This document shows, one piece after another, positions 1 through 64,000 of a stretch of DNA of 64,000 nucleotides. Position 1 is the stretch's first letter, and every line of letters begins with the position of its first letter. The translations under genes and the position numbers were made by a program. This stretch comes from Alphaproteobacteria bacterium (GTDB lineage Bacteria > Pseudomonadota > Alphaproteobacteria > UBA6615). The notes below the pieces were generated by a model. The model ran no database searches, had not been told where the DNA came from, and saw nothing but the letters and a program-made list of their open reading frames with translations. The stretch is from contig JBDXCV010000004.1 in NCBI GenBank assembly GCA_039980135.1, positions 1 to 64,000 on the forward strand. Direction: 5' to 3'.

Positions 1-139
<139 letters not shown>

Positions 140-150
140 GCATACAACGG

Positions 151-186
151 ATCGGCGGTTCCCTCATGGGACCGCCGGTCGTTTTA
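151..186 (+). terminator. Hairpin between tuf and rpsJ (terminator or attenuator)
   Basis: Bases 153-163 (CGGCGG, TT, CCC) pair with 168-177 (GGG, A, CCGCCG) around a TCAT loop, with one bulged T. A four-T run follows at 182-185. It lies between the tuf stop and rpsJ, where it would end or attenuate str-operon transcription before the S10 operon. The short U-run suggests partial rather than complete termination. Confidence 0.6.
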
Positions 187-199
187 ACGGGACACCGAA

Positions 200-508
200 A
201 TGGATAGTCAACACATACGGATCCGGCTTAAGGCCTTTGATCACCGCGTGCTCGACCAGTCGGCGAGCGAGATCGTCGGCACGGCCAAGCGGACCGGTGC
301 AGAGGTTCGGGGTCCCATCCCTTTGCCAACACGAATTGAAAAATTTACGGTTCTTCGTTCGCCGCACGTCAATAAAAAGGCGCGTGAGCAGTTCGAGATT
401 CGTACCCACAAACGTCTGCTCGACATTATCGACCCGACGCCACAGACGGTTGACGCGCTTATGAAGCTCGACCTGGCGGCGGGTGTCGACGTGGAAATCA
501 AGCTTTAA
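200..508 (+). CDS. rpsJ: 30S ribosomal protein S10
   Basis: This 102-residue protein is full length for S10, a 30S head protein that in other bacteria also acts with NusB in antitermination. Recognisable stretches are [11 protein letters not shown] at the N-terminus, [14 protein letters not shown] and RTHKRLLDI, then [17 protein letters not shown] at the end. The ATG at 200 gives the standard N-terminus. It is the first gene of the S10 operon, 60 bp behind tuf and 9 bp before rplC, so it is presumably cotranscribed with the genes that follow. Confidence 0.98.
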
Positions 509-517
509 GGGGCCGAG

Positions 518-1330
518 ATGCGTACCGGCATCATTGCAGAGAAACTGGGTATGACCCGCGTCTTCGACGACGGCGGCAATCACATCCCGGTCACGGTTTT
601 GAAGGTCGACGGCTGTGATGTCGTCGATCAGCGCACCATTGAACGCGACGGATATACGGCCCTCCAGGTCGGTACCGGCAACGCGAAACCCAAACGTGTC
701 GGCAAGGCCATGCGTGGCCATTTCGCCAAGGCGAAGGTCGAGCCGCGGCGCCGGGTCACGGAATTTCGTGTCGCCGAGGATGCGTTGCTGGATATTGGTT
801 CGCGGATCAGCGTCGAACATTTCGTCTCGGGCCAGTTCGTTGACGTCACCGGCACATCGATTGGTAAAGGTTTTGCCGGTGCGATGAAGCGACATCACTT
901 CGGTGGACTGCGGGCCACTCATGGTGTTTCGATTTCCCATCGAAGTCACGGTTCAACGGGGCAGTGTCAGGATCCGGGCAAGGTATTCAAGGGCAAGAAA
1001 ATGGCCGGTCATATGGGTGCAACCCGGGTGACCACCCAGAATCTGCGTATCGTGGGGACCGATCTGGACGAAGGCCTGATCCTCGTTGAGGGTGCGGTGC
1101 CGGGCTCCAAAGGCGGCTACGTCTTGGTGCGGGACGCGATCAAGAAGACGCTTCCCGAGGATGTGCCCTATCCGACAGTCGCATCGGATGCGCCGGTTGA
1201 GGATACCCCGGAAGAAGTTGTTGCCGCCGACGAGGGTGTCGAAGACGCCACCGCGGCTGAGGCGCCTGCTGACGATAGTGCCGACAGCGCGGATACCGCC
1301 GCTTCGGACGATACGGAATCGAAGGACTGA
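518..1330 (+). CDS. rplC: 50S ribosomal protein L3 with long acidic C-terminal tail
   Basis: L3 is an early-assembly 50S protein whose loop reaches toward the peptidyl transferase centre. The start [14 protein letters not shown] and the central [20 protein letters not shown] stretch, which carries the usual Gln-methylation loop, identify it. It is 270 residues where about 210-230 is usual. The extra roughly 45 residues (about 225-270) are almost only Ala, Asp, Glu, Ser, Thr and Val and are strongly acidic, unlike the basic core. The tail stays in frame to the TGA at 1328-1330, five bases before rplD, so it is not a read-through error. Its function is unknown. Confidence 0.97.
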
Positions 1331-1335
1331 CCCGC

Positions 1336-1956
1336 ATGAAACTCAAGGTCGTCAATCTTGAAAACAAGGCTGCCGGAGAAATCGATCTCGATGACGGCAT
1401 CTTTGGCGCGCCGCTCCGCAAGGATCTGCTGGCGCGTGCCGTCAATTATCAGCTCGCCAAGCGCCGTCAGGGTACACACAAGACCAAGACCCGTGGCGAG
1501 ATCAATGGCAGTACCGCGCGACCGTGGCGCCAGAAGGGTACGGGCCGTGCACGTGCGGGTGACCGCAAGGCCGGTCATTGGCGCGGTGGTCAGACGACAT
1601 TCGGCCCGCAGCCGCGCGACCATTCGATGGATCTGCCGAAGAAGGTGCGCAAGCTGGCACTGAGAGTTGCTCTCTCGTCCAAGCATGCGGACGGCAAACT
1701 GGTTGTACTCGACACTGCGAGCGCTGCTGAGCCGAAGACAAAGGCAATCGCTGCACAGCTCAAGGCTCTCGGGCTTTCATCGGCTCTCATTGTCGACGGC
1801 ACCGAGCTGGATCGTAATTTCCAGTTGGCGGCCCGCAATATTCACGGTGTCGACCTTCTGCCCCAACAGGGCGCGAACGTTTACGACATTCTGCGCCGCG
1901 ACACGCTGGTGCTGACGCGCCAGGCCGTCGAACAGCTTCAGGAGCGCCTCCGATGA
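1336..1956 (+). CDS. rplD: 50S ribosomal protein L4
   Basis: This 206-residue protein is full length for L4, which binds 23S rRNA and lines the peptide exit tunnel with a long basic loop. That loop is visible around residues 40-90 with [20 protein letters not shown] and [14 protein letters not shown]. In E. coli L4 also represses its own S10 operon at the rpsJ leader; whether that applies here is not shown by the sequence. The stop overlaps the rplW start by four bases (ATGA at 1953-1956), which points to translational coupling. Confidence 0.97.
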
Positions 1957-2282
1957 GCTCTAATCGCAAGCCCCGCGGCCGAATTCAGGTTTCGAATGAG
2001 CGTATGTACGAGCTCGTTCGTTCGCCGATCATTACCGAAAAAGCGACGCTGGTGTCGGAGCATAACCAGGTCATGTTCCGGGTACCGGTGGACGCGACCA
2101 AGCCTGAAATTCGGGCTGCGGTCGAAGGTCTGTTCAACGTCAAGGTAACGGCCGTGAACACGATCCTGCAGAAAGGCAAGACCAAACGCTGGCGCGGTCA
2201 GCCGGGTCGCCGAAATGATGTGAAGAAGGCCGTTGTGAGTCTCGCCGATGGCGATTCGATCGACATCACGACGGGCGTCTAG
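1953..2282 (+). CDS. rplW: 50S ribosomal protein L23
   Basis: L23 sits at the exit of the peptide tunnel and docks trigger factor and SRP. The core begins at [21 protein letters not shown] (about residues 25-45), and [16 protein letters not shown]-type sequence marks the rRNA-binding extension. At 109 residues it carries a short extra N-terminus of about 20 residues ([18 protein letters not shown]) before the core, including an internal ATG at M24 that could be an alternative start. I keep the ATG at 1953 because it overlaps the rplD stop in the ATGA manner common in this operon. Confidence 0.95.
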
Positions 2283-2292
2283 AGGGTTCGAA

Positions 2293-3117
2293 ATGGCACT
2301 AAAGCAGTTCAAATCGATCACCCCGGGACAACGTGGACTCGTCCTCGTTGATCGTTCGGAACTTTGGAAAGGTGGCCCTGAAAAGGCACTGACCGAAGGT
2401 CTGAACAAGAAGGGTGGCCGCAACAACACCGGTCGGATTACCGCGCGACGTCGCGGTGGCGGGCACAAGCGCCTGTACCGGCATGTCGATTTCAAACGTC
2501 GCAAATATGATGTGCCGGCGACCGTCGAGCGGATCGAATATGATCCCAATCGTACGGCATTCATTGCGCTGATCGCATACGAAGATGGTGAGAAGAGCTA
2601 CATCCTGGCGCCGCAGCGCCTGAATGTCGGTGACACGGTCGTCGCCGCACAGCGCGCCGATGTGAAGCCGGGCAATGCAATGCCGCTGCGCTCGATCCCG
2701 ATCGGGACCATCATTCACAATGTTGAGCTCAAGGCCGGTGCCGGCGGCAAGATGGCGCGCGCGGCGGGTACCTATGTGCAGCTGGTTGGCCGTGACCGCG
2801 GTTACGGGCTGCTAAAGCTCGCCTCGGGCGAGGTGCGAATGGTGCGTCAGGAATGCATGGCGACTATCGGTGCGGTGTCGAACCCGGACCAGGGCAACAT
2901 CAAACTGGGTAAGGCCGGCCGTAAACGCTGGCTTGGCAAGCGTCCGTCTGTTCGCGGCGTTGCCATGAACCCGATCGATCATCCTCATGGTGGTGGCGAA
3001 GGCCGGACGTCCGGTGGTCGCCATCCTGTAACCCCATGGGGCAAGCCGACCAAGGGCAAGCGGACACGGTCTAACAAGAAGACCGATTCGCTGATCCTGC
3101 GTCGGCGCGCGAAGTAG
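2293..3117 (+). CDS. rplB: 50S ribosomal protein L2
   Basis: L2 is the most conserved 50S protein and is needed for subunit joining and peptidyl transferase activity. The 274-residue product starts [15 protein letters not shown]. It has the [20 protein letters not shown] stretch, and near the C-terminus the [17 protein letters not shown] motif with the functionally important histidine, followed by a basic tail. The ATG at 2293 gives the standard N-terminus. A longer in-frame ATG at 2248 lies inside rplW and is rejected. Confidence 0.98.
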
Positions 3118-3129
3118 AGGAGAACGGCA

Positions 3130-3408
3130 GTGGCACGTTCTGTATGGAAAGGTCCGTTTGTCGACAGCTATCTGCTCAAGAAAGCAGAAGTGGCGCGGGC
3201 GTCAGGCCGTAACGATGTGATCAAGACCTGGTCGCGCCGTTCCACGATCCTGCCCCAGTTCGTCGGTCTGACATTCGGTGTCTACAACGGTCAGAAATTT
3301 ATTCCGGTTCTCGTGACAGAGAACATGGTGGGGCAGAAGTTCGGCGAGTTCTCGCCGACCCGTTCCTACTTCGGGCATACGGCCGACCGTAAGTCGAGGC
3401 GGGCATAG
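3130..3408 (+). CDS. rpsS: 30S ribosomal protein S19
   Basis: S19 forms the 30S head with S13 and contacts the A-site tRNA region. The 92 residues begin [20 protein letters not shown] and contain [33 protein letters not shown] and the final [10 protein letters not shown], so it is complete. The start codon is GTG at 3130, preceded by AGGAGAACGGCA, a good Shine-Dalgarno. rplV begins two bases after the stop. Confidence 0.97.
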
Positions 3409-3410
3409 TC

Positions 3411-3788
3411 ATGGGCAAGAAAGCCACACCGCGGAACCTGGCTGATACCGAGGCCCGCGCCGTTATCAAGAACCTCCGGGTCAGTCCGCAAAAGCTGAAC
3501 CTTGTCGCGGCGCAGATCCGCGGCAAGCCGGTGCAGCGCGCGCTCATGGATCTGGAATTCTCGCGTCGGCGCATTGCGCAGTCGGTCAAGGCTGGCCTCG
3601 AAAGTGCAATCGCGAATGCGGAAAACAATCATCAACTCGACGTCGACCGCCTGGTCGTTGCCGAGGCCACTGTTGGCAAAGGACTCGTGATGAAACGCTG
3701 GCGCGCGCGCGCGCGCGGACGCGTTGCGCGAATTCACAAGCCGTTCAGCCAGATCACGCTCGTCGTTCGCGAGCAGGGAGAGGCATAA
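3411..3788 (+). CDS. rplV: 50S ribosomal protein L22
   Basis: L22 lines the exit tunnel opposite L4. The 125-residue protein contains [26 protein letters not shown] and [15 protein letters not shown]. The Arg-Ala repeat near the C-terminus is encoded by an uninterrupted eightfold GC dinucleotide run at 3701-3716, unusual in an essential coding sequence and potentially prone to slippage. The tunnel hairpin that carries macrolide-resistance mutations in other species lies in this C-terminal region. The gene is two bases behind rpsS and two before rpsC. Confidence 0.97.
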
Positions 3789-3790
3789 GT

Positions 3791-4483
3791 ATGGGTCAGA
3801 AAATCAACCCGATAGGGCTTCGGCTCGGTATCAACCGGACCTGGGATTCCAGGTGGTATGCCGAAGGTCAGGCCTATGGCAGCCTCCTGATGGAGGACTT
3901 GGAACTGCGTCGCGTGCTCGAAAAGCGCCTCGCGGGTGCCGGTGTCAGCCGGATCATCATCGAGCGGCCGGCCAAGAAAGCACGCATCACCATTCACTCG
4001 GCTCGCCCGGGCGTGGTGATTGGCAAGAAGGGCGCCGACATCGAGAAATTGCGTAGCGATATTGCACGCATGACCGGTTCCGAGGTGAGCCTCAACATCG
4101 TCGAAGTGCGCAAGCCCGAGATCGATGCGGCACTGGTGGCCGAGAATATCGCACAGCAGCTTGAGCGTCGCGTCGGTTTCCGCCGGGCGATGAAGCGCGC
4201 CGTGCAGAATGCCATGCGCCTGGGTGCGCTTGGCGTACGTGTGATGTGTGGTGGCCGTCTCGGCGGCGCCGAAATCGCGCGGACCGAGCAGTATCACGAA
4301 GGTAGTGTGCCCCTGCACACCCTGCGCGCCGACGTGCAGTACGGCACGGCGACTGCCATGACCACTTACGGCACTTGCGGCGTGAAGGTCTGGGTCTACC
4401 GCGGTGACATCATGGAACATGATCCGATGGCACAAGACCGCCGGATCGAGGAACAGCAGTCGGGCGGAATGCCGGCTCGGTAG
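3791..4483 (+). CDS. rpsC: 30S ribosomal protein S3
   Basis: S3 forms part of the mRNA entry channel and its helicase activity. The 230-residue product starts [20 protein letters not shown]. It has a KH type-2 domain around residues 40-110, with the GXXG-like loop in [18 protein letters not shown], and a C-terminal S3 domain containing [20 protein letters not shown] and [12 protein letters not shown]. Length is normal. The ATG at 3791 follows rplV directly and the downstream rplP is 18 bp away. Confidence 0.98.
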
Positions 4484-4501
4484 CCGCCCGGAGGTCTAGA
4501 G

Positions 4502-4915
4502 ATGCTAAGTCCAAAAAGAACAAAGTACCGCAAACAGCACAAGGGCCGCCTGCATGGCGTTGCCCAATCCGGCAATTCGCTGAATTTCGGCTCCTATGGG
4601 CTGAAGGCGATCACGCCGGGGCGTGTGACGGCCCGCCAGCTTGAGGCTGCCCGCCGTGCAATGACGCGTCATATGAAGCGCGCCGGTCGTGTGTGGATCC
4701 GGGTTTTTCCCGATGTGCCCGTCAGTCAGAAGCCGGCGGAAGTGCGCATGGGTAAGGGCAAGGGTACCCCCGAATATTGGATGGTCCGGGTCAAGCCGGG
4801 TCGGGTGATGTTCGAGATCGATGGCGTGCCGGATGATGTCGCGCGCGAAGCATTTGAACTCGCTTCGGCGAAGTTGCCGCTTCAGACACGTGTCGTGTCG
4901 CGGATGTTGGGATAA
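4502..4915 (+). CDS. rplP: 50S ribosomal protein L16
   Basis: L16 organises the aminoacyl-tRNA site of the 50S subunit. The 137 residues start [16 protein letters not shown] and contain [37 protein letters not shown] and the [18 protein letters not shown] stretch, which includes the region around the Arg hydroxylated in E. coli. Length is typical. The preceding GGAGGTCTAGAG provides a strong ribosome binding site. Confidence 0.98.
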
Positions 4916-4920
4916 TTGTC

Positions 4921-5115
4921 ATGAAAGCGACGGATATCCGGGCAAAAACCGAAGATGAACTGCGTGACGAACTGCGCGGTTTGAAGAAAGAGGCGTTCAA
5001 CCTGCGGTTTCAGCAGGCGAGCGGCCAACTAGAGAATACGGCGCGGGTGCGCGATGTGCGACGGGATATCGCGCGCGTGCAGACAGTGCTCAACGAGCGC
5101 CGTCTGGCGCAATAG
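4921..5115 (+). CDS. rpmC: 50S ribosomal protein L29
   Basis: L29 is a small two-helix protein next to L23 at the tunnel exit. The 64 residues read [20 protein letters not shown], then [20 protein letters not shown] and [19 protein letters not shown], the standard family pattern. It lies five bases behind rplP and eleven before rpsQ, in the expected order. Confidence 0.97.
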
Positions 5116-5126
5116 GAGTTAGCAGG

Positions 5127-5366
5127 ATGCCGCGACGCGTTCTTACCGGCACGGTGGTGAGCAACAAGATGGACAAATCGGTCACGGTTCGCGTGGACCG
5201 GCGTGTTCGCCACCCGATCTATAAGAAGTTCATGACCCAATCGAAGAAGATTGCGGCCCATGACGCAGAAAACAGCCTCGAAATTGGCGATGTGGTTCGC
5301 ATACGTGAATGTCGTCCGATTTCGAAGTCCAAGCATTTCGAAGTGATTGAAAAGGTTGGCGCCTAA
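5127..5366 (+). CDS. rpsQ: 30S ribosomal protein S17
   Basis: S17 is a primary binder of 16S rRNA at the bottom of the body. It is an OB-fold protein of 79 residues beginning [36 protein letters not shown] and [20 protein letters not shown] follow, all family hallmarks. It is preceded by a GGAG-type ribosome binding site (AGGAGTTAGCAGG). A 36-bp gap separates it from rplN. Confidence 0.97.
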
Positions 5367-5402
5367 GGCATTTGCCAGGGCCGTCATTGAGGACAGAAGA
5401 CA

Positions 5403-5771
5403 ATGATTCAGATGCAGACCAACCTGGAAGTCGCTGACAATAGCGGCGCGCGCCGGGTGCAGTGCATCAAGGTGCTGGGCGGATCAAAGCGCATGACCGC
5501 CGGCGTGGGTGACGTGATTGTGGTGTCCGTTAAGGAAGCCATTCCGCGCGGCCGCGTGAAGAAGGGTGAAATCCATCGTGCCGTTATCGTGCGCACGAAG
5601 AAGGATATCAGCCGCTCGGATGGCAGCACGATCCGTTTCGACAGCAATGCTGCCGTACTCATCACCCCGCAAGGCGAGCCCATCGGGACACGCATTTTCG
5701 GTCCGGTGACGCGTGAACTTCGCGCGCGGCGTTACATGAAGATCATTTCGCTGGCGCCGGAGGTGCTTTGA
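5403..5771 (+). CDS. rplN: 50S ribosomal protein L14
   Basis: L14 forms an intersubunit bridge with 16S rRNA and is the site where the silencing factor RsfS binds. The 122 residues begin [20 protein letters not shown] and contain [31 protein letters not shown] and [13 protein letters not shown]. The family is normally exactly this length. Its TGA shares its last base with the ATG of rplX (TGATG), so the two are translationally coupled. Confidence 0.98.
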
Positions 5772-6106
5772 TGGCGACAACTGCGAATATCAAGATGCGG
5801 GTGAAGCGCGGCGACCAGGTCGTCGTTCTCACGGGCCGTGACAAAGGCAAGACCGGCGAAGTGCTGCGCGTCGATCGCGAGCGCAACCGGGTTCTGGTTC
5901 AGGGCGTGAATATGGCCAAACGCCATCAGCGCCCGACCCAGACATCGCCCGGCGGCATAAACGAGTTCGAGGCGTCGATCCATGTATCGAACGTCGCCTT
6001 GATTGACCCTGACACAAGAAAGCCGACCCGTGTCGGCTACAAGACTCTCGACGACGGCCGCAAAGTTCGCTTTGCCAAGCGGTCCGGCGAGATCATTGAC
6101 CAATAG
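5771..6106 (+). CDS. rplX: 50S ribosomal protein L24
   Basis: L24 is an assembly initiator of the 50S subunit with a KOW motif. The 111-residue product starts [20 protein letters not shown] and the KOW segment [20 protein letters not shown] is at about residues 12-32. The ATG at 5771 overlaps the rplN stop. A TTG three bases earlier is in frame but is a poorer choice. The C-terminal part ([20 protein letters not shown]) is the usual bacterial extension. Confidence 0.97.
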
Positions 6107-6113
6107 GTGTGAC

Positions 6114-6656
6114 ATGACAACACGATTGGCCGAGCATTATGAGAGCGTCCTCAAGCCGAAACTGAAGGAACAGTTCGGGTATCCGAACGACCTGGCGGTT
6201 CCGCGCCTGGACAAGATTGTTCTCAATATGGGACTTGGCGAAGCGACGCAGGATTCGAAAAAGATCGAAACTGCGACGAACGAGATGGGCTTGATCGCCG
6301 GGCAGAAGGCACAAATCACCACTGCCAAGCAATCGATCGCGAACTTCAAACTCCGGGAAGGGGTGGCAATCGGCTGCAAGGTAACGTTGCGTCGTGAGCG
6401 GATGTTCGAGTTCCTGGACCGTTTGGTAACAATCGCTTTGCCGCGCGTCCGCGATTTTCGCGGCTTGCGTCCGACCAGTTTTGACGGACGTGGGAACTAC
6501 GCGATGGGGCTGCGTGAGCAGATTGTGTTCCCGGAAATCAATTATGACGAGGTCGACGAAATTCGCGGCCTCGATGTCATCATTTGCACGACCGCAGATA
6601 CGGATGACGAAGCGCGCGAACTTCTGCGCGGCTTCGAAATGCCGTTCCGCGAATAG
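6114..6656 (+). CDS. rplE: 50S ribosomal protein L5
   Basis: L5 binds 5S rRNA and touches the P-site tRNA. The 180-residue protein starts [20 protein letters not shown] and contains [45 protein letters not shown] and [15 protein letters not shown], all standard. The ATG at 6114 gives the expected length (about 179). A longer in-frame start at 6003 lies wholly inside rplX and is rejected. Confidence 0.98.
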
Positions 6657-6680
6657 ACGTCGGTCAGGAGACCTAACGAT

Positions 6681-6986
6681 ATGGCAAAGAAGAGTGCGAT
6701 CGAGAAGAACAAGCGGCGGCGCAAGCTGGTTGACCAGTATGCTGCCAAGCGTGATGAGCTGAAGGCCATTGCGCGCGATTCTTCACGTCAGCCCGAAGAG
6801 CGGTTCGCAGCGCGTATGAAACTCGCGAAACTGCCGCGCAATTCCGCAAAGGTTCGAATTCGTAACCGGTGCGAACTGACGGGGCGTCCGCGGGCGTATT
6901 ACCGCAAGTTCCGCATGTCGCGGATTGCCCTGCGTGAACTGGGTTCCACAGGCCGTATTCCCGGTCTTGTGAAGTCGAGCTGGTAG
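6681..6986 (+). CDS. rpsN: 30S ribosomal protein S14 (long, zinc-free type)
   Basis: S14 is part of the 30S head. This 101-residue version is the long type without the two CxxC zinc knuckles. Only one cysteine is visible, in [19 protein letters not shown]. The end [21 protein letters not shown] is diagnostic. [13 protein letters not shown] is the start, preceded by a good GGAG site. It is followed closely by rpsH. Confidence 0.97.
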
Positions 6987-6998
6987 GGGAGCGCACAT

Positions 6999-7397
6999 AT
7001 GTCGATGTCTGATCCTCTGGGCGATATGCTCACGCGAATTCGCAACGGACAGCGCGCGGGCCTCGGCTCCGTGGTGTCGCCGGCGTCCCGGATGCGCGAG
7101 CGCGTGCTTGACGTTCTGCAGACCGAAGGGTTTATCCGCGGATACAGTGTGGCGGAGATGCGTCAGGGTATTTCCGAGATCACGATTGAGCTGAAGTATC
7201 AGGAAGGCACACCGGTCATCCGCGAAATTCAGCGCGTATCGCGCCCCGGTCGCCGCGTATATTCGAAGATCCGCGACTTGCGCCAGGTTTATGGCGGGCT
7301 CGGGATTGCAATTTTGTCGACGCCCAAGGGCGTGCTGTCGGATAACTCCGCGCGTGCGGAGAATGTCGGCGGCGAGGTGCTGTGCCACGTCTTCTAG
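6999..7397 (+). CDS. rpsH: 30S ribosomal protein S8
   Basis: S8 binds the central domain of 16S rRNA and in E. coli represses the spc operon at rplE. The 132 residues start MSMSDPLGDMLTRIRNGQRA and end with the conserved GGLGIAILSTPKGVLSD and GGEVLCHVF. The RVSRPGRRVYSK stretch in the middle is also standard. Length and order match the spc operon. Confidence 0.98.
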   Translation: MSMSDPLGDMLTRIRNGQRAGLGSVVSPASRMRERVLDVLQTEGFIRGYSVAEMRQGISEITIELKYQEGTPVIREIQRVSRPGRRVYSKIRDLRQVYGGLGIAILSTPKGVLSDNSARAENVGGEVLCHVF

Positions 7398-7427
7398 ACG
7401 TGGGCACGGTTAAAGGAGACACGGAGT

Positions 7428-7961
7428 ATGTCGCGAGTAGGAAGCAGCCCGGTCGCCGTCCCTGACGGTACCGACGTCCAGATTTCCGGCCAAATGGTTT
7501 CGGTCAAGGGCAAGTTGGGCGAGCTGGCGGTTGAATTGCCTTCCGATGTCGAAGTGACTCAGGATGGCAGCGATATCGTCGTCAAACCACGGTCAACCAG
7601 CAAGCGTGCCCGCATGTCATGGGGTACGTCGCGCGCATTGGTGAACAACCTCGTCTTGGGTGTCACCGACGGTTTCACCAAGACTTTGGAGATCACGGGC
7701 GTTGGCTATCGTGCGGCCGTACAGGGCAAGACCCTGAACCTGCAGCTCGGTTTCAGTCACGATGTGAATTTCCCGATCCCCGAGGGGATTTCGATCACTT
7801 GCGAAGGTCAGACGACGATCGTGATTTCGGGAGCCGATAAGCAGGCTGTGGGTCAGGTCGCCGCAAAGATTCGCGGCTATCGCAAGCCGGAGCCCTACAA
7901 GGGCAAGGGTATCAAGTACGCGGGTGAGGTAATCATTCGCAAGGAAGGTAAGAAGAAATGA
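7428..7961 (+). CDS. rplF: 50S ribosomal protein L6
   Basis: L6 sits near the GTPase-associated centre and consists of two similar RNA-binding domains. The 177-residue product starts [20 protein letters not shown] and contains [29 protein letters not shown] and the C-terminal hallmark [20 protein letters not shown]. Its TGA overlaps the rplR start by four bases (ATGA at 7958-7961). Confidence 0.98.
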
Positions 7962-8320
7962 CGTCGACCCTACGCAATCTGGCAATCCGGCGGCGCAATC
8001 GCGTTCGCTCGAAGCTGCGGCGCGTCGCGAAGAGCAGTCGGCCGCGTCTCAGCGTGTTCCGTTCCGGCCGGCATATCTATGCGCAGGTCATCGACGATAC
8101 CGCCGGCGCGACTCTCGCCGCGGCCTCATCGAAAGACAAGGAATTCAAGACCGGCAAGGGCTGGAATATCGATGGTGCGTCGGAAGTCGGCAAGTTGATT
8201 GCCGAACGCGCCAAGGCCGCCGGTGTCTCGGACGTCGTGTTCGATCGCGGCAGTTATCTTTTTCATGGCCGGGTGAAAGCCCTGGCCGAAGCCGCGCGTG
8301 GCGGCGGTTTGAACTTCTAG
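7958..8320 (+). CDS. rplR: 50S ribosomal protein L18
   Basis: L18 binds 5S rRNA with L5 and L25. The 120 residues contain [18 protein letters not shown], the glycine-rich [10 protein letters not shown]-like segment and [20 protein letters not shown] with the GGGLNF end, which identify the family. The start codon overlaps the rplF stop. rpsE follows 12 bp later. Confidence 0.97.
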
Positions 8321-8332
8321 GGGTCGTCAGGA

Positions 8333-8947
8333 ATGGCACAGGCACCACAACGCAATCGGCGTGATGGCGGCGGTCGTCGCGACAATCGTGAAGACAGCGA
8401 GTTCGTCGAACGCCTCGTCAGCATTAACCGTGTGGCGAAGGTTGTAAAAGGCGGACGACGGTTCGGTTTCGCGGCCATCGTCGTGGTCGGCGACCAGAAC
8501 GGCCGGGTCGGACATGGTTCCGGCAAGGCCCGCGAAGTTCCCGAGGCTATTCGCAAGGCGACGGAATCGGCTAAGCGGGGGATGGTCCGTGTGCCGCTGC
8601 GCGAAGGGCGCACGCTGCATCATGATGTACAGGGCCATTTTGGCGCCGGTCACGTGGTCCTGCGGGCTGCGCCGGCGGGTACGGGTATCATCGCCGGTGG
8701 TCCGCTGCGCGCGGTGTTCGAATGCCTCGGCGTTCAGGATGTCGTGGCGAAGTCCATCGGCACGTCCAACCCGCATAACATGATCAAGGCGTCCTTCGAG
8801 GCGCTCGAGAACATGATGTCGCCGCGCGCCGTTGCTGCGCGTCGTGGGTTGAAAGTTGCCGACATCATCGGACGCCGCGGTGTCCAGGATTCGGTCGGCG
8901 GCGGTGAAGAGGCCGAGACGGCAGAGGCGGAGGCCGAAAATGGCTGA
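8333..8947 (+). CDS. rpsE: 30S ribosomal protein S5 with short acidic tail
   Basis: S5 contributes to decoding fidelity and the mRNA entry helicase. The 204-residue protein contains [20 protein letters not shown], the [17 protein letters not shown] loop, [19 protein letters not shown] and the [13 protein letters not shown] segment. The last roughly 17 residues are acidic ([16 protein letters not shown]), longer than in E. coli S5 (about 166 residues in total). The final codons overlap rpmD by eight bases, so the tail encodes two proteins in different frames at its end. Confidence 0.97.
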
Positions 8948-9134
8948 TGCAAAGAAAACTGTTCGTGTCACGCAGCATGGCAGCGCAATCGGGCGCCGGG
9001 GTGATCAGCGTCAGACGTTGATCGGTCTTGGCCTCAACAAGCGCCATCGCACACGTGAATTGGAAGATACCCCTGCCGTGCGCGGCATGATCGAGAAGGT
9101 GAAGCATCTCGTTCGTGTCGAAGATGCGGACTGA
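8940..9134 (+). CDS. rpmD: 50S ribosomal protein L30
   Basis: The 64-residue product begins [20 protein letters not shown] and contains [19 protein letters not shown] and [14 protein letters not shown], the complete L30 fold. The ATG at 8940 overlaps the rpsE stop by eight bases. A longer in-frame start at 8856 would give an extra arginine-rich N-terminus from inside rpsE and is rejected. Order rpsE-rpmD-rplO is standard. Confidence 0.96.
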
Positions 9135-9146
9135 CGGATAGAGATC

Positions 9147-9701
9147 ATGAATATCAACGAATTATCTGACAATCAGGGTGCCCGTCGCGCACGCAAACGT
9201 GTTGGTCGTGGCCCGGGATCCGGGCTCGGCAAAACCGGCGGTCGCGGCATGAAGGGTCAGAAGTCACGCTCCGGCGTGGCAATCAAGGGTTTCGAGGGTG
9301 GCCAGATGCCGCTTTATCGGCGGTTGCCCAAGCGCGGCTTTACCAAGCCGAACCGCGCCGATCTGGCTGAACTCACCCTGGGCCGCCTGCAGGCTGCGAT
9401 CGACAGCAAGAAGCTTGATGCCGGCAGTGCGATCACCGAGGATGCGCTCGTCGCCGCCGGTGTGGTGCGCCGCAAACTCGATGGTGTTCGTCTTCTGGCG
9501 ACCGGCGAACTCACGTCCAAGGTCAGCCTTGAACTGGCCAGTGCCACACGCGGTGCTATTGCGGCGGTGGAGAAGGCCGGCGGTTCGATCACCGTGTCGA
9601 TTCAGCCGAAAGAAAAGACCCCGCGTACCGTCAAGACAGTGCCCGATGGCAATGCGGCGCCGGCGGAGAACGACGCCGATGAGGAAAGCACGGAATCGTA
9701 A
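9147..9701 (+). CDS. rplO: 50S ribosomal protein L15 with acidic C-terminal extension
   Basis: L15 is a late-assembly 50S protein. The N-terminus has the glycine-rich [18 protein letters not shown] and [13 protein letters not shown] segments, then [18 protein letters not shown]. The product is 184 residues, against about 144-160 commonly. The last roughly 25 residues (from about 160: [19 protein letters not shown]) are acidic, echoing the tail on L3. A 73-bp gap without an obvious promoter precedes secY. Confidence 0.97.
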
Positions 9702-9774
9702 ACGGATTTTGTATTGATCCGAGACCGTGATCACCCACATGGATCGTGACGAAACGTTGCGAACGGAATATTAG

Positions 9775-11115
9775 ATGGCGAGTACAGCCGAGCAAATCGC
9801 CTCGAACTTGAACTTTGGAGCCTTTTCGAAGGCGACAGAACTCAAGAAGCGCCTGTGGTTTACCCTGGGGGCACTGATCGTCTACCGGCTGGGCACGTTC
9901 ATCCCGATCCCGGGCATCGATCCGGCCATTATTGGCGATATTTTTGCCCAGCAGTCGGATGGAATTCTCGGCGTGTTCGATGCGTTCGCCGGCGGTGCCC
10001 TGTCTCGCATGAGCATCTTCGCGCTCAATGTTATTCCGTATATCTCCGCGGCGATTATCATGCAGTTGATGACGGCCATATCGCCGAGCATGGAGCAGCT
10101 CAAGAAAGAAGGCGAATCCGGCCGCAAAAAAATAAACCAGTACACCCGATATCTAACGGTTTGCCTGGCGATCGTGCAGGCCTACGGGCTTTCGGTGGGG
10201 CTTGAGAGCCTGGCGACGTCCCAGGGTGCCGCGGTCGAAAATCCGGGTCTCTTCTTCCGCGCGAGCACCGTGATCACCATCGTCGGCGGCACCATGTTCC
10301 TGATGTGGCTGGGCGAACAGATCACGGCACGTGGTGTCGGCAATGGCATTTCGCTGATTATTTTCGCCGGCATCGTGGCGGCCTTGCCGACGGCGCTGGC
10401 ATCGACCCTCGAACTGGGACGTACCGGGGCACTGTCGGCGCTGTTCATCATCGGCTTCCTGATTTTCGCCGTGGCGGTCATTACCTTCATCGTGTTCTTC
10501 GAACGCGCGCAGCGCCGGATCATCGTTCAGTATCCGAAGCGCCAGGTCGGTAACCGCATGTTCGGCGGGGAATCGTCCCATATACCGCTGAAGCTCAACA
10601 CGTCGGGCGTCATTCCGATCATCTTCGCAACGTCGATCCTGCTGACGCCGGTTTCAATCGCAGGTTTCTCGGGCGGCGGCGGCGGAATTCTGAATTCCGT
10701 GACGGCCGTGATCGGACGCGGGCAACCGCTGTTTTTCCTGTTGTTTGCCGCGCTCATCATTTTCTTTGCGTTCTTCTACACGGCGATTGTCTTCAATCCC
10801 GAAGAGACGGCGGACAATCTGAAGAAAAACGGCGGCTTCGTGCCCGGCATTCGTCCCGGCAAGAATACGGCAGAATTCTTTGACTATGTCCTCACACGAT
10901 TGACGGTAGTAGGTGCGGGCTATCTCACATTGGTCGCCCTGTTGCCCGAGATCCTGATTTCGAGATTCTCGGTGCCGTTCTTCTTCGGTGGTACGAGCCT
11001 GTTGATCGTCGTCGTGGTTTCACTGGATACAGTGGCGCAGATCCAGAGCCATCTGTTGGCGCATCAGTATGAAGGCCTGATCCGTAAGGCCAAGCTGAAG
11101 GGCCGACGCGGCTAA
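9775..11115 (+). CDS. secY: Preprotein translocase subunit SecY
   Basis: SecY is the channel of the SecYEG translocase in the inner membrane. The 446-residue protein has the length of the family and about ten hydrophobic segments. Hallmarks are YRLGTFIPIPGIDP after the first helix, SRMSIFALNVIPYISAAIIM for helix 2, the loop QYPKRQVGNRMFGGESSHIP, and KKNGGFVPGIRPGKNTA. The ATG at 9775 starts a 24-residue cytosolic N-terminus. adk follows 22 bp after the stop. Confidence 0.98.
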   Translation: MASTAEQIASNLNFGAFSKATELKKRLWFTLGALIVYRLGTFIPIPGIDPAIIGDIFAQQSDGILGVFDAFAGGALSRMSIFALNVIPYISAAIIMQLMTAISPSMEQLKKEGESGRKKINQYTRYLTVCLAIVQAYGLSVGLESLATSQGAAVENPGLFFRASTVITIVGGTMFLMWLGEQITARGVGNGISLIIFAGIVAALPTALASTLELGRTGALSALFIIGFLIFAVAVITFIVFFERAQRRIIVQYPKRQVGNRMFGGESSHIPLKLNTSGVIPIIFATSILLTPVSIAGFSGGGGGILNSVTAVIGRGQPLFFLLFAALIIFFAFFYTAIVFNPEETADNLKKNGGFVPGIRPGKNTAEFFDYVLTRLTVVGAGYLTLVALLPEILISRFSVPFFFGGTSLLIVVVVSLDTVAQIQSHLLAHQYEGLIRKAKLKGRRG

Positions 11116-11137
11116 CGGTTTGCGGGGTATTGGGGCG

Positions 11138-11716
11138 ATGAATTTTATCCTTCTGGGGCCGCCGGGCGCGGGCAAGGGAACGCAAGCCAAGCTGCTTGTC
11201 GACAATCATGGCGTCGTCCAATTGTCGACCGGTGACATGCTTCGCGCGGCGGTTGCATCGGGCAGCGCGCTCGGTGCCGAGGCGAAAACGGTGATGGACG
11301 CCGGCAAACTGATGCCGGATGACATTATGGTGGAGATTATTTCGGCGCGTATCGCCGAGCCGGACTGTGTGAACGGGTTTATTCTCGATGGTTTCCCGCG
11401 CACGACGGCGCAGGCGAATGCATTGGATAAGATGTTGGAAGAAAAAGGACTTCCGCTGGATCATGTGATCGAAATATCGGTCGATGATGCTGTCCTGATC
11501 GACCGGATTAATGCGCGTGTCGCCGAGACGCCGGAAGCGGACCGGCGTGACGACGACAATGCAGAAACGCTGAAGCATCGGCTTTCGGTGTATCACGAAC
11601 AAACCGCCCCGATACTGCCGTATTACGAATCCCGGGGCATGTTGAAGAAAGTCGATGGAATGCAGTCGATCGACGAAGTGTCTAAACAGATAGAGGCGAT
11701 CATTTCGGCGGGCTAA
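11138..11716 (+). CDS. adk: Adenylate kinase, short-LID type
   Basis: Adenylate kinase interconverts ATP, AMP and ADP in the cytosol. The P-loop GPPGAGKGTQAK is at residues 7-18, QLSTGDMLRA binds AMP, and LDGFPRT is at about 82-88. The 192-residue length and the short segment RVAETPEADRRDDDNAETL in place of the usual zinc-type LID show the short form common in alphaproteobacteria. The ATG at 11138 places the P-loop at the usual distance; an upstream in-frame TTG at 11120 is less likely. Position behind secY is the classical one. Confidence 0.96.
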   Translation: MNFILLGPPGAGKGTQAKLLVDNHGVVQLSTGDMLRAAVASGSALGAEAKTVMDAGKLMPDDIMVEIISARIAEPDCVNGFILDGFPRTTAQANALDKMLEEKGLPLDHVIEISVDDAVLIDRINARVAETPEADRRDDDNAETLKHRLSVYHEQTAPILPYYESRGMLKKVDGMQSIDEVSKQIEAIISAG

Positions 11717-11720
11717 GCTG

Positions 11721-11748
11721 TTGACCCTATGGCGGAAATTCATATAAT
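11721..11748 (+). promoter_or_regulatory. Strong sigma70-type promoter for rpsM-rpsK-rpoA-rplQ
   Basis: TTGACC (11721-11726), a 16-base spacer and a perfect TATAAT (11743-11748) lie in the 102-bp gap between adk and rpsM. This is the best promoter match in the window. It would start the alpha operon separately from the spc operon, leaving a leader of about 65 bases before the rpsM GTG. Confidence 0.75.
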
Positions 11749-11818
11749 CCCGCCGCTCGGGCAACCTTACCAAATTTGGCCGTTTTGACCGCACCGTAAC
11801 CATGAAGGAGTTCGGAAC

Positions 11819-12190
11819 GTGGCGCGTATTGCTGGTGTCAACATTCCAACACAGAAGCGGGTTCCGATCGCGCTGACCTATATCCACGGGATCGGTCACA
11901 CGAAGGCGGAAGAGATTTGCGAGAAGTGCAATATTCCGCTGGAACGGCGTGTCCATGAACTGACCGACGATGAGGTCATTCGGGTTCGCGAGATGATCGA
12001 CCAGAGCTATCAGGTCGAAGGTGATTTGCGGCGTGAAGTTGCGATGAACATCAAGCGATACATGGACCTCGGTTCGTATCGTGGCGTGCGCCATCGCAAA
12101 GGCTTGCCCGTAAACGGACAGCGCACACACACAAACGCGCGCACCCGCAAGGGCAAGGCTCGGCCGATTACCGGCAAGAAAAAAGTCTAG
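11819..12190 (+). CDS. rpsM: 30S ribosomal protein S13
   Basis: S13 makes intersubunit bridges in the 30S head. The 123-residue product begins [20 protein letters not shown], with [16 protein letters not shown] (helix-two-turn-helix) and the C-terminal [20 protein letters not shown] plus KGKARPI. The start is GTG at 11819, preceded by AAGGAGTTCGGAAC, a strong Shine-Dalgarno. It leads the alpha operon behind a near-consensus promoter. Confidence 0.97.
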
Positions 12191-12214
12191 GGCGCAGGAC
12201 AAGGTAGAAAAGTA

Positions 12215-12607
12215 ATGGCAAAGGCCGCGACAGCGCGTGTCCGTAGACGCGAACGCAAGAACATCACTTCGGGTGTTGCGCATGTAAGCGCGACATTCAA
12301 CAACACTCACATCACGATCGCGGATGCGCAGGGCAATGCTATTGCCTGGTCGTCCGCCGGTTCCCAGGGATTCAAGGGTTCGCGTAAATCGACCCCGTAT
12401 GCCGCGCAGATGGCGGCAGAAGATGCGGGTCGCAAGGCGCAGGAACACGGTATGAAAACCCTCGCCGTTGAGGTGAAGGGGCCGGGTTCGGGGCGTGAGT
12501 CCGCGCTGCGTGCGTTGCAGGCAGTCGGATTCGAGATCACCGCCATTCGCGATGTGACCCCGGTTCCGCATAACGGTTGCCGGCCGCGCAAACGTCGGCG
12601 CGTCTGA
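12215..12607 (+). CDS. rpsK: 30S ribosomal protein S11
   Basis: S11 lies on the 30S platform near the mRNA exit. The 130-residue protein contains [54 protein letters not shown] and the ending [18 protein letters not shown], which is nearly invariant. It is 24 bp behind rpsM and 94 bp ahead of rpoA. Confidence 0.98.
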
Positions 12608-12660
12608 TTTTCCACCCAACCGGGTGCTGACTACTAAATTTCATCGGCAGATGCCGAAAC

Positions 12661-12678
12661 CCGGCGCAGCTGCGCCGG
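12661..12678. repeat. 18-bp perfect palindrome in front of rpoA
   Basis: CCGGCGCAGCTGCGCCGG is a perfect inverted repeat, 23 bp before the rpoA ATG. It has no following T-run, so it is not a simple terminator. In the mRNA it could form a hairpin just ahead of the ribosome binding site. Confidence 0.6.
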
Positions 12679-12701
12679 ACAAGATTTGAGGACGAATCCA
12701 G

Positions 12702-13721
12702 ATGCTCCAGAAAAATTGGACCGAACTGATCAAGCCTAGCAAGCTCGACATAGCCGGCGGCTCCAACCCGTCACGCCAGGCATCGGTTGTCGCCGAACCC
12801 CTCGAGCGTGGCTTCGGATTGACCCTCGGCAATGCGATGCGCCGGGTTCTCATGTCGTCGCTTCAGGGCGCTGCCGTAACGTCGCTTCAGATCGAAGGTG
12901 TTCTTCACGAATTCTCCTCGATTCCCGGCGTGCGTGAGGATGTCACCGACATCGTCCTGAACATCAAGGGAATGGCGCTACGTATGCACAGCGAGGGTCC
13001 CAAGCGCATGACGCTGACGGCGACCGGGCCTGGCGAGGTCAAGGCCAGCCAGATCGAGACCGGCCCGGACATCGAGATCATGGATCCCGATCACATTCTG
13101 ATGACGCTCGATCAGGGCGCGCGGGTGGTCATGGAACTCACGGTCGAATCCGGGAAGGGTTACGTCCCGGCGGCGCAGAATCGCGCGGCGGACGCGCCGA
13201 TCGGCCTGATCCCGGTCGATGCCCTGTTCTCGCCGATCACGAAGGTCTCCTATCACGTCGGTAACGCACGTGTGGGTGAACGGACCGATCTGGACAAGCT
13301 GACCATGGACATCGAGACCAATGGCGCGATCACGCCGGAAGACTGCATGGCGCTGGCCGCCCGCATTCTCCAGGACCAGCTCCAGCTCTTCGTAAACTTC
13401 GAAGAGCCCAAGGCGGCCCAGCCAGTCGAAGAAATCGATGACGAGCTCGAGTTCAACCGCAATCTGCTGCGCAAGGTGGATGAACTGGAACTTTCCGTCC
13501 GCTCGGCCAACTGCCTGAAGAACGACAACATCGTGTATATCGGTGATCTCGTTCAGAAGACCGAAGCCGAGATGCTGCGGACCCCGAATTTCGGGCGCAA
13601 GTCGCTCAACGAAATCAAGGAAGTGCTGGCCCAGATGGGACTGCACCTCGGTATGGAGATTCCGGCCTGGCCGCCGGAGAACATCGAAGATCTGGCAAAA
13701 CGCCTCGAGGAACCGTTCTAG
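12702..13721 (+). CDS. rpoA: DNA-directed RNA polymerase subunit alpha
   Basis: The 339-residue alpha subunit starts assembly of RNA polymerase through its N-terminal domain and contacts UP elements and activators through its C-terminal domain. Visible are [20 protein letters not shown] (about 32-51), the linker near residues 235-250, and the C-terminal helix-hairpin-helix region [20 protein letters not shown] and [18 protein letters not shown]. Length is typical of alphaproteobacteria. Confidence 0.98.
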
Positions 13722-13748
13722 CGGTCCACGGAATCAGGAGTAGTTAAG

Positions 13749-14180
13749 ATGCGTCACCGTAAGGGTCCGCGGAAGCTCAATCGGACGAGCAGTCATCGCA
13801 AGGCCATGTTCGCCAATATGGCGGCAGCGCTGGTCAAGCATGAGCAGATTACGACCACCTTGCCGAAGGCCAAGGAGCTGCGGCGTGTCGTCGACAAGCT
13901 CGTTTCGCTCGGCAAGCGCGGCGATCTGCATGCCCGCCGTCAGGCGCTCAGCACGTTGCGTGATCGCGCGTTGGTCGAAAAACTCTTCTCGACGCTGGCC
14001 GAGCGATATGCCGACCGTCCTGGCGGGTACACCCGGGTATTGAAGGCGGGCTATCGCTATGGCGATTCCGCGCCGATCGCCATCATCGAGCTTGTGGACC
14101 GTGACGAGGACGCCAAGGGCCTCGATTCCGGCCCGGTACAGTTTGCGGATGATGAAGTGCTCCAGGAGGCTGTTGCCTGA
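13749..14180 (+). CDS. rplQ: 50S ribosomal protein L17
   Basis: L17 is located near the tunnel exit. The 143 residues start [20 protein letters not shown] and contain [39 protein letters not shown] and the [13 protein letters not shown] segment. After this the last 25 residues are acidic, as is common in alphaproteobacterial L17. It is the last gene of the alpha operon and is followed within 25 bases by an intrinsic terminator. Confidence 0.97.
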
Positions 14181-14205
14181 GCGGCTTTCAGCGAATTGAA
14201 TTCCG

Positions 14206-14230
14206 AAAGGCCGCCTTCGGGCGGCCTTTT
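14206..14230 (+). terminator. Intrinsic terminator of the ribosomal protein operon
   Basis: A perfect 10-bp stem (AAAGGCCGCC with GGCGGCCTTT) closes on a TTCG tetraloop at 14216-14219 and runs into a T-stretch at 14227-14230. It lies 25 bp after the rplQ stop and clearly ends the S10-spc-alpha transcription block. Confidence 0.92.
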
Positions 14231-14242
14231 GCGTCTGGGTCC

Positions 14243-14271
14243 GTGAATCGCGGCCCGAACGGGGTTAAAAT
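14243..14271 (+). promoter_or_regulatory. Candidate promoter of the DegP-like gene
   Basis: TAAAAT at 14266-14271 matches a -10 element, with a poor -35 (GTGAAT at 14243-14248) 17 bases upstream. Only six bases separate the -10 from the ATG at 14278, so transcription would start at or next to the start codon. The GGGG at 14261-14264 is too far away (13 bases) to be a normal Shine-Dalgarno. Confidence 0.45.
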
Positions 14272-14277
14272 CGAACT

Positions 14278-15699
14278 ATGCGAACGGCATCTCATATCCT
14301 CATCGGGTCGGTCCTGTTGGTGGCAATGTTGCTTCCACCTGGGTTGGCGCAGGCCCAGAATGCTGTGCCCGATACGCGCGAACAGGTCATGCTGTCCTTC
14401 GCCCCGCTGGTCCGTGCGGCGAGCCCGGCCGTCGTGAACGTTTTCACGCGCAAGGCCGTGCGCCGCCGCGGGCCGGCTTCGCCCTTGTTTAACGACCCGT
14501 TCTTTCGCAGGTTTTTCGGCGACGCGCTGGGCTCGGTCCAGCCGCGCGAGCGCGTCGAGAATTCGCTGGGATCTGGCGTGATCGTGCGTCCGGATGGCCT
14601 AATCGTGACCAATTTCCACGTCATCGACGGCGCGGACAGTATTACCGTCGTTCTCTCCGACCGGCGGGAATTCGACGCGACCATCCTGCGCGAAGACGAA
14701 CGGACCGACCTGGCGATTCTGAAGATCGATGCCGGCGCGGAGGCATTGCCGGCCATCGCGTTGAGCGACAGTGACGAGTTGGAGGTCGGTGATCTCGTGC
14801 TCGCGATAGGCAATCCGTTCGGGGTCGGCAAGACAGTCACCAGCGGCATCGTATCGGGGCTCGCACGGACCCAGGTCGGTATCTCCGACTTCAATTTTTT
14901 CATACAGACCGACGCGGCCATCAACCCCGGTAACTCCGGCGGCGCGTTGCTCCGCATGGATGGCACTCTGGCCGGTATCAATACGGCGATCTTCTCGCGC
15001 AGCGGCGGAAGTCAGGGCATCGGATTTGCCATCCCGGCGAACATGGTGCGAACGGTCATCGACGGGGCCGCCGCCGGGACCGCCTTGCGCCGGGCCTGGT
15101 TGGGTGCATCCTTCGAGACCGTCACGGCTGAAATCGCGGAGGCGATCGGGTTGGCGCGCCCGGAAGGGGTGATCCTGTCGGGCGTTCATGACCAGGGGCC
15201 GGCGCTGCGGGCGGGTTTACGGTCCGGCGATATCATCACGGCATATAACGGGCAACCGGTGTTCGATACCGAGGGACTTCGGTTCCGGATCGCGACGGGA
15301 ATCGTCGGCGATGAAGCGAAGCTTGCGGTGCGCCGGCCGGACGGCGAGCATGACATTAGCCTCGTGCTGGAACTCCCGCCCGAGGTCCCACCCCGTAATG
15401 AGCGCGTGCTGGAAGGGCGTCATCCGATCGCCGGTGCGACGGTCGCCAACCTGTCGCCTGCCGTGGCCGAAGAGATGGGGCGCGATCATTTCGAGAAAGG
15501 CGTTGTCGTCCGGGCCATTGCCTCGGGGAGTCCGGCGCACCGTTTGAGCTTTCAGATCGGGGATGTGATTTTTGCGATTAACCAGGTGGAGGTTCGGTCG
15601 GTCGTCCATGTTCGTGAATTGACCGCGGCGCCGGCACCACAATGGACCATCACCGTCCGGCGGGATGGGCGGCTGTTTTCATTGACGGTCGCGGGATGA
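14278..15699 (+). CDS. Periplasmic DegP/HtrA-family serine protease with two PDZ domains
   Basis: This 473-residue protein is a Do-type protease that degrades or refolds damaged envelope proteins in the periplasm. Residues 1-27 form a signal peptide ending in AQA. The trypsin-like domain has the triad His114 (TNFHVIDG), Asp144 (RTDLAILKI) and Ser220 (INPGNSGGALL). Two PDZ domains follow at about 280-360 and 385-465. The gene starts a new transcription unit after the ribosomal terminator and overlaps rarA by four bases (ATGA). Whether it equals DegP or DegQ cannot be decided from one sequence, so no symbol is given. Confidence 0.93.
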   Translation: MRTASHILIGSVLLVAMLLPPGLAQAQNAVPDTREQVMLSFAPLVRAASPAVVNVFTRKAVRRRGPASPLFNDPFFRRFFGDALGSVQPRERVENSLGSGVIVRPDGLIVTNFHVIDGADSITVVLSDRREFDATILREDERTDLAILKIDAGAEALPAIALSDSDELEVGDLVLAIGNPFGVGKTVTSGIVSGLARTQVGISDFNFFIQTDAAINPGNSGGALLRMDGTLAGINTAIFSRSGGSQGIGFAIPANMVRTVIDGAAAGTALRRAWLGASFETVTAEIAEAIGLARPEGVILSGVHDQGPALRAGLRSGDIITAYNGQPVFDTEGLRFRIATGIVGDEAKLAVRRPDGEHDISLVLELPPEVPPRNERVLEGRHPIAGATVANLSPAVAEEMGRDHFEKGVVVRAIASGSPAHRLSFQIGDVIFAINQVEVRSVVHVRELTAAPAPQWTITVRRDGRLFSLTVAG

Positions 15700-17033
15700 G
15701 CATTCCCGACAACCAGTCGGAGATGTTCGCGGGTCAGGCCCCGCGGCCCCTGGCAGATCGATTGCGCCCTGAAACGATCGGGGAAGTGGTCGGGCAGGGG
15801 CATTTGCTCGGCACCGAGGGCCCGATAGGTCGAATGGTCGCGAATGAGCGGTTGGCCAGCATGGTGCTTTGGGGGCCCCCGGGTTGCGGCAAGACCACGA
15901 TTGCCCGGCTGCTGGCACGCGAAACAGACTTCGCGTTCGAACCTTTGTCGGCTGTCTTTTCGGGTGTCGCCGATCTGCGAAAGGTCTTTGAACGCGCCGC
16001 TGCACGCCGCGCGGGCGGGCAGGGTACGCTGCTGTTCATCGATGAAATTCATCGCTTCAACCGGGCACAGCAGGACGGGTTCCTGCCGTATGTGGAGGAT
16101 GGGACGGTTACGCTGATCGGTGCGACGACCGAGAATCCGTCGTTCGAGATCAACGCAGCGCTTCTGTCGCGCTGTCAGGTGTTCGTCCTGAACCGGCTCG
16201 ATGAGGCGGCGCTGGAGGAATTGCTGGCGCGCGCCGAGGCCCTCGAGGAACGGGGATTGCCCGTTGATGGACAGGCGCGCCAGGCGCTCAAGGCGATGGC
16301 CGATGGCGATGGGCGCTACCTGCTGAATCTCGCGGAAGAACTGTTCGCGCTGCGGCGCACCGGTGAACCCGACGATATTCTTGATACCGCGCGACTTATT
16401 GAAACCGTACAAAATCGCGCGCCGCTTTATGACAAAAGCCAGGAGGCTCACTACAACCTGATCAGCGCGCTGCACAAATCCCTGCGCGGTTCTGATGTGG
16501 ATGCAGCGTTGTACTGGCTGGCCCGGATGCTGGCGGGCGGCGAGGATCCACGCTTCGTGGCGCGGCGTCTGGCGCGGGCCGCGGTCGAGGATATCGGTCT
16601 GGCAGACCCGCAAGCGCTGCCGCAAGCGCTGGCGGCGTGGGAAGCCTATGAGCGGATTGGTACGCCCGAAGGTGAACTCGCGCTGGCGCAATGCGTGATT
16701 TACCTGGCGAGCGCCCCGAAATCGAACGCGTCGTACAAGGCATTTGGTTCGGCGATGCGAATGGCACGGGATACAGGTTCGCTGGCGCCGCCCAAACACA
16801 TCCTCAACGCCCCTACGGGTCTGATGAAGGACCTGGGCTATGGCGACGGTTATGCGTATGACCATGACGCTGAGGACGGTTTCTCGGGTCAGAATTATTT
16901 TCCCGACGGGATCGAGCGGACCCAGTTCTATAAGCCGGTGGAACGCGGGTTCGAACGCGAAATTGGCAAACGGCTTGAATATTGGACGAAGCTACGTGCC
17001 GGGCGTGTCGCGAGCGACGGCCCGAAGGATTGA
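15696..17033 (+). CDS. rarA: Replication-associated recombination protein A (MgsA/RarA AAA+ ATPase)
   Basis: RarA is a clamp-loader-like AAA+ ATPase acting at stalled replication forks. Of 445 residues, [20 protein letters not shown] precedes the Walker A GPPGCGKT (60-67), Walker B is [10 protein letters not shown] with Asp-Glu near 116-117, and sensor 1 is [11 protein letters not shown]. The C-terminal part has the RarA signature [19 protein letters not shown]. The ATG at 15696 overlaps the protease stop; a longer in-frame start at 15642 inside that gene is rejected. crcB follows after 40 bp. Confidence 0.95.
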
Positions 17034-17073
17034 TGAGAATGGCTGTTTCGAAAACCCCGCAATGGTGCACGGC

Positions 17074-17454
17074 ATGAACATGTTGCTTGCGATCGCATTC
17101 GGCGGCGCGATGGGTGCGCTTGGCCGGCATTTCGTGAATGTCGGGGTGGCCAGCTGGGTTGGTCTCGGCATTCCCTGGGGGACGCTCACCGTCAATATCG
17201 TCGGGTCTTTCGCGATGGGCGTCCTGGTCCATATCATGGCCACCACGTGGAGCGTGACACCGGAAGTGAGGGCGTTGCTCACCGTCGGCGGCCTCGGGGC
17301 ATTCACCACGTTCTCGACCTTCTCGCTCGATGCGATTGTCCTCTACGAGCGGGGCCAGGTGATGTTTGCCGCGGGCTACGTGCTGGCATCGGTCGTCGGT
17401 GCGATTGGCGCGCTGCTGGTTGGCCTGCGCCTGGCGCGGATTGTGATCGCATGA
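17074..17454 (+). CDS. crcB: Fluoride channel CrcB/Fluc
   Basis: CrcB is a small dual-topology inner-membrane channel that exports fluoride. The 126 residues have four hydrophobic helices. The motifs are IAFGGAMGALGRHFV near the N-terminus, TLTVNIVGSFAMGV with the conserved Asn, and GLGAFTTFSTFSLDAI with the TTFSTFS phenylalanine and sodium site region. The ATG at 17074 gives the usual N-terminus; an in-frame ATG at 17062 would add four residues. The stop overlaps the next gene by ATGA. No fluoride riboswitch is possible in the 40 bp upstream. Confidence 0.93.
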   Translation: MNMLLAIAFGGAMGALGRHFVNVGVASWVGLGIPWGTLTVNIVGSFAMGVLVHIMATTWSVTPEVRALLTVGGLGAFTTFSTFSLDAIVLYERGQVMFAAGYVLASVVGAIGALLVGLRLARIVIA

Positions 17455-18425
17455 GCCAGGATGATCATTCAGCCGTCCGCCATGTGGCTGTCCAGCCGGA
17501 TGACGGCGAAGTGCGGCTCGACAGATGGTTTAAACGCCACTATCCGGACGTCTCCTACGGTCAGGTGGCGAAATGGTTGCGCACCGGCCAGGTTCGGGTG
17601 GACGGGCATCGTGCCAAGCCCGGACAGCGGGTGAGTCAGGGGCAGGAAATTCGCGTCCCGCCCATGCCGCCATCGCGGACAGCCGAGAGACCCGCCGCGC
17701 GGCGCCGCCCCCCGGTCGATCGGGCGGACGCGGCCGCCTTGCGGGAATCCATTATCTATAAGGATGAACAACTGATTGCCTTGAACAAGCCTGCCGGTCT
17801 TGCCGTGCAGGGCGGGTCCAAGACCCACCGGCATCTGGACGGCATGCTCGATGCATTGCAGTTCGATGCCAAGGATCGCCCGCGCCTCGTACACCGCCTC
17901 GACAAGGACACCAGCGGCTTGTTGTTGTTGGCACGCGACCGTCAGACGGCCTCGCAGTTGGCTGTTCTGTTTCAGGGGCGTGAAGTCCAGAAGACCTATT
18001 GGGCGCTCGTTGTCGGGATTCCGGACCATGAGTCCGGTGTGATCGACGCCCGGCTTGCCAAACGTGGCGGCGATGGGAGCCAGCGCGTCGAATCGGTCGA
18101 TGACGGCCAGGCGGCGGAAACCGAGTATCGGATTCTAGATCACGCCGCGCGGCGCATCGCCTGGCTCGAATTGCGACCTCGAACCGGCCGGACCCATCAG
18201 TTGCGTGCGCATTGCAAGGCCATGGGAACGCCGATCGTGGGTGACGGCAAATATGGCGGTCGCGAGAGCGACGTGGAGGGCCTGCCGCAGCGACTGCACT
18301 TGCATGCGCGTGGGTTGACCTTGCCGTACCCCGCCGGCGGCGAACGTCTCACGCTCGAAGCACCGTTGGACGATGTCCTTGCGAAAAGCTGGGCGTTCGT
18401 GGGGTTTGACGCGAAAATGACCTGA
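17451..18425 (+). CDS. rluC: RluA/RluC-family 23S rRNA pseudouridine synthase
   Basis: The enzyme isomerises uridines in 23S rRNA. The 324 residues start with an S4 RNA-binding domain (EVRLDRWFKRHYPDVSYGQV to QEIRVPP, about 20-70). A proline/arginine linker follows, then the catalytic domain with RLVHRLDKDTSGLLLLAR, in which Asp151 is the nucleophile. RTGRTHQLRAHCKAMGTPI and GDGKYG follow. An S4 domain plus this length fits RluC rather than RluA, although RluD is similar. The start overlaps the crcB stop by four bases. Confidence 0.9.
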   Translation: MSQDDHSAVRHVAVQPDDGEVRLDRWFKRHYPDVSYGQVAKWLRTGQVRVDGHRAKPGQRVSQGQEIRVPPMPPSRTAERPAARRRPPVDRADAAALRESIIYKDEQLIALNKPAGLAVQGGSKTHRHLDGMLDALQFDAKDRPRLVHRLDKDTSGLLLLARDRQTASQLAVLFQGREVQKTYWALVVGIPDHESGVIDARLAKRGGDGSQRVESVDDGQAAETEYRILDHAARRIAWLELRPRTGRTHQLRAHCKAMGTPIVGDGKYGGRESDVEGLPQRLHLHARGLTLPYPAGGERLTLEAPLDDVLAKSWAFVGFDAKMT

Positions 18426-18554
18426 ATTGCGGCTATTCTGTGGAAATTCCCGCAATCGCAATAAATGGCACTCGCCCGCACACGCAAGGTGGGATAGTCA
18501 CGTGCCATCGGCATAGTCGCGTCGTCGGTTTCATCGAAGGAAGATCTCCGCATC

Positions 18555-21470
18555 ATGCGCCTCAGGACGGTCCTCAAGATAAGCTTCGTCGTTGTTGTGA
18601 CCCTGCTCGTCGCAATTGTTGCGGTTGTCTTCAACCTCGACCCAAACGACCACAAGGACCGGATCGCTGCCTTTGTGGAGCGTGAGACGGGCCGCACCCT
18701 GACGATGGCAGGGCCGATCGATCTTGAATGGGGTCGCACTACGCGGATCGCCGTACGGGATGTCAGCCTGTCCAACCCGGCTTGGGCGCAGGCGCCGCAG
18801 ATGGTGCAGATCGCCGAGGCCGATATCAAATTCGCGCTCCTGCCGCTTCTGGCCGCACGGATCGACATCGACAATTTGACGTTGCGTGGCGCGCGTCTGT
18901 TTCTCGAGACCGAAGCTGACGGCCGAAGCAGCCTCGACTTCGCCGATGGCGATACGGATTCGAACAAAGACGACGATGGCGGAAAATTGAGTGTCGATCT
19001 CGAGATCGCGGAACTGGAGGTCGAGGATGTCCGGTTCTCCGTTCGCGACGGCGCGGCGGGCACCGAGACGATCGGGACCATCCAGCGCGTGAAAGCGCTG
19101 CCGTCCGAACCGGGCGCGCCTCTCGACATTGATATTGCGGCAGACATACGCCTTGGCGACAGCATCGCCAAGATCGACCTCGATGGTCAGATCGGATCGT
19201 GGAACGACATCATCCGGGGTGACCGTACGGTGCCGTTCGATCTTGTGGGCGAGGCACTGGGGCTGAGTGTCGAAATCGACGGTGCCGTTCGCGGCCCCGA
19301 CAATCCGTCGGGTTTTGACGTGGATATCCTCATGGCGGGCGACGCGGTGGCCTCGATTCAGCCGTTTCTCGAGACCCCGCTGCCGAAGTTGGGGTCGATG
19401 TCCCTTTCCGCGAATGTCAGCGGCGGGCAGAGCAACCCCGTCGTCAACCTCGTCCACCTCGATGTTGCAAACATTCACATTACCGGAACGACCAGGTTCG
19501 CTCTATCCGACGATCTTTCGGATTTCGACTTCGACCTAAAGGCCGAATTCCGCGATCAGAACCTGGCACCGGTGGAACCTCTGGCCAGAATTACCCTGGC
19601 CCAGCTGGGGCCTGTGAGGGGTGTCGTAAACATCAAGGGCGATCTCGAATCGATGCGTTTCGAGCCCAACCGGGTGGCGGTCGCCGACAGTTTCCTGTCG
19701 GGCTCGGTTACGGTGGGGCCGATGTTGGGTGATCCTGACGTCGCCTATGACTTGATCCTAACGACGGACGGTCAGACGCTGGATGTTGTGGAGCCGATTG
19801 TGGGCGTTTCCCTGCCGAAGGTCGGACCCGTCAGGGGCGAAATACGTGCGATCGGCAATCTGGACAAGGCACGGGTCGAGACAACAGGGCTGAATGCCGG
19901 TGGGACGCGCGGAACCGGACGCGTTGATCTCGCGAAGCTCGAAGCGGACGAACCGGGAGTCACACTCGACCTCAAGCTGGCGGCGACTGATCAGTCACTC
20001 GACCCTGTACGCGATATGCTTGGCGACGAAATGGCGGATCTGGGGCCTGTCGGCGGAAATGTCGCGGTGACCGGGACATTGCCGGCAATGCTGCTGACGC
20101 TCGAGGGTTTTGCTGTCGATCAGGTTCGGGCCAATGGTGAAGTCACTCTGGATGTTGATGCGGAGCAGCCCCTCAAGGGGTATCGGCTCGAGCTGACCAG
20201 TACCGGGCAGGACCTTGCGAAGTTCCAGCCGCTGACGGGCGTGAAGTGGCCTGAACTCGACCCGGTTGATCTGGTCGCGTCCGTGCAAGGTGATCTCGCG
20301 AAGCTGGCGATCGACAATTTCTCCTTCCACAGCGTGACGACGGATCTGGCTGGCCGCGGTCGCGTGGTGTTCGATCCGAACGCGATCGAGGTCGAAGCGG
20401 TGGTGACGTCCGATGTTACCGACCTCACGCGTTTGTTTCCGGATTACGAGCCGGCGCGCGCGCCCGAGTTGATTTCGGCCGAAGAGGCCAGGGCGGCGGT
20501 GCCCGCCGAGCGCCAGACGAAAGTATTTTCGACCGAGCCTCTGCCACTCGACTTCCTGCGGACGGCAAATCTCGATATTTCGTTCAGGCCCAAGAAACTC
20601 GTGACGCCATACGGCTTGTTCGAAAACGTGAACCTCCGGGTGGTTCTGGAAGAAGATGCCCTGAATGTGCGTCCGCTCGAAGCGCGCTATGCAAACAGCG
20701 ATCTTCGCGGCGATATCAGCCTCGATGCCCGCGGACAGTTGCCCCTGATCGGCGTGTCACTGCGTGCACCGAACCTCCAGATCGGCCAACTGTTGAAGGA
20801 TTTCGCCAATCTCGATGTTCTCGAAGGGCAGGGCGCTGTCGACATCGCGCTTTCAGGGGCCGGTGACTCCGTCGCTGCGATCGCCGCCAGCCTGAACGGG
20901 CATGCGCGCCAGTTGATGGGCAAGGGTCGCATGCGGAATGAAGGCCTCGGCTATGTAAGCGGCATATTCTCCGGAATCGGCGAAGCGCTCGGCGGCAAGA
21001 AGTGGGTGGCCGTCGATTGTCTGGCGAATGATTTCCAGTTCGAGAACGGTATCGCGACGAGCCGGGTTAACCTGCTGAGCACAGAAGTCATCACCCTGAC
21101 CGCCGATGGTTCAATCGACCTGGGCGCGGAAGCGTACAAGATGAAGATCCGACCGCGCTCGCGGGGTTTCGATCTCAGCCTCGCGGTTCCGGTCCTCATT
21201 CGCGGCCCGCTGGACGATCCCAGTTTCCTCCCCGATCCTCTGGGCACCCTGGCCAAGATCGGCAGCATTCTGGGCAGTATTGTGTTCCCGCCGGCGGCGT
21301 TGATCGGGCTGGTCGACCTCGGCGGCAACAACCATCCTTGCGTGCAGTATGCACAAGCCACCGAGGGGCAGGCGGCGCCCACGCCGTCGAGCCCCTTGGG
21401 CGACGACAAAAAGAGTCCCGTCACGAATCCCCGGCTTGCCCCCAATGTCGGCGAAAACTCGGACCGTTGA
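18555..21470 (+). CDS. AsmA family envelope protein
   Basis: This 971-residue protein has one N-terminal membrane helix (about 7-27) and then a long predicted beta-rich region with no catalytic motif. The start region AAFVERETGRTLTMAGPIDL and IRLGAR-like repeats are typical of the AsmA N-domain. The C-terminal third (NLDISFRPKKLVTPYGLFEN, then LSGAGDSVAAIAASLNGHAR and MKIRPRSRGFDLSLAVPVLI) is the AsmA_2 domain. Such proteins are long periplasmic bridges thought to carry phospholipids to the outer membrane. It follows rluC after 129 bp and its last 26 bases overlap the ATP12 start. The specific paralogue is not determined. Confidence 0.9.
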   Translation: MRLRTVLKISFVVVVTLLVAIVAVVFNLDPNDHKDRIAAFVERETGRTLTMAGPIDLEWGRTTRIAVRDVSLSNPAWAQAPQMVQIAEADIKFALLPLLAARIDIDNLTLRGARLFLETEADGRSSLDFADGDTDSNKDDDGGKLSVDLEIAELEVEDVRFSVRDGAAGTETIGTIQRVKALPSEPGAPLDIDIAADIRLGDSIAKIDLDGQIGSWNDIIRGDRTVPFDLVGEALGLSVEIDGAVRGPDNPSGFDVDILMAGDAVASIQPFLETPLPKLGSMSLSANVSGGQSNPVVNLVHLDVANIHITGTTRFALSDDLSDFDFDLKAEFRDQNLAPVEPLARITLAQLGPVRGVVNIKGDLESMRFEPNRVAVADSFLSGSVTVGPMLGDPDVAYDLILTTDGQTLDVVEPIVGVSLPKVGPVRGEIRAIGNLDKARVETTGLNAGGTRGTGRVDLAKLEADEPGVTLDLKLAATDQSLDPVRDMLGDEMADLGPVGGNVAVTGTLPAMLLTLEGFAVDQVRANGEVTLDVDAEQPLKGYRLELTSTGQDLAKFQPLTGVKWPELDPVDLVASVQGDLAKLAIDNFSFHSVTTDLAGRGRVVFDPNAIEVEAVVTSDVTDLTRLFPDYEPARAPELISAEEARAAVPAERQTKVFSTEPLPLDFLRTANLDISFRPKKLVTPYGLFENVNLRVVLEEDALNVRPLEARYANSDLRGDISLDARGQLPLIGVSLRAPNLQIGQLLKDFANLDVLEGQGAVDIALSGAGDSVAAIAASLNGHARQLMGKGRMRNEGLGYVSGIFSGIGEALGGKKWVAVDCLANDFQFENGIATSRVNLLSTEVITLTADGSIDLGAEAYKMKIRPRSRGFDLSLAVPVLIRGPLDDPSFLPDPLGTLAKIGSILGSIVFPPAALIGLVDLGGNNHPCVQYAQATEGQAAPTPSSPLGDDKKSPVTNPRLAPNVGENSDR

Positions 21471-22179
21471 TCTCGTGAAGCGGTTTTACAAGGACGTTGC
21501 GGCTGCGCCATCAGATGATGAAAGTGCGTTCGAGGTTCATCTCGATGCGCGCGGCGTACGGACGCCGATGCGCCGGCCATTGCAGGTGCCCGGACCGTCG
21601 CTGGCGGATGCGATCGCGGATGAGTGGCGTGCCCAGGCCGAGGAGATCGATGTCGAGACCATGCCCCTGACCCGGATCGCGGCCACGGCCGTGGACCGGG
21701 TAGCGGATGATCGCGAGGGATATATCGACCAGATTGCCGCCTATGGTGCGACCGATTTGGTCTGCTATCGGGCGCAGACACCGGCAGAGCTCGTCATTCG
21801 TCAGTCAAAGGCCTGGCAGCCATTGTTGGACTGGGCACGCGATACATTCGGGAGCGAACTGGTGGTGACAGATGGTTTGCTGCCGGTCGACCAACCGCCC
21901 GAATCCCTGGCGCAGTTGCGCGGGGCTGTTGCGGCGCATGATGATTATGAACTGGCGGCCCTGGGCGTCGCCACATCGGCAAGCGGATCGATCATCGTGG
22001 CCCTGGCCTTGTCAAAAGGGCATCTGGACAGTGCCACGGCGTTCGATATCGGCCAGTTGGATGAGTCCTATCAGGTAGAGTTGTGGGGCGAGGAGGCCGA
22101 GGCACAGGCCAGGCGGGATGTACTGCGGGCGGATATCGAGTGCGCCGCGTCCTTCCTGGAGCTGTTGCGCAGGGACTGA
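21445..22179 (+). CDS. ATP12-family F1-ATPase assembly chaperone
   Basis: The 244-residue protein matches the ATP12 family, which in mitochondria protects the F1 alpha subunit during assembly; the family is otherwise found mainly in alphaproteobacteria. Recognisable are [51 protein letters not shown], the [18 protein letters not shown] segment and a WDP-like WQPLLDWAR region. The ATG at 21445 overlaps the AsmA gene by 26 bases. A bacterial role in F1 assembly is inferred from the eukaryotic homologue. Confidence 0.9.
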
Positions 22180-22258
22180 GCAGGCCGGGCCCGATCTGGC
22201 CCGAGTCCCGGCAAATCTGCTATGTGGAACATCAATCAGGTTTCGCTGGGGACGCGCG

Positions 22259-23791
22259 ATGCAAGATATTCTGGACCAACTCGAAGCCCGGCGTGTTCGT
22301 GCACGGCTCGGCGGCGGTGAGCGCCGGATAGAGGCGCAGCATGGAAAGGGCAAGCTGACGGCGCGTGAGCGCCTCGAGTTGCTGCTCGACGAGAATTCGT
22401 TCGAGGAGTTTGACATGTTCGTCGAGCAGGCGCCGAACGAGATGACGGCGGATGTCGAGCCCATACCCGGCGACGGGGTCGTGACCGGCTGGGGCCTGAT
22501 CAATGGCCGCAAGGTTTTCGTGTTTTCCCAGGATTTCACGGTCTTTGGCGGCTCGCTGTCGGAAGCGCATGCGCAGAAAATCTGCAAGGTCATGGATATG
22601 GCCATGAAGACCGGTGTGCCGGTTCTGGGCCTGAACGATTCGGGCGGTGCGCGGATCCAGGAAGGCGTCGGCTCGCTCGCGGGTTATGCGGATGTGTTTC
22701 AGCGCAACGTCAACGCCTCCGGCGTCATTCCCCAGGTCTCTGCGATCATGGGGCCATGTGCGGGCGGGGCGGTGTATTCACCGGCGATGACCGATTTCAT
22801 CTTCATGGTTCAGGACACGTCCTACATGTTCGTGACCGGGCCGGAGGTGGTGAAGACCGTCACCCATGAAGATGTGAGCCAGGAAGAACTTGGCGGGGCA
22901 TCGACCCACACCACCAAGTCGAGTGTCGCGGACAGCGCGTTCGAAAATGACGTGGAGATGCTGCTGCAGCTTCGCCGTTTCTATGACTTTCTGCCGATGA
23001 ACAATCGTGAACAGCCGCCGGTCTGGCCGACCAGCGATCCGTTCGATCGCGAGGAGCCGTCGCTCGATACTCTGATTCCGTCGGATCCGCACAAGCCATA
23101 CGATATCAAGGAGCTCATCGGGAAAGTCGTCGATGAGGGTGATTTCTTTGAACTGCAGGCAAACCATGCCGGGAACATCGTCATCGGTTTCGGGCGGATG
23201 GAGGGGCGCACCATCGGCTTTGTCGCCAACCAGCCGATGGTGCTGGCCGGTTGCCTGGATATCGATTCATCGAAGAAGGCGGCGCGCTTTGTGCGTTTCT
23301 GCGACTGTTTCAACATCCCGATCGTCACGTTCGTCGACGTGCCGGGTTTTTTGCCGGGCACTTCGCAGGAATATGGCGGCATCATCAAACACGGTGCCAA
23401 GCTGCTTTTCGCCTACGCCGAAGCGACGGTACCCAAGGTGACGCTCATCACCCGGAAGGCCTATGGCGGCGCGTATGACGTCATGTCGTCCAAGCATATC
23501 CGGGGCGACATCAACTATGCCTGGCCGACGGCGGAGATCGCGGTCATGGGCCCCAAGGGGGCAGTCGAGATCATTTATCGTGAGGATCGAGACGATCCTG
23601 AGAAGATCGAGGCACGGACCGAGGAATATCGCGCGCGCTTCGCCAACCCGTTCATTGCGGCCCAGAAGGGTTTCATCGACGACGTGATTTATCCGCACAG
23701 CACTCGTCGTCGGATTTGTCGGGCGTTACGCCTGCTCGAGAACAAGTCGCTCGAGAATCCGTGGAAGAAACACGACAACATCCCGCTCTAG
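22259..23791 (+). CDS. pccB: Propionyl-CoA carboxylase beta subunit (carboxyltransferase)
   Basis: The 510-residue carboxyltransferase moves CO2 from biotin to propionyl-CoA, giving methylmalonyl-CoA. Landmarks are [40 protein letters not shown], the oxyanion regions [13 protein letters not shown] and [20 protein letters not shown], and [15 protein letters not shown]. The Asp in GGAYDVM is the residue reported to favour propionyl-CoA over acetyl-CoA. The ATG at 22259 is the standard start ([12 protein letters not shown]). The alpha subunit gene lies 2.7 kb downstream on the same strand, beyond a minus-strand gene pair. Confidence 0.95.
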
Positions 23792-23806
23792 CGCCGGGAG
23801 AGTTGT

Positions 23807-24541
23807 CTAACTCTTCGTACCCCAGACGAACCCACGGCATTGCGATACGCGGGCGGGGGTATCTGTAAGCTTCCAGCCGCGTACGGTCTCGAACCCGGAC
23901 GCCTTGACCATGCCGCCCATGGCCCGCAGCGTCGGCGCCCACCAGTTGGTTTCGTTCTCGCCATATTCGTCGTTCGGATAGAATTCCATCACCATGTCGG
24001 CGCCGAAGCCCTTGCCGAGACCGCCGCGATAGGCACTGAAATCATCGGCGATGGCGGATTCGATGAACAGTTCGCTGGTGCAGACAGACGACAGCTTGTC
24101 GATTGCGTACATCGGCCAGCGCAGGTGATACAGAACGCCGAAACAGAATACGACATCGAACGTGCCGAAGGTCTCGGGTGTCAGGTCGTAGATCGTCAGT
24201 TCGTGGCGCTGACACCGATCTTCATCGTAGCCGAGTGCTTCACGGCACAAATCGAAGGTCTCCCACGCCTTTCTGTCTTCGGTCTCGAGTTGGCCGATAA
24301 AGTCGGAGAAGTCGTCGATTGCGATGACCTGATCGGCACCGCGTTTCAGCGCCTCGAACGACCAGTAGCCGTCCCATGCGCCGATATCGAGCACCCGCTT
24401 TCCCGTGAGATCGCCGGGGATACGGTAGGACGCCGCATCGATGGGCGCCCAGCCCGGGGTGGCCACCCCGTCGGGGAGTTCGATTCGGTGGTACCAGTAG
24501 GGAAAAGCCGCGACCCGGCGGTTGAGTTCATCTGCATTCAT
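23807..24541 (-). CDS. SAM-dependent methyltransferase, CmoB-like (DUF1698 type)
   Basis: The 244-residue protein has a class I SAM fold: motif I is GKRVLDIGAWDGYWSFEALK (about 47-66), the acidic loop end is VIAIDDF, and motif IV is FDVVFCFGVLYHLRWP. The spacing and GVLYHLR resemble CmoB, which converts hydroxyuridine-34 of tRNA using carboxy-SAM, but CmoB is about 320 residues and its N-terminal part is missing here. The substrate is therefore open. It is ten bases behind the cyclase gene on the same strand, so the two are likely cotranscribed, and it converges on pccB. Confidence 0.78.
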   Translation of the reverse strand: MNADELNRRVAAFPYWYHRIELPDGVATPGWAPIDAASYRIPGDLTGKRVLDIGAWDGYWSFEALKRGADQVIAIDDFSDFIGQLETEDRKAWETFDLCREALGYDEDRCQRHELTIYDLTPETFGTFDVVFCFGVLYHLRWPMYAIDKLSSVCTSELFIESAIADDFSAYRGGLGKGFGADMVMEFYPNDEYGENETNWWAPTLRAMGGMVKASGFETVRGWKLTDTPARVSQCRGFVWGTKS

Positions 24542-24551
24542 GCAAGGCTAC

Positions 24552-26417
24552 CTAGCTGGATGCATCGCTGGCGTCGAGTTGAAATATCGAGACGGTACCC
24601 TTGCGGCCGCGGATTTCACGTTCTCCAAGGTTCTTGAGATCATACATGCCGACATTGGTTGTGCCCGCGTGGTCGCAGGTGTCACCGCTGGTCAGGACGA
24701 TGCAGTCTTCGTTTGAGGCGAATTCCCTTGCCAGGGAATCGATCCGTGACGCGGTGTTCACGGCGTCTCCGACGACGGTGTAGTTCACACGGTTCCGTGA
24801 ACCGATATTGCCGACAATTACCCGCCCCGTATGGACGCCGACCCGGATGCGAAGCGGTTCATCTCCGCGCGCGCGCCGCGCGTTGTTATCGGCGGTAACG
24901 CGTCGCTGAATTTTGGCCGCTGCGCGCAGCGCCCGCGCGGCGTGATCGGGGACAAGCTGCGGTGCGCCCCAGAACGCCATGATCGCGTCCCCGATATATT
25001 TATCGACCGTCCCACCTTCGGCTTCGATCGCGCTGGCCAGCATCTCGAAGTGGGAGTTCAGCATGTCGGCGATCTCGCCGGCACCCATTTGCTCTGCGCG
25101 GGTTGAAAAGCCGCGAATATCGGTGAACATGATCGTCACGATCCGTTCTTCGGATGTCTCGATCGTTTCGCCTCGCTGCATCAGGCCAAGGACGAGCTGC
25201 TTGGGGACGTAGGTTTCGAACAGCCGAAGCGCGCTGATCATGCGATTGAATGCCTGTGCGGCGTCGGAGAGCTCGGCTATCCGGCTGTCGGGTACTTGGG
25301 GGGCATTGGCCACGTCGAGGCGCGTCAGGGCGCTTGCGGATGTGACAAGGCGGCTGATTTGACGGTTCAGGCGCCGCGCGAACAAGAACCCGATCAGTAC
25401 GGCGATCACCAGGATGATCAGACCGACGACGGTCATGCCGACCAGGCGCTCGACTTCGTTCCCGACGTCCTCACGCAACAGGGTGACGCCGATGGTCCAG
25501 GGGCGTTCGCCGTACCGGTTCGTGTCGCGTGTGATGACGATCCGGTCATTGTCGACCCGCGCGTCGGTGACCCGCGGTGCGTTCCGCAGGAGAGACGCTG
25601 CACGGTCGCCTCCGCCGCTGAACAGCGCAAAGGCGGGGTCGGAAAGGTCTTCTATTCGTGGCAGCGGGTTTTCGTTGGATGCGCCGGTCGGCTCGAAATC
25701 GACATTATGCAGTTGTGGATGCCCGAGAACCCGCTCGCGGTCGTAAATGATGAAGGCTTGAAGGTCGTTCCTCTGGGCGAGTATTTGCAGGAAATCCGCG
25801 ATCTTCGTCATGGTCACCGGCAGTATGACCACACCGCGGAATTCTTCCCCCCGTTTGACAGGCGAAAATACCGTGACGACCGGTTGTGAAACCGCCTTGA
25901 TCCAGAGCGGCGGCAACCATTGAGACCCTCCGTCGATCTTGCGGGCCGAGTCGAGAATCGTCGCCTGCCGTCGAACCAATCCCGGAGTGTCGGGCACCAC
26001 AACCGCGATTCCTTCCGTGAGCGTCACGCGCATCGCCGGTCCTCGGTCGGGGACATAAACGACGGCCGTGACCTGGGGTAAGGCGGTCAGAATGCCGGAA
26101 AATGTCCGGAACACCTGATCGCGGCGGTTGTCGAGGTTGAGTCGGCCATCGGCAAACTGGGCACTCAATTCCTCGGCGGCAGACGCGACCGGATCGAACT
26201 GGCCGTCGATGCGTGACTCGACGAGGTCGAGCGTGGTGGTGGCGCGGGCGCCAAGCAGCGCGAAAGTGTTCTGGGTGGCGCCGGTCACTGTTAGCGCGAG
26301 AACGCTGCCGACGGCGAGCAGGATCAGGAGTGTGACACCCCCCACGAGGATCGTTGCGAGACCAACGCGCCGTCGACTGGGGACCGTATCGTCCGGTATC
26401 TGCGCCGATTCAGTCAT
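24552..26417 (-). CDS. Membrane-bound class III adenylate cyclase with periplasmic sensor and HAMP
   Basis: This 621-residue protein has membrane helices at about 18-45 and 326-348, enclosing a roughly 280-residue periplasmic sensor that looks like a dCache domain. A HAMP segment (350-405) and a class III cyclase domain (425-612) follow. Metal-binding Asp433 (FTDIRGFS) and Asp477 (GDAIMAFWG), purine-specifying Lys473, and Asn554 and Arg558 in GDAVNTASRI are all present, so it is probably active on ATP. The ligand is unknown. It is divergent from pccA (107 bp apart) and precedes the CmoB-like methyltransferase gene. Confidence 0.92.
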   Translation of the reverse strand: MTESAQIPDDTVPSRRRVGLATILVGGVTLLILLAVGSVLALTVTGATQNTFALLGARATTTLDLVESRIDGQFDPVASAAEELSAQFADGRLNLDNRRDQVFRTFSGILTALPQVTAVVYVPDRGPAMRVTLTEGIAVVVPDTPGLVRRQATILDSARKIDGGSQWLPPLWIKAVSQPVVTVFSPVKRGEEFRGVVILPVTMTKIADFLQILAQRNDLQAFIIYDRERVLGHPQLHNVDFEPTGASNENPLPRIEDLSDPAFALFSGGGDRAASLLRNAPRVTDARVDNDRIVITRDTNRYGERPWTIGVTLLREDVGNEVERLVGMTVVGLIILVIAVLIGFLFARRLNRQISRLVTSASALTRLDVANAPQVPDSRIAELSDAAQAFNRMISALRLFETYVPKQLVLGLMQRGETIETSEERIVTIMFTDIRGFSTRAEQMGAGEIADMLNSHFEMLASAIEAEGGTVDKYIGDAIMAFWGAPQLVPDHAARALRAAAKIQRRVTADNNARRARGDEPLRIRVGVHTGRVIVGNIGSRNRVNYTVVGDAVNTASRIDSLAREFASNEDCIVLTSGDTCDHAGTTNVGMYDLKNLGEREIRGRKGTVSIFQLDASDASS

Positions 26418-26524
26418 GGGGTCAGGCTAGGGATGTCTCGCCGCTTCGTCCACGTGTTCATCGGCTGATGCACAATCGAATTCACCAATTGCGCACTGCA
26501 ACATGCTCTCGTAGTTTCAACGCC

Positions 26525-28512
<1,988 letters not shown>

Positions 28513-28513
<1 letters not shown>

Positions 28514-28803
28514 TGGCCGAGACGGTTGCGGTACGGGTCGTCATCCGCGGCCGTGTTCAGGGGGTCTGGTTTCGTGCCTGGACCGAGAATGTGGCGCGGG
28601 ATCAGTGCCTGGATGGCTGGGTGCGCAACCGGTCCGACGGTTCGGTTGAGGCGGTTTTCGCCGGACCGGTCCAGGCTGTCGATCGGATGGTGAATAGCTG
28701 TCACGAGGGGCCGCCGGCCTCGGTCGTGGAAAACGTGACCGAAGAGCGGATCGACGCCGAACCGCTGATCGGAATGGGCTTCCAAAAGAAATCCACGGTC
28801 TAG
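28513..28803 (+). CDS. acyP: Acylphosphatase
   Basis: Acylphosphatase hydrolyses carboxyl-phosphate bonds in small acyl phosphates. The 96-residue protein has the conserved GRVQGVWFRAWTENVA with Arg21 and, after it, GWVRNRSDGSVEAVF with Asn39, the two catalytic residues. The ATG at 28513 overlaps the pccA TGA. Its coupling to pccA is physical; a metabolic link to propionyl-CoA use is not established. Confidence 0.93.
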
Positions 28804-28811
28804 CCAGCCGG

Positions 28812-29489
28812 TTAGCCGAAAATCTTCGTGAAACCGGCTTTCAGAGCCGCATCCACATCGTCCATGTCGGCGTCGATGCCCAGATCGGCGAGACTGGTGA
28901 CTCCCAGATGCGCTTCGCCGATGCCGCACGGCACGATGCCCGAGAAATGCTCCAGATCGGGCGATACGTTGATGGAAATGCCGTGATAGGTGACCCAATG
29001 GCGCACCCGGACACCGATGGCCGCGATCTTGTCCTCCCGGCCATCGCCTCGGGCAACCCAGATGCCAACCCTTCCGTCCCGACGTTCGCCGGTGATTCCG
29101 AATGTCGATAGGGTCTCAATGACCCATGCCTCAAGGCCGCGCACATACGCGCGCAGATCCTGGCCGCGTTCGCGCAGATCGATCATGGCATAGGCCACGC
29201 GCTGGCCGGGCCCATGATAGGTGTATTGCCCGCCTCGACCGGTTTCGTGTACCGGGAACCGGTCGACGTCGAGCAGATCGTCCGGTTTGGCGCTGGTGCC
29301 GGCGGTGTAGAGTGGGGGGTGCTCGACGAGCCATACCAACTCGTCGGCCTTGCCATGGCGGACGGCTTCGACCCGTGCCTCCATTGTCGACACCGCCTCG
29401 TCGTAAGCCTGCAGACCCGGCGTGGTCTGCCAGACGACGGTTCCCGGCGCCATCCGGTACAGATTTGGAATTGTCATTGTTTCGCGCAT
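28812..29489 (-). CDS. lipB: Lipoyl(octanoyl) transferase
   Basis: LipB transfers octanoyl from acyl carrier protein to lipoyl domains of 2-oxoacid dehydrogenases and the glycine cleavage system. The 225 residues contain [39 protein letters not shown], catalytic Lys154 in [10 protein letters not shown] and catalytic Cys188 in SGIVPCGI. The start [10 protein letters not shown] could instead be the second Met at 29477. The gene converges on acyP and is divergent from maeB, with a shared 149-bp upstream region. Confidence 0.94.
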
Positions 29490-29596
29490 TTTACCCGGCG
29501 GAAATATACGCGTGTTCTCACGGTATTGCTTGATTTCCGGTTGCTACCCGCAAGCGGATCACGCATCTAACATGGTAACCAGTTCAGCGCGGATCA

Positions 29597-29617
29597 AACG
29601 CCTCCTGTGAAGGCGTT
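29597..29617 (+). other. Hairpin in the maeB leader
   Basis: AACGCCT (29597-29603) and AGGCGTT (29611-29617) form a perfect seven-base stem around CCTGTGA, 21 bases before the maeB ATG. There is no T-run, so it is not a terminator. It could influence translation, but this is only a structural observation. Confidence 0.4.
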
Positions 29618-29638
29618 CCGGCAATGCGGAGAAATGTC

Positions 29639-31921
<2,283 letters not shown>

Positions 31922-31927
31922 GCACCC

Positions 31928-33325
31928 ATGACCCACCAGCCGGATATCGACGAGGGCGCGGCCGGTCTCGAGACCGAGCGCAGCTATGGTGTCGATGAAT
32001 CGCTGGTGCGGACCTGCGAAATTGCTCTATCCGTTGGTCGGATCGATGAACTCGATGGTTTGATTGACGGGCTCCACGCGTCCGATCTGGCGGATCTTCT
32101 CGAAGAACTGAGTACCGACAGTCGACGAATTCTGTTCGACCATGTGCGCGATCGTCTCGATCCCGAACTACTGACCCATCTCGATGACGTGGTGCGTGAG
32201 GATGTTCTTGAGCAGCTGGAGCCGGCCGAAGTCGCCGCCGCCATCACCGAGCTCGATACCGATGATGCGATCGATGTTTTCGAGGATGTCGCGGAGGCGG
32301 ATCAGGCCAGTGTCCTGGCGCGTTTGTCGCCATCCGACCGGGCGCTCGTTGAACAGGCGCTGACCTATCCCGAAGACAGTGCCGGACGCCTGATGCAGCA
32401 CGAGCTGGTCACGGTCCCGAAGGACTGGTCGGTCGGTAACAGCATCGATTACATGCGCGAACGTGCAGCGGATCTTCCGCGTGACTTCTATGAAATCTAT
32501 GTGGTGGATGATGACCGGCATCCGGTCGGCACCATTCCGCTTTCGCGGCTGATGCGAAACCAGCGGGATGTTCGTATCGACGACATCATGCTGACGGATC
32601 TTCGCTCGGCCCGTGTCGAGATGGATCAGGAAGAGGCGGCACTGATGTTCCGACAGTATGCGCTGCTGTCGGCCCCCGTTGTGAATGACAACGGGCAACT
32701 CGTTGGTGTCATCACGGCCGACGATATCGTCCATGTCATTCACGAAGAGGCGGAAGAGGATATCCTGCGTCTCGGCGGTGTGCGGGAGGATGATTTCTAC
32801 GAAGCTGTTCTGGGCACCACGCGGGCGCGATTTTCCTGGTTGCTGGTCAACCTGGGAACGGCGATTACGGCCTCTCTGGTCATCGGCCTTTTCGACGCGG
32901 CGATCGAGCAGGTGGTCGCGCTTGCCATCCTCATGCCGATCGTTGCCTCAATGGGGGGCAATGCGGGTACCCAGACGCTGACGGTGGCCGTGCGCGCGCT
33001 TGCGATGAAGGAGCTGACTCCGGCCAATGCCGCGCGCATTCTGGGCAAGGAAGTCATCGTCGGCGGCATCAACGGCATGCTGTTCGCGCTCGTCATGGGC
33101 GTCGTTGCCTGGTTGTGGTTCGGTGAACCGATAATTGGTTTCATCATCGCCGCCGCCATGCTGATCAATCTTCTCATCGCCGGTTTCGCGGGCGTGACGA
33201 TTCCCATTTTTCTGGAGCGCTTGCGTATCGACCCCGCGGTCGGATCGGCGGTCGTCCTCACGACGATTACCGACGTCGTTGGCTTTGTATCGTTCCTCGG
33301 CCTCGCGGCCATCATCCTGCTATGA
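31928..33325 (+). CDS. mgtE: Magnesium transporter MgtE
   Basis: MgtE is a Mg2+-gated channel of the inner membrane. The 465 residues carry the cytosolic N domain (about 30-150, with DLADLLEEL and LDTDDAIDVFEDV), two CBS domains (about 155-275, APVVNDNGQLVGVITADDIV) and five transmembrane helices from about 295 to the end. The pore segment ASMGGNAGTQTLTVAVRALA is conserved. The start is six bases behind maeB and the stop overlaps the next gene by four bases, so the three genes form a likely transcript. Confidence 0.95.
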   Translation: MTHQPDIDEGAAGLETERSYGVDESLVRTCEIALSVGRIDELDGLIDGLHASDLADLLEELSTDSRRILFDHVRDRLDPELLTHLDDVVREDVLEQLEPAEVAAAITELDTDDAIDVFEDVAEADQASVLARLSPSDRALVEQALTYPEDSAGRLMQHELVTVPKDWSVGNSIDYMRERAADLPRDFYEIYVVDDDRHPVGTIPLSRLMRNQRDVRIDDIMLTDLRSARVEMDQEEAALMFRQYALLSAPVVNDNGQLVGVITADDIVHVIHEEAEEDILRLGGVREDDFYEAVLGTTRARFSWLLVNLGTAITASLVIGLFDAAIEQVVALAILMPIVASMGGNAGTQTLTVAVRALAMKELTPANAARILGKEVIVGGINGMLFALVMGVVAWLWFGEPIIGFIIAAAMLINLLIAGFAGVTIPIFLERLRIDPAVGSAVVLTTITDVVGFVSFLGLAAIILL

Positions 33326-35244
33326 CTGGCACGAAGGTCGCGGCGCCGTATGGCGCATGGCCGTCGCCGATCACGGCGGGGATGATTGCCGACACGACGA
33401 TCTCGCTATCGAGCGTATTTGTGGATGGTGAAGACATCTACTGGCTGGAGGGCCGCCCCGCGGAGGGTGGTCGCGTTGTGCTGGTGCGACGGACCGATGC
33501 CGGGCCCGTCGACGTGATCCCGCCGGGATATTCCGCGCGTTCAAGGGTCCATGAATATGGCGGCGGCGCAGCGATTGTGTCGGCTGGCGTGGCGTTTTTC
33601 GTCAATTTTGACGATCAGCGAATCTATCGCCAGGAAAATGGTGGTGCGCCAGAGGCGGTGACACCGGATACCGGTGACCGCCACGCAGACCTGTTCCACG
33701 ACGTGGCACGCAACCGTATTTTGTGCGTTCGTGAACGCCATGCCAGTGTTGGGGTGGTCAATGAACTGATCGCCGTTGATCTGGGGTCGGGCGCATGCGC
33801 GACACTCGTCGGCGGCCATGATTTCGTTTCGAATCCCCGCGTGTCGCCGGATGGATCGACGCTGAGTTGGGTGAGTTGGGAATTGCCGGATATGCCCTGG
33901 GATTCGGCGGCTGTCCGGGTGGCGCCGGTGAATGCGGCGGGCGACGTCGGCACGGCCAGGAAACTAATCGGTGGGAAGGGTGTATCGGCGTTCCAACCGA
34001 TGTGGTCGCCGGGGGGGAGCCTGATTTTTGCGGCCGACCCCGGCGGCTGGTGGAATCTGCACCGCTGGGACGGAGATGCCGTTTCGGTCATGCACGACAA
34101 GGCGGCGGAGTTCGGGCTTCCCCAATGGGTCTTCGGGATGCGGACATTCGATGTGGACCCGTCGGGTCGCGTGGTGTCTGCCTACACGCGTGACGGGACA
34201 TGGCGGCTGGCGCGCATCGATGATGATGGACTTCGAGACATCGAAGTGCCCTGCACCGATATCGCCGCGCCCCAATGGGTCGATGACAAGATCGTTTTCA
34301 TCGGCGCCTCGCCCGGGGAGGGATCTGCGATTCTCCTCCTGGACCCCGCATCGGGGGCTATCGAGACGCTTCAGACATCACTCACCGTCGATCTTGACCC
34401 CGCCGGGCTCTCGGTCCCCGAAACCATCGCGTTCGAAACCACCGGCGGTGACACCGCATACGGATTCTACTATCCGCCCTGCAGTGCGACCCACGAACCA
34501 TTGACGGATACGCAAGCGCCGCTCATCGTTCGCGGTCATGGTGGTCCCACGGGTGCGACGTCGTCGTCCTTCAGCCTGGCCATCCAGTTCTGGACCAGCC
34601 GGGGGTTTGCGGTACTGGATGTGAATTATCGCGGCAGTACCGGGTTCGGTCGCGCCTACCGCGAGGCGCTCTATGGGCGATGGGGCGAGGCGGATGTGGA
34701 CGACATGGTCTGCGGTGCAGAATATCTGGAGGCTTCGGGACTGGCAGATCCATCCCGGCTGGCAATTCGCGGCGGCAGCGCCGGCGGGTATACGGCGCTT
34801 GCGGCGCTGGCTTTTCGTGACACTTTTTCAGGCGGTGCCAGCCTGTACGGAATCGGCGACCTGATGACGCTCGCGCGCGACACGCACAAGTTCGAAAGCC
34901 GCTATCTGGATATGTTGATCGGGCCGCTGCCCGAGGCCGAGCAGCTCTACCGAGACCGTTCGCCAATCGAACATGTGGACGCGTTGAACTGCCCCGTCAT
35001 CTTCCTGCAGGGCGAGGATGACAGGGTCGTGCCGCCAAACCAGGCCGAGGCGATGGTCGATGCCCTCGACCGGAAGGGTATTCCCGTTGCCTATGTCCTT
35101 TTCCAGGGCGAGGGCCACGGATTCCGCAAGTCGGAGAATGTGTGTCGGGCCTTGGAATCGGAATTGGGATTCTACGGACGAATTTTCGGTTTCGAACCGG
35201 CGGATGATCTGCCCGTGCTCAATATTCGGAATATGGACGACTAG
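33322..35244 (+). CDS. S9 family prolyl oligopeptidase-type peptidase
   Basis: This 640-residue serine peptidase has a beta-propeller-like N-terminal region (about 1-370, with WSPGGSLIFAADPGGWWNLH) followed by an alpha/beta hydrolase domain. The catalytic triad is Ser486 in IRGGSAGGYTAL, Asp567 in QGEDDRVVPPNQ and His599 in GEGHGFRKSEN. HGGPTG supplies the oxyanion site. No signal peptide is seen, so it is probably cytosolic. The domain layout matches acylaminoacyl-peptidase / dipeptidyl-peptidase relatives; the exact substrate is unknown. The ATG at 33322 overlaps the mgtE stop. Confidence 0.9.
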   Translation: MTGTKVAAPYGAWPSPITAGMIADTTISLSSVFVDGEDIYWLEGRPAEGGRVVLVRRTDAGPVDVIPPGYSARSRVHEYGGGAAIVSAGVAFFVNFDDQRIYRQENGGAPEAVTPDTGDRHADLFHDVARNRILCVRERHASVGVVNELIAVDLGSGACATLVGGHDFVSNPRVSPDGSTLSWVSWELPDMPWDSAAVRVAPVNAAGDVGTARKLIGGKGVSAFQPMWSPGGSLIFAADPGGWWNLHRWDGDAVSVMHDKAAEFGLPQWVFGMRTFDVDPSGRVVSAYTRDGTWRLARIDDDGLRDIEVPCTDIAAPQWVDDKIVFIGASPGEGSAILLLDPASGAIETLQTSLTVDLDPAGLSVPETIAFETTGGDTAYGFYYPPCSATHEPLTDTQAPLIVRGHGGPTGATSSSFSLAIQFWTSRGFAVLDVNYRGSTGFGRAYREALYGRWGEADVDDMVCGAEYLEASGLADPSRLAIRGGSAGGYTALAALAFRDTFSGGASLYGIGDLMTLARDTHKFESRYLDMLIGPLPEAEQLYRDRSPIEHVDALNCPVIFLQGEDDRVVPPNQAEAMVDALDRKGIPVAYVLFQGEGHGFRKSENVCRALESELGFYGRIFGFEPADDLPVLNIRNMDD

Positions 35245-35268
35245 CGGTCGGAAATCGGGAGAATATTC

Positions 35269-35913
35269 ATGAAACTCTATGACTATTGGCGCTCGTCCGC
35301 CGCATTCCGTATTCGCATCGCGCTCAACCTGAAGGGGCTCGATGCCGAACGGGAATACATCCATCTCCGCCGAAAGGATCAATCGTCGGACGCCTATCTG
35401 GCGGTCAATCCACAAGGCCTTGTGCCGACCTTGATCGACGACGATGGCACGCGAGTGACCCAGTCGATGGCGATCATCGAGTATCTCGACGAAACGAGGC
35501 CGGAAACGACCGCGCTGTTGCCCGTCGATGCGAAAGGGCGTGCCCGGGTGCGGGCCCTGTCTCAGGCGATCGCCTGCGATATACACCCGCTCAACAATCT
35601 ACGGGTATTGCGCGTACTGGGCGCCGAACTGGGCCTCGATGAGGATACCCGGAACGAGCAGTGGTACAAACACTGGGTCGATGAGGGCATGCGCGGGCTT
35701 GAAGGGTTGCTCGCTGACGGTGGTGCGGGCCGGTTCTCCCACGGCGATACGCCGACGATGGCCGATGTCTGCCTTGTGCCCCAGGTCTACAACGCACAGC
35801 GTTTCGGGTGCGACTTGTCGGCCTTCCTGACGGCATTGCGGGTGAATGACGCTTGCCTCGAACTGGCGGCCTTCCGCGACGCACTGCCGGATAACCAGCC
35901 CGACGCTGAATAG
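35269..35913 (+). CDS. maiA: Zeta-class glutathione transferase, maleylacetoacetate isomerase
   Basis: The 214-residue protein starts MKLYDYWRSSAAFRIRIALN, with the SSAAFRIR glutathione-binding motif typical of the zeta class, then NPQGLVPTLIDDDGTRVTQS and AIIEYLDE. The C-terminal helical domain has IACDIHPLNNLRVL and DTPTMADVCLVPQVYNAQRF. The family isomerises maleylacetoacetate in tyrosine and homogentisate breakdown using glutathione. No other gene of that pathway is nearby, so the role is from similarity only. It converges on the DsbA-like gene. Confidence 0.88.
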   Translation: MKLYDYWRSSAAFRIRIALNLKGLDAEREYIHLRRKDQSSDAYLAVNPQGLVPTLIDDDGTRVTQSMAIIEYLDETRPETTALLPVDAKGRARVRALSQAIACDIHPLNNLRVLRVLGAELGLDEDTRNEQWYKHWVDEGMRGLEGLLADGGAGRFSHGDTPTMADVCLVPQVYNAQRFGCDLSAFLTALRVNDACLELAAFRDALPDNQPDAE

Positions 35914-35919
35914 GGGCCT

Positions 35920-36729
35920 TTAGCTGCCGCGCATCTCGGCGATGAGCTGGCGCATCTGATCCGCGCTCATGGCACCGGGGACCAGTTGATCACCGACGAT
36001 GAATGCCGGTGTGCCGCGCACGCCGACCTGTCGGGCGAGTTGAAGATTCGTCTGGATTTGAGTTTCGATCGCCGGGGACTGCATGTCGCGACGGAGCCGA
36101 TCGAGATTCATGCCGAGCCGGCTCGCAATCCGGAGGATCGCGTTCTCGGATGGTGCGCCGCGCAACCCCATGATTGCGAGATGGAACTCCGCATACTTGC
36201 CTTGCTTGGCTGCGGCGAGTGCGGCACGGGTGGCCAACGTGGATTCACGTCCGAAAACGGGAAACTCCTTGAAGATGATTTTCACATCGGGGTCTTCCGC
36301 CGCGATCCTGGCGAGGTCCTGCGCCATCCGCTTGCAGTAGGGGCATTGGTAGTCGAAGAACTCGACGATTGTCACAGACGCATCCGGATTACCGATGAAC
36401 GGGTCACGGCGGCTGTTGACCAACTGCTCCATGTTGGCCGCGATGGCGCCCTGGTTTTGCTGCTGCTGGCTTTGCTGTTGCTGTGCCTGGAGCGCTTCGA
36501 TGGCTTCGACGATGACCTGGGGGTTGTCGAGGAGATACTCGCGCACGGTATTTCGGATATCGTTTTTCTGCAGCGCTGTAAAAGGCGCGTTACCGGCTGC
36601 CGAAACCGGCCCGGTGGATTCAGTAACAATCTGTGTCGGCTGTCTGGAGGTGGTGGGAAACAGAATCGCCAATGCAACGACAGCGGCCATCATCAGGGCG
36701 ACAAGAACGGCTCCACGGGATTCCGACAC
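35920..36729 (-). CDS. DsbA-like thiol:disulfide oxidoreductase (Com1/ScsC type)
   Basis: The 269-residue protein has an N-terminal hydrophobic segment (about 7-25) that anchors it or is cleaved for export. A helical region with a Gln-rich run near 82-93 follows, then a thioredoxin fold with Cys129-Pro-Tyr-Cys132 in FFDYQCPYCKRMA and the cis-Pro motif VRGTPAFIVGD. It would form or shuffle disulfides in the periplasm. The GTG start at 36729 has a strong GAGGAGAGG site. It lies downstream of the M48 protease on the same strand, so an envelope-quality-control role is plausible. Confidence 0.9.
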   Translation of the reverse strand: MSESRGAVLVALMMAAVVALAILFPTTSRQPTQIVTESTGPVSAAGNAPFTALQKNDIRNTVREYLLDNPQVIVEAIEALQAQQQQSQQQQNQGAIAANMEQLVNSRRDPFIGNPDASVTIVEFFDYQCPYCKRMAQDLARIAAEDPDVKIIFKEFPVFGRESTLATRAALAAAKQGKYAEFHLAIMGLRGAPSENAILRIASRLGMNLDRLRRDMQSPAIETQIQTNLQLARQVGVRGTPAFIVGDQLVPGAMSADQMRQLIAEMRGS

Positions 36730-36851
36730 AAGACCTCTCCTCGAACAAAACAGACCGGAGTAGCCGGCGCAACGTGCGGTGGATGATGGTGGAGTGCAAA
36801 GGGTGGTTCAAGCCGGGGTGTGGCGTGTCACGCAATGTTGACCGTATGCGA

Positions 36852-38204
36852 TCACTTTCTGTCGAGTTGGCGGCTGGCCTCGCTCACGATGTCTTGCGCG
36901 CGCAGCCAGCCCGGTGCGCCGGTCGGGAGCAATTTTGTCGCGCGTTCGGCGAGCGCCAGCGCTGCTTTTACATCGCCACCGAGGAGCGTGTATTCGGCCT
37001 GGCTCAATGCGAGGTCTCCCTGATTGCCGAGCCTGCCATTGACGATGGTCAGCAGCCGCCAGGCGTCACGCATCTGTGAGTCGAGGCGAACCGCGACACG
37101 TAAATTCTCGAGCGCGGGCTGCAGAAGGTCGGCCCGGCCGGATTCAACCTGCGCCTTTCCCAGTCCGGTCCGCAGCAATGGCTCATTGGGAGCCAGCTCG
37201 ACCATCCGTCCGTAGGGGATCAGCGAATCCTCGACCCGGCCATTTTCGAGAAGCATCTGTCCCTTGAGTTCGTGGAAGTAGGGGTTGTCCGGGTCGTCGG
37301 CGATCAACCCGTTGACCAGCGGCAGGGCCTTGCCGATTTCGGCATTGCGGTAGTAGGCGATTGCGCGGGCATAACGAGCCGGTACTTCGTTCCGGTCCTC
37401 GGGATAAATCTTGAGTGTGCTCTCGAGGGGCTCCATGAAACCGATCAGCTTGGCCCGCATATACGCATGCTTACGCGCCAGATCCCGCGAGATCGGGGTG
37501 TTCGAAAAACGCGATAATGCGAGATGCCCCGACACGGTTGCGATGCGGTCGTTTGTCAGGGGATGGGTGCTGAGATAAGGGTGCTCACGCCCGCCGGTCA
37601 GGCGAATTTCCCGTTGCAGGAGCTCGAAAAATTCAAGCAGACCACGCGCGGATATGCCGGTCTGATCGAGATACTTCAACGCCGCGGCGTCGGCAGCCGA
37701 TTCCTGCGTCCGGCTGTACTTCAGCAGATCGGTGAGGGCGGCGCTCGACCCGCCTCCGACGATGGCGCCGGCAACCCGACCGTCGCCGGTGGCGATTCCA
37801 GCCGCCAGTCCGGCAAGCAGAGCGATGATCGATTTGGTTTCGGCATTACGCAACTCATCCTGGAAACGCGCGAGATGTCCGCCGGCGATATGGCCGGTTT
37901 CATGGGCGATCACGCCGATCACTTCCTCGGGACCCTTGGCGCGAACCAGCAAACCGGTGTTAATGAAGACACGTTGGCCGCCCGCAACGAAAGCGTTGAG
38001 GCGGGCATCATTCACGAGGTGAACTTCGACAACACTGCTGTCGAGGCCCGCCGCACTGAAAATTGGCGTCGCATAGTCGCGAATGATATTTTCAATTTCG
38101 GCGTCGCGGACGAGGCCGATATTTCGGTTCTGTCCAAACGCAGATGTACTGGCCGCAACGGCAAGTACGGTGATCAAGCCAACCAAACGAACGAACGGGC
38201 GCAC
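36852..38204 (-). CDS. Periplasmic M48 metalloprotease with TPR domain, BepA-like
   Basis: The 450-residue protein starts with a signal peptide (to about residue 25, ending AFGQ). The peptidase domain has the zinc motif HETGH in VIGVIAHETGHIAGGHLARF, and the third ligand region QESAADAAALKYLDQTGIS. A TPR-like C-terminal half follows. BepA degrades or helps assemble outer-membrane proteins such as LptD in E. coli. I choose the GTG at 38204 because GGAG lies eight bases upstream and it gives a clean signal peptide; an in-frame TTG at 38258 would add 18 residues. It is divergent from the next gene over 42 bp. Confidence 0.9.
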   Translation of the reverse strand: MRPFVRLVGLITVLAVAASTSAFGQNRNIGLVRDAEIENIIRDYATPIFSAAGLDSSVVEVHLVNDARLNAFVAGGQRVFINTGLLVRAKGPEEVIGVIAHETGHIAGGHLARFQDELRNAETKSIIALLAGLAAGIATGDGRVAGAIVGGGSSAALTDLLKYSRTQESAADAAALKYLDQTGISARGLLEFFELLQREIRLTGGREHPYLSTHPLTNDRIATVSGHLALSRFSNTPISRDLARKHAYMRAKLIGFMEPLESTLKIYPEDRNEVPARYARAIAYYRNAEIGKALPLVNGLIADDPDNPYFHELKGQMLLENGRVEDSLIPYGRMVELAPNEPLLRTGLGKAQVESGRADLLQPALENLRVAVRLDSQMRDAWRLLTIVNGRLGNQGDLALSQAEYTLLGGDVKAALALAERATKLLPTGAPGWLRAQDIVSEASRQLDRK

Positions 38205-38246
38205 GTGTCTATCTCCAGGAACGATACTCAAACTAAGTACACACGA

Positions 38247-39794
38247 ATGTGGCGTCAATCAGGTCGCCGGATGCTTTTCGGCAGCCTGTTCGCGCTCGCT
38301 GCATGTGGCGGAGGCGGCCCCGAGCAGGGCGATATCGGTTTCATAGATGGCTTTTTCGGCGGCCTGATCGCCGACGAGCCGCGGGCCGCGCTGATCGGGC
38401 GCGAAGTGTTGTCGGCAGGCGGCACGGCTGCAGACGCGGCGGTCGCCACCTACTTCGCCATGGCCGTGACACTGCCTGGTGCCGCGAGCATTGGCGGCGG
38501 TGGTGTTTGCCTGATTCACGATGCCGTGCAGGTTCGCACGGAAACCATTTCGTTCCTGCCGAAGCGGCCGGCGGACTCCGCTGCGCGATTCTCGATTCCC
38601 GGGAATGTGCGCGGAATGTTCCTGCTGCATGCCCGGTACGGGGAACTGGCCTGGTCGGATATCCTGCTCCCTGCGGAAGACTTTGCGCGGACCGGACATG
38701 CCGTCTCGCGGGCATTTGTTCGCGATATTGAGGCCGCCCGACCGATCGTCGTATTTGGTCCGGAGGCTAGCTCGATCTTCGGCTTGTCCACTGGTGGCGT
38801 TGCCGAAGGACGGTTGCTGCAGCAGCTGGAGCTGGGCGCGGTCATGTCCAACTTGCGCACACAGGGGCCCGGAGCCTTCTATGACGGCGTGCTCGGTCGT
38901 TCCTTGGTCGAGGCCGTGAGCACGGCTGGTGGTCGCATGACGCTCGATGATTTGCGTAATTACCGACCCGAGATCAAGGAGCCGATCCGGTTTGAGCTCG
39001 GCAACAATGTATTGGCGTTCGCCCCGGATGGCGGGGGGGCTGTCGCAGCCCAGGTCTGGGCTGCGGCGTCGAACGGTGATCGCTACGATGACACCGCCGA
39101 CGCGGCACGCACGCATCTCATCGTCGAGCTGGGCGCGCGCGCCTATCAAGCCGAGGCGGCCGGCACGGCCGATACGACCACGGCGGCGGCCGTCGCGGCG
39201 CTGCAAACGAGCGTCTCTGAAACATCCCATAGTGCCCCCCGGCCCAGTATTGCCGTGCGCGCCGATGCCGTCATGAGCGGGGCCAGTATCGTCGCCGTGG
39301 ACAATCAGGGCCGTACGGTCGCTTGTTCCTTCACCATGAACGGCCCCTTCGGCGCGGGGGTGATCGCGCCCGGTACGGGCATTCTTCTGGCGCCGTTGCT
39401 GGAAACGGAACGTGCCTCCGTGCCGACCGTCGCGTTGATGGCGAACGAGAAGATCGGGCTCACATTTTTCGCTGCCGCCGGCGCGGGCCCGATCCCTGGC
39501 GTGCTGGCGCGCGTTGCACTGGATACGATTGTCAGGGAGGACGAGAACATGGTCGATGCCGTGGCGTTGCCACGCGCGTTCAATACCGGAAACCCCGATA
39601 TCACATTTGTCGAAGCCACGACTCCGGATGCGGCACGCGCAGCCCTTGATGCGCTCGGGCACAACATCGAACAGGTGCAGAGTATCGGCCGGGTAAACGG
39701 ATTCTTTTGTCCGCGCGGGCTTCCCCGCGTGCAGACCTGCCAGTTCGTCAAGGATCCGCGGTCCTTCGGGTTGGCAGTCAGTTCCGACGAGTAG
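38247..39794 (+). CDS. Gamma-glutamyltransferase-like lipoprotein lacking the catalytic Thr motif
   Basis: This 515-residue protein has a lipoprotein signal ending in LAAC (Cys20), so it is probably membrane-anchored in the periplasm. GGT-family landmarks are VLSAGGTAADAAVATYFAMA, IGGGGVCLIH, PGNVRGMFLLHARYG, GGRMTLDDLRNYRPEIKEPI and PGTGILLAP. The segment that should carry the nucleophile, TTHxSVVD in active enzymes, reads SGASIVAVD (344-352), with Gly or Ala in place of Thr. The oxyanion GSPGGS region reads AAGAGP. Autocleavage is therefore not expected. The protein may be a pseudoenzyme or use another chemistry. Confidence 0.8.
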   Translation: MWRQSGRRMLFGSLFALAACGGGGPEQGDIGFIDGFFGGLIADEPRAALIGREVLSAGGTAADAAVATYFAMAVTLPGAASIGGGGVCLIHDAVQVRTETISFLPKRPADSAARFSIPGNVRGMFLLHARYGELAWSDILLPAEDFARTGHAVSRAFVRDIEAARPIVVFGPEASSIFGLSTGGVAEGRLLQQLELGAVMSNLRTQGPGAFYDGVLGRSLVEAVSTAGGRMTLDDLRNYRPEIKEPIRFELGNNVLAFAPDGGGAVAAQVWAAASNGDRYDDTADAARTHLIVELGARAYQAEAAGTADTTTAAAVAALQTSVSETSHSAPRPSIAVRADAVMSGASIVAVDNQGRTVACSFTMNGPFGAGVIAPGTGILLAPLLETERASVPTVALMANEKIGLTFFAAAGAGPIPGVLARVALDTIVREDENMVDAVALPRAFNTGNPDITFVEATTPDAARAALDALGHNIEQVQSIGRVNGFFCPRGLPRVQTCQFVKDPRSFGLAVSSDE

Positions 39795-39801
39795 ACGCCG
39801 C

Positions 39802-40950
39802 ATGCCGTTGAAGGTTTCGACGCGCGGTCAGATTGACCCGTTCATCGTCATGGACGTGATGCGCGAGGCCAATGCGCTGGCCGCGGCGGGCGAGGATATC
39901 GTCCATCTGGAGGTCGGTCAGCCGGGCACATCTGCGCCGGCAAAAGTGCGTGAGGCGGCCACGGCAGCGATCCGTGACGAGCGGCTGGGCTACACCGACG
40001 CGTTGGGCATTCCCGCCCTGCGCGAGCGGATCGCCGGGCATTACGAGAGCATGTACGGGGTCGCCGTCGCGCCCGAGAGAATCGTGGTGACCACGGGTTC
40101 GTCGGGCGGATTCCTGCTCGCATTCCTGGCGGCGTTTGATGTTGGCGACCGGGTCGCGCTTGCGGCGCCAGGTTACCCGGCCTACCGCAATATTCTGTCC
40201 GCGCTCGGGGTTGAGCCGGTGGTGGTGGAGACCAGCATCGAGGACCGCTTCCAGCCAACGCCCGGCGTGATTGGCGAAGTTCCCGGCGGACTGGACGGTT
40301 TGATCGTTGCCAGCCCGTCGAACCCGACGGGTACGATGATCGGTGATCCGGAGATGAGATCATTGACGGGTCTGGCCCGGCGTCAATCGATGCGTTTCAT
40401 CTCCGACGAAATCTATCATGGCATCACTTACGGCCATGAATCGGTGACTGCGCTGGCCCATGATGATGAGGCCATCGTCATCAACAGCTTCTCGAAATAT
40501 TTTTCGATGACCGGATGGCGGCTGGGGTGGCTCGTGGTGCCGAAATCCATGTTGCGATCCGTGGAGTGTCTGGCGCAGAATCTGTTTATATCGCCACCCA
40601 CCTTGTCGCAGTACGCCGCGCTGGCGGCCTTCGACAGCCATGACGAACTACGTGAAAATGTCGCGAAATATTCCCGCAACAGGGACATTCTGCTCAGTGA
40701 TTTGCCGGGGGTCGGTTTCGACCGCCTCGCGCCGGCTGACGGTGCATTTTACGTCTATGCCGATGTGGCGCAGCTTACCAACGACAGCAATGCGTTCTGT
40801 CGTCGGATGCTGACGGAGGCGAGGGTTGCGACCACGCCGGGCCTGGATTTCGATCCGTACCGCGGCAACGCCTTCGTCAGGTTTTCATTCGCCGGGACCG
40901 AAGACGACATGCGCCAGGCGATCGACCGCCTGGGTGCCTGGCGACCCTGA
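39802..40950 (+). CDS. PLP-dependent class I/II aminotransferase
   Basis: The 382-residue aminotransferase has the fold type I pattern: HLEVGQPGTSAPAKVREAA near the N-terminus, YTDALGIPALRERIAGHY, VASPSNPTGTMI with the conserved Asn-Pro, SDEIYHGI with the Asp that binds the pyridine nitrogen, and Lys232 in INSFSKYFSMTGWRLGW that binds PLP. The Arg in the C-terminal FVRFSFAG contacts the substrate carboxylate. The amino-acid specificity cannot be read from the sequence. It starts seven bases after the GGT-like gene. Confidence 0.9.
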   Translation: MPLKVSTRGQIDPFIVMDVMREANALAAAGEDIVHLEVGQPGTSAPAKVREAATAAIRDERLGYTDALGIPALRERIAGHYESMYGVAVAPERIVVTTGSSGGFLLAFLAAFDVGDRVALAAPGYPAYRNILSALGVEPVVVETSIEDRFQPTPGVIGEVPGGLDGLIVASPSNPTGTMIGDPEMRSLTGLARRQSMRFISDEIYHGITYGHESVTALAHDDEAIVINSFSKYFSMTGWRLGWLVVPKSMLRSVECLAQNLFISPPTLSQYAALAAFDSHDELRENVAKYSRNRDILLSDLPGVGFDRLAPADGAFYVYADVAQLTNDSNAFCRRMLTEARVATTPGLDFDPYRGNAFVRFSFAGTEDDMRQAIDRLGAWRP

Positions 40951-40960
40951 AAAGGGGATA

Positions 40961-40978
40961 GACCGCCAACCTGCGGTC
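40961..40978. terminator. Hairpin between the convergent aminotransferase and rne genes
   Basis: GACCGC (40961-40966) and GCGGTC (40973-40978) pair around CAACCT, overlapping the rne stop. Read on the minus strand, a CCCCTTTT run follows a few bases later, so it could weakly terminate rne transcription. The stem is short and the T-run is not adjacent. Confidence 0.35.
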
Positions 40979-43436
40979 AGGACGTTGCCCGGTTCCACCA
41001 TCCCGATCGCCGCGGCCGGTTGTCTTCCTCGGCGGCTTCTTCAGGTTGTTCGGCCATTGTCTCGGCAGGCTCTTCGTCCGGCTCGTCAGCGGGCGTCTCC
41101 GTCGCGTCTTCGCCGGTTTCATCCGCGTCTGCCGCCGTTACCGCCTCGGGCTCGACTTCTTCGTTGGCGGCGTCCTCGTCGGCGCTGTCTTCCGAAGGGC
41201 TATTGTCGGCATCCGATGCAGCGTCCGCGACCGGTTCACTATTGCCATCATTTTCCTCGGAAGACGGCTCGGGGATGTCAATTTCAGAATCGAGTGCGTC
41301 GTCGTCATTGTCCGAAGCCGTGTCGTCCGGTGTGGCGGCGTCCGCGCCGGCTTCGGCCGCGTTCTCGTCTGTCGAAGTTTCTTCCGACGCACCTCTGCCA
41401 CGGCGTCCGCGGCGCCGGGGCCGCCGGCGACGACGACGACCAGTGTCTTCGCCATCTTCGTCGTTCTGTTCGTCGACCGTTTCGTTCTCGCCGTCGGAAT
41501 CGGGAGCTGGCTCCGCGTCCGACGTTGCTTCCTGCTCGGTTTCGCCGTCCGAGTCCGATTTCCGCCGGCGCCGGCCGCCGCGTCGGCCACGCCGTCGGCC
41601 GCCGCGCTTGCGATTTTCATCCTCGTCATCGTCGGACTGCTCATGCTCTTCCGAGGCCGTCGCATCGGTCTTCGCTTCGTCCTCGGTATTGTCGGTGTTG
41701 TTTTCCGACGAACGACGCCGACCGCGGCTGCGCCGCCGCTTGGGCGCATTTTCTTCGCGCTGTGTTTCTTCCTTGGTCGAGACGCCTTCGACACCGTCAT
41801 GGCCGATATGCACAATTTCATAGTCAGATGCGGTGAGACTGGCATCGGCCATGACCTGTACGCTGAAGCCGTAGCGTTCCTCCAGGTCCTGCAACGAGGC
41901 GCGCTTCTGGTTGAGAAGGTACAGCGCGATGTCTGTCTGGGTTGTGACGGTCACAACCTTGGCACGCTTGCGCTGACCTTCTTCTTCAAGCTCACGCAAG
42001 ATCGCCATGCTGGTCGATTCGGTTGACCGCATCAGCCCTGTGCCCTGACATACCGGACAGGCCTGTGTATGCGCCTCATGCAGGCTCGGGCGCAGACGCT
42101 GGCGCGACAGCTCCAGCAGACCGAAGGCCGATATCCGGCCAATCTGGATCCGTGCCCGGTCCGATTTCATGGCCTCCTTCATGCGCCGTTCGACGGCATG
42201 ATTGTTGCGCGAGACATCCATGTCGATGAAATCGATCACGATGAGGCCGGCCAGATCGCGCAACCGGAGCTGGCGGGCAACTTCGTCGGCCGCCTCAAGA
42301 TTGGTCCGATAGGCCGTCTGTTCGACGTTGCGTTCGCGCGTCGAGCGTCCGGAGTTCACGTCGATTGCCACCAGCGCTTCCGTCGGACTGATAACGATAT
42401 AGCCGCCGGATTTGAGCTGCACGATCGGCTCGTGAATTGCGTCGAGTTGCTGGTCGATCTGATAGCGGTTCAGCAGCGGAATCTCGGTGTCTTCGTACTT
42501 TTGGACGCGCTTGGCATGAGACGGAATCATCGTTCGCATCAACGCCTTGGCGGCCTTGTAGGCTTCATCGCCCTCGACCAGGACTTCTTCGATGTCGCGG
42601 TCGTACAAATCGCGAAGCGTGCGTTTGATGACGTCGCCTTCTTCATAAATCAGGGCCGGGGCCGTGGAATCGAGCGTGAGTTCGCGAATATCGTCCCACA
42701 GGCGGCGCAAATATTCGTAGTCGCGCTTGATCTCGGCCTTGGTGCGCGCCACGCCGGCCGTACGCATGATCACGGCCATGCCTTCGGGGACTTCAAGGTC
42801 GGACAGGATCGCCTTCATCGACTTGCGATGCTTGGCGTCCGTCACCTTCCGGCTGATTCCACCGCCGCGTGAAGTGTTGGGCATCAACACGCAATAGCGT
42901 CCGGGCAGGGAGAGGTAGGTCGTGAGGGCGGCCCCCTTGTTGCCGCGTTCTTCCTTGACCACCTGCACCAGCAGGATCTGGCGGCGCTTGATGACCTCCT
43001 GGATCTTGTAACTGCGGGTCAGCTTGCGCAGGCGCCGACGATGGGCATCGCTCAGTTCCTGGATATCCTCGTCCTGGGAATCCCCCAGGACTTCGACCGA
43101 TTCTCCGTCGCTCTCGCCGTTTTCGCCGGCTTCTTCTTCTTCCTCGTTCTCGGCGTCGGATTCAGCCAGCAGTTTTTCGCGATCCTCGATGGGAATGCGG
43201 TAGTAGTCCGGATGAATTTCGTTGAACGCCAGAAACCCGTGACGATCGCCTCCGAAATCAACGAAGGCCGCCTGCAGCGAAGGCTCAACGCGAGTCACCT
43301 TCGCCAGATAGATGTTGCTCTTGATCTGGCGCTTGGTGGAGGTTTCGTAGTCGTATTCGAGGAGTTCGTTACCGTCTGCGACGACGACCCGGGTCTCTTC
43401 CGGATGGGTCGCGTCGATCAACATGCGCTTTGGCAT
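40977..43436 (-). CDS. rne: Ribonuclease E
   Basis: The 819-residue endonuclease organises the RNA degradosome. MPKRMLIDATHPEETRVVVA starts the S1 domain (about 35-135), which carries an acidic insert (92-130). The catalytic core has Asp359 (VAIDVNSGRSTRE) and Asp402 (IDFIDMD), and the zinc link is Cys460-Pro-Val-Cys463. From about 570 the tail is disordered, with arginine-rich blocks (GGRRRGRRGGRRRR) alternating with acidic stretches. It ends RRSGWWNRATS, the GWW element that binds PNPase in Caulobacter. ATG at 43436; an in-frame upstream start at 43466 is unlikely. Confidence 0.95.
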   Translation of the reverse strand: MPKRMLIDATHPEETRVVVADGNELLEYDYETSTKRQIKSNIYLAKVTRVEPSLQAAFVDFGGDRHGFLAFNEIHPDYYRIPIEDREKLLAESDAENEEEEEAGENGESDGESVEVLGDSQDEDIQELSDAHRRRLRKLTRSYKIQEVIKRRQILLVQVVKEERGNKGAALTTYLSLPGRYCVLMPNTSRGGGISRKVTDAKHRKSMKAILSDLEVPEGMAVIMRTAGVARTKAEIKRDYEYLRRLWDDIRELTLDSTAPALIYEEGDVIKRTLRDLYDRDIEEVLVEGDEAYKAAKALMRTMIPSHAKRVQKYEDTEIPLLNRYQIDQQLDAIHEPIVQLKSGGYIVISPTEALVAIDVNSGRSTRERNVEQTAYRTNLEAADEVARQLRLRDLAGLIVIDFIDMDVSRNNHAVERRMKEAMKSDRARIQIGRISAFGLLELSRQRLRPSLHEAHTQACPVCQGTGLMRSTESTSMAILRELEEEGQRKRAKVVTVTTQTDIALYLLNQKRASLQDLEERYGFSVQVMADASLTASDYEIVHIGHDGVEGVSTKEETQREENAPKRRRSRGRRRSSENNTDNTEDEAKTDATASEEHEQSDDDEDENRKRGGRRRGRRGGRRRRKSDSDGETEQEATSDAEPAPDSDGENETVDEQNDEDGEDTGRRRRRRPRRRGRRGRGASEETSTDENAAEAGADAATPDDTASDNDDDALDSEIDIPEPSSEENDGNSEPVADAASDADNSPSEDSADEDAANEEVEPEAVTAADADETGEDATETPADEPDEEPAETMAEQPEEAAEEDNRPRRSGWWNRATS

Positions 43437-43847
43437 GGCTATGTCCCTGTGGAGGCCTGTACTCAACGCTTTGCGGACAAAAGCGAGAGGGGTTCCACAT
43501 TTTCAGAGGCCTGCCCCGGAACCTGGACCGTCGAACGGGCGAAATCGCACCAGGACGGAAGGTTTTGATCCGAAGGCCCGCCCGGCGATTGCCGTGCGGC
43601 GGCCTCGAAGTTGCACAAAACCGCAATTCTGATGCGCACTTTGCTTGGTCTGCGCGGGCTCTAGGGCGATAAACTGGCTCCCTTGCCCACACCCAGACCA
43701 TGAAACGCAGCGCGCGTCCGTTGAATTGCGGGTGTCCGCGCGGCCACAATAGCCGCCGCGAGTCCGATCCACAATGCATTTGATTGCGTACCCTTCCCAC
43801 GCTTGTGTGTTGCGGCGCATTCACTGGTAGCGATATACCTGTCGGCG
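43437..43847. other. 411-bp divergent intergenic region between rne and amiC
   Basis: No conserved gene is visible here. On the amiC side a weak promoter candidate is TTGAAT (43721-43726), 18 bases, CACAAT (43745-43750). On the rne side the leader could exceed 200 bases. GGTTCC (43491-43496) and GGAACC (43518-43523) can pair around 21 bases, and AGGCCTG occurs at about 43454 and 43508. In E. coli the rne leader mediates autoregulation by RNase E; this long gap would allow the same, but I see no conserved hairpin that proves it. Confidence 0.5.
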
Positions 43848-45083
43848 ATGTCATTGATTCTGAAACGCTTATCAAGTTGCGCCAAGCGCGGGCGAATCCT
43901 CATAGGGGGGCTGGCGATCATTTTTGCCATGGTCGCGGCGCCCGGTATTGCGGGCGCGCAGGATTTGAAAGTACAGGACATCCGGATCGGCGTTCATGCC
44001 GCCTCAACGCGTTTCGTCGTGGAACTGAGCGACCGCGTGGAACCGCGCGTGTTCGGTCTCCCCGACCCGTTCCGGGTTGTGATCGACCTTCCCGAGGTTG
44101 ATTTCGACTTGCCCGAGGAGCGGATCGGCGACGGTGCGGGCTTGATCTCGAAGCTCCGGTATGGTCTTTTCCGGCCGGGCACAAGTCGGTTCGTTCTGGA
44201 CCTGACATCCCCTTCCAAGGTCACAAAACAATTCATTCTGAAGCCGGACGGCGGCAAACCATGGCGACTGGTGCTCGACATCGCGCCAACCAGCCGGGCC
44301 GACTTCATTGCCTCGATGCGTCCCAGCGCGGACGACAATCCGAACCCTGTAACGGCTGTGCCTGTGCCTTCGACCCCTCGGCAGAATGCGCGGCCGGTTG
44401 TCGTTGTCGATGCAGGTCACGGCGGCGTCGACCCCGGTGCGATCGGGGTTTCGGGTGTGTATGAAAAGAAGATTGCGCTGGATTACGCGCGTGAAGTCGT
44501 GCGTTTGCTGAAGGCGAGCGGCAAGTACGAAGTGGTGATGACACGCAACCGGGATATTTTCCTGCCGCTGCGCGAAAGGGTCCGGATTTCACGAGCGGCC
44601 GGTGCCGATCTGTTCTTGTCGATGCATGCGAACACCCATCCGAAGCGTTCAACCCGCGGATTTTCGGTATACACGCTGTCGGACAGGGCCTCGGACAAGG
44701 AAGCGGCCGCACTGGCGGCACTCGAAAACAAGTCGGATGTAATCGGCGGCGTTAATCTGGGTAATTACAGCGACGACGTTCAAAACATCCTGATCGATTT
44801 TGCCCAGGCCAAGACCAACGAACTGTCGGTCAAGTTCGCCCGCGATATTCTGGTCGGGCAGGTCAAAACCAGCGCTTCACTGTTGACCCGCCCGTGGCGG
44901 TCGGCCGGGTTCGCAGTGTTGAAAGCGCCTGACGTTCCCTCGGTCCTCGTTGAGTTGGGCTATATATCCAATGCACGTGAGGAGCGCCTGCTCGTCACGC
45001 CGAAACATCGTCGAAAACTATCCGCCGCGATCGTTGAGGCCGTGGATGTTTATTTTGAAACCACGCAAAGCGCGGCGCTGTAG
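43848..45083 (+). CDS. amiC: N-acetylmuramoyl-L-alanine amidase with AMIN domain
   Basis: The 411-residue amidase splits the peptide from MurNAc during cell separation. A signal peptide covers about 1-38 (ending GIAGA). The AMIN domain (about 40-140) targets peptidoglycan at the septum, and the Amidase_3 domain runs from about 183. Zinc ligands are His191 (VDAGHGGVDPG), Glu206 (GVYEKKIAL) and His260 (SMHANTHP), with catalytic Glu369 (VLVELGYISN). The ATG at 43848 gives a good signal peptide; an in-frame TTG at 43803 is rejected. The order rne / amiC / mrcA is common in alphaproteobacteria. Confidence 0.93.
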   Translation: MSLILKRLSSCAKRGRILIGGLAIIFAMVAAPGIAGAQDLKVQDIRIGVHAASTRFVVELSDRVEPRVFGLPDPFRVVIDLPEVDFDLPEERIGDGAGLISKLRYGLFRPGTSRFVLDLTSPSKVTKQFILKPDGGKPWRLVLDIAPTSRADFIASMRPSADDNPNPVTAVPVPSTPRQNARPVVVVDAGHGGVDPGAIGVSGVYEKKIALDYAREVVRLLKASGKYEVVMTRNRDIFLPLRERVRISRAAGADLFLSMHANTHPKRSTRGFSVYTLSDRASDKEAAALAALENKSDVIGGVNLGNYSDDVQNILIDFAQAKTNELSVKFARDILVGQVKTSASLLTRPWRSAGFAVLKAPDVPSVLVELGYISNAREERLLVTPKHRRKLSAAIVEAVDVYFETTQSAAL

Positions 45084-45184
45084 GCGTCCCACAATCCGAC
45101 ACCGCCACAATCCCCCCACATTTTGATGCTTATCCAGCGGCCATGCTCGTCTATGCTCGGGCGCGAATAAATTTGGAATACCGA

Positions 45185-47599
45185 ATGCTTCGTTGGTTGG
45201 GATTTCTTGCAGGTCTGGCTCTCGTCGGCGCGTTGCTGCTGGTCGGTGGCGTGCTTTGGGTGTTCTGGGAGTATGGTCGGGATCTGCCGGATTATACGCA
45301 GCTGGCCGATTATCAGCCGCCGGTCACCACGCGTGTCCATGCCGGTGACGGCAGCCTGTTGGCCGAATACGCGGTCCAGCGGCGGGTTTTCGTACCGGTT
45401 TCGTCGATGCCGACGTTGGTCAAAGAGGCTTTTCTTTCCGCGGAAGACAAGAATTTTTACAAACATCCGGGCGTCGACGTGACGGGCGTGATGCGCGCCG
45501 TCGTATCGAACGTCCGCAATCTGGGCTCCGGCCGTCGTCCCGAGGGGGCATCCACGATCACCCAGCAGGTTGCGCAGAATTTCCTGCTGACCAAGGAAGT
45601 CTCGCTTGACCGTAAGGTTCGTGAAGCGATCCTTTCGTTTCGGATGGAGCGCGCATTCTCGAAGGAAGAGATTCTCGAGCTCTACCTGAATGAGATATAT
45701 CTCGGCTTCGGAGCCTACGGCGTGGCGTCGGCGGCGCTGAACTATTTCGGCAAACCCCTCGACCAGCTCACTGTGGACGAGGCGGCATTCCTGGCGGCGT
45801 TGCCGAAGGCACCAAACAACTACCACCCGATCCGCAAGAACGCGGCGGCGGTCGCGCGGCGCAATTATGTGCTGGGTCGCATGGCCGAAGATGGCGCCAT
45901 CTCGCCGGGTGAGGCGGAAGAGCTTCGCCAACGCCCGATCACTGTCATCCGCAATGACGACACGGCGTTGGTGGAGGCCCCCTATTTTGCGGAAGAAGTG
46001 CGGCGCGAACTGGTTGACCGGTTTGGGGATGGTGCGCTGTACGAGGGCGGCCTGTCGGTGCGCACGACGCTGGACCCGCGCCTGCAACGCATCGCCCAAC
46101 TTACCCTGCGCGACGGATTGATCGCGTATGACCGCCGGCACGGCTGGCGCGGGCCCGTTTCCCGCCTCGCGGATCCCGCCGCATGGCAGGCCGCGTTGCC
46201 GAAGATCGAGCATCCGGCAGGCTCCGGCGATTGGCAACTGGCTGCCGTGGTCGCAGTGGACGCCGCACAAGCCTCGATCGGGTTTGTCGACGGGTCGATG
46301 GGGACGGTGCCGCTCAGCGAGCTGCGTTGGGCGCGCGCCTGGCTGCCGGACCAGAAACGCGGCCCGTCGGTCAAGGCGGCAGATGAAGTGCTGGCGCCGG
46401 GCGATGTGGTGCTGGTTTCAGCCGTCACGGAGAATTCGGAGGCCGAGCCATACCCCGCGGGTACGTTCCGTCTTGAGCAAATCCCGGAAATCAATGGTGC
46501 GGTTGTGGCGCTCGATCCGCATACCGGTCGCATCCTTGCGATGACCGGCGGGCTCGATTTTCGGGCCAGCGAGTTCAACCGCGCGACCCAGGCGTGGCGC
46601 CAGCCCGGCTCGGCATTCAAGCCGGTGGTCTATATGGCGGCGCTGGACAGCGGGTTCACGCCGTCGACGCGTATCCTCGATGCACCCTTCGTGATCGATC
46701 AGGGCCCGGGGCAGGGCAAGTGGAAACCGGCCAACTACACCAACAAGTTCTACGGGCCGAGTCCGATGCGCCTCGGGATTGAGAAGTCCCGCAACCTCAT
46801 GACCGTGCGCCTGGCGCAGACAATCGGGATGGAGCAGGTGGCGAGCTATGCGGAGCGGCTGAAGGTGGTCGATCACCTGCCGCGTCAGCTCAGCATGTCG
46901 ATTGGCGCGGGAGAGACGACATTGATGCGCCTGGTCGCCGCCTACGCGACGGTCGTCAATGGCGGCAAGCAAATCACGCCGACCCTGATCGACCGGATAC
47001 AGGATCGGAACGGCACCACCACGTTCCGCCATGACCAGCGCCCTTGTGCAACCTGCACCGTCGAGGCATGGGCCGACCAGCCACCGCCGAGTTTGCCCGA
47101 CCCCCGTGAACGGTTGATCCAACCGGGCACGGCGTACCAGATGGTATCGATGCTGAAAGGGGTCGTGGACCGCGGGACCGGCCGGCGTATCGGCCAACTG
47201 AAACTGCCGCTCGCAGGCAAGACAGGCACGTCGAATGATTCGCTCGACACATGGTTCATCGGGTTCTCGCCCGACCTCGCGGTCGGGGTTTTCGTCGGGT
47301 TTGATACGCCGCGAACGCTGGGGCCGCGCGAGACCGGCTCGTCCGTGCCAGCGCCGATCTTCAAGGACTTCATGGCGCGCGCACTCGAAGGCAAGCCCGT
47401 CATCCCGTTCCGCGTCCCGCCGGATATCCGTCTTGTGCGTGTGAACCCCGAAACCGGCCTGGTGGCGCTGCCGGGCGAGCGGGCAACAATTCTGGAAGCG
47501 TTCAAACCGGGCACCGAGCCGCGCAAGTTCGGCTCGATTGTCGGTGAGGATCTGGGGCGCGGCGTGAACGCGGGCGGTCCGCGGCGCGGTATTTACTGA
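45185..47599 (+). CDS. mrcA: Penicillin-binding protein 1A (bifunctional)
   Basis: The 804-residue class A PBP polymerises and cross-links peptidoglycan at the inner membrane. One membrane helix (about 5-27) precedes the glycosyltransferase domain with catalytic Glu87 in SAEDKNFYKHPGVD and RKVREAILSFRMERAFSKEE. An OB-like insert follows. The transpeptidase domain has nucleophile Ser476 in QPGSAFKPVVY and the KTGTS box at Lys679. I prefer the ATG at 45185, with GGAA seven bases upstream and the standard N-terminus; an in-frame ATG at 45143 would add 14 residues. Confidence 0.95.
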   Translation: MLRWLGFLAGLALVGALLLVGGVLWVFWEYGRDLPDYTQLADYQPPVTTRVHAGDGSLLAEYAVQRRVFVPVSSMPTLVKEAFLSAEDKNFYKHPGVDVTGVMRAVVSNVRNLGSGRRPEGASTITQQVAQNFLLTKEVSLDRKVREAILSFRMERAFSKEEILELYLNEIYLGFGAYGVASAALNYFGKPLDQLTVDEAAFLAALPKAPNNYHPIRKNAAAVARRNYVLGRMAEDGAISPGEAEELRQRPITVIRNDDTALVEAPYFAEEVRRELVDRFGDGALYEGGLSVRTTLDPRLQRIAQLTLRDGLIAYDRRHGWRGPVSRLADPAAWQAALPKIEHPAGSGDWQLAAVVAVDAAQASIGFVDGSMGTVPLSELRWARAWLPDQKRGPSVKAADEVLAPGDVVLVSAVTENSEAEPYPAGTFRLEQIPEINGAVVALDPHTGRILAMTGGLDFRASEFNRATQAWRQPGSAFKPVVYMAALDSGFTPSTRILDAPFVIDQGPGQGKWKPANYTNKFYGPSPMRLGIEKSRNLMTVRLAQTIGMEQVASYAERLKVVDHLPRQLSMSIGAGETTLMRLVAAYATVVNGGKQITPTLIDRIQDRNGTTTFRHDQRPCATCTVEAWADQPPPSLPDPRERLIQPGTAYQMVSMLKGVVDRGTGRRIGQLKLPLAGKTGTSNDSLDTWFIGFSPDLAVGVFVGFDTPRTLGPRETGSSVPAPIFKDFMARALEGKPVIPFRVPPDIRLVRVNPETGLVALPGERATILEAFKPGTEPRKFGSIVGEDLGRGVNAGGPRRGIY

Positions 47600-47607
47600 C
47601 TGCGCTA

Positions 47608-47635
47608 TTGACCCGTGTGGCGCGAACGCTAGGCT
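47608..47635 (+). promoter_or_regulatory. Weak candidate promoter before prfB
   Basis: TTGACC at 47608-47613 is a good -35 match. The best partner at 16 bases is TAGGCT (47630-47635), a poor -10. It lies in the 85-bp gap between mrcA and prfB and could let RF2 be transcribed independently of the cell-wall genes. Confidence 0.3.
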
Positions 47636-47684
47636 TCGCGAAACAAAATCGCCGGACCCGGCAACCGTCTCAGTGGAACTTGGA

Positions 47685-48831
47685 ATGCGCGCAGAAATCA
47701 GTCATCTGATCGAGGGAATCAACTCGTCTCTGGACCTCATGCGGAGGCATCTTTGACTGGGACAACGCACTTGCACGCCTCGAGGAACTGAACGCGGAAG
47801 CCGAAGACCCGGGGCTTTGGGACGATCAGGAGCGGGCGCAGAAAACCCTGCGTGACCGCACAAGACTTGAGAAGGCCATTGAGGAGGTGCGCGGGCTCGA
47901 GCAGGAGCTCGACGACGCGGCGACCCTGATTGAGCTTGGCGAGACCGAAGGAGACGGCGATGTGGTCGCCGAGGGTGAAGCCGTCATCGAGGCTTTGCAG
48001 CGGCGCGCCGAAAAGCTCGAGCTGGAGAGCCTCCTGTCCGGCGAGGCCGACGGCAATGATTGCTATATGGAAATCAATGCCGGCGCCGGCGGGACCGAAT
48101 CCCAGGACTGGGCCGAGATGTTGGTGCGTATGTATCTGCGTTGGGCCGAGGCACATGACTATAAGGTCGAATGGATTGAAGAGAGTGCCGGGGAGGAAGC
48201 CGGCCTCAAATCCGCGACGTTCCGGATTGCCGGTCCCAACGCCTATGGCTGGTTGAAGACCGAATCCGGGGTGCACCGTCTGGTGCGAATTTCGCCGTTC
48301 GACAGTCAGTCGCGCCGGCATACCAGCTTTGCCTCGGCCTGGGTCTATCCGGTGATCGACGACGCGATCGAGATCGAGATCGAGGACAAGGACCTGCGCG
48401 TCGATACCTATCGCGCATCGGGTGCCGGCGGCCAGCATGTGAACAAGACCGACAGCGCTGTCCGGCTTACCCATCTGCCCACGGGCATCGTGGTGCAGTG
48501 CCAGAATGATCGCTCACAGCATCGCAATCGGGCGCAGGCGATGGCCATGATGCGCGCGCGCCTTTACGAGCATGAAATGCAGAAACGCGAGGAAGAGGCG
48601 CAGGCCGAACAGGATACGAAGACCGATATCGGCTGGGGTCATCAAATCCGGTCCTACGTGTTGCACCCGTACCAGATGGTCAAGGATCTGCGCACGAATG
48701 TGGAATCGGGGAATGCCCAGGCGGTACTCGACGGTGACATCGACAAGTATCTGGAGGCCTCGTTGGCGGCCCAGCTCGGCAAGGGAGAAGGTGCGGACGA
48801 GAACGCTGGCGATGACGCCGACGCTGGCTAG
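47685..48831 (+). CDS. prfB: Peptide chain release factor 2, with programmed +1 frameshift
   Basis: RF2 ends translation at UGA and UAA. The ATG at 47685 opens a 23-codon reading frame that stops at TGA (47754-47756). The ribosome must slip +1 on CTT so that decoding resumes with GAC at 47755. The joined product is about 381 residues. The stop-recognition tripeptide is Ser203-Pro-Phe205 (RISPFDSQ), and the hydrolysis motif is Gly248-Gly-Gln250 in [16 protein letters not shown] short acidic tail ([13 protein letters not shown]) is unusual. The end overlaps the convergent DMT gene by four bases. Confidence 0.95.
47743..47757 (+). promoter_or_regulatory. RF2 programmed frameshift site
   Basis: The internal Shine-Dalgarno-like GGAGG (47743-47747), a three-base spacer (CAT), the slippery CTT codon (47751-47753) and the in-frame TGA followed by C (47754-47757) reproduce the E. 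coli prfB layout. A low RF2 level leaves the UGA unread and favours the +1 shift, so RF2 controls its own synthesis. Confidence 0.95.
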
Positions 48832-49781
48832 GCGTCGCGCTTCTTGTCCCGCCGCGTGGACAGGAAAATGCCGGGCAGAATCAGGGCCGCACCGGCGAAG
48901 TGATAGGGCTCCAGGGTCTCGCCCAGCAGGATCCAACCGAATAACGCCGCATAGCTAGGTGCGAGGTACAGGATGAGACCCGTCGATCCGGCGCCCAGCG
49001 AGCGCTGAATGCGCGCATAACCCAGGTAGGCGGCAAGCCCGGGAACAATTGCGACAATCAAAACCGCGGCGATGGTTTCGACATTCATCGTCGGGACGAC
49101 CCCCTGCACCGTCTCTGCAATATAAAATGGCAACAGGGCCAGTGCGCCAAACAGCATTGTTGCGGAGAATCTGATCCGGTTGGGCAACGTTCCCGGGCGG
49201 TGGCGGAGCATGACCGAGTAGATGGCCCAGGCGAGCGCCGAACACACGATCCACAAGTCGCCGGGGACGAAGTTGAAGGAGCGCAGCGCGGAGAAGTCTC
49301 CGCGGAACAGGATAATCAGAACGCCGAACAGCGAAATAAAAATGCCCGCTGCCTTTCCGCGGCCCATCGGTTCGCCATACATGAGGGTGGATGCCCCGGC
49401 GATGATGATCGGTGCCGCGCCGAAAATCAGTCCGATGTTCGTCGCACTGGTCGTATCTGCGCCGATATAGACGAAGGCACCGCAGATCCCCATGCCGAGT
49501 ATGCCCAGCACGAGCAGGTCTCGCCATTCCACGGCAATGGCGGCCCGATGGCGCCAGAAGTCAGGGCCGACAACCGGCAGGAAAATCAGGAATGCGAGCA
49601 TCCAGCGCCAGTAGGCCAGCGCGAACGGCGGCACGCTGTCGTTGACGGCGCGTGCGACGATGATGTTGGTCGTGAACAGGGCGGGGACGATGAAGAGCAT
49701 GATCATCGCCAGCGAGCGTTCGCGCTGCTGGGCAGCGTCGCCGGTTCCACCTGCCGCAGGACCGTTTGTAGGCGCGCTCAC
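48828..49781 (-). CDS. DMT-superfamily transporter with two EamA domains
   Basis: This 317-residue inner-membrane protein has about ten hydrophobic helices in two EamA repeats (about 25-155 and 170-310). The repeats share the pattern [17 protein letters not shown] and [20 protein letters not shown]. The family exports metabolites or amino acids, but no substrate can be assigned here. The GTG start at 49781 lacks a clear Shine-Dalgarno and lies seven bases behind the DUF455 gene; a start near Met26 (49706) is possible. It converges with prfB. Confidence 0.87.
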
Positions 49782-49788
49782 GTGGCCG

Positions 49789-50637
49789 TCACGGTGTGGG
49801 TGCCATCAGGTACCAGTCCTGGGGCATGCCGGCGGCGTCGCGGGCCTCGATGTTGAAGGGTGGCTTGAGCGGGCCACGAAAATGACGCGCCACCAGATCG
49901 CGCCAGTGGCCCTGTGGCGCCAGTCCGCGCCGCGCGCATTCAAACTCGAACCAGCGCTGACCGATCTCGACATGCCCGATTTCGTCACGGTAGATGATTT
50001 CGAGCAAATCTGCGGTTGCATCATCGTCCACGGTTCGCAGCTTCGCGATCATCATCGGGGTCACATCGAGGCCGCGGGCTTCCAGCACCAGCGGCACCAC
50101 CGCCAGCCGCGCCGCCAGATCATGGCGGGTCTCGATCGCGGAATCCCAGAGGCCGTCATGGGCAGGTAGATCGCCATACACTGCGTCGAAATCCGTCAGA
50201 CGGTCGGCGAGCAACCCGAAATGCCTGGCTTCCTCTTCCGCGACCCGAACCCAGTCGTCATAGAAAGCGCGCGGCAGACTGCGCCCGGAGAAGCGCGCGA
50301 TGATGTCCCAGGCCAGATCGATGGCATTGAGTTCGATATGGGCAAGCGCGTGAATCTGCGCAATCCGGCCGGCTGTCCCGCGGTTGATCTTTCGCCGCGG
50401 TACGTCGGCGGGTGGCAGCAAGTCGGGTTTGGCCGGGCGCGCCGGGCGCTCGGGCGGCGTTGTGTCGCCGACCATGGCGATCCTGCCGTCGCGCCACCGT
50501 GCCGCGAACGCCGCTGTTGCGGCGCATTTCTCCCGCGCATCTGCCGTGCGCAGCACCGCATTGGCGGCCTGGGCGAGGGAGGTCGCGCCGCCCTCTGCCT
50601 CGGGTGCCGGTAGTGTGGTTTCCGCAATGCTGGTCAA
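49789..50637 (-). CDS. DUF455 family ferritin-like protein
   Basis: The 282-residue protein belongs to the DUF455 group, all-helical proteins with a ferritin-like diiron pattern. Likely metal ligands are in ALAHIELNAIDLAWD (about 96-110), VRVAEEEARHFGLLADRL (about 131-148) and IYRDEIGHVEIGQRWFEFE (about 215-233). No biochemical function is established for the family that I can name. The start is TTG at 50637, overlapping the bcp stop by four bases (TTGA), which indicates translational coupling to the peroxiredoxin. Confidence 0.82.
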   Translation of the reverse strand: MTSIAETTLPAPEAEGGATSLAQAANAVLRTADAREKCAATAAFAARWRDGRIAMVGDTTPPERPARPAKPDLLPPADVPRRKINRGTAGRIAQIHALAHIELNAIDLAWDIIARFSGRSLPRAFYDDWVRVAEEEARHFGLLADRLTDFDAVYGDLPAHDGLWDSAIETRHDLAARLAVVPLVLEARGLDVTPMMIAKLRTVDDDATADLLEIIYRDEIGHVEIGQRWFEFECARRGLAPQGHWRDLVARHFRGPLKPPFNIEARDAAGMPQDWYLMAPTP

Positions 50638-51098
50638 AGCGCTTTCACGGCGGCGAGCACATCTTCCGCGTGCCCCTTTACCTTGACCTTGCGCCAGATT
50701 TTTTGAACCACACCCTTGCCGTCGATCAGGAAAGTCGCGCGTTCGATGCCCATGAACTTGCGCCCGTACATGTTTTTTTCGACCCAGACTCCGTATCGCT
50801 CACACACATCGCCGTCTTCATCGCTGGCGAGTAAAAAGGGCAGATCATGCTTTGCCTTGAAGTTGTCGTGTCGCTTCACGCTGTCCTTGGAGACCCCGAC
50901 GATTTCCGCATCGATCTTCGAGAAATCCGGTGTCAGGTCGCGAAAATCACATGCTTCGGTGGTGCAGCCGGGAGTCGAATCCTTGGGGTAAAAATAGAGA
51001 ATGACCGGGCGGCCCTTCAGGTCCTTCAGGGCAACTTTGCCGTCACCGTCCGTTGGCATCGAAAATGCGGGCGCCTTGCCGCCTTCTTTCACACTCAT
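50634..51098 (-). CDS. bcp: Thioredoxin-dependent peroxiredoxin, Bcp/PrxQ type
   Basis: The 154-residue peroxiredoxin reduces peroxides with thioredoxin. The peroxidatic Cys is in YPKDSTPGCTTEACDFRD (Cys45), and Cys50, four residues further on in the same motif (CTTEAC), is the resolving Cys typical of the PrxQ class. No signal peptide is present, so it is cytosolic. The ATG at 51098 overlaps the glnE stop by one base. It stands in a chain glnE, bcp, DUF455, DMT exporter. Confidence 0.94.
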   Translation of the reverse strand: MSVKEGGKAPAFSMPTDGDGKVALKDLKGRPVILYFYPKDSTPGCTTEACDFRDLTPDFSKIDAEIVGVSKDSVKRHDNFKAKHDLPFLLASDEDGDVCERYGVWVEKNMYGRKFMGIERATFLIDGKGVVQKIWRKVKVKGHAEDVLAAVKAL

Positions 51099-54000
51099 TA
51101 TTCAGTCTCTCCGTTTGATTGGCTGATCTGCATGTCTTTGATGGCTTTGGCAGGGTCGGCGATGATGGCGTTGAAGTGAATATAGGTCCGTTGCGCGGTT
51201 TCGCGCACCAGTGCGTCGAGCGTTTCATAGTTCTCCACGCCGGCTGCGTTCGCCAGTTGCTGCTCGAGTGCGCGTGGAAAGGTTTCCGGGTCGTGTTTGC
51301 CTTCGAGCGTGAGACGAAGCAGGCCCTGAATCCGCCGCCAGAGGCTTGTCGCCGCGATGAGTTCTTCGGCGGCATCCGGAGCAAGAAATCCGGAATCGCG
51401 TAGTTTCGCAAACGCCGTCGTCGTGCCGGTGTCGAGAATTTCGGGGTTCTCATGTGCGTGACGGAGCTGAAGATACTGGGCGATAAATTCACAATCGACC
51501 AGTCCGCCACGCACATGCTTGACGCTCCAGGGGTTTTCGGTGCCGTTTTCCTTTGCCATCCGTTCCCGCATTTCCGCGACGGCGACGAGGAGATCGTCGG
51601 CCGGGCGTTCGATCGCGAGCGCGGTGTGCAATTCCGCTTCGATCCGTTTCTTGAAATCGGGGTCGGCGCAGACGACGCGCGCGCGGGTCAGCGCCAGATG
51701 CTCCCACGTCCATGCGCTTTCGCGTTGATAGGCGGCGAAGCTTTCGAGACTGATCGACAGCGGCCCTGCGTTGCCCGAAGGGCGCAAACGCATATCGACC
51801 TCATACAACCGGCCTTCCCCGGTCAACGCGGTCATGGCGTTGACCACCCGCTGCCCAAGACGCTGATAGTAGTGCGATATCGAAAGGGGCTTGGGTCCAT
51901 CCGACATGATCGGTGTGTCGTCGGCTGACGCGGGACTGTCGTAGAGGAAGACCAGATCGAGATCCGAGGTGGCAGAGAGTTCGCGGCCTCCCAGCTTTCC
52001 CAGCGCGAGGACGGCCAGGCCGCCGCCGGAACATTGACCATGTTGTGCGGCAAACTCCGCGATGATGGGCGGGAGCAAGGCCCGGATAGCCGTGTCGGCA
52101 ATATCCGAGTAGGCGCGGTCCGCCCGGTCGATATCTGTCTTGTTGCGCAGAATCTGAACGCCGACCTGGAACTTCGCATCATTGACCCAGCGCCGCGCGA
52201 TGTCGTGAATATCCTGCATGTCGTTGGCCTGGTCCATGCGCTCGGAAAGTTCCGCCGCCATCGCGTCCGCATCGGGCAGGCTGTCAAAGAAATCGGTGGC
52301 CAGGACGCCATCGAGGAGGAGCGGGTTCCGGCCGAGCCATTCGGCCATTCGCGGCGCGCCCCCTGTAATATCGGCTACCAGGGTCAGCAGGGACGGGTTT
52401 GCCTGAAACAGCGAAAAGAGCTGAACGCCCGAAGGCAAGCCGGCAATAAATTCGTTGAATCGCCGGAATGCGGCGTCCGGGTTTGCCGTGTTCGACAATG
52501 CCTCCAGGATCACGGGCATCAGTTCGGTCAGGATTTCACGCGAACGGGTGGTCCGGGTGGCGCGATGTCGCCCGTGGTGCCAGCCGCGAATTGCGGTCGA
52601 AATCGTTTCGGGGTCGGAGAAGCCCATGCCGCGCAAAGTGGTCAGCGTATCGGGATGATCCTCTCCGCCGGTGAAGACCAGTGTGCCGCTTCCGCCGAGC
52701 GATTCCGATTCTTCGAAGAGTTCGGCGTAGTGATTTTCGACCGTGCGCAAGGTGCGCATCAGTTCCGCCTCGAAGCTCTCACGGTCCGCATAGCCCATGA
52801 AAGCCGCGATGTCTTCCAGGTCCTCGGCGCTGTCGGGCAAGCTATGGGTCTGCTGGTCTTCGACCATCTGCAGACGATGCTCGAGCCGCCGCAGATACCG
52901 ATACGCCCCGATCATGTCTTGCGCGACCTCGGGCGCGACGCGCTCGGCCGTGACAAGGGCTTCGATGGACTTAATCGTGGATGGCGATCGCAGCTCGGGA
53001 TCGCGGCCGCCCCAGATGAGTTGCTGTGTCTGGGTAAAAAACTCGACTTCGCGAATTCCGCCGCGCCCCAGTTTGACGTTGTGGCCGGCGACGGCGACCG
53101 TGCTGCCGCCCTTGTGGGCATGGATTTGCCGCTTGATCGACTGAATATCGTCGATGGCTGCGAAATCCAGATGGCGCCGCCATATAAATGGCTGCAGGGC
53201 CTCCAGGAACCGTTCCCCGGCGGCGAGGTCTCCGGCCACGGGCCGCGCCTTGATCATCGCCGCACGCTCCCAGTTCTGTCCCAGACTCTCGTAGTAGGTT
53301 TCCGCGGCAAAAGTGGACAGCGCGACCGGTGTGGCGCCCGGGTCCGGGCGCAAACGCAAATCGGTGCGGAAGACATAGCCTTCGCCGGTGCGCTCATCCA
53401 TCAGCTTGACGAGTTCGCGGGTCATGCGCACCAGAACTTGCTGCATTTTTCCGTCATCCGCAGCGGATACGACATCCGGGTCGTACAGTACGATCAAGTC
53501 GATATCGCTGGAATAGTTGAGTTCGAATGCACCGAGTTTTCCCATGCCAAGGACGATGTAGCCGGACTCCGTCTCGGAGGAATCCGGATGGGACAGTTGC
53601 AGCCGGCCGCGCGCATGTTCCGCCGTCAGCAAATGACGGATCGCTGTCGAAAGGGCGGCGCCGCAGAACTGGCTCAGCCGTTCCGTGACCGTGGCCAGAG
53701 GCCAGATACCTGACAGGTCGGCCAATGCCGTAAGGAGGGCGACGCGCCGCTTTGCGCGACGCAATGCGACGCCGGTATCAGCGAAACTAGCGTGTGGATC
53801 GAATGTCGCAAGATCCTGCATTACACTGTCGAAGGCGTGATCGAACCCTTCATTGAAAATCAGCGGAACAAACGCGATATCGCGGACAAGACATTGACCG
53901 AGGAAACCGCTGTTTCCGAAGACGCCAGCGAGCAAGCCGTGCATGGCTTGATCGTCGGCAAGATCGTTGGCGATCGCCGAGACGGCAGGGTCATCCGACG

Positions 54001-54100
54001 CGGCAGCGGCGTCGCGAAAACGCTCCAGTCCCCGTTCCACCTTTTCGGGATCGGCGGGGCGCGGCAACTGGTCGGGATCTGGCGAGAATGCAAAGCTCAT
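51098..54100 (-). CDS. glnE: Bifunctional glutamine synthetase adenylyltransferase / deadenylase
   Basis: GlnE adenylylates glutamine synthetase when nitrogen is plentiful and deadenylylates it under PII control. The 1000-residue protein has two nucleotidyltransferase domains. The N-terminal one (removase) contains GMGKLGAFELNYSSDIDLIV with Asp199 and Asp201; the C-terminal one (transferase, from about residue 680) has LGKLGGRELSATSDLDLVFL. Length is typical. I take the ATG at 54100 (MSFAFSPDPDQL), though an in-frame GTG at 54124 would add eight residues. It is divergent from the AsmA-like gene. Confidence 0.94.
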   Translation of the reverse strand: MSFAFSPDPDQLPRPADPEKVERGLERFRDAAAASDDPAVSAIANDLADDQAMHGLLAGVFGNSGFLGQCLVRDIAFVPLIFNEGFDHAFDSVMQDLATFDPHASFADTGVALRRAKRRVALLTALADLSGIWPLATVTERLSQFCGAALSTAIRHLLTAEHARGRLQLSHPDSSETESGYIVLGMGKLGAFELNYSSDIDLIVLYDPDVVSAADDGKMQQVLVRMTRELVKLMDERTGEGYVFRTDLRLRPDPGATPVALSTFAAETYYESLGQNWERAAMIKARPVAGDLAAGERFLEALQPFIWRRHLDFAAIDDIQSIKRQIHAHKGGSTVAVAGHNVKLGRGGIREVEFFTQTQQLIWGGRDPELRSPSTIKSIEALVTAERVAPEVAQDMIGAYRYLRRLEHRLQMVEDQQTHSLPDSAEDLEDIAAFMGYADRESFEAELMRTLRTVENHYAELFEESESLGGSGTLVFTGGEDHPDTLTTLRGMGFSDPETISTAIRGWHHGRHRATRTTRSREILTELMPVILEALSNTANPDAAFRRFNEFIAGLPSGVQLFSLFQANPSLLTLVADITGGAPRMAEWLGRNPLLLDGVLATDFFDSLPDADAMAAELSERMDQANDMQDIHDIARRWVNDAKFQVGVQILRNKTDIDRADRAYSDIADTAIRALLPPIIAEFAAQHGQCSGGGLAVLALGKLGGRELSATSDLDLVFLYDSPASADDTPIMSDGPKPLSISHYYQRLGQRVVNAMTALTGEGRLYEVDMRLRPSGNAGPLSISLESFAAYQRESAWTWEHLALTRARVVCADPDFKKRIEAELHTALAIERPADDLLVAVAEMRERMAKENGTENPWSVKHVRGGLVDCEFIAQYLQLRHAHENPEILDTGTTTAFAKLRDSGFLAPDAAEELIAATSLWRRIQGLLRLTLEGKHDPETFPRALEQQLANAAGVENYETLDALVRETAQRTYIHFNAIIADPAKAIKDMQISQSNGETE

Positions 54101-54132
54101 GAGGGCCGCTTGATTTTCACGCACACTGCTGT

Positions 54133-57100
54133 ATGGCGTGGGGGACGGTCAAGCGCTCTCGCTTGGCCGCGTCGGGCTTTACGAAAGGTCCCCCATTGAT
54201 CGTCCGAAGCTCTCGATGGTTGCTGTTGTTTTTCGCCGCCGCCCTTGTTGGATTGGCGATGATCTTCAGCGTTTTGATCTGGCAACTCAGCCGCGGTCCC
54301 ATCAGCCTCAGTTTTCTGACGCCGCTCATCGAACGCGCATTGGACACGGGGCGCGGCAACGCCAGCATTCGCCTGCACGATACGATTCTGACATGGGCTG
54401 CCGACGAGCGAGAACTGGACATCCGTGCCGTCGGGCTGCAGTTCGTCGATTCGAGTGACAGCGTTCGCGCAACGATCCCGGAGATGTCGGTCAAGTTCAG
54501 CGGCCGGGCTTTGATGCGGGGCCTCGTGGCGCCGACCAGCCTGGAATTGTTCGGCCCGCGCGTACGGGTCGTCCGCGAAGCCAATGGCGATATCAGCATG
54601 GATATCGGCAATAGCCCGCAAGCGGATGGCGGCCCGGCAACATCGCCGGGGTTGATCGAAGAACTTCTGCAAGTGCCCAACCCCGATCTGGCGAGCGGTT
54701 ATCTGACGCGTGTGGCGGTGCGCAGCGCATTGATCGAGTTCGATGATTTTCAACGCGGAATGCGATTGCGCACGCCGCGCGCGAACGTCGCGCTCGTGCG
54801 GGACGCCGAAGGGATTAGTGCCGAGGGGTCCGTTGTATTCGGCGAGTCGGACAAGGCTATTCGCGCCGATCTGTCGGGAATTTACCGCGTCGAGTCCGGT
54901 GCGACCGAACTCGGATTAGTGTTTAGCGACGTGGCGCCGGCCACACTGTCGCAGTTCGCGCCGGAACTCGAACCGCTCGCCCAACTCGACACCCTGCTCG
55001 AGGGTACGCTGACATTGTCCCTGGATTCCGATTTGGAGCCGTCGGGTATGAGCGTTGACGTGCGCGCAGGCGCGGGCCGGGTCCATCTCGACACAATGTT
55101 CGATGAGCCTGTTCCGTTTGATGCCGGAAATTTTCGTGTGCGCTCGGAACGTGGCTTCAATGCGTTCGTGCTTGAGAACGCACATCTCGAAATGGGTTCA
55201 TCGACCATTTTGCTGAATGGCACCGCGCGTCATGTGCTCGATCAGTGGAACTTGGGCGTCATCGCCGAGGTGCGCAGCCTTCCGGTCAACTCGATCGAGA
55301 CCTATTGGCCGGCGGAGGTCGAGCCCAACGTGCGTTCCTGGGTTACCGAAAATCTGAGAGACGGGCATGTCGACAGCGCCGTTTTGCGCGTACGTGCAAA
55401 GGTCCCGGAGGCGGCGCCGGCCGATGCCGAGGTTCTGGATTTTGACGGCGAAATACGGTTTCGGGGCACGGCCGTGCACTACCTGCGACCCTTGCCGCCC
55501 GTGCGCGATGTGTTCGGCGTCGCACGCTTCGACACACGAGCTTTCAATATTGATCTCGGTGGTGGAACGCTGCGCGATCTCGTGGCCGAGTCCGGCAGGG
55601 TCGAGATCCTGGGTCTTGATGGCCCGCCCCGGGGCGAAAGCATCAAGATCGAGGTGACGATCTCCGGACCCGTGCGCGATGCATTGGAAATTCTGGATGC
55701 GGAGCCGCTTGGCTTCATCTCGGGATTCGGGCTTGATCCCGGGCGCACCAGCGGCAGTCACCGGACGAACGCCGTTTTCGCCTTTCCGCTTCTCGATGAT
55801 GTCCTGATAGATCAGATTGCCGTCGCGACGGCGTCGCGGTTGGTGGAATTCGGTGCCGAGGATGCCGTGTTCGAGTTGCCGGTCACCGAAGGCGATTTGA
55901 CGCTGAATGTGAATCGCGACGGGATGGAAGTCAGCGGCACCGCCGCGATCGGTCGTGTGCCGGTTGGTCTGACCTGGAGCGAACGCTTCGAAGAAGGGGA
56001 TACCGTTCGCACCCGTTACAAGGTGCGGGCCAATCTCGACGATGCGGCCCGTGCCGAGTTGGGATTGGACGGCATTCCGTTCGTGTCCGGCCCGGCGGGG
56101 CTGGGGCTGACATACGCCATTGGCTGGGACGGCACGGCGGTCGGGGCGGCTGAAATTGATCTCACCGACGTAACGGTGGATCTGGATCCATTCGGTTGGA
56201 TGAAGCTGCCGGGAGAAGAGGGGCGGGCGTTTGTCCGGTTCCTGGTGCAGGACCAGGTGCTGACCTCCATGCCCGAGCTTTCGGTGCGTGCAGGCGATCT
56301 GGAAATCGATGGCGCGGGTCTTTTCAGACAGGGCGGCGACGGCCCGGAATTGCAGCGATTGACGCTTGAGCGCCTGGTCTTCGGCGAGACGGATGCTTTC
56401 GTGAATATCGAGTTGCCCGACGGCGTGCCGCAGGTCATTTCGGTGGGTGGTGCCGCGCTTGATCTGCGCCCTGTCATGGAAGGCCTGTTCGAGGAATCGG
56501 AAGAAAGCGATGACGACGAAGCGATGCGGATCGTGATCAGTGAACAATCGCCAGTCGGCGAAATTCGCCTCGGCGAAGAAACACGATTACTGGGCGCCTT
56601 CGGCACGTTCTTCAATGACGGCACTGACTGGAACGATGTTGACCTGCGTGCGCGGCTTTCGCAGGGCGGACGCATATTTCTGCGGGTCGAACCATTGGAT
56701 GGTGTGCGGCGCCTGAACTTCGAATCCGACGATGCCGGTGGCGTTTTGAGTGCGCTGGACTGGATCGATACAATTCGTGGCGGCGAGATGCGCGTGCAGG
56801 GACAGATGTCCGGCTCGGGCGATGAAGAAGTAATCACCGGCCAACTGGACATGCAGAACTTTCTGCTCACGGAGGGCCCGGTGGGCGCCCAGATCCTGGC
56901 ACTCACGTCATTTTCGGGGATCGCCGATGTGCTCGGCGGGCAGGGGCTCACATTCCGGCGGGTCGAAGTTCCGTTCACGCTCACGGACAGCGAAATCATC
57001 ATCAAGGAAGGTAAGGCGCGCGGCGCGGATATCGGCATTCTGGCAAGCGGCCGGATCGACCGGGTAACCGACCAGCTGGAGTTGACGGGAGAAATTGCGC

Positions 57101-57354
57101 CGGCCTACACCCTGAATTCTCTGCTCGCGAACATTCCGTTGATCGGGACTGTGTTGTCCGGCGGGGCGGACGGCATTTTCGCGGCGACGTTCCGGGTCAG
57201 CGGCTCGATAGACGATCCCGACGTATCGGTGAATCCCCTGTCGGTGCTGACGCCGGGATTTGTGCGCCGTTTGCTGACGGGCTTCGGCCGTGAGGATGGC
57301 CCCGGGGCGGGCAACGACGAAGAACTCGAGCCGTCCGCCGACGAAGGCGGTTGA
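54133..57354 (+). CDS. YhdP/AsmA-like large envelope protein (DUF3971 and AsmA C-terminal region)
   Basis: The 1073-residue protein has one N-terminal membrane helix (about 29-48) and a very long periplasmic beta-rich part without enzyme motifs. The DUF3971 region is around 230-560, and the C-terminal AsmA-like region includes FSGIADVLGGQGLTFRRVEV and AYTLNSLLANIPLIGTVLSG, hallmarks of YhdP relatives. In E. coli YhdP, TamB and YdbH supply phospholipids to the outer membrane. The start at 54133 is only 32 bp from the divergent glnE ATG. It is the second AsmA-type giant in the window. Confidence 0.88.
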   Translation: MAWGTVKRSRLAASGFTKGPPLIVRSSRWLLLFFAAALVGLAMIFSVLIWQLSRGPISLSFLTPLIERALDTGRGNASIRLHDTILTWAADERELDIRAVGLQFVDSSDSVRATIPEMSVKFSGRALMRGLVAPTSLELFGPRVRVVREANGDISMDIGNSPQADGGPATSPGLIEELLQVPNPDLASGYLTRVAVRSALIEFDDFQRGMRLRTPRANVALVRDAEGISAEGSVVFGESDKAIRADLSGIYRVESGATELGLVFSDVAPATLSQFAPELEPLAQLDTLLEGTLTLSLDSDLEPSGMSVDVRAGAGRVHLDTMFDEPVPFDAGNFRVRSERGFNAFVLENAHLEMGSSTILLNGTARHVLDQWNLGVIAEVRSLPVNSIETYWPAEVEPNVRSWVTENLRDGHVDSAVLRVRAKVPEAAPADAEVLDFDGEIRFRGTAVHYLRPLPPVRDVFGVARFDTRAFNIDLGGGTLRDLVAESGRVEILGLDGPPRGESIKIEVTISGPVRDALEILDAEPLGFISGFGLDPGRTSGSHRTNAVFAFPLLDDVLIDQIAVATASRLVEFGAEDAVFELPVTEGDLTLNVNRDGMEVSGTAAIGRVPVGLTWSERFEEGDTVRTRYKVRANLDDAARAELGLDGIPFVSGPAGLGLTYAIGWDGTAVGAAEIDLTDVTVDLDPFGWMKLPGEEGRAFVRFLVQDQVLTSMPELSVRAGDLEIDGAGLFRQGGDGPELQRLTLERLVFGETDAFVNIELPDGVPQVISVGGAALDLRPVMEGLFEESEESDDDEAMRIVISEQSPVGEIRLGEETRLLGAFGTFFNDGTDWNDVDLRARLSQGGRIFLRVEPLDGVRRLNFESDDAGGVLSALDWIDTIRGGEMRVQGQMSGSGDEEVITGQLDMQNFLLTEGPVGAQILALTSFSGIADVLGGQGLTFRRVEVPFTLTDSEIIIKEGKARGADIGILASGRIDRVTDQLELTGEIAPAYTLNSLLANIPLIGTVLSGGADGIFAATFRVSGSIDDPDVSVNPLSVLTPGFVRRLLTGFGREDGPGAGNDEELEPSADEGG

Positions 57355-57370
57355 TGCGCGCGACTGGGTT

Positions 57371-58624
57371 CTAAACCGGGCGGACCAGCGCGTGGCGCTT
57401 CTTGCCCGCCGAAAGCTTGATCACCCCGTCCGGATTGATGGCATCGACGCCGACTTCATGGGTTTCCGCGTTAATGGCGACGTCGTTGATGCGTGCGCCA
57501 CCGCCCTTGATGAGCCGCCGCGCTTCACTGTTTGACGATGCCAGACCCGCGCGGGCCATCAGTGCAAAAAGTGCGATCCCGGCTTCGAGTTCGCTGCGCG
57601 GCAGGTCGGTCGTCGGAAGTCCCTCTGCCGTCACGCCCGATTCGAATGTTTGCTCCGACGTCTGCGCTGCGCGATCAGCCGCGTCCGCGCCGTGCAGCAT
57701 GCGGGTGGCAGCATCGGCGAGGATTTTCTTTGCCTCGTTGATTTCTGCACCTTCGAGCGCCTCCAGGCGGGCGATTTCGTCGAGCGGCAAGTCGGTGAAC
57801 AGCTTCAGGAACCGACCGACATCGGCGTCCTCGGTGTTTCGCCAGAACTGCCAATAGTCATATGGCGCGAACTTGTCCGCCTTGAGCCAGACCGCCCCCT
57901 CGGCCGTCTTGCCCATCTTCGCGCCGGACGCCGTCGTGATCAGCGGTGTGGTCAGTCCGTAAAGTTCCTTTTCGGCAATCCGCCGGCCGAGATCGATCCC
58001 GTTGACGATGTTGCCCCACTGGTCCGAGCCGCCCATCTGCAGGGCACAATCATGCCGCCGGGCCAACTCGACAAAGTCATAGGCCTGCAGGATCATGTAG
58101 TTGAATTCGAGGAAGGTCAGCGGTTGCTCGCGATCGAGGCGCATTTTGACGGAATCGAAAGTCAGCATCCGGTTGATGGTGAAATGGCGACCGATCTCGC
58201 GCAGCAGCGGGATGTATTCGAGGGCGTCGAGCCAGTCGGCGTTGTTGACCATGATCGCATCGGCGGCACCGTCGCCGAAGGAGACGAAGCTGTCGAAGGT
58301 CTGCCGGATCGACGCAATGTTCGCGGCGATCTTTTCGTCGGTCAGAAGCTGGCGGGCTTCGTCCTTACCGGACGGGTCACCGATTTTCGTGGTGCCGCCG
58401 CCCATCAGGACGATCGGGCGATGGCCGGTCGCCTGCAACCAATGCAGCATCATGATCGATACGAGGTTGCCGATATGCAGGCTGTCGGCGGTCGCGTCAT
58501 AGCCGACATAGGCCGTAATGATGCCTTCCGACGCACGCTTGTCGAGGGCATCGAGGTCCGTGCATTGATGCAGGTAACCGCGTTCGGTCAGGGTCTGGAT
58601 AAAGTCTGATTTATAGTCGGGCAT
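57371..58624 (-). CDS. tyrS: Tyrosyl-tRNA synthetase
   Basis: The 417-residue class I synthetase charges tRNA-Tyr. The HIGH-type motif is HIGN (50-53) in [14 protein letters not shown], the tyrosine pocket includes [10 protein letters not shown], and the KMSKS-type motif reads KMGKT (236-240). [20 protein letters not shown] lies in the catalytic core, and an S4-like RNA-binding domain occupies the last 70 residues ([20 protein letters not shown]). It is of the bacterial TyrRS-S type by length. It converges on the YhdP-like gene and is divergent from anmK over 100 bp. Confidence 0.96.
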
Positions 58625-58724
58625 GTCTTCTCAACCGGCCTGGCGGGCAAAGCGGGCGTTCACTAACACATCTGGGGCGTCAGCGTGTATATCTTCACAA
58701 CGCATGAGATAGGGGATTCGCGGC

Positions 58725-59828
58725 ATGAGCGCGAGTGAGAGCTGCCTCGCGGTGGGCCTGATGAGCGGTACATCGATGGATGGAATCGATGCGGCCCTGA
58801 TCCGGACGGACGGGATGACGGCGTTCGAGCCCGTCGCACAGCTTGACCAACCCTATGATCCCGAATTTCGCGCGCAGCTTCGCGCCGCCGTTGGCATTGC
58901 AGGCGCCCATGATGATGTCGCTGCCGAATTGACTGCGCGTCATGTCGCAATCGTTCGCGAGCTTTTGACAATGGCCGGTGTATCGAGCGAATCAATTTCG
59001 GTGATGGGTTTTCACGGCCACACGGTGTTTCACGATCCGGCCCATGGCCGCACGGTTCAGATCGGCGATGGGCAAACGCTAGCCTGCGAGACCCGGGTCG
59101 ACGTGGTCGCCGATTTCAGGGCCGCCGACATGGCCGCCGGCGGCCAGGGCGCGCCGTTTGCCCCGCTGTTTCATTTGGCACGCGCGCCGTCGGACCGCCC
59201 GGTCTGTTTTCTGAATATCGGCGGCGTCGCCAATCTGACCTGGATCGGTGACGGCGCCGGCGCCGGGCAGGACAATCCGTTCGAGCATATCCGCGCCTTC
59301 GACACCGGGCCAGGCGGGGCCTTGATTGATGATTGGGTGCACCAACGCACCGGCGAGCCCTTTGATTTGGATGGGCGACTGGCCGCGGCCGGACGCGTTG
59401 ATCGGGCGGTCCTCGCCAAGCTTCTCGGCAACGACTATTTCCGGATACCCCCACCCAAGTCGCTCGATCGCGACGCGTTCGATTTATCGCCCGTCAATGG
59501 GCTGAGTGTCGAAGACGGCGCGGCGACCCTGACCGCATTTACCGCCGAGGCTGTGTCGCGCGCGGTGCCGCATCTGCCCCAGCAACCCGTCCGCTGGCTG
59601 GTGACAGGCGGGGGACGCAAGAACCCGACCCTGATGGACTGGCTCGGAAAATCTCTTGGCGTGTCGGTTGTGCCCACGGAGGCAGCCGGCATCGATGGCG
59701 ATGCGATGGAGGCGCAGGCCTTCGCCTATCTCGCCGTCCGAAGCCTGCGCGGGTTGCCGTTGAGCGGTCCCACGACGACGGGCGTGGCAAAACCCACGAC
59801 CGGCGGGCAGCTTTTCAGGGCAGCTTAG
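58725..59828 (+). CDS. anmK: Anhydro-N-acetylmuramic acid kinase
   Basis: AnmK phosphorylates and opens 1,6-anhydro-MurNAc released in cell-wall recycling. The 367-residue protein starts MSASESCLAVGLMSGTSMDG, with GLMSGTSMDGID at about 11-22 as the phosphate loop. VMGFHGHTVFHDP, NIGGVANLTWIGDG, FDTGPGGALIDDWV and VTGGGRKNPTLMDWL follow. All match the family. Its last four bases overlap the convergent alpha/beta hydrolase gene. Confidence 0.95.
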   Translation: MSASESCLAVGLMSGTSMDGIDAALIRTDGMTAFEPVAQLDQPYDPEFRAQLRAAVGIAGAHDDVAAELTARHVAIVRELLTMAGVSSESISVMGFHGHTVFHDPAHGRTVQIGDGQTLACETRVDVVADFRAADMAAGGQGAPFAPLFHLARAPSDRPVCFLNIGGVANLTWIGDGAGAGQDNPFEHIRAFDTGPGGALIDDWVHQRTGEPFDLDGRLAAAGRVDRAVLAKLLGNDYFRIPPPKSLDRDAFDLSPVNGLSVEDGAATLTAFTAEAVSRAVPHLPQQPVRWLVTGGGRKNPTLMDWLGKSLGVSVVPTEAAGIDGDAMEAQAFAYLAVRSLRGLPLSGPTTTGVAKPTTGGQLFRAA

Positions 59829-60538
59829 TCTTTGTCGTCGTCGTCGGCCTCTTCGGCGTCATCCAGATCCTCGATTTCGGCCGCAAGTGCGGCCTCGATT
59901 TCCGCCGTTCGCCGGTCGAGGTAACCGCTCACGGTTTTCTCAAGTTCGTCCAGATGTTCATTGTAGAAATGGGTGGCGCCCTTGAGAACCTGGAAATCGA
60001 TGATCACGTCCTTCTGCTTCGCGAGCTTTGCAATCAGGTCGGTCACCGATTCCTGAGGAACGATGTCGTCCTTGTCGCCATGGGTGATCAAGCCGGAGGC
60101 CGGGCAGGGCGCGAGGAACGAGAAGTCATACATGTTGGCGGGTGGTGACACCGATAGGAAACCCGTTATCTCGGGACGCCGCATCAGTAACTGCATGCCG
60201 ATCCAGGCGCCGAACGAAAATCCGCCGACCCAGCACATCGGGGCGTCTCGGTTCTGTGTCTGCAGCCAGTCGAGGGCCGATGCGGCATCCGAGAGTTCGC
60301 CTTCGCCGCGGTCGAAGCTGCCCTGGCTACGCCCGACGCCGCGAAAGTTGAATCGAAGGGTCGCAAATCCGCGTCGGACAAACATCTGATAGAGCTGATA
60401 AACGACCTTGTTGTTCATCGTGCCGCCATGCTGCGGGTGCGGATGCAGCAGCAGGGCGATCGGAGAATTCGGAACTTTTGCCGGATAGTAACGGCCTTCG
60501 AGACGACCTTCGGGGCCGTTGATGATCACTTCAGGCAT
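59825..60538 (-). CDS. Alpha/beta hydrolase with acidic C-terminal tail
   Basis: The 237-residue protein is of the short HPHPQHGGTMNNKVV type found beside sulfur-assimilation genes in alphaproteobacteria. The nucleophile elbow is GGFSFGAWIG, acid HGDKDDIVP and His in GATHFYNEHLDE. The last 18 residues are acidic (EIEDLDDAEEADDDDKD). The substrate is unknown. The ATG at 60538 gives MPEVIINGPEGRLEGRYYPA; an in-frame codon at 60628 would add 30 residues unlike the family and is rejected. It diverges from cysE across 200 bp. Confidence 0.85.
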   Translation of the reverse strand: MPEVIINGPEGRLEGRYYPAKVPNSPIALLLHPHPQHGGTMNNKVVYQLYQMFVRRGFATLRFNFRGVGRSQGSFDRGEGELSDAASALDWLQTQNRDAPMCWVGGFSFGAWIGMQLLMRRPEITGFLSVSPPANMYDFSFLAPCPASGLITHGDKDDIVPQESVTDLIAKLAKQKDVIIDFQVLKGATHFYNEHLDELEKTVSGYLDRRTAEIEAALAAEIEDLDDAEEADDDDKD

Positions 60539-60632
60539 ATCTTGTTTCCATTCCGCCGATGACGCGCGGCAAATCACTGAGCTATGGAATCGGATAATTG
60601 CGTCCCGATTCCCAAGGACTTGAGCCAAATAC

Positions 60633-60661
60633 TTGACCAGTTTACTCGGACATCATATATC
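60633..60661 (+). promoter_or_regulatory. Sigma70-type promoter of cysE-iscR-desulfurase operon
   Basis: TTGACC (60633-60638), 17 bases and TATATC (60656-60661) form a good promoter in the 200-bp gap between the divergent hydrolase and cysE. The spacer includes TTTACTCGGAC. It is in the right place for autoregulation by the IscR encoded downstream, but I cannot match the spacer to a proven IscR site. Confidence 0.55.
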
Positions 60662-60672
60662 CCGATTTCAGG

Positions 60673-60686
60673 CACGCCACGGCGTG
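60673..60686. repeat. Inverted repeat after the cysE promoter
   Basis: CACGCC, AC, GGCGTG is a perfect inverted repeat starting 12 bases after the -10. The position fits an operator or a small leader hairpin, but the binding protein is unknown. Confidence 0.4.
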
Positions 60687-60711
60687 GTCAATCCGGCGAG
60701 ATGAGCGATGC

Positions 60712-60721
60712 AGAGCGCTCT
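60712..60721. repeat. 10-bp palindrome ahead of cysE
   Basis: AGAGCGCTCT is a perfect palindrome 18 bp before the cysE ATG. It may be a regulator half-site pair or coincidence. No function is assigned. Confidence 0.3.
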
Positions 60722-60738
60722 ATATCATAAAGGTCGAC

Positions 60739-61488
60739 ATGGTCTTCAAGCATCTCTTTGACGATCTGGACGCGTATCTGGAACGCGATCCGGCAGCAAG
60801 TTCTCGATTCATGGTGGCGATCAGCTATCCGGGCTTCCATGCGGTGGTCTGGTTTCGCCTCGCACATTGGCTCTGGTCCTACCGACTGAAGGTCCTGGCG
60901 CGGTTCGTGAGCAACATCGGGCGGTTCCTCACGGGCGTGGATATTCACCCCGGTGCCAAAATCGGCAACCGGCTCGTGATCGATCATGCAATCGGCGTTG
61001 TGATCGGCGAGACCGCTGAAATCGCGGACGATGTAACGATCTATCACAACGTCACGCTCGGCGGGATTGCGCCATCGGTCGAAAGCCAATCCCAGAAGGA
61101 TGTGAAGCGGCATCCGACGTTGCTTTCGGGATCGATCATCGGCTCGGGTGCCCAGGTACTGGGACCGGTGACCGTTGGACGAAATGCGCGCGTTGGCGCG
61201 AATGCCGTCGTGGTGAAGGACGTGCCGGAGAATTGTACGGTCGTCGGAATTCCCGCCCAGCCGGTGGCAACGTCGTCCTGCTCGCCGGAGCAGTTCTCGG
61301 CCTATGGAACGCCGACGGACGATATCCCCGATCCCGATGCCAAGGCGATGGGCGCCATGTTGAACGAGATCAGCACCTTGCGCATGCGCGTGCAGGAACT
61401 CGAGCGCGAGCTCGAGGAGCGCATCCAACTGCGTCGCGCATCGGCGGAGAAAGAGTCGGATTCCGACGAACCCTCGGCCTCTTACTAA
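60739..61488 (+). CDS. cysE: Serine O-acetyltransferase
   Basis: CysE makes O-acetylserine, the precursor of cysteine. The 249-residue enzyme has a helical N-domain and left-handed beta-helix repeats: GVDIHPGAKIGNRLVIDHAI, GVVIGETAEIADDVTIYHNV and TLGGIAPS, with the catalytic His in DHAIG and HN. The C-terminal part after GIPAQPVATSS is a charged helix rich in Glu. The length fits the shorter epsilon type. It leads the operon that also holds iscR and cysteine desulfurases, linking cysteine supply to iron-sulfur assembly. Confidence 0.94.
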   Translation: MVFKHLFDDLDAYLERDPAASSRFMVAISYPGFHAVVWFRLAHWLWSYRLKVLARFVSNIGRFLTGVDIHPGAKIGNRLVIDHAIGVVIGETAEIADDVTIYHNVTLGGIAPSVESQSQKDVKRHPTLLSGSIIGSGAQVLGPVTVGRNARVGANAVVVKDVPENCTVVGIPAQPVATSSCSPEQFSAYGTPTDDIPDPDAKAMGAMLNEISTLRMRVQELERELEERIQLRRASAEKESDSDEPSASY

Positions 61489-61527
61489 GCCGAGTTTCGT
61501 GCGCGGGTACGAAGAAGGAGGTCGATC

Positions 61528-61995
61528 GTGAAACTCAGTACCAAAGGGCGCTACGGCGTCATGGCGATGGTGGATCTGGCGCAATTTGGCGCGTTGGGCC
61601 CAGTCGCGTTGTCGGAGGTGGCAGAACGACAGGAAATTTCACTGTCCTATCTGGAACAGCTTTTTGCGAAACTGCGCCGGGCAGGCCTGGTGACAAGCGT
61701 TCGCGGTCCGGGCGGCGGATACAAGCTTGCAAATGCCGCCGGAGAAATTCGGATTGCCGATGTGATTTCCGCCGTCGACGAACCCATCCGCACCACGGGT
61801 TGTAAACCGGGTGCGACAAAGGGGTGCATCCGGCGCAGCAGTCGCTGCATGACCCATGACCTGTGGGAAGAACTGGGCCATCAGATTCACACCTATCTGA
61901 ACTCGGTCAGCCTGGCGGATGTCTGTGAGGGGCGGGTCAGTGCCCAGCCGCCGCGCGCGCCGGCCGCGGCATTCTCCGAGATCGCGGCGGAATAG
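61528..61995 (+). CDS. iscR: Rrf2-family iron-sulfur regulator IscR
   Basis: The 155-residue regulator has the winged helix KLSTKGRYGVMAMVDLAQF to VRGPGGGYKLAN at the N-terminus. The cluster-binding part has Cys92, Cys100, Cys107 and His110 in TTGCKPGATKGC and RRSSRCMTHDLW. The family ligates 2Fe-2S with three Cys and one His, but the spacing CX7CX6C differs from the CX5CX5C of E. coli. The start is GTG at 61528 with a strong AAGGAGG. It lies 39 bp behind cysE and 17 bp before the first desulfurase gene. Confidence 0.92.
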   Translation: MKLSTKGRYGVMAMVDLAQFGALGPVALSEVAERQEISLSYLEQLFAKLRRAGLVTSVRGPGGGYKLANAAGEIRIADVISAVDEPIRTTGCKPGATKGCIRRSSRCMTHDLWEELGHQIHTYLNSVSLADVCEGRVSAQPPRAPAAAFSEIAAE

Positions 61996-62012
61996 ACGGG
62001 AACCAGCAGGCC

Positions 62013-63134
62013 TTGGACACCTATCTCGATCATAACGCGACGACGCCTGTCCGGCCCGAGGCGGCCGAGGCGGTCGCGCGCGCATTGACCCGGCACGGTA
62101 ACGCATCGTCGGTCCACCGGTATGGTCGGTTGGTGCGCCACGTTGTTGATGAGGCTCGGGAGTCTGTTGCGTCGCTTGTTGGCGTGGCACCGGCGAATGT
62201 TGTTTTCACGTCGGGCGGCACCGAGGCGAATAACCAGGCGCTTCGCGGTTTCGACGGCAGTGTGTTGGTCACGGCGGTCGAGCATGATTCCGTGCTTACC
62301 GCGCGCGACGATGCAAAGATCATTGAAGTCGACGCCGAAGGTGTCCTGCGTCTCGACCGGTTGCGGGAGAGCCTGAGCCGCTGCGAAGCCCCCGCACTTG
62401 TCTCTGTCATGCTCGCCAACAACGAGACGGGTGTCTTGCAGCCGGTTTGTGAAGTCGTGCAGCTGGCCCATGAATGTGGCGCGCTGGTGCATTGTGATGC
62501 CGTGCAGGCGACGGGCAAGGTCGACGTTTCCTTTACGGAACTTGGCATCGATATGATGAGCCTCTCGGCACACAAGCTGGGAGGCCCCCAGGGGATTGGT
62601 GCTCTCGTTGTCCGCGACGGGCTCGACCCCGAACCGCTGCTGCGAGGCGGCGGGCAGGAGCGGCGGCGACGTGCAGGGACAGAGAATGTCGCGGGCGCGG
62701 CCGGCTTCGGCGCGGCGGCGCGCATCGCGCGAGAAGCCCTGAATTCATTTGCTGGCCTTGGCGGGCTTCGCGACGATTTGGAAAACCGGCTGCGCACTGA
62801 AGTGCCGGATGTTGTCGTCCATGGTTCGGGTGCCCAAAGGCTGCCCAACACAAGCTGCATCGGCATGCCGGGCATGACGGCGGAGATTCAGGTCATGCAA
62901 CTCGACCTGGCCGGAGTCGCGGTGAGTTCGGGTTCTGCCTGTTCGAGCGGCAAGGTGACGCCGAGCCATGTATTGCGCGCCATGGGGCAAGACGACGCGG
63001 CGGCACAATCGGCTATTAGAGTCTCTTTGGGTTGGGATTCGAGAGCACAGGATGTCGATCGGTTTGTCGAGGCCTGGACCGCCATGGCACAACGCCGAAA
63101 TACAGACATGACGTCGCGGAGGTCTGTGGCATGA
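62013..63134 (+). CDS. Cysteine desulfurase, NifS/IscS class (first of two)
   Basis: The 373-residue PLP enzyme takes sulfur from cysteine for iron-sulfur clusters. Seen are DTYLDHNATTPVRPEAAEAV at the start, HDSVL with the PLP-stacking His, MLANNETGVLQP, Lys188 in LSAHKLGGPQGIG, GGGQERRRRAGTENV and the catalytic Cys310 in SSGSACSSGKVTPSHVL. The long catalytic loop fits group I desulfurases. The start is TTG at 62013 with a weak ribosome site; no ATG or GTG is available before the conserved domain. The stop overlaps the next gene by ATGA. Confidence 0.93.
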   Translation: MDTYLDHNATTPVRPEAAEAVARALTRHGNASSVHRYGRLVRHVVDEARESVASLVGVAPANVVFTSGGTEANNQALRGFDGSVLVTAVEHDSVLTARDDAKIIEVDAEGVLRLDRLRESLSRCEAPALVSVMLANNETGVLQPVCEVVQLAHECGALVHCDAVQATGKVDVSFTELGIDMMSLSAHKLGGPQGIGALVVRDGLDPEPLLRGGGQERRRRAGTENVAGAAGFGAAARIAREALNSFAGLGGLRDDLENRLRTEVPDVVVHGSGAQRLPNTSCIGMPGMTAEIQVMQLDLAGVAVSSGSACSSGKVTPSHVLRAMGQDDAAAQSAIRVSLGWDSRAQDVDRFVEAWTAMAQRRNTDMTSRRSVA

Positions 63135-64000
63135 GCCCGGCGCCGACGGCGATCTATCTCGACCATCAGGCGACCACGCCGGTGGACCCGCGCGTGCTCG
63201 ACGCGATGCTGCCCTGGTTCAGTGAGACCTTCGGCAATGCTCATTCCGAGCAGCATGCCTGGGGACGGCAGTCCGCGGAGGCCGTTGAGGTTGCCCGTGA
63301 ACAGGTGGCGGCGCTGATCGGCGCGAGCGCACGCGAAATCGTTTTTACATCCGGGGCAACGGAATCGAACAATCTGGCCATCAAGGGCGCGGTGCGTTTT
63401 GCCATGCGCCACGGCCGTGGCAATCACATCATCACTGTCACGACCGAACATAAATGCGTTCTCGAATCCTGCGCGGCAATAGCCGAGGAGGGTGCTGACG
63501 TGACGATCATCGGCGTGGGCGCCGACGGATTGGTCGACCCGGAACTGGTAGCGGCGGCCATGACGGACAACACCGTGCTCGTCTCGGTCATGGCCGTGAA
63601 CAATGAGATCGGCGTCGTCCAACCCTTGTCCGAACTGGGTACTCTGTGCCGCGCGCGCGGTGTGCTGCTGCATACGGATGCCGCGCAGGCAGCGGGCAAG
63701 GTGGAGCTGGATGTCGATGCCATGCGGATCGATCTGCTGAGCATCTCCGGTCACAAAATGTACGCCCCCAAGGGCATTGGCGTGCTTTACACGCGCCGCC
63801 GGCCGCGCGCGCGCCTGCTTGCGGAGATGAGCGGCGGCGGTCAGGAACGCGGTAATCGCTCCGGTACGCTCCCGGTGCCGCTGGTCGTCGCGCTGGGTGA
63901 GGCGGCCGTCATTGCCACGTCGGAAATGTCCGCCGAAGGGACGCGATTGGCGGGATTGCGCGCGACCATGCTCGACAGTTTGCGCGCATCCCACGGGGAT
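63131..64000 (+). CDS. Cysteine desulfurase IscS-like (second of two, truncated by window end)
   Basis: The 290 residues in the window start with IYLDHQATTPVDPRVLDAML and show FTSGATESNNLAIKGA, TTEHKCVLES with the PLP-stacking His, VNNEIGVVQP, Lys209 in ISGHKMYAPKGIG, and GGGQERGNRSGTLPVPLVV. The catalytic Cys loop lies beyond the edge. It is clearly a different protein from its upstream neighbour and closer to housekeeping IscS. ATGA overlap with the preceding gene shows coupling. In related genomes the suf genes (sufB onward) usually come next; that cannot be seen here. Confidence 0.9.
   Translation, partial: MSPAPTAIYLDHQATTPVDPRVLDAMLPWFSETFGNAHSEQHAWGRQSAEAVEVAREQVAALIGASAREIVFTSGATESNNLAIKGAVRFAMRHGRGNHIITVTTEHKCVLESCAAIAEEGADVTIIGVGADGLVDPELVAAAMTDNTVLVSVMAVNNEIGVVQPLSELGTLCRARGVLLHTDAAQAAGKVELDVDAMRIDLLSISGHKMYAPKGIGVLYTRRRPRARLLAEMSGGGQERGNRSGTLPVPLVVALGEAAVIATSEMSAEGTRLAGLRATMLDSLRASHGD

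Follow-up and report, generated by a model that had tools for sequence, protein, structure and literature searches.

A predicted gamma-glutamyltransferase-fold lipoprotein family without the catalytic threonine at the bepA locus of Alphaproteobacteria

The stretch of alphaproteobacterial DNA examined here (64,000 nucleotides, hereafter the window) contains a gene at 38247-39794 (+ strand) that encodes a lipoprotein of predicted gamma-glutamyltransferase (GGT) fold in which the catalytic Thr is missing. We propose, at a probability of roughly 0.6, that the product is a catalytically dead and uncleaved GGT-fold envelope lipoprotein, stapled by cysteines, that has a binding role, with outer-membrane assembly or quality control as our guess at its partners. 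The parts of this proposal differ in strength. Judged from the alignments, the window protein is very probably a pseudoenzyme, and the family to which it belongs, which carries an enzyme annotation, probably functions through binding rather than catalysis; a binding role placed specifically in envelope assembly beside the protease BepA is offered tentatively. The best reading of the gene itself is that it is one member of a vertically inherited alphaproteobacterial family, referred to below as the pseudo-GGT family.

Results

The gene begins with ATG and encodes 515 amino acids before a TAG stop at 39792-39794. An initial annotation of this DNA had pointed to a lipobox, LAAC, and to homology with the GGT family, and both are borne out. 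The lipobox lies at residues 17-20 (38295-38306, + strand), with Cys20 predicted to be lipidated and Gly at position +2, so that the N-terminus reads, by its letters, as a signal peptide with the lipobox and Cys in the form LAAC-G (residues 17-21). The protein matches the Pfam family PF01019 with 214.2 bits (E 4.8e-63), exceeding the Pfam gathering score of 27. Against the TIGR00066 equivalog it scores 161.6 bits, under the NCBIfam curated cut-off of 357.85, and it falls far under the cut-offs of both NCBIfam GGT models. Four further PF01019 genes are located elsewhere in the source genome, with a nucleophile column that reads Thr in every case, and the window gene is therefore not the sole GGT homologue there. 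A stop-free antisense frame of 514 aa (38259-39803, - strand) covers nearly the whole gene; it gives no Pfam match at E 0.001 and is probably explained by the base composition of a GC-rich coding region.

A scan of genome contigs returned nine orthologues at 63-83% identity, titled as Rhodospirillaceae or Alphaproteobacteria MAGs, all nine of which carry GA[ST]IVAVD at the site of the nucleophile motif. The dN/dS of the window gene against four orthologues is 0.08-0.14, and purifying selection is acting on the gene. With the motif conserved in nine of nine orthologues, dN/dS this low, and a wider family that has its own signature and no fixed Thr, we rejected a chance open reading frame for 38247-39794.

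Searches of the relatives and of the class extended the family to members of about 31% identity. Matches at E 1e-60 were found in 99 of 241 genomes of the class sample, and at least 87 genomes, with 47 family codes between them, contain a member. For 86 of these the assignment was made by reading the sequence and for one (G250) by score alone, and in the other 12 matching genomes every match that was read was a canonical GGT. One of those 12, G064, does carry a member (L245), found through its position beside bepA, which makes 87 a lower bound; it is also the figure used in the counts of BepA with and without a member given below. Separating members from canonical GGTs by a single score was unreliable. 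In a profile built from 17 diverse members, the canonical GGTs of the own genome (n = 4) score no more than 163 bits, but with the member profile other canonical GGTs reach 306.1 bits and members fall as low as 247.8 (239.9 for one later member). Because of this overlap the groups were classified by sequence, although a comparison of two profiles, member against canonical, does separate them. The 115 proteins compared, from which duplicates were removed by containment only and near twins retained, were called members if they had two or more of the four cysteines described below and canonical if they had none, which gave 93 members, including the window protein, and 19 canonical GGTs; in neither group are L029 and L036, both truncated, and L004, which is a canonical GGT but has a single one of the cysteines.

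All 17 diverse members match PF01019 (E up to 0.01), the sole Pfam family seen in them, and at the same threshold all 17 match two GGT models of NCBIfam, where two other models give one stray match each. An NCBIfam LptM match in one member (E 0.0043) was read as a match to the signal peptide and set aside. When the phylum was searched, 188 of 397 genomes had a match at E 1e-60, and 20 matches fetched from its other classes were canonical in every case, with Thr at column 345 and no Cys at the four columns; in this sample, drawn within one phylum, the family thus appears restricted to Alphaproteobacteria. Plasmid records with a match number 375, all at <60% identity, and the 12 matches listed are at about 26% identity with feature names, where given, of ggt. 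The four-Cys signature was present in none of 19 loci on viral contigs, each checked at those family columns that it covers. Two class genomes deserve separate mention. The member L076 of genome G077 has one in-frame TAA, which may reflect either decay of this copy or a mistake in the assembly, and genome G260 (listed contamination 5%) has two members, L079 and L080, both flanked by a divergent bepA and an aminotransferase gene of their own, as would result from a duplicated locus or from two strains in one assembly.

In bacterial GGT, a Thr within a Thr-Thr-His (TTH) motif is the residue used for self-cutting and for attack on the substrate. PMC8062742, our source for the roles of T391 and of G483/G484 in E. 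coli GGT, describes a T391A mutant with no autoprocessing and no detectable activity. The window protein was initially annotated as having SGASIVAVD in place of the TTHxSVVD nucleophile motif, and the alignment agrees: SGASIVAVD (39276-39302, + strand) starts at residue 344, the TTH of canonical GGTs from this and other genomes aligns with Gly345-Ala346-Ser347, and Gly345 (39279-39281) therefore stands at the nucleophile position, leaving no Thr nucleophile within a TTH. The accompanying claim, that AAGAGP (39474-39491, + strand) replaces GSPGGS in the oxyanion loop, is confirmed too. The first five letters of GSPGGS align with A411-G412-A413-G414-P415, so that the first Gly of the pair is retained as G414 and the second oxyanion Gly is Pro415. 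Four other residues of GGT, Arg114, Asp433, Ser462 and Ser463, we take to hold the glutamyl part of the substrate; their equivalents in the window protein are Leu104, Thr387, Ser391 and Val392, with one of the four kept.

The same pattern of loss extends over the family. At the nucleophile column, the 93 members have G in 32 cases, A in 23, S in 19, T in seven and another letter in 12, whereas all 19 canonical proteins have T, and the His of TTH is found in none of the members but in 17/19 canonical proteins. Equally frequent (17/19 each) in the canonical group are both letters of the RE motif, of which R (the Arg114 equivalent) occurs in 5/93 members and E in 0/93, as well as the equivalents of Asp433 (8/93 members), Ser462 (11/93) and Ser463 (19/93). 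The oxyanion glycines are lost less often, G483 being kept in 87/93 members compared with 19/19 canonical GGTs, and G484 in 53/93 compared with 18/19. No member has more than four of the seven scored active-site residues, whereas 17 of the 19 canonical proteins have all seven. The other two canonical rows keep one and two of the seven and nonetheless have the Thr, indicating that loss of the remaining residues is not by itself special to the pseudo-GGT family. In addition, the stretch before the nucleophile position is shorter than 60 residues in 32 of 91 members, compared with 86-106 residues in the 19 canonical GGTs.

In a quick tree, 45 members formed one branch against 39 canonical GGTs, with SH-aLRT support of 100, and the family may have had a single origin, with which the branching is compatible. 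The 45 were drawn from the 93 as six picked by hand and 39 at random, after eight rows had been excluded, six of them near twins and two truncated. Along this tree the letter at the nucleophile column changes 22 times among the members, taking nine different states, and does not change at all among the 39 canonical GGTs. A clade-wide loss of Thr had been put forward at the outset as the mark of a pseudoenzyme family, and such a loss is what we find (T in 7/93, the TTH His in 0/93). The counter-evidence named with it, a Thr or Ser in the same position, is confined to single sequences: S or T is seen in 26/93 members, within a column that changes 22 times among the 45. Two T-bearing members, L059 and L087, reach four of the seven scored residues, including the equivalents of Arg114 and of the second oxyanion Gly, and L033, a close sister of L059, has Ala at this column. 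Thr is also present in members L213 and L214.

The family has gained a signature of its own. Four cysteines, Cys88 (38508-38510) in the part equivalent to the GGT large subunit, and Cys360 (39324-39326) in that equivalent to the small subunit, followed by Cys488 (39708-39710) and Cys498 (39738-39740), all on the + strand, are present in 93/93 members save for gaps in two truncated rows, Cys360 being present in every one. Members were defined by having at least two of these residues, and the contrast with canonical GGTs is therefore partly one of definition. When the split was repeated by profile score, using a member profile that itself contains the cysteines, 95 of the 115 rows scored higher with the member profile, 91 of them with all four Cys and four lacking only columns that are gaps, whereas the other 20 rows all have Thr at column 345 and include a single Cys in one protein, L004. 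This division is identical to the Cys-based one except that the truncated L029 and L036 now fall among the members. All four Cys are also found in 12 further class members, in L155-L157 from the phylum search, and in L245, and none of the four columns changes within the 45 members of the tree. Further marks include D43 and P45 in the motif DEPRA (residues 43-47; 38373-38387, + strand), which are present in 87% and 94% of members and in 0% and 16% of canonical GGTs, respectively; together with E144, R155 and R204, each is found in 86-94% of members compared with 0-16% of canonical proteins. A lipobox was detected, by pattern and hydrophobic stretch, in 80/93 members. Asp at +2 of lipoproteins is an inner-membrane signal in E. 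coli, and it is found in four of these 80.

The four conserved cysteines probably form two disulfides, C88-C360 and C488-C498. Given that C88 belongs to the half equivalent to the large subunit and C360 to that equivalent to the small subunit, the first bond would join what self-cleavage separates in GGT. One of these residues could instead be catalytic, in that the protein might be an active hydrolase that uses a different nucleophile. Candidates would be Cys360, which is invariant and precedes the Thr409-like position by three residues, and, in the 26 members that have one, the Ser or Thr at column 345. We regard this as improbable. The frequent changes at column 345 and the loss of most other active-site residues both speak against it, and Cys360 accompanies Cys88 wherever both columns have letters, as expected of a pair. 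Furthermore, Ntn hydrolases liberate their nucleophile as an N-terminal residue, yet Cys360 is placed inside a strand in the model described next.

A first structural model, based on the window protein and the nine close orthologues only, was poor (pLDDT 36.1), and a second, for which 15 GGT relatives from viral contigs were added to the alignment, reached pLDDT 82.4 and pTM 0.87. The best PDB match of this model is 2e0w, the T391A mutant of E. coli GGT in its uncleaved precursor form (Foldseek E 5.7e-33); in VIA, the two superimpose with Z 45.0 and rmsd 3.0 over 474 residues, a result obtained with GGT relatives in the alignment. Next is another uncleaved precursor mutant, 4y23 (Z 41.6). Other proteins of GGT fold, matched by both Foldseek and VIA, have VIA scores below the E. 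coli precursor: the cephalosporin acylase 2nlz (Z 40.7), the Thermoplasma protein 2i3o (39.8), LmbA (35.6), CapD (25.1) and HpxW (23.4), the PDB entries of CapD and HpxW each representing, we assume, one chain of a split enzyme. When folds are compared over whole chains, a precursor in one piece should outscore the split chains of a mature enzyme, and the match to 2e0w is therefore not in itself proof of an uncleaved state. Likewise, the 15 relatives put the GGT fold partly into the model, and the match is more a confirmation of compatibility with a single-chain GGT fold than a discovery of it.

Divergently oriented to the pseudo-GGT gene is a gene for a BepA-like M48 metalloprotease with a TPR region (36852-38204, - strand). 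With the GTG at 38204, which we chose as its start codon, the two genes are separated by 42 bp (38205-38246), and the spacing given in the initial annotation is correct on that choice; the longest mechanical bepA frame, with a TTG at 38258 as its start, would extend into the pseudo-GGT gene. No sigma-70-type site was found in 38100-38400. Seven bp downstream of the pseudo-GGT gene, on the same strand, is a gene for a PLP-dependent class I/II aminotransferase (39802-40950, + strand), with which it may be co-transcribed, and on the far side of bepA lies a gene for a DsbA-like protein of thioredoxin fold (35920-36729, - strand). Beyond the aminotransferase, the window continues with RNase E (- strand), an amidase (Amidase_3 and AMIN) and a class A penicillin-binding protein. 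The genes in the order dsbA, bepA, (pseudo-GGT), aminotransferase, rne form a conserved block, past which the window has the amidase and penicillin-binding protein genes (35920-47599 in all).

A divergent bepA is next to 90/93 members and 0/19 canonical GGTs, a same-strand aminotransferase gene next to 82/93 and 0/19, respectively, and dsbA is near 38/93 members, many of the stretches being too short to reach it, and near 0/19 canonical genes. The three members without a bepA neighbor have dsbA within reach. Three members, L109, L115 and L132 (genomes G163, G049 and G243; family code f27), lie beside dsbA in genomes without a bepA match at E 1e-40, indicating that the pseudo-GGT gene can persist without a recognizable BepA. 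We also picked by hand, chiefly among the first entries of the BepA list and so not at random, 20 bepA loci from the 135 BepA genomes without a counted member. One held the overlooked L245 and the gene was absent from the other 19, in which bepA abuts the aminotransferase gene in 15, rne in three, and neither of these in one. In the loci examined, bepA and the aminotransferase gene thus usually adjoin where the pseudo-GGT gene is absent, which makes the latter an optional part of an old alphaproteobacterial locus whose position was, most simply, kept by descent. Because the neighborhood is conserved without the pseudo-GGT gene, adjacency says less about a joint function. Co-occurrence also says little, since nearly all genomes of the class sample (219/241) have BepA: it is found in 84/87 genomes with a member and in 135/154 without a counted member (Fisher p 0.02, kinship ignored).

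These data also bear on the possibility that the gene is a decaying, functionless copy of an ordinary GGT, as the loss of catalytic residues and the in-frame stop in the G077 member might suggest. However, the dN/dS of 0.08-0.14, the retention of the four Cys throughout the sampled family, the occurrence of members under 47 family codes in the class sample and the bepA that adjoins nearly every member are at odds with decay. We looked for a dN/dS near 1 and for loss of the Cys signature in the orthologues, and saw neither; on these two grounds a decaying gene was rejected, and we hold that explanation to be extremely improbable.

The main rival to our reading, unlikely in our estimate but ahead of the two others, is that the dead enzyme has turned into a ligand binder that holds gamma-glutamyl compounds, peptides derived from peptidoglycan or some other small ligand in the former active-site cleft and serves as a sensor or scavenging receptor within an aminotransferase operon. 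Consistent with this, the fold is retained, the Thr409-like position is T or S in 82/93 members and the Asn411-like position N in 59/93, one oxyanion Gly is kept in most members, and an aminotransferase gene is the same-strand neighbor both in the window and in most of the family. On the other side, the residues presumed to hold the glutamyl group are kept in only 5, 8, 11 and 19 of the 93 members, so that binding of gamma-glutamyl compounds in the manner of GGT is unlikely and a different ligand possible.

Discussion

Our preferred reading, a dead and uncleaved envelope lipoprotein that acts by binding, can be laid out as follows. The pseudo-GGT protein would be exported, carry its lipid on Cys20 and stay anchored in the envelope, probably at the outer membrane. 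It would remain a single chain that does not cut itself, because the residue that GGT uses for self-cutting and substrate attack is gone. A C88-C360 disulfide would staple the two halves, with C488-C498 as a putative second bond, and the protein would act through binding and not through catalysis. For its partners, our guess is the line of outer-membrane protein assembly and quality control in which BepA and DsbA take part. A more specific version, in which an uncleaved, disulfide-stapled lipoprotein derived from an ancient secreted GGT is a structural partner of BepA and DsbA in the assembly of outer-membrane proteins or of the LPS translocon, is more doubtful than a general binding role beside BepA.

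Compared with bacterial GGT (PF01019; E. coli GGT, 2e0w), the window protein is homologous over most of its chain, has the same predicted fold and shares many structural glycines. In contrast to the enzyme, it has no Thr nucleophile and no His of TTH, Pro is its second oxyanion residue, the equivalents of RE and Asp433 are lost and SSM is mostly lost; in addition it is a predicted lipoprotein and has four extra cysteines. GGT homologues said to lack activity are likewise known among animal paralogues: in PMC12663528, human GGT2 is described as encoding only inactive prepeptides and as 94% identical to GGT1, an identity that suggests a young copy. The pseudo-GGT family differs from GGT2 in being a divergent and widespread bacterial clade with its own Cys signature. 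BepA, which PMC8423444 presents as an M48 protease for the biogenesis and degradation of LptD in E. coli, is a protein unrelated to the pseudo-GGT protein, and a BepA-like gene is its divergent neighbor throughout nearly all of the sampled family. We found no description of the family in the open-licence PMC papers searched; a GGT-fold pseudoenzyme family with a signature of its own appears to be new, inactive animal GGT paralogues being already known.

Since gamma-glutamyltranspeptidase is the only family that Pfam sees in the 17 diverse members, domain annotation would credit these genomes with an enzyme that the locus probably does not make, and the enzyme label is probably misleading for a family found in at least 87 genomes of the one class sampled. 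The T-bearing members L059, L087, L213 and L214 are good controls for tests of activity. If the proposal holds, the label gamma-glutamyltransferase has concealed a pseudoenzyme that has its own function in the envelope. Its role there, if true, would offer a way into the outer-membrane quality control of Alphaproteobacteria, as well as a natural experiment on how an Ntn hydrolase persists without its nucleophile.
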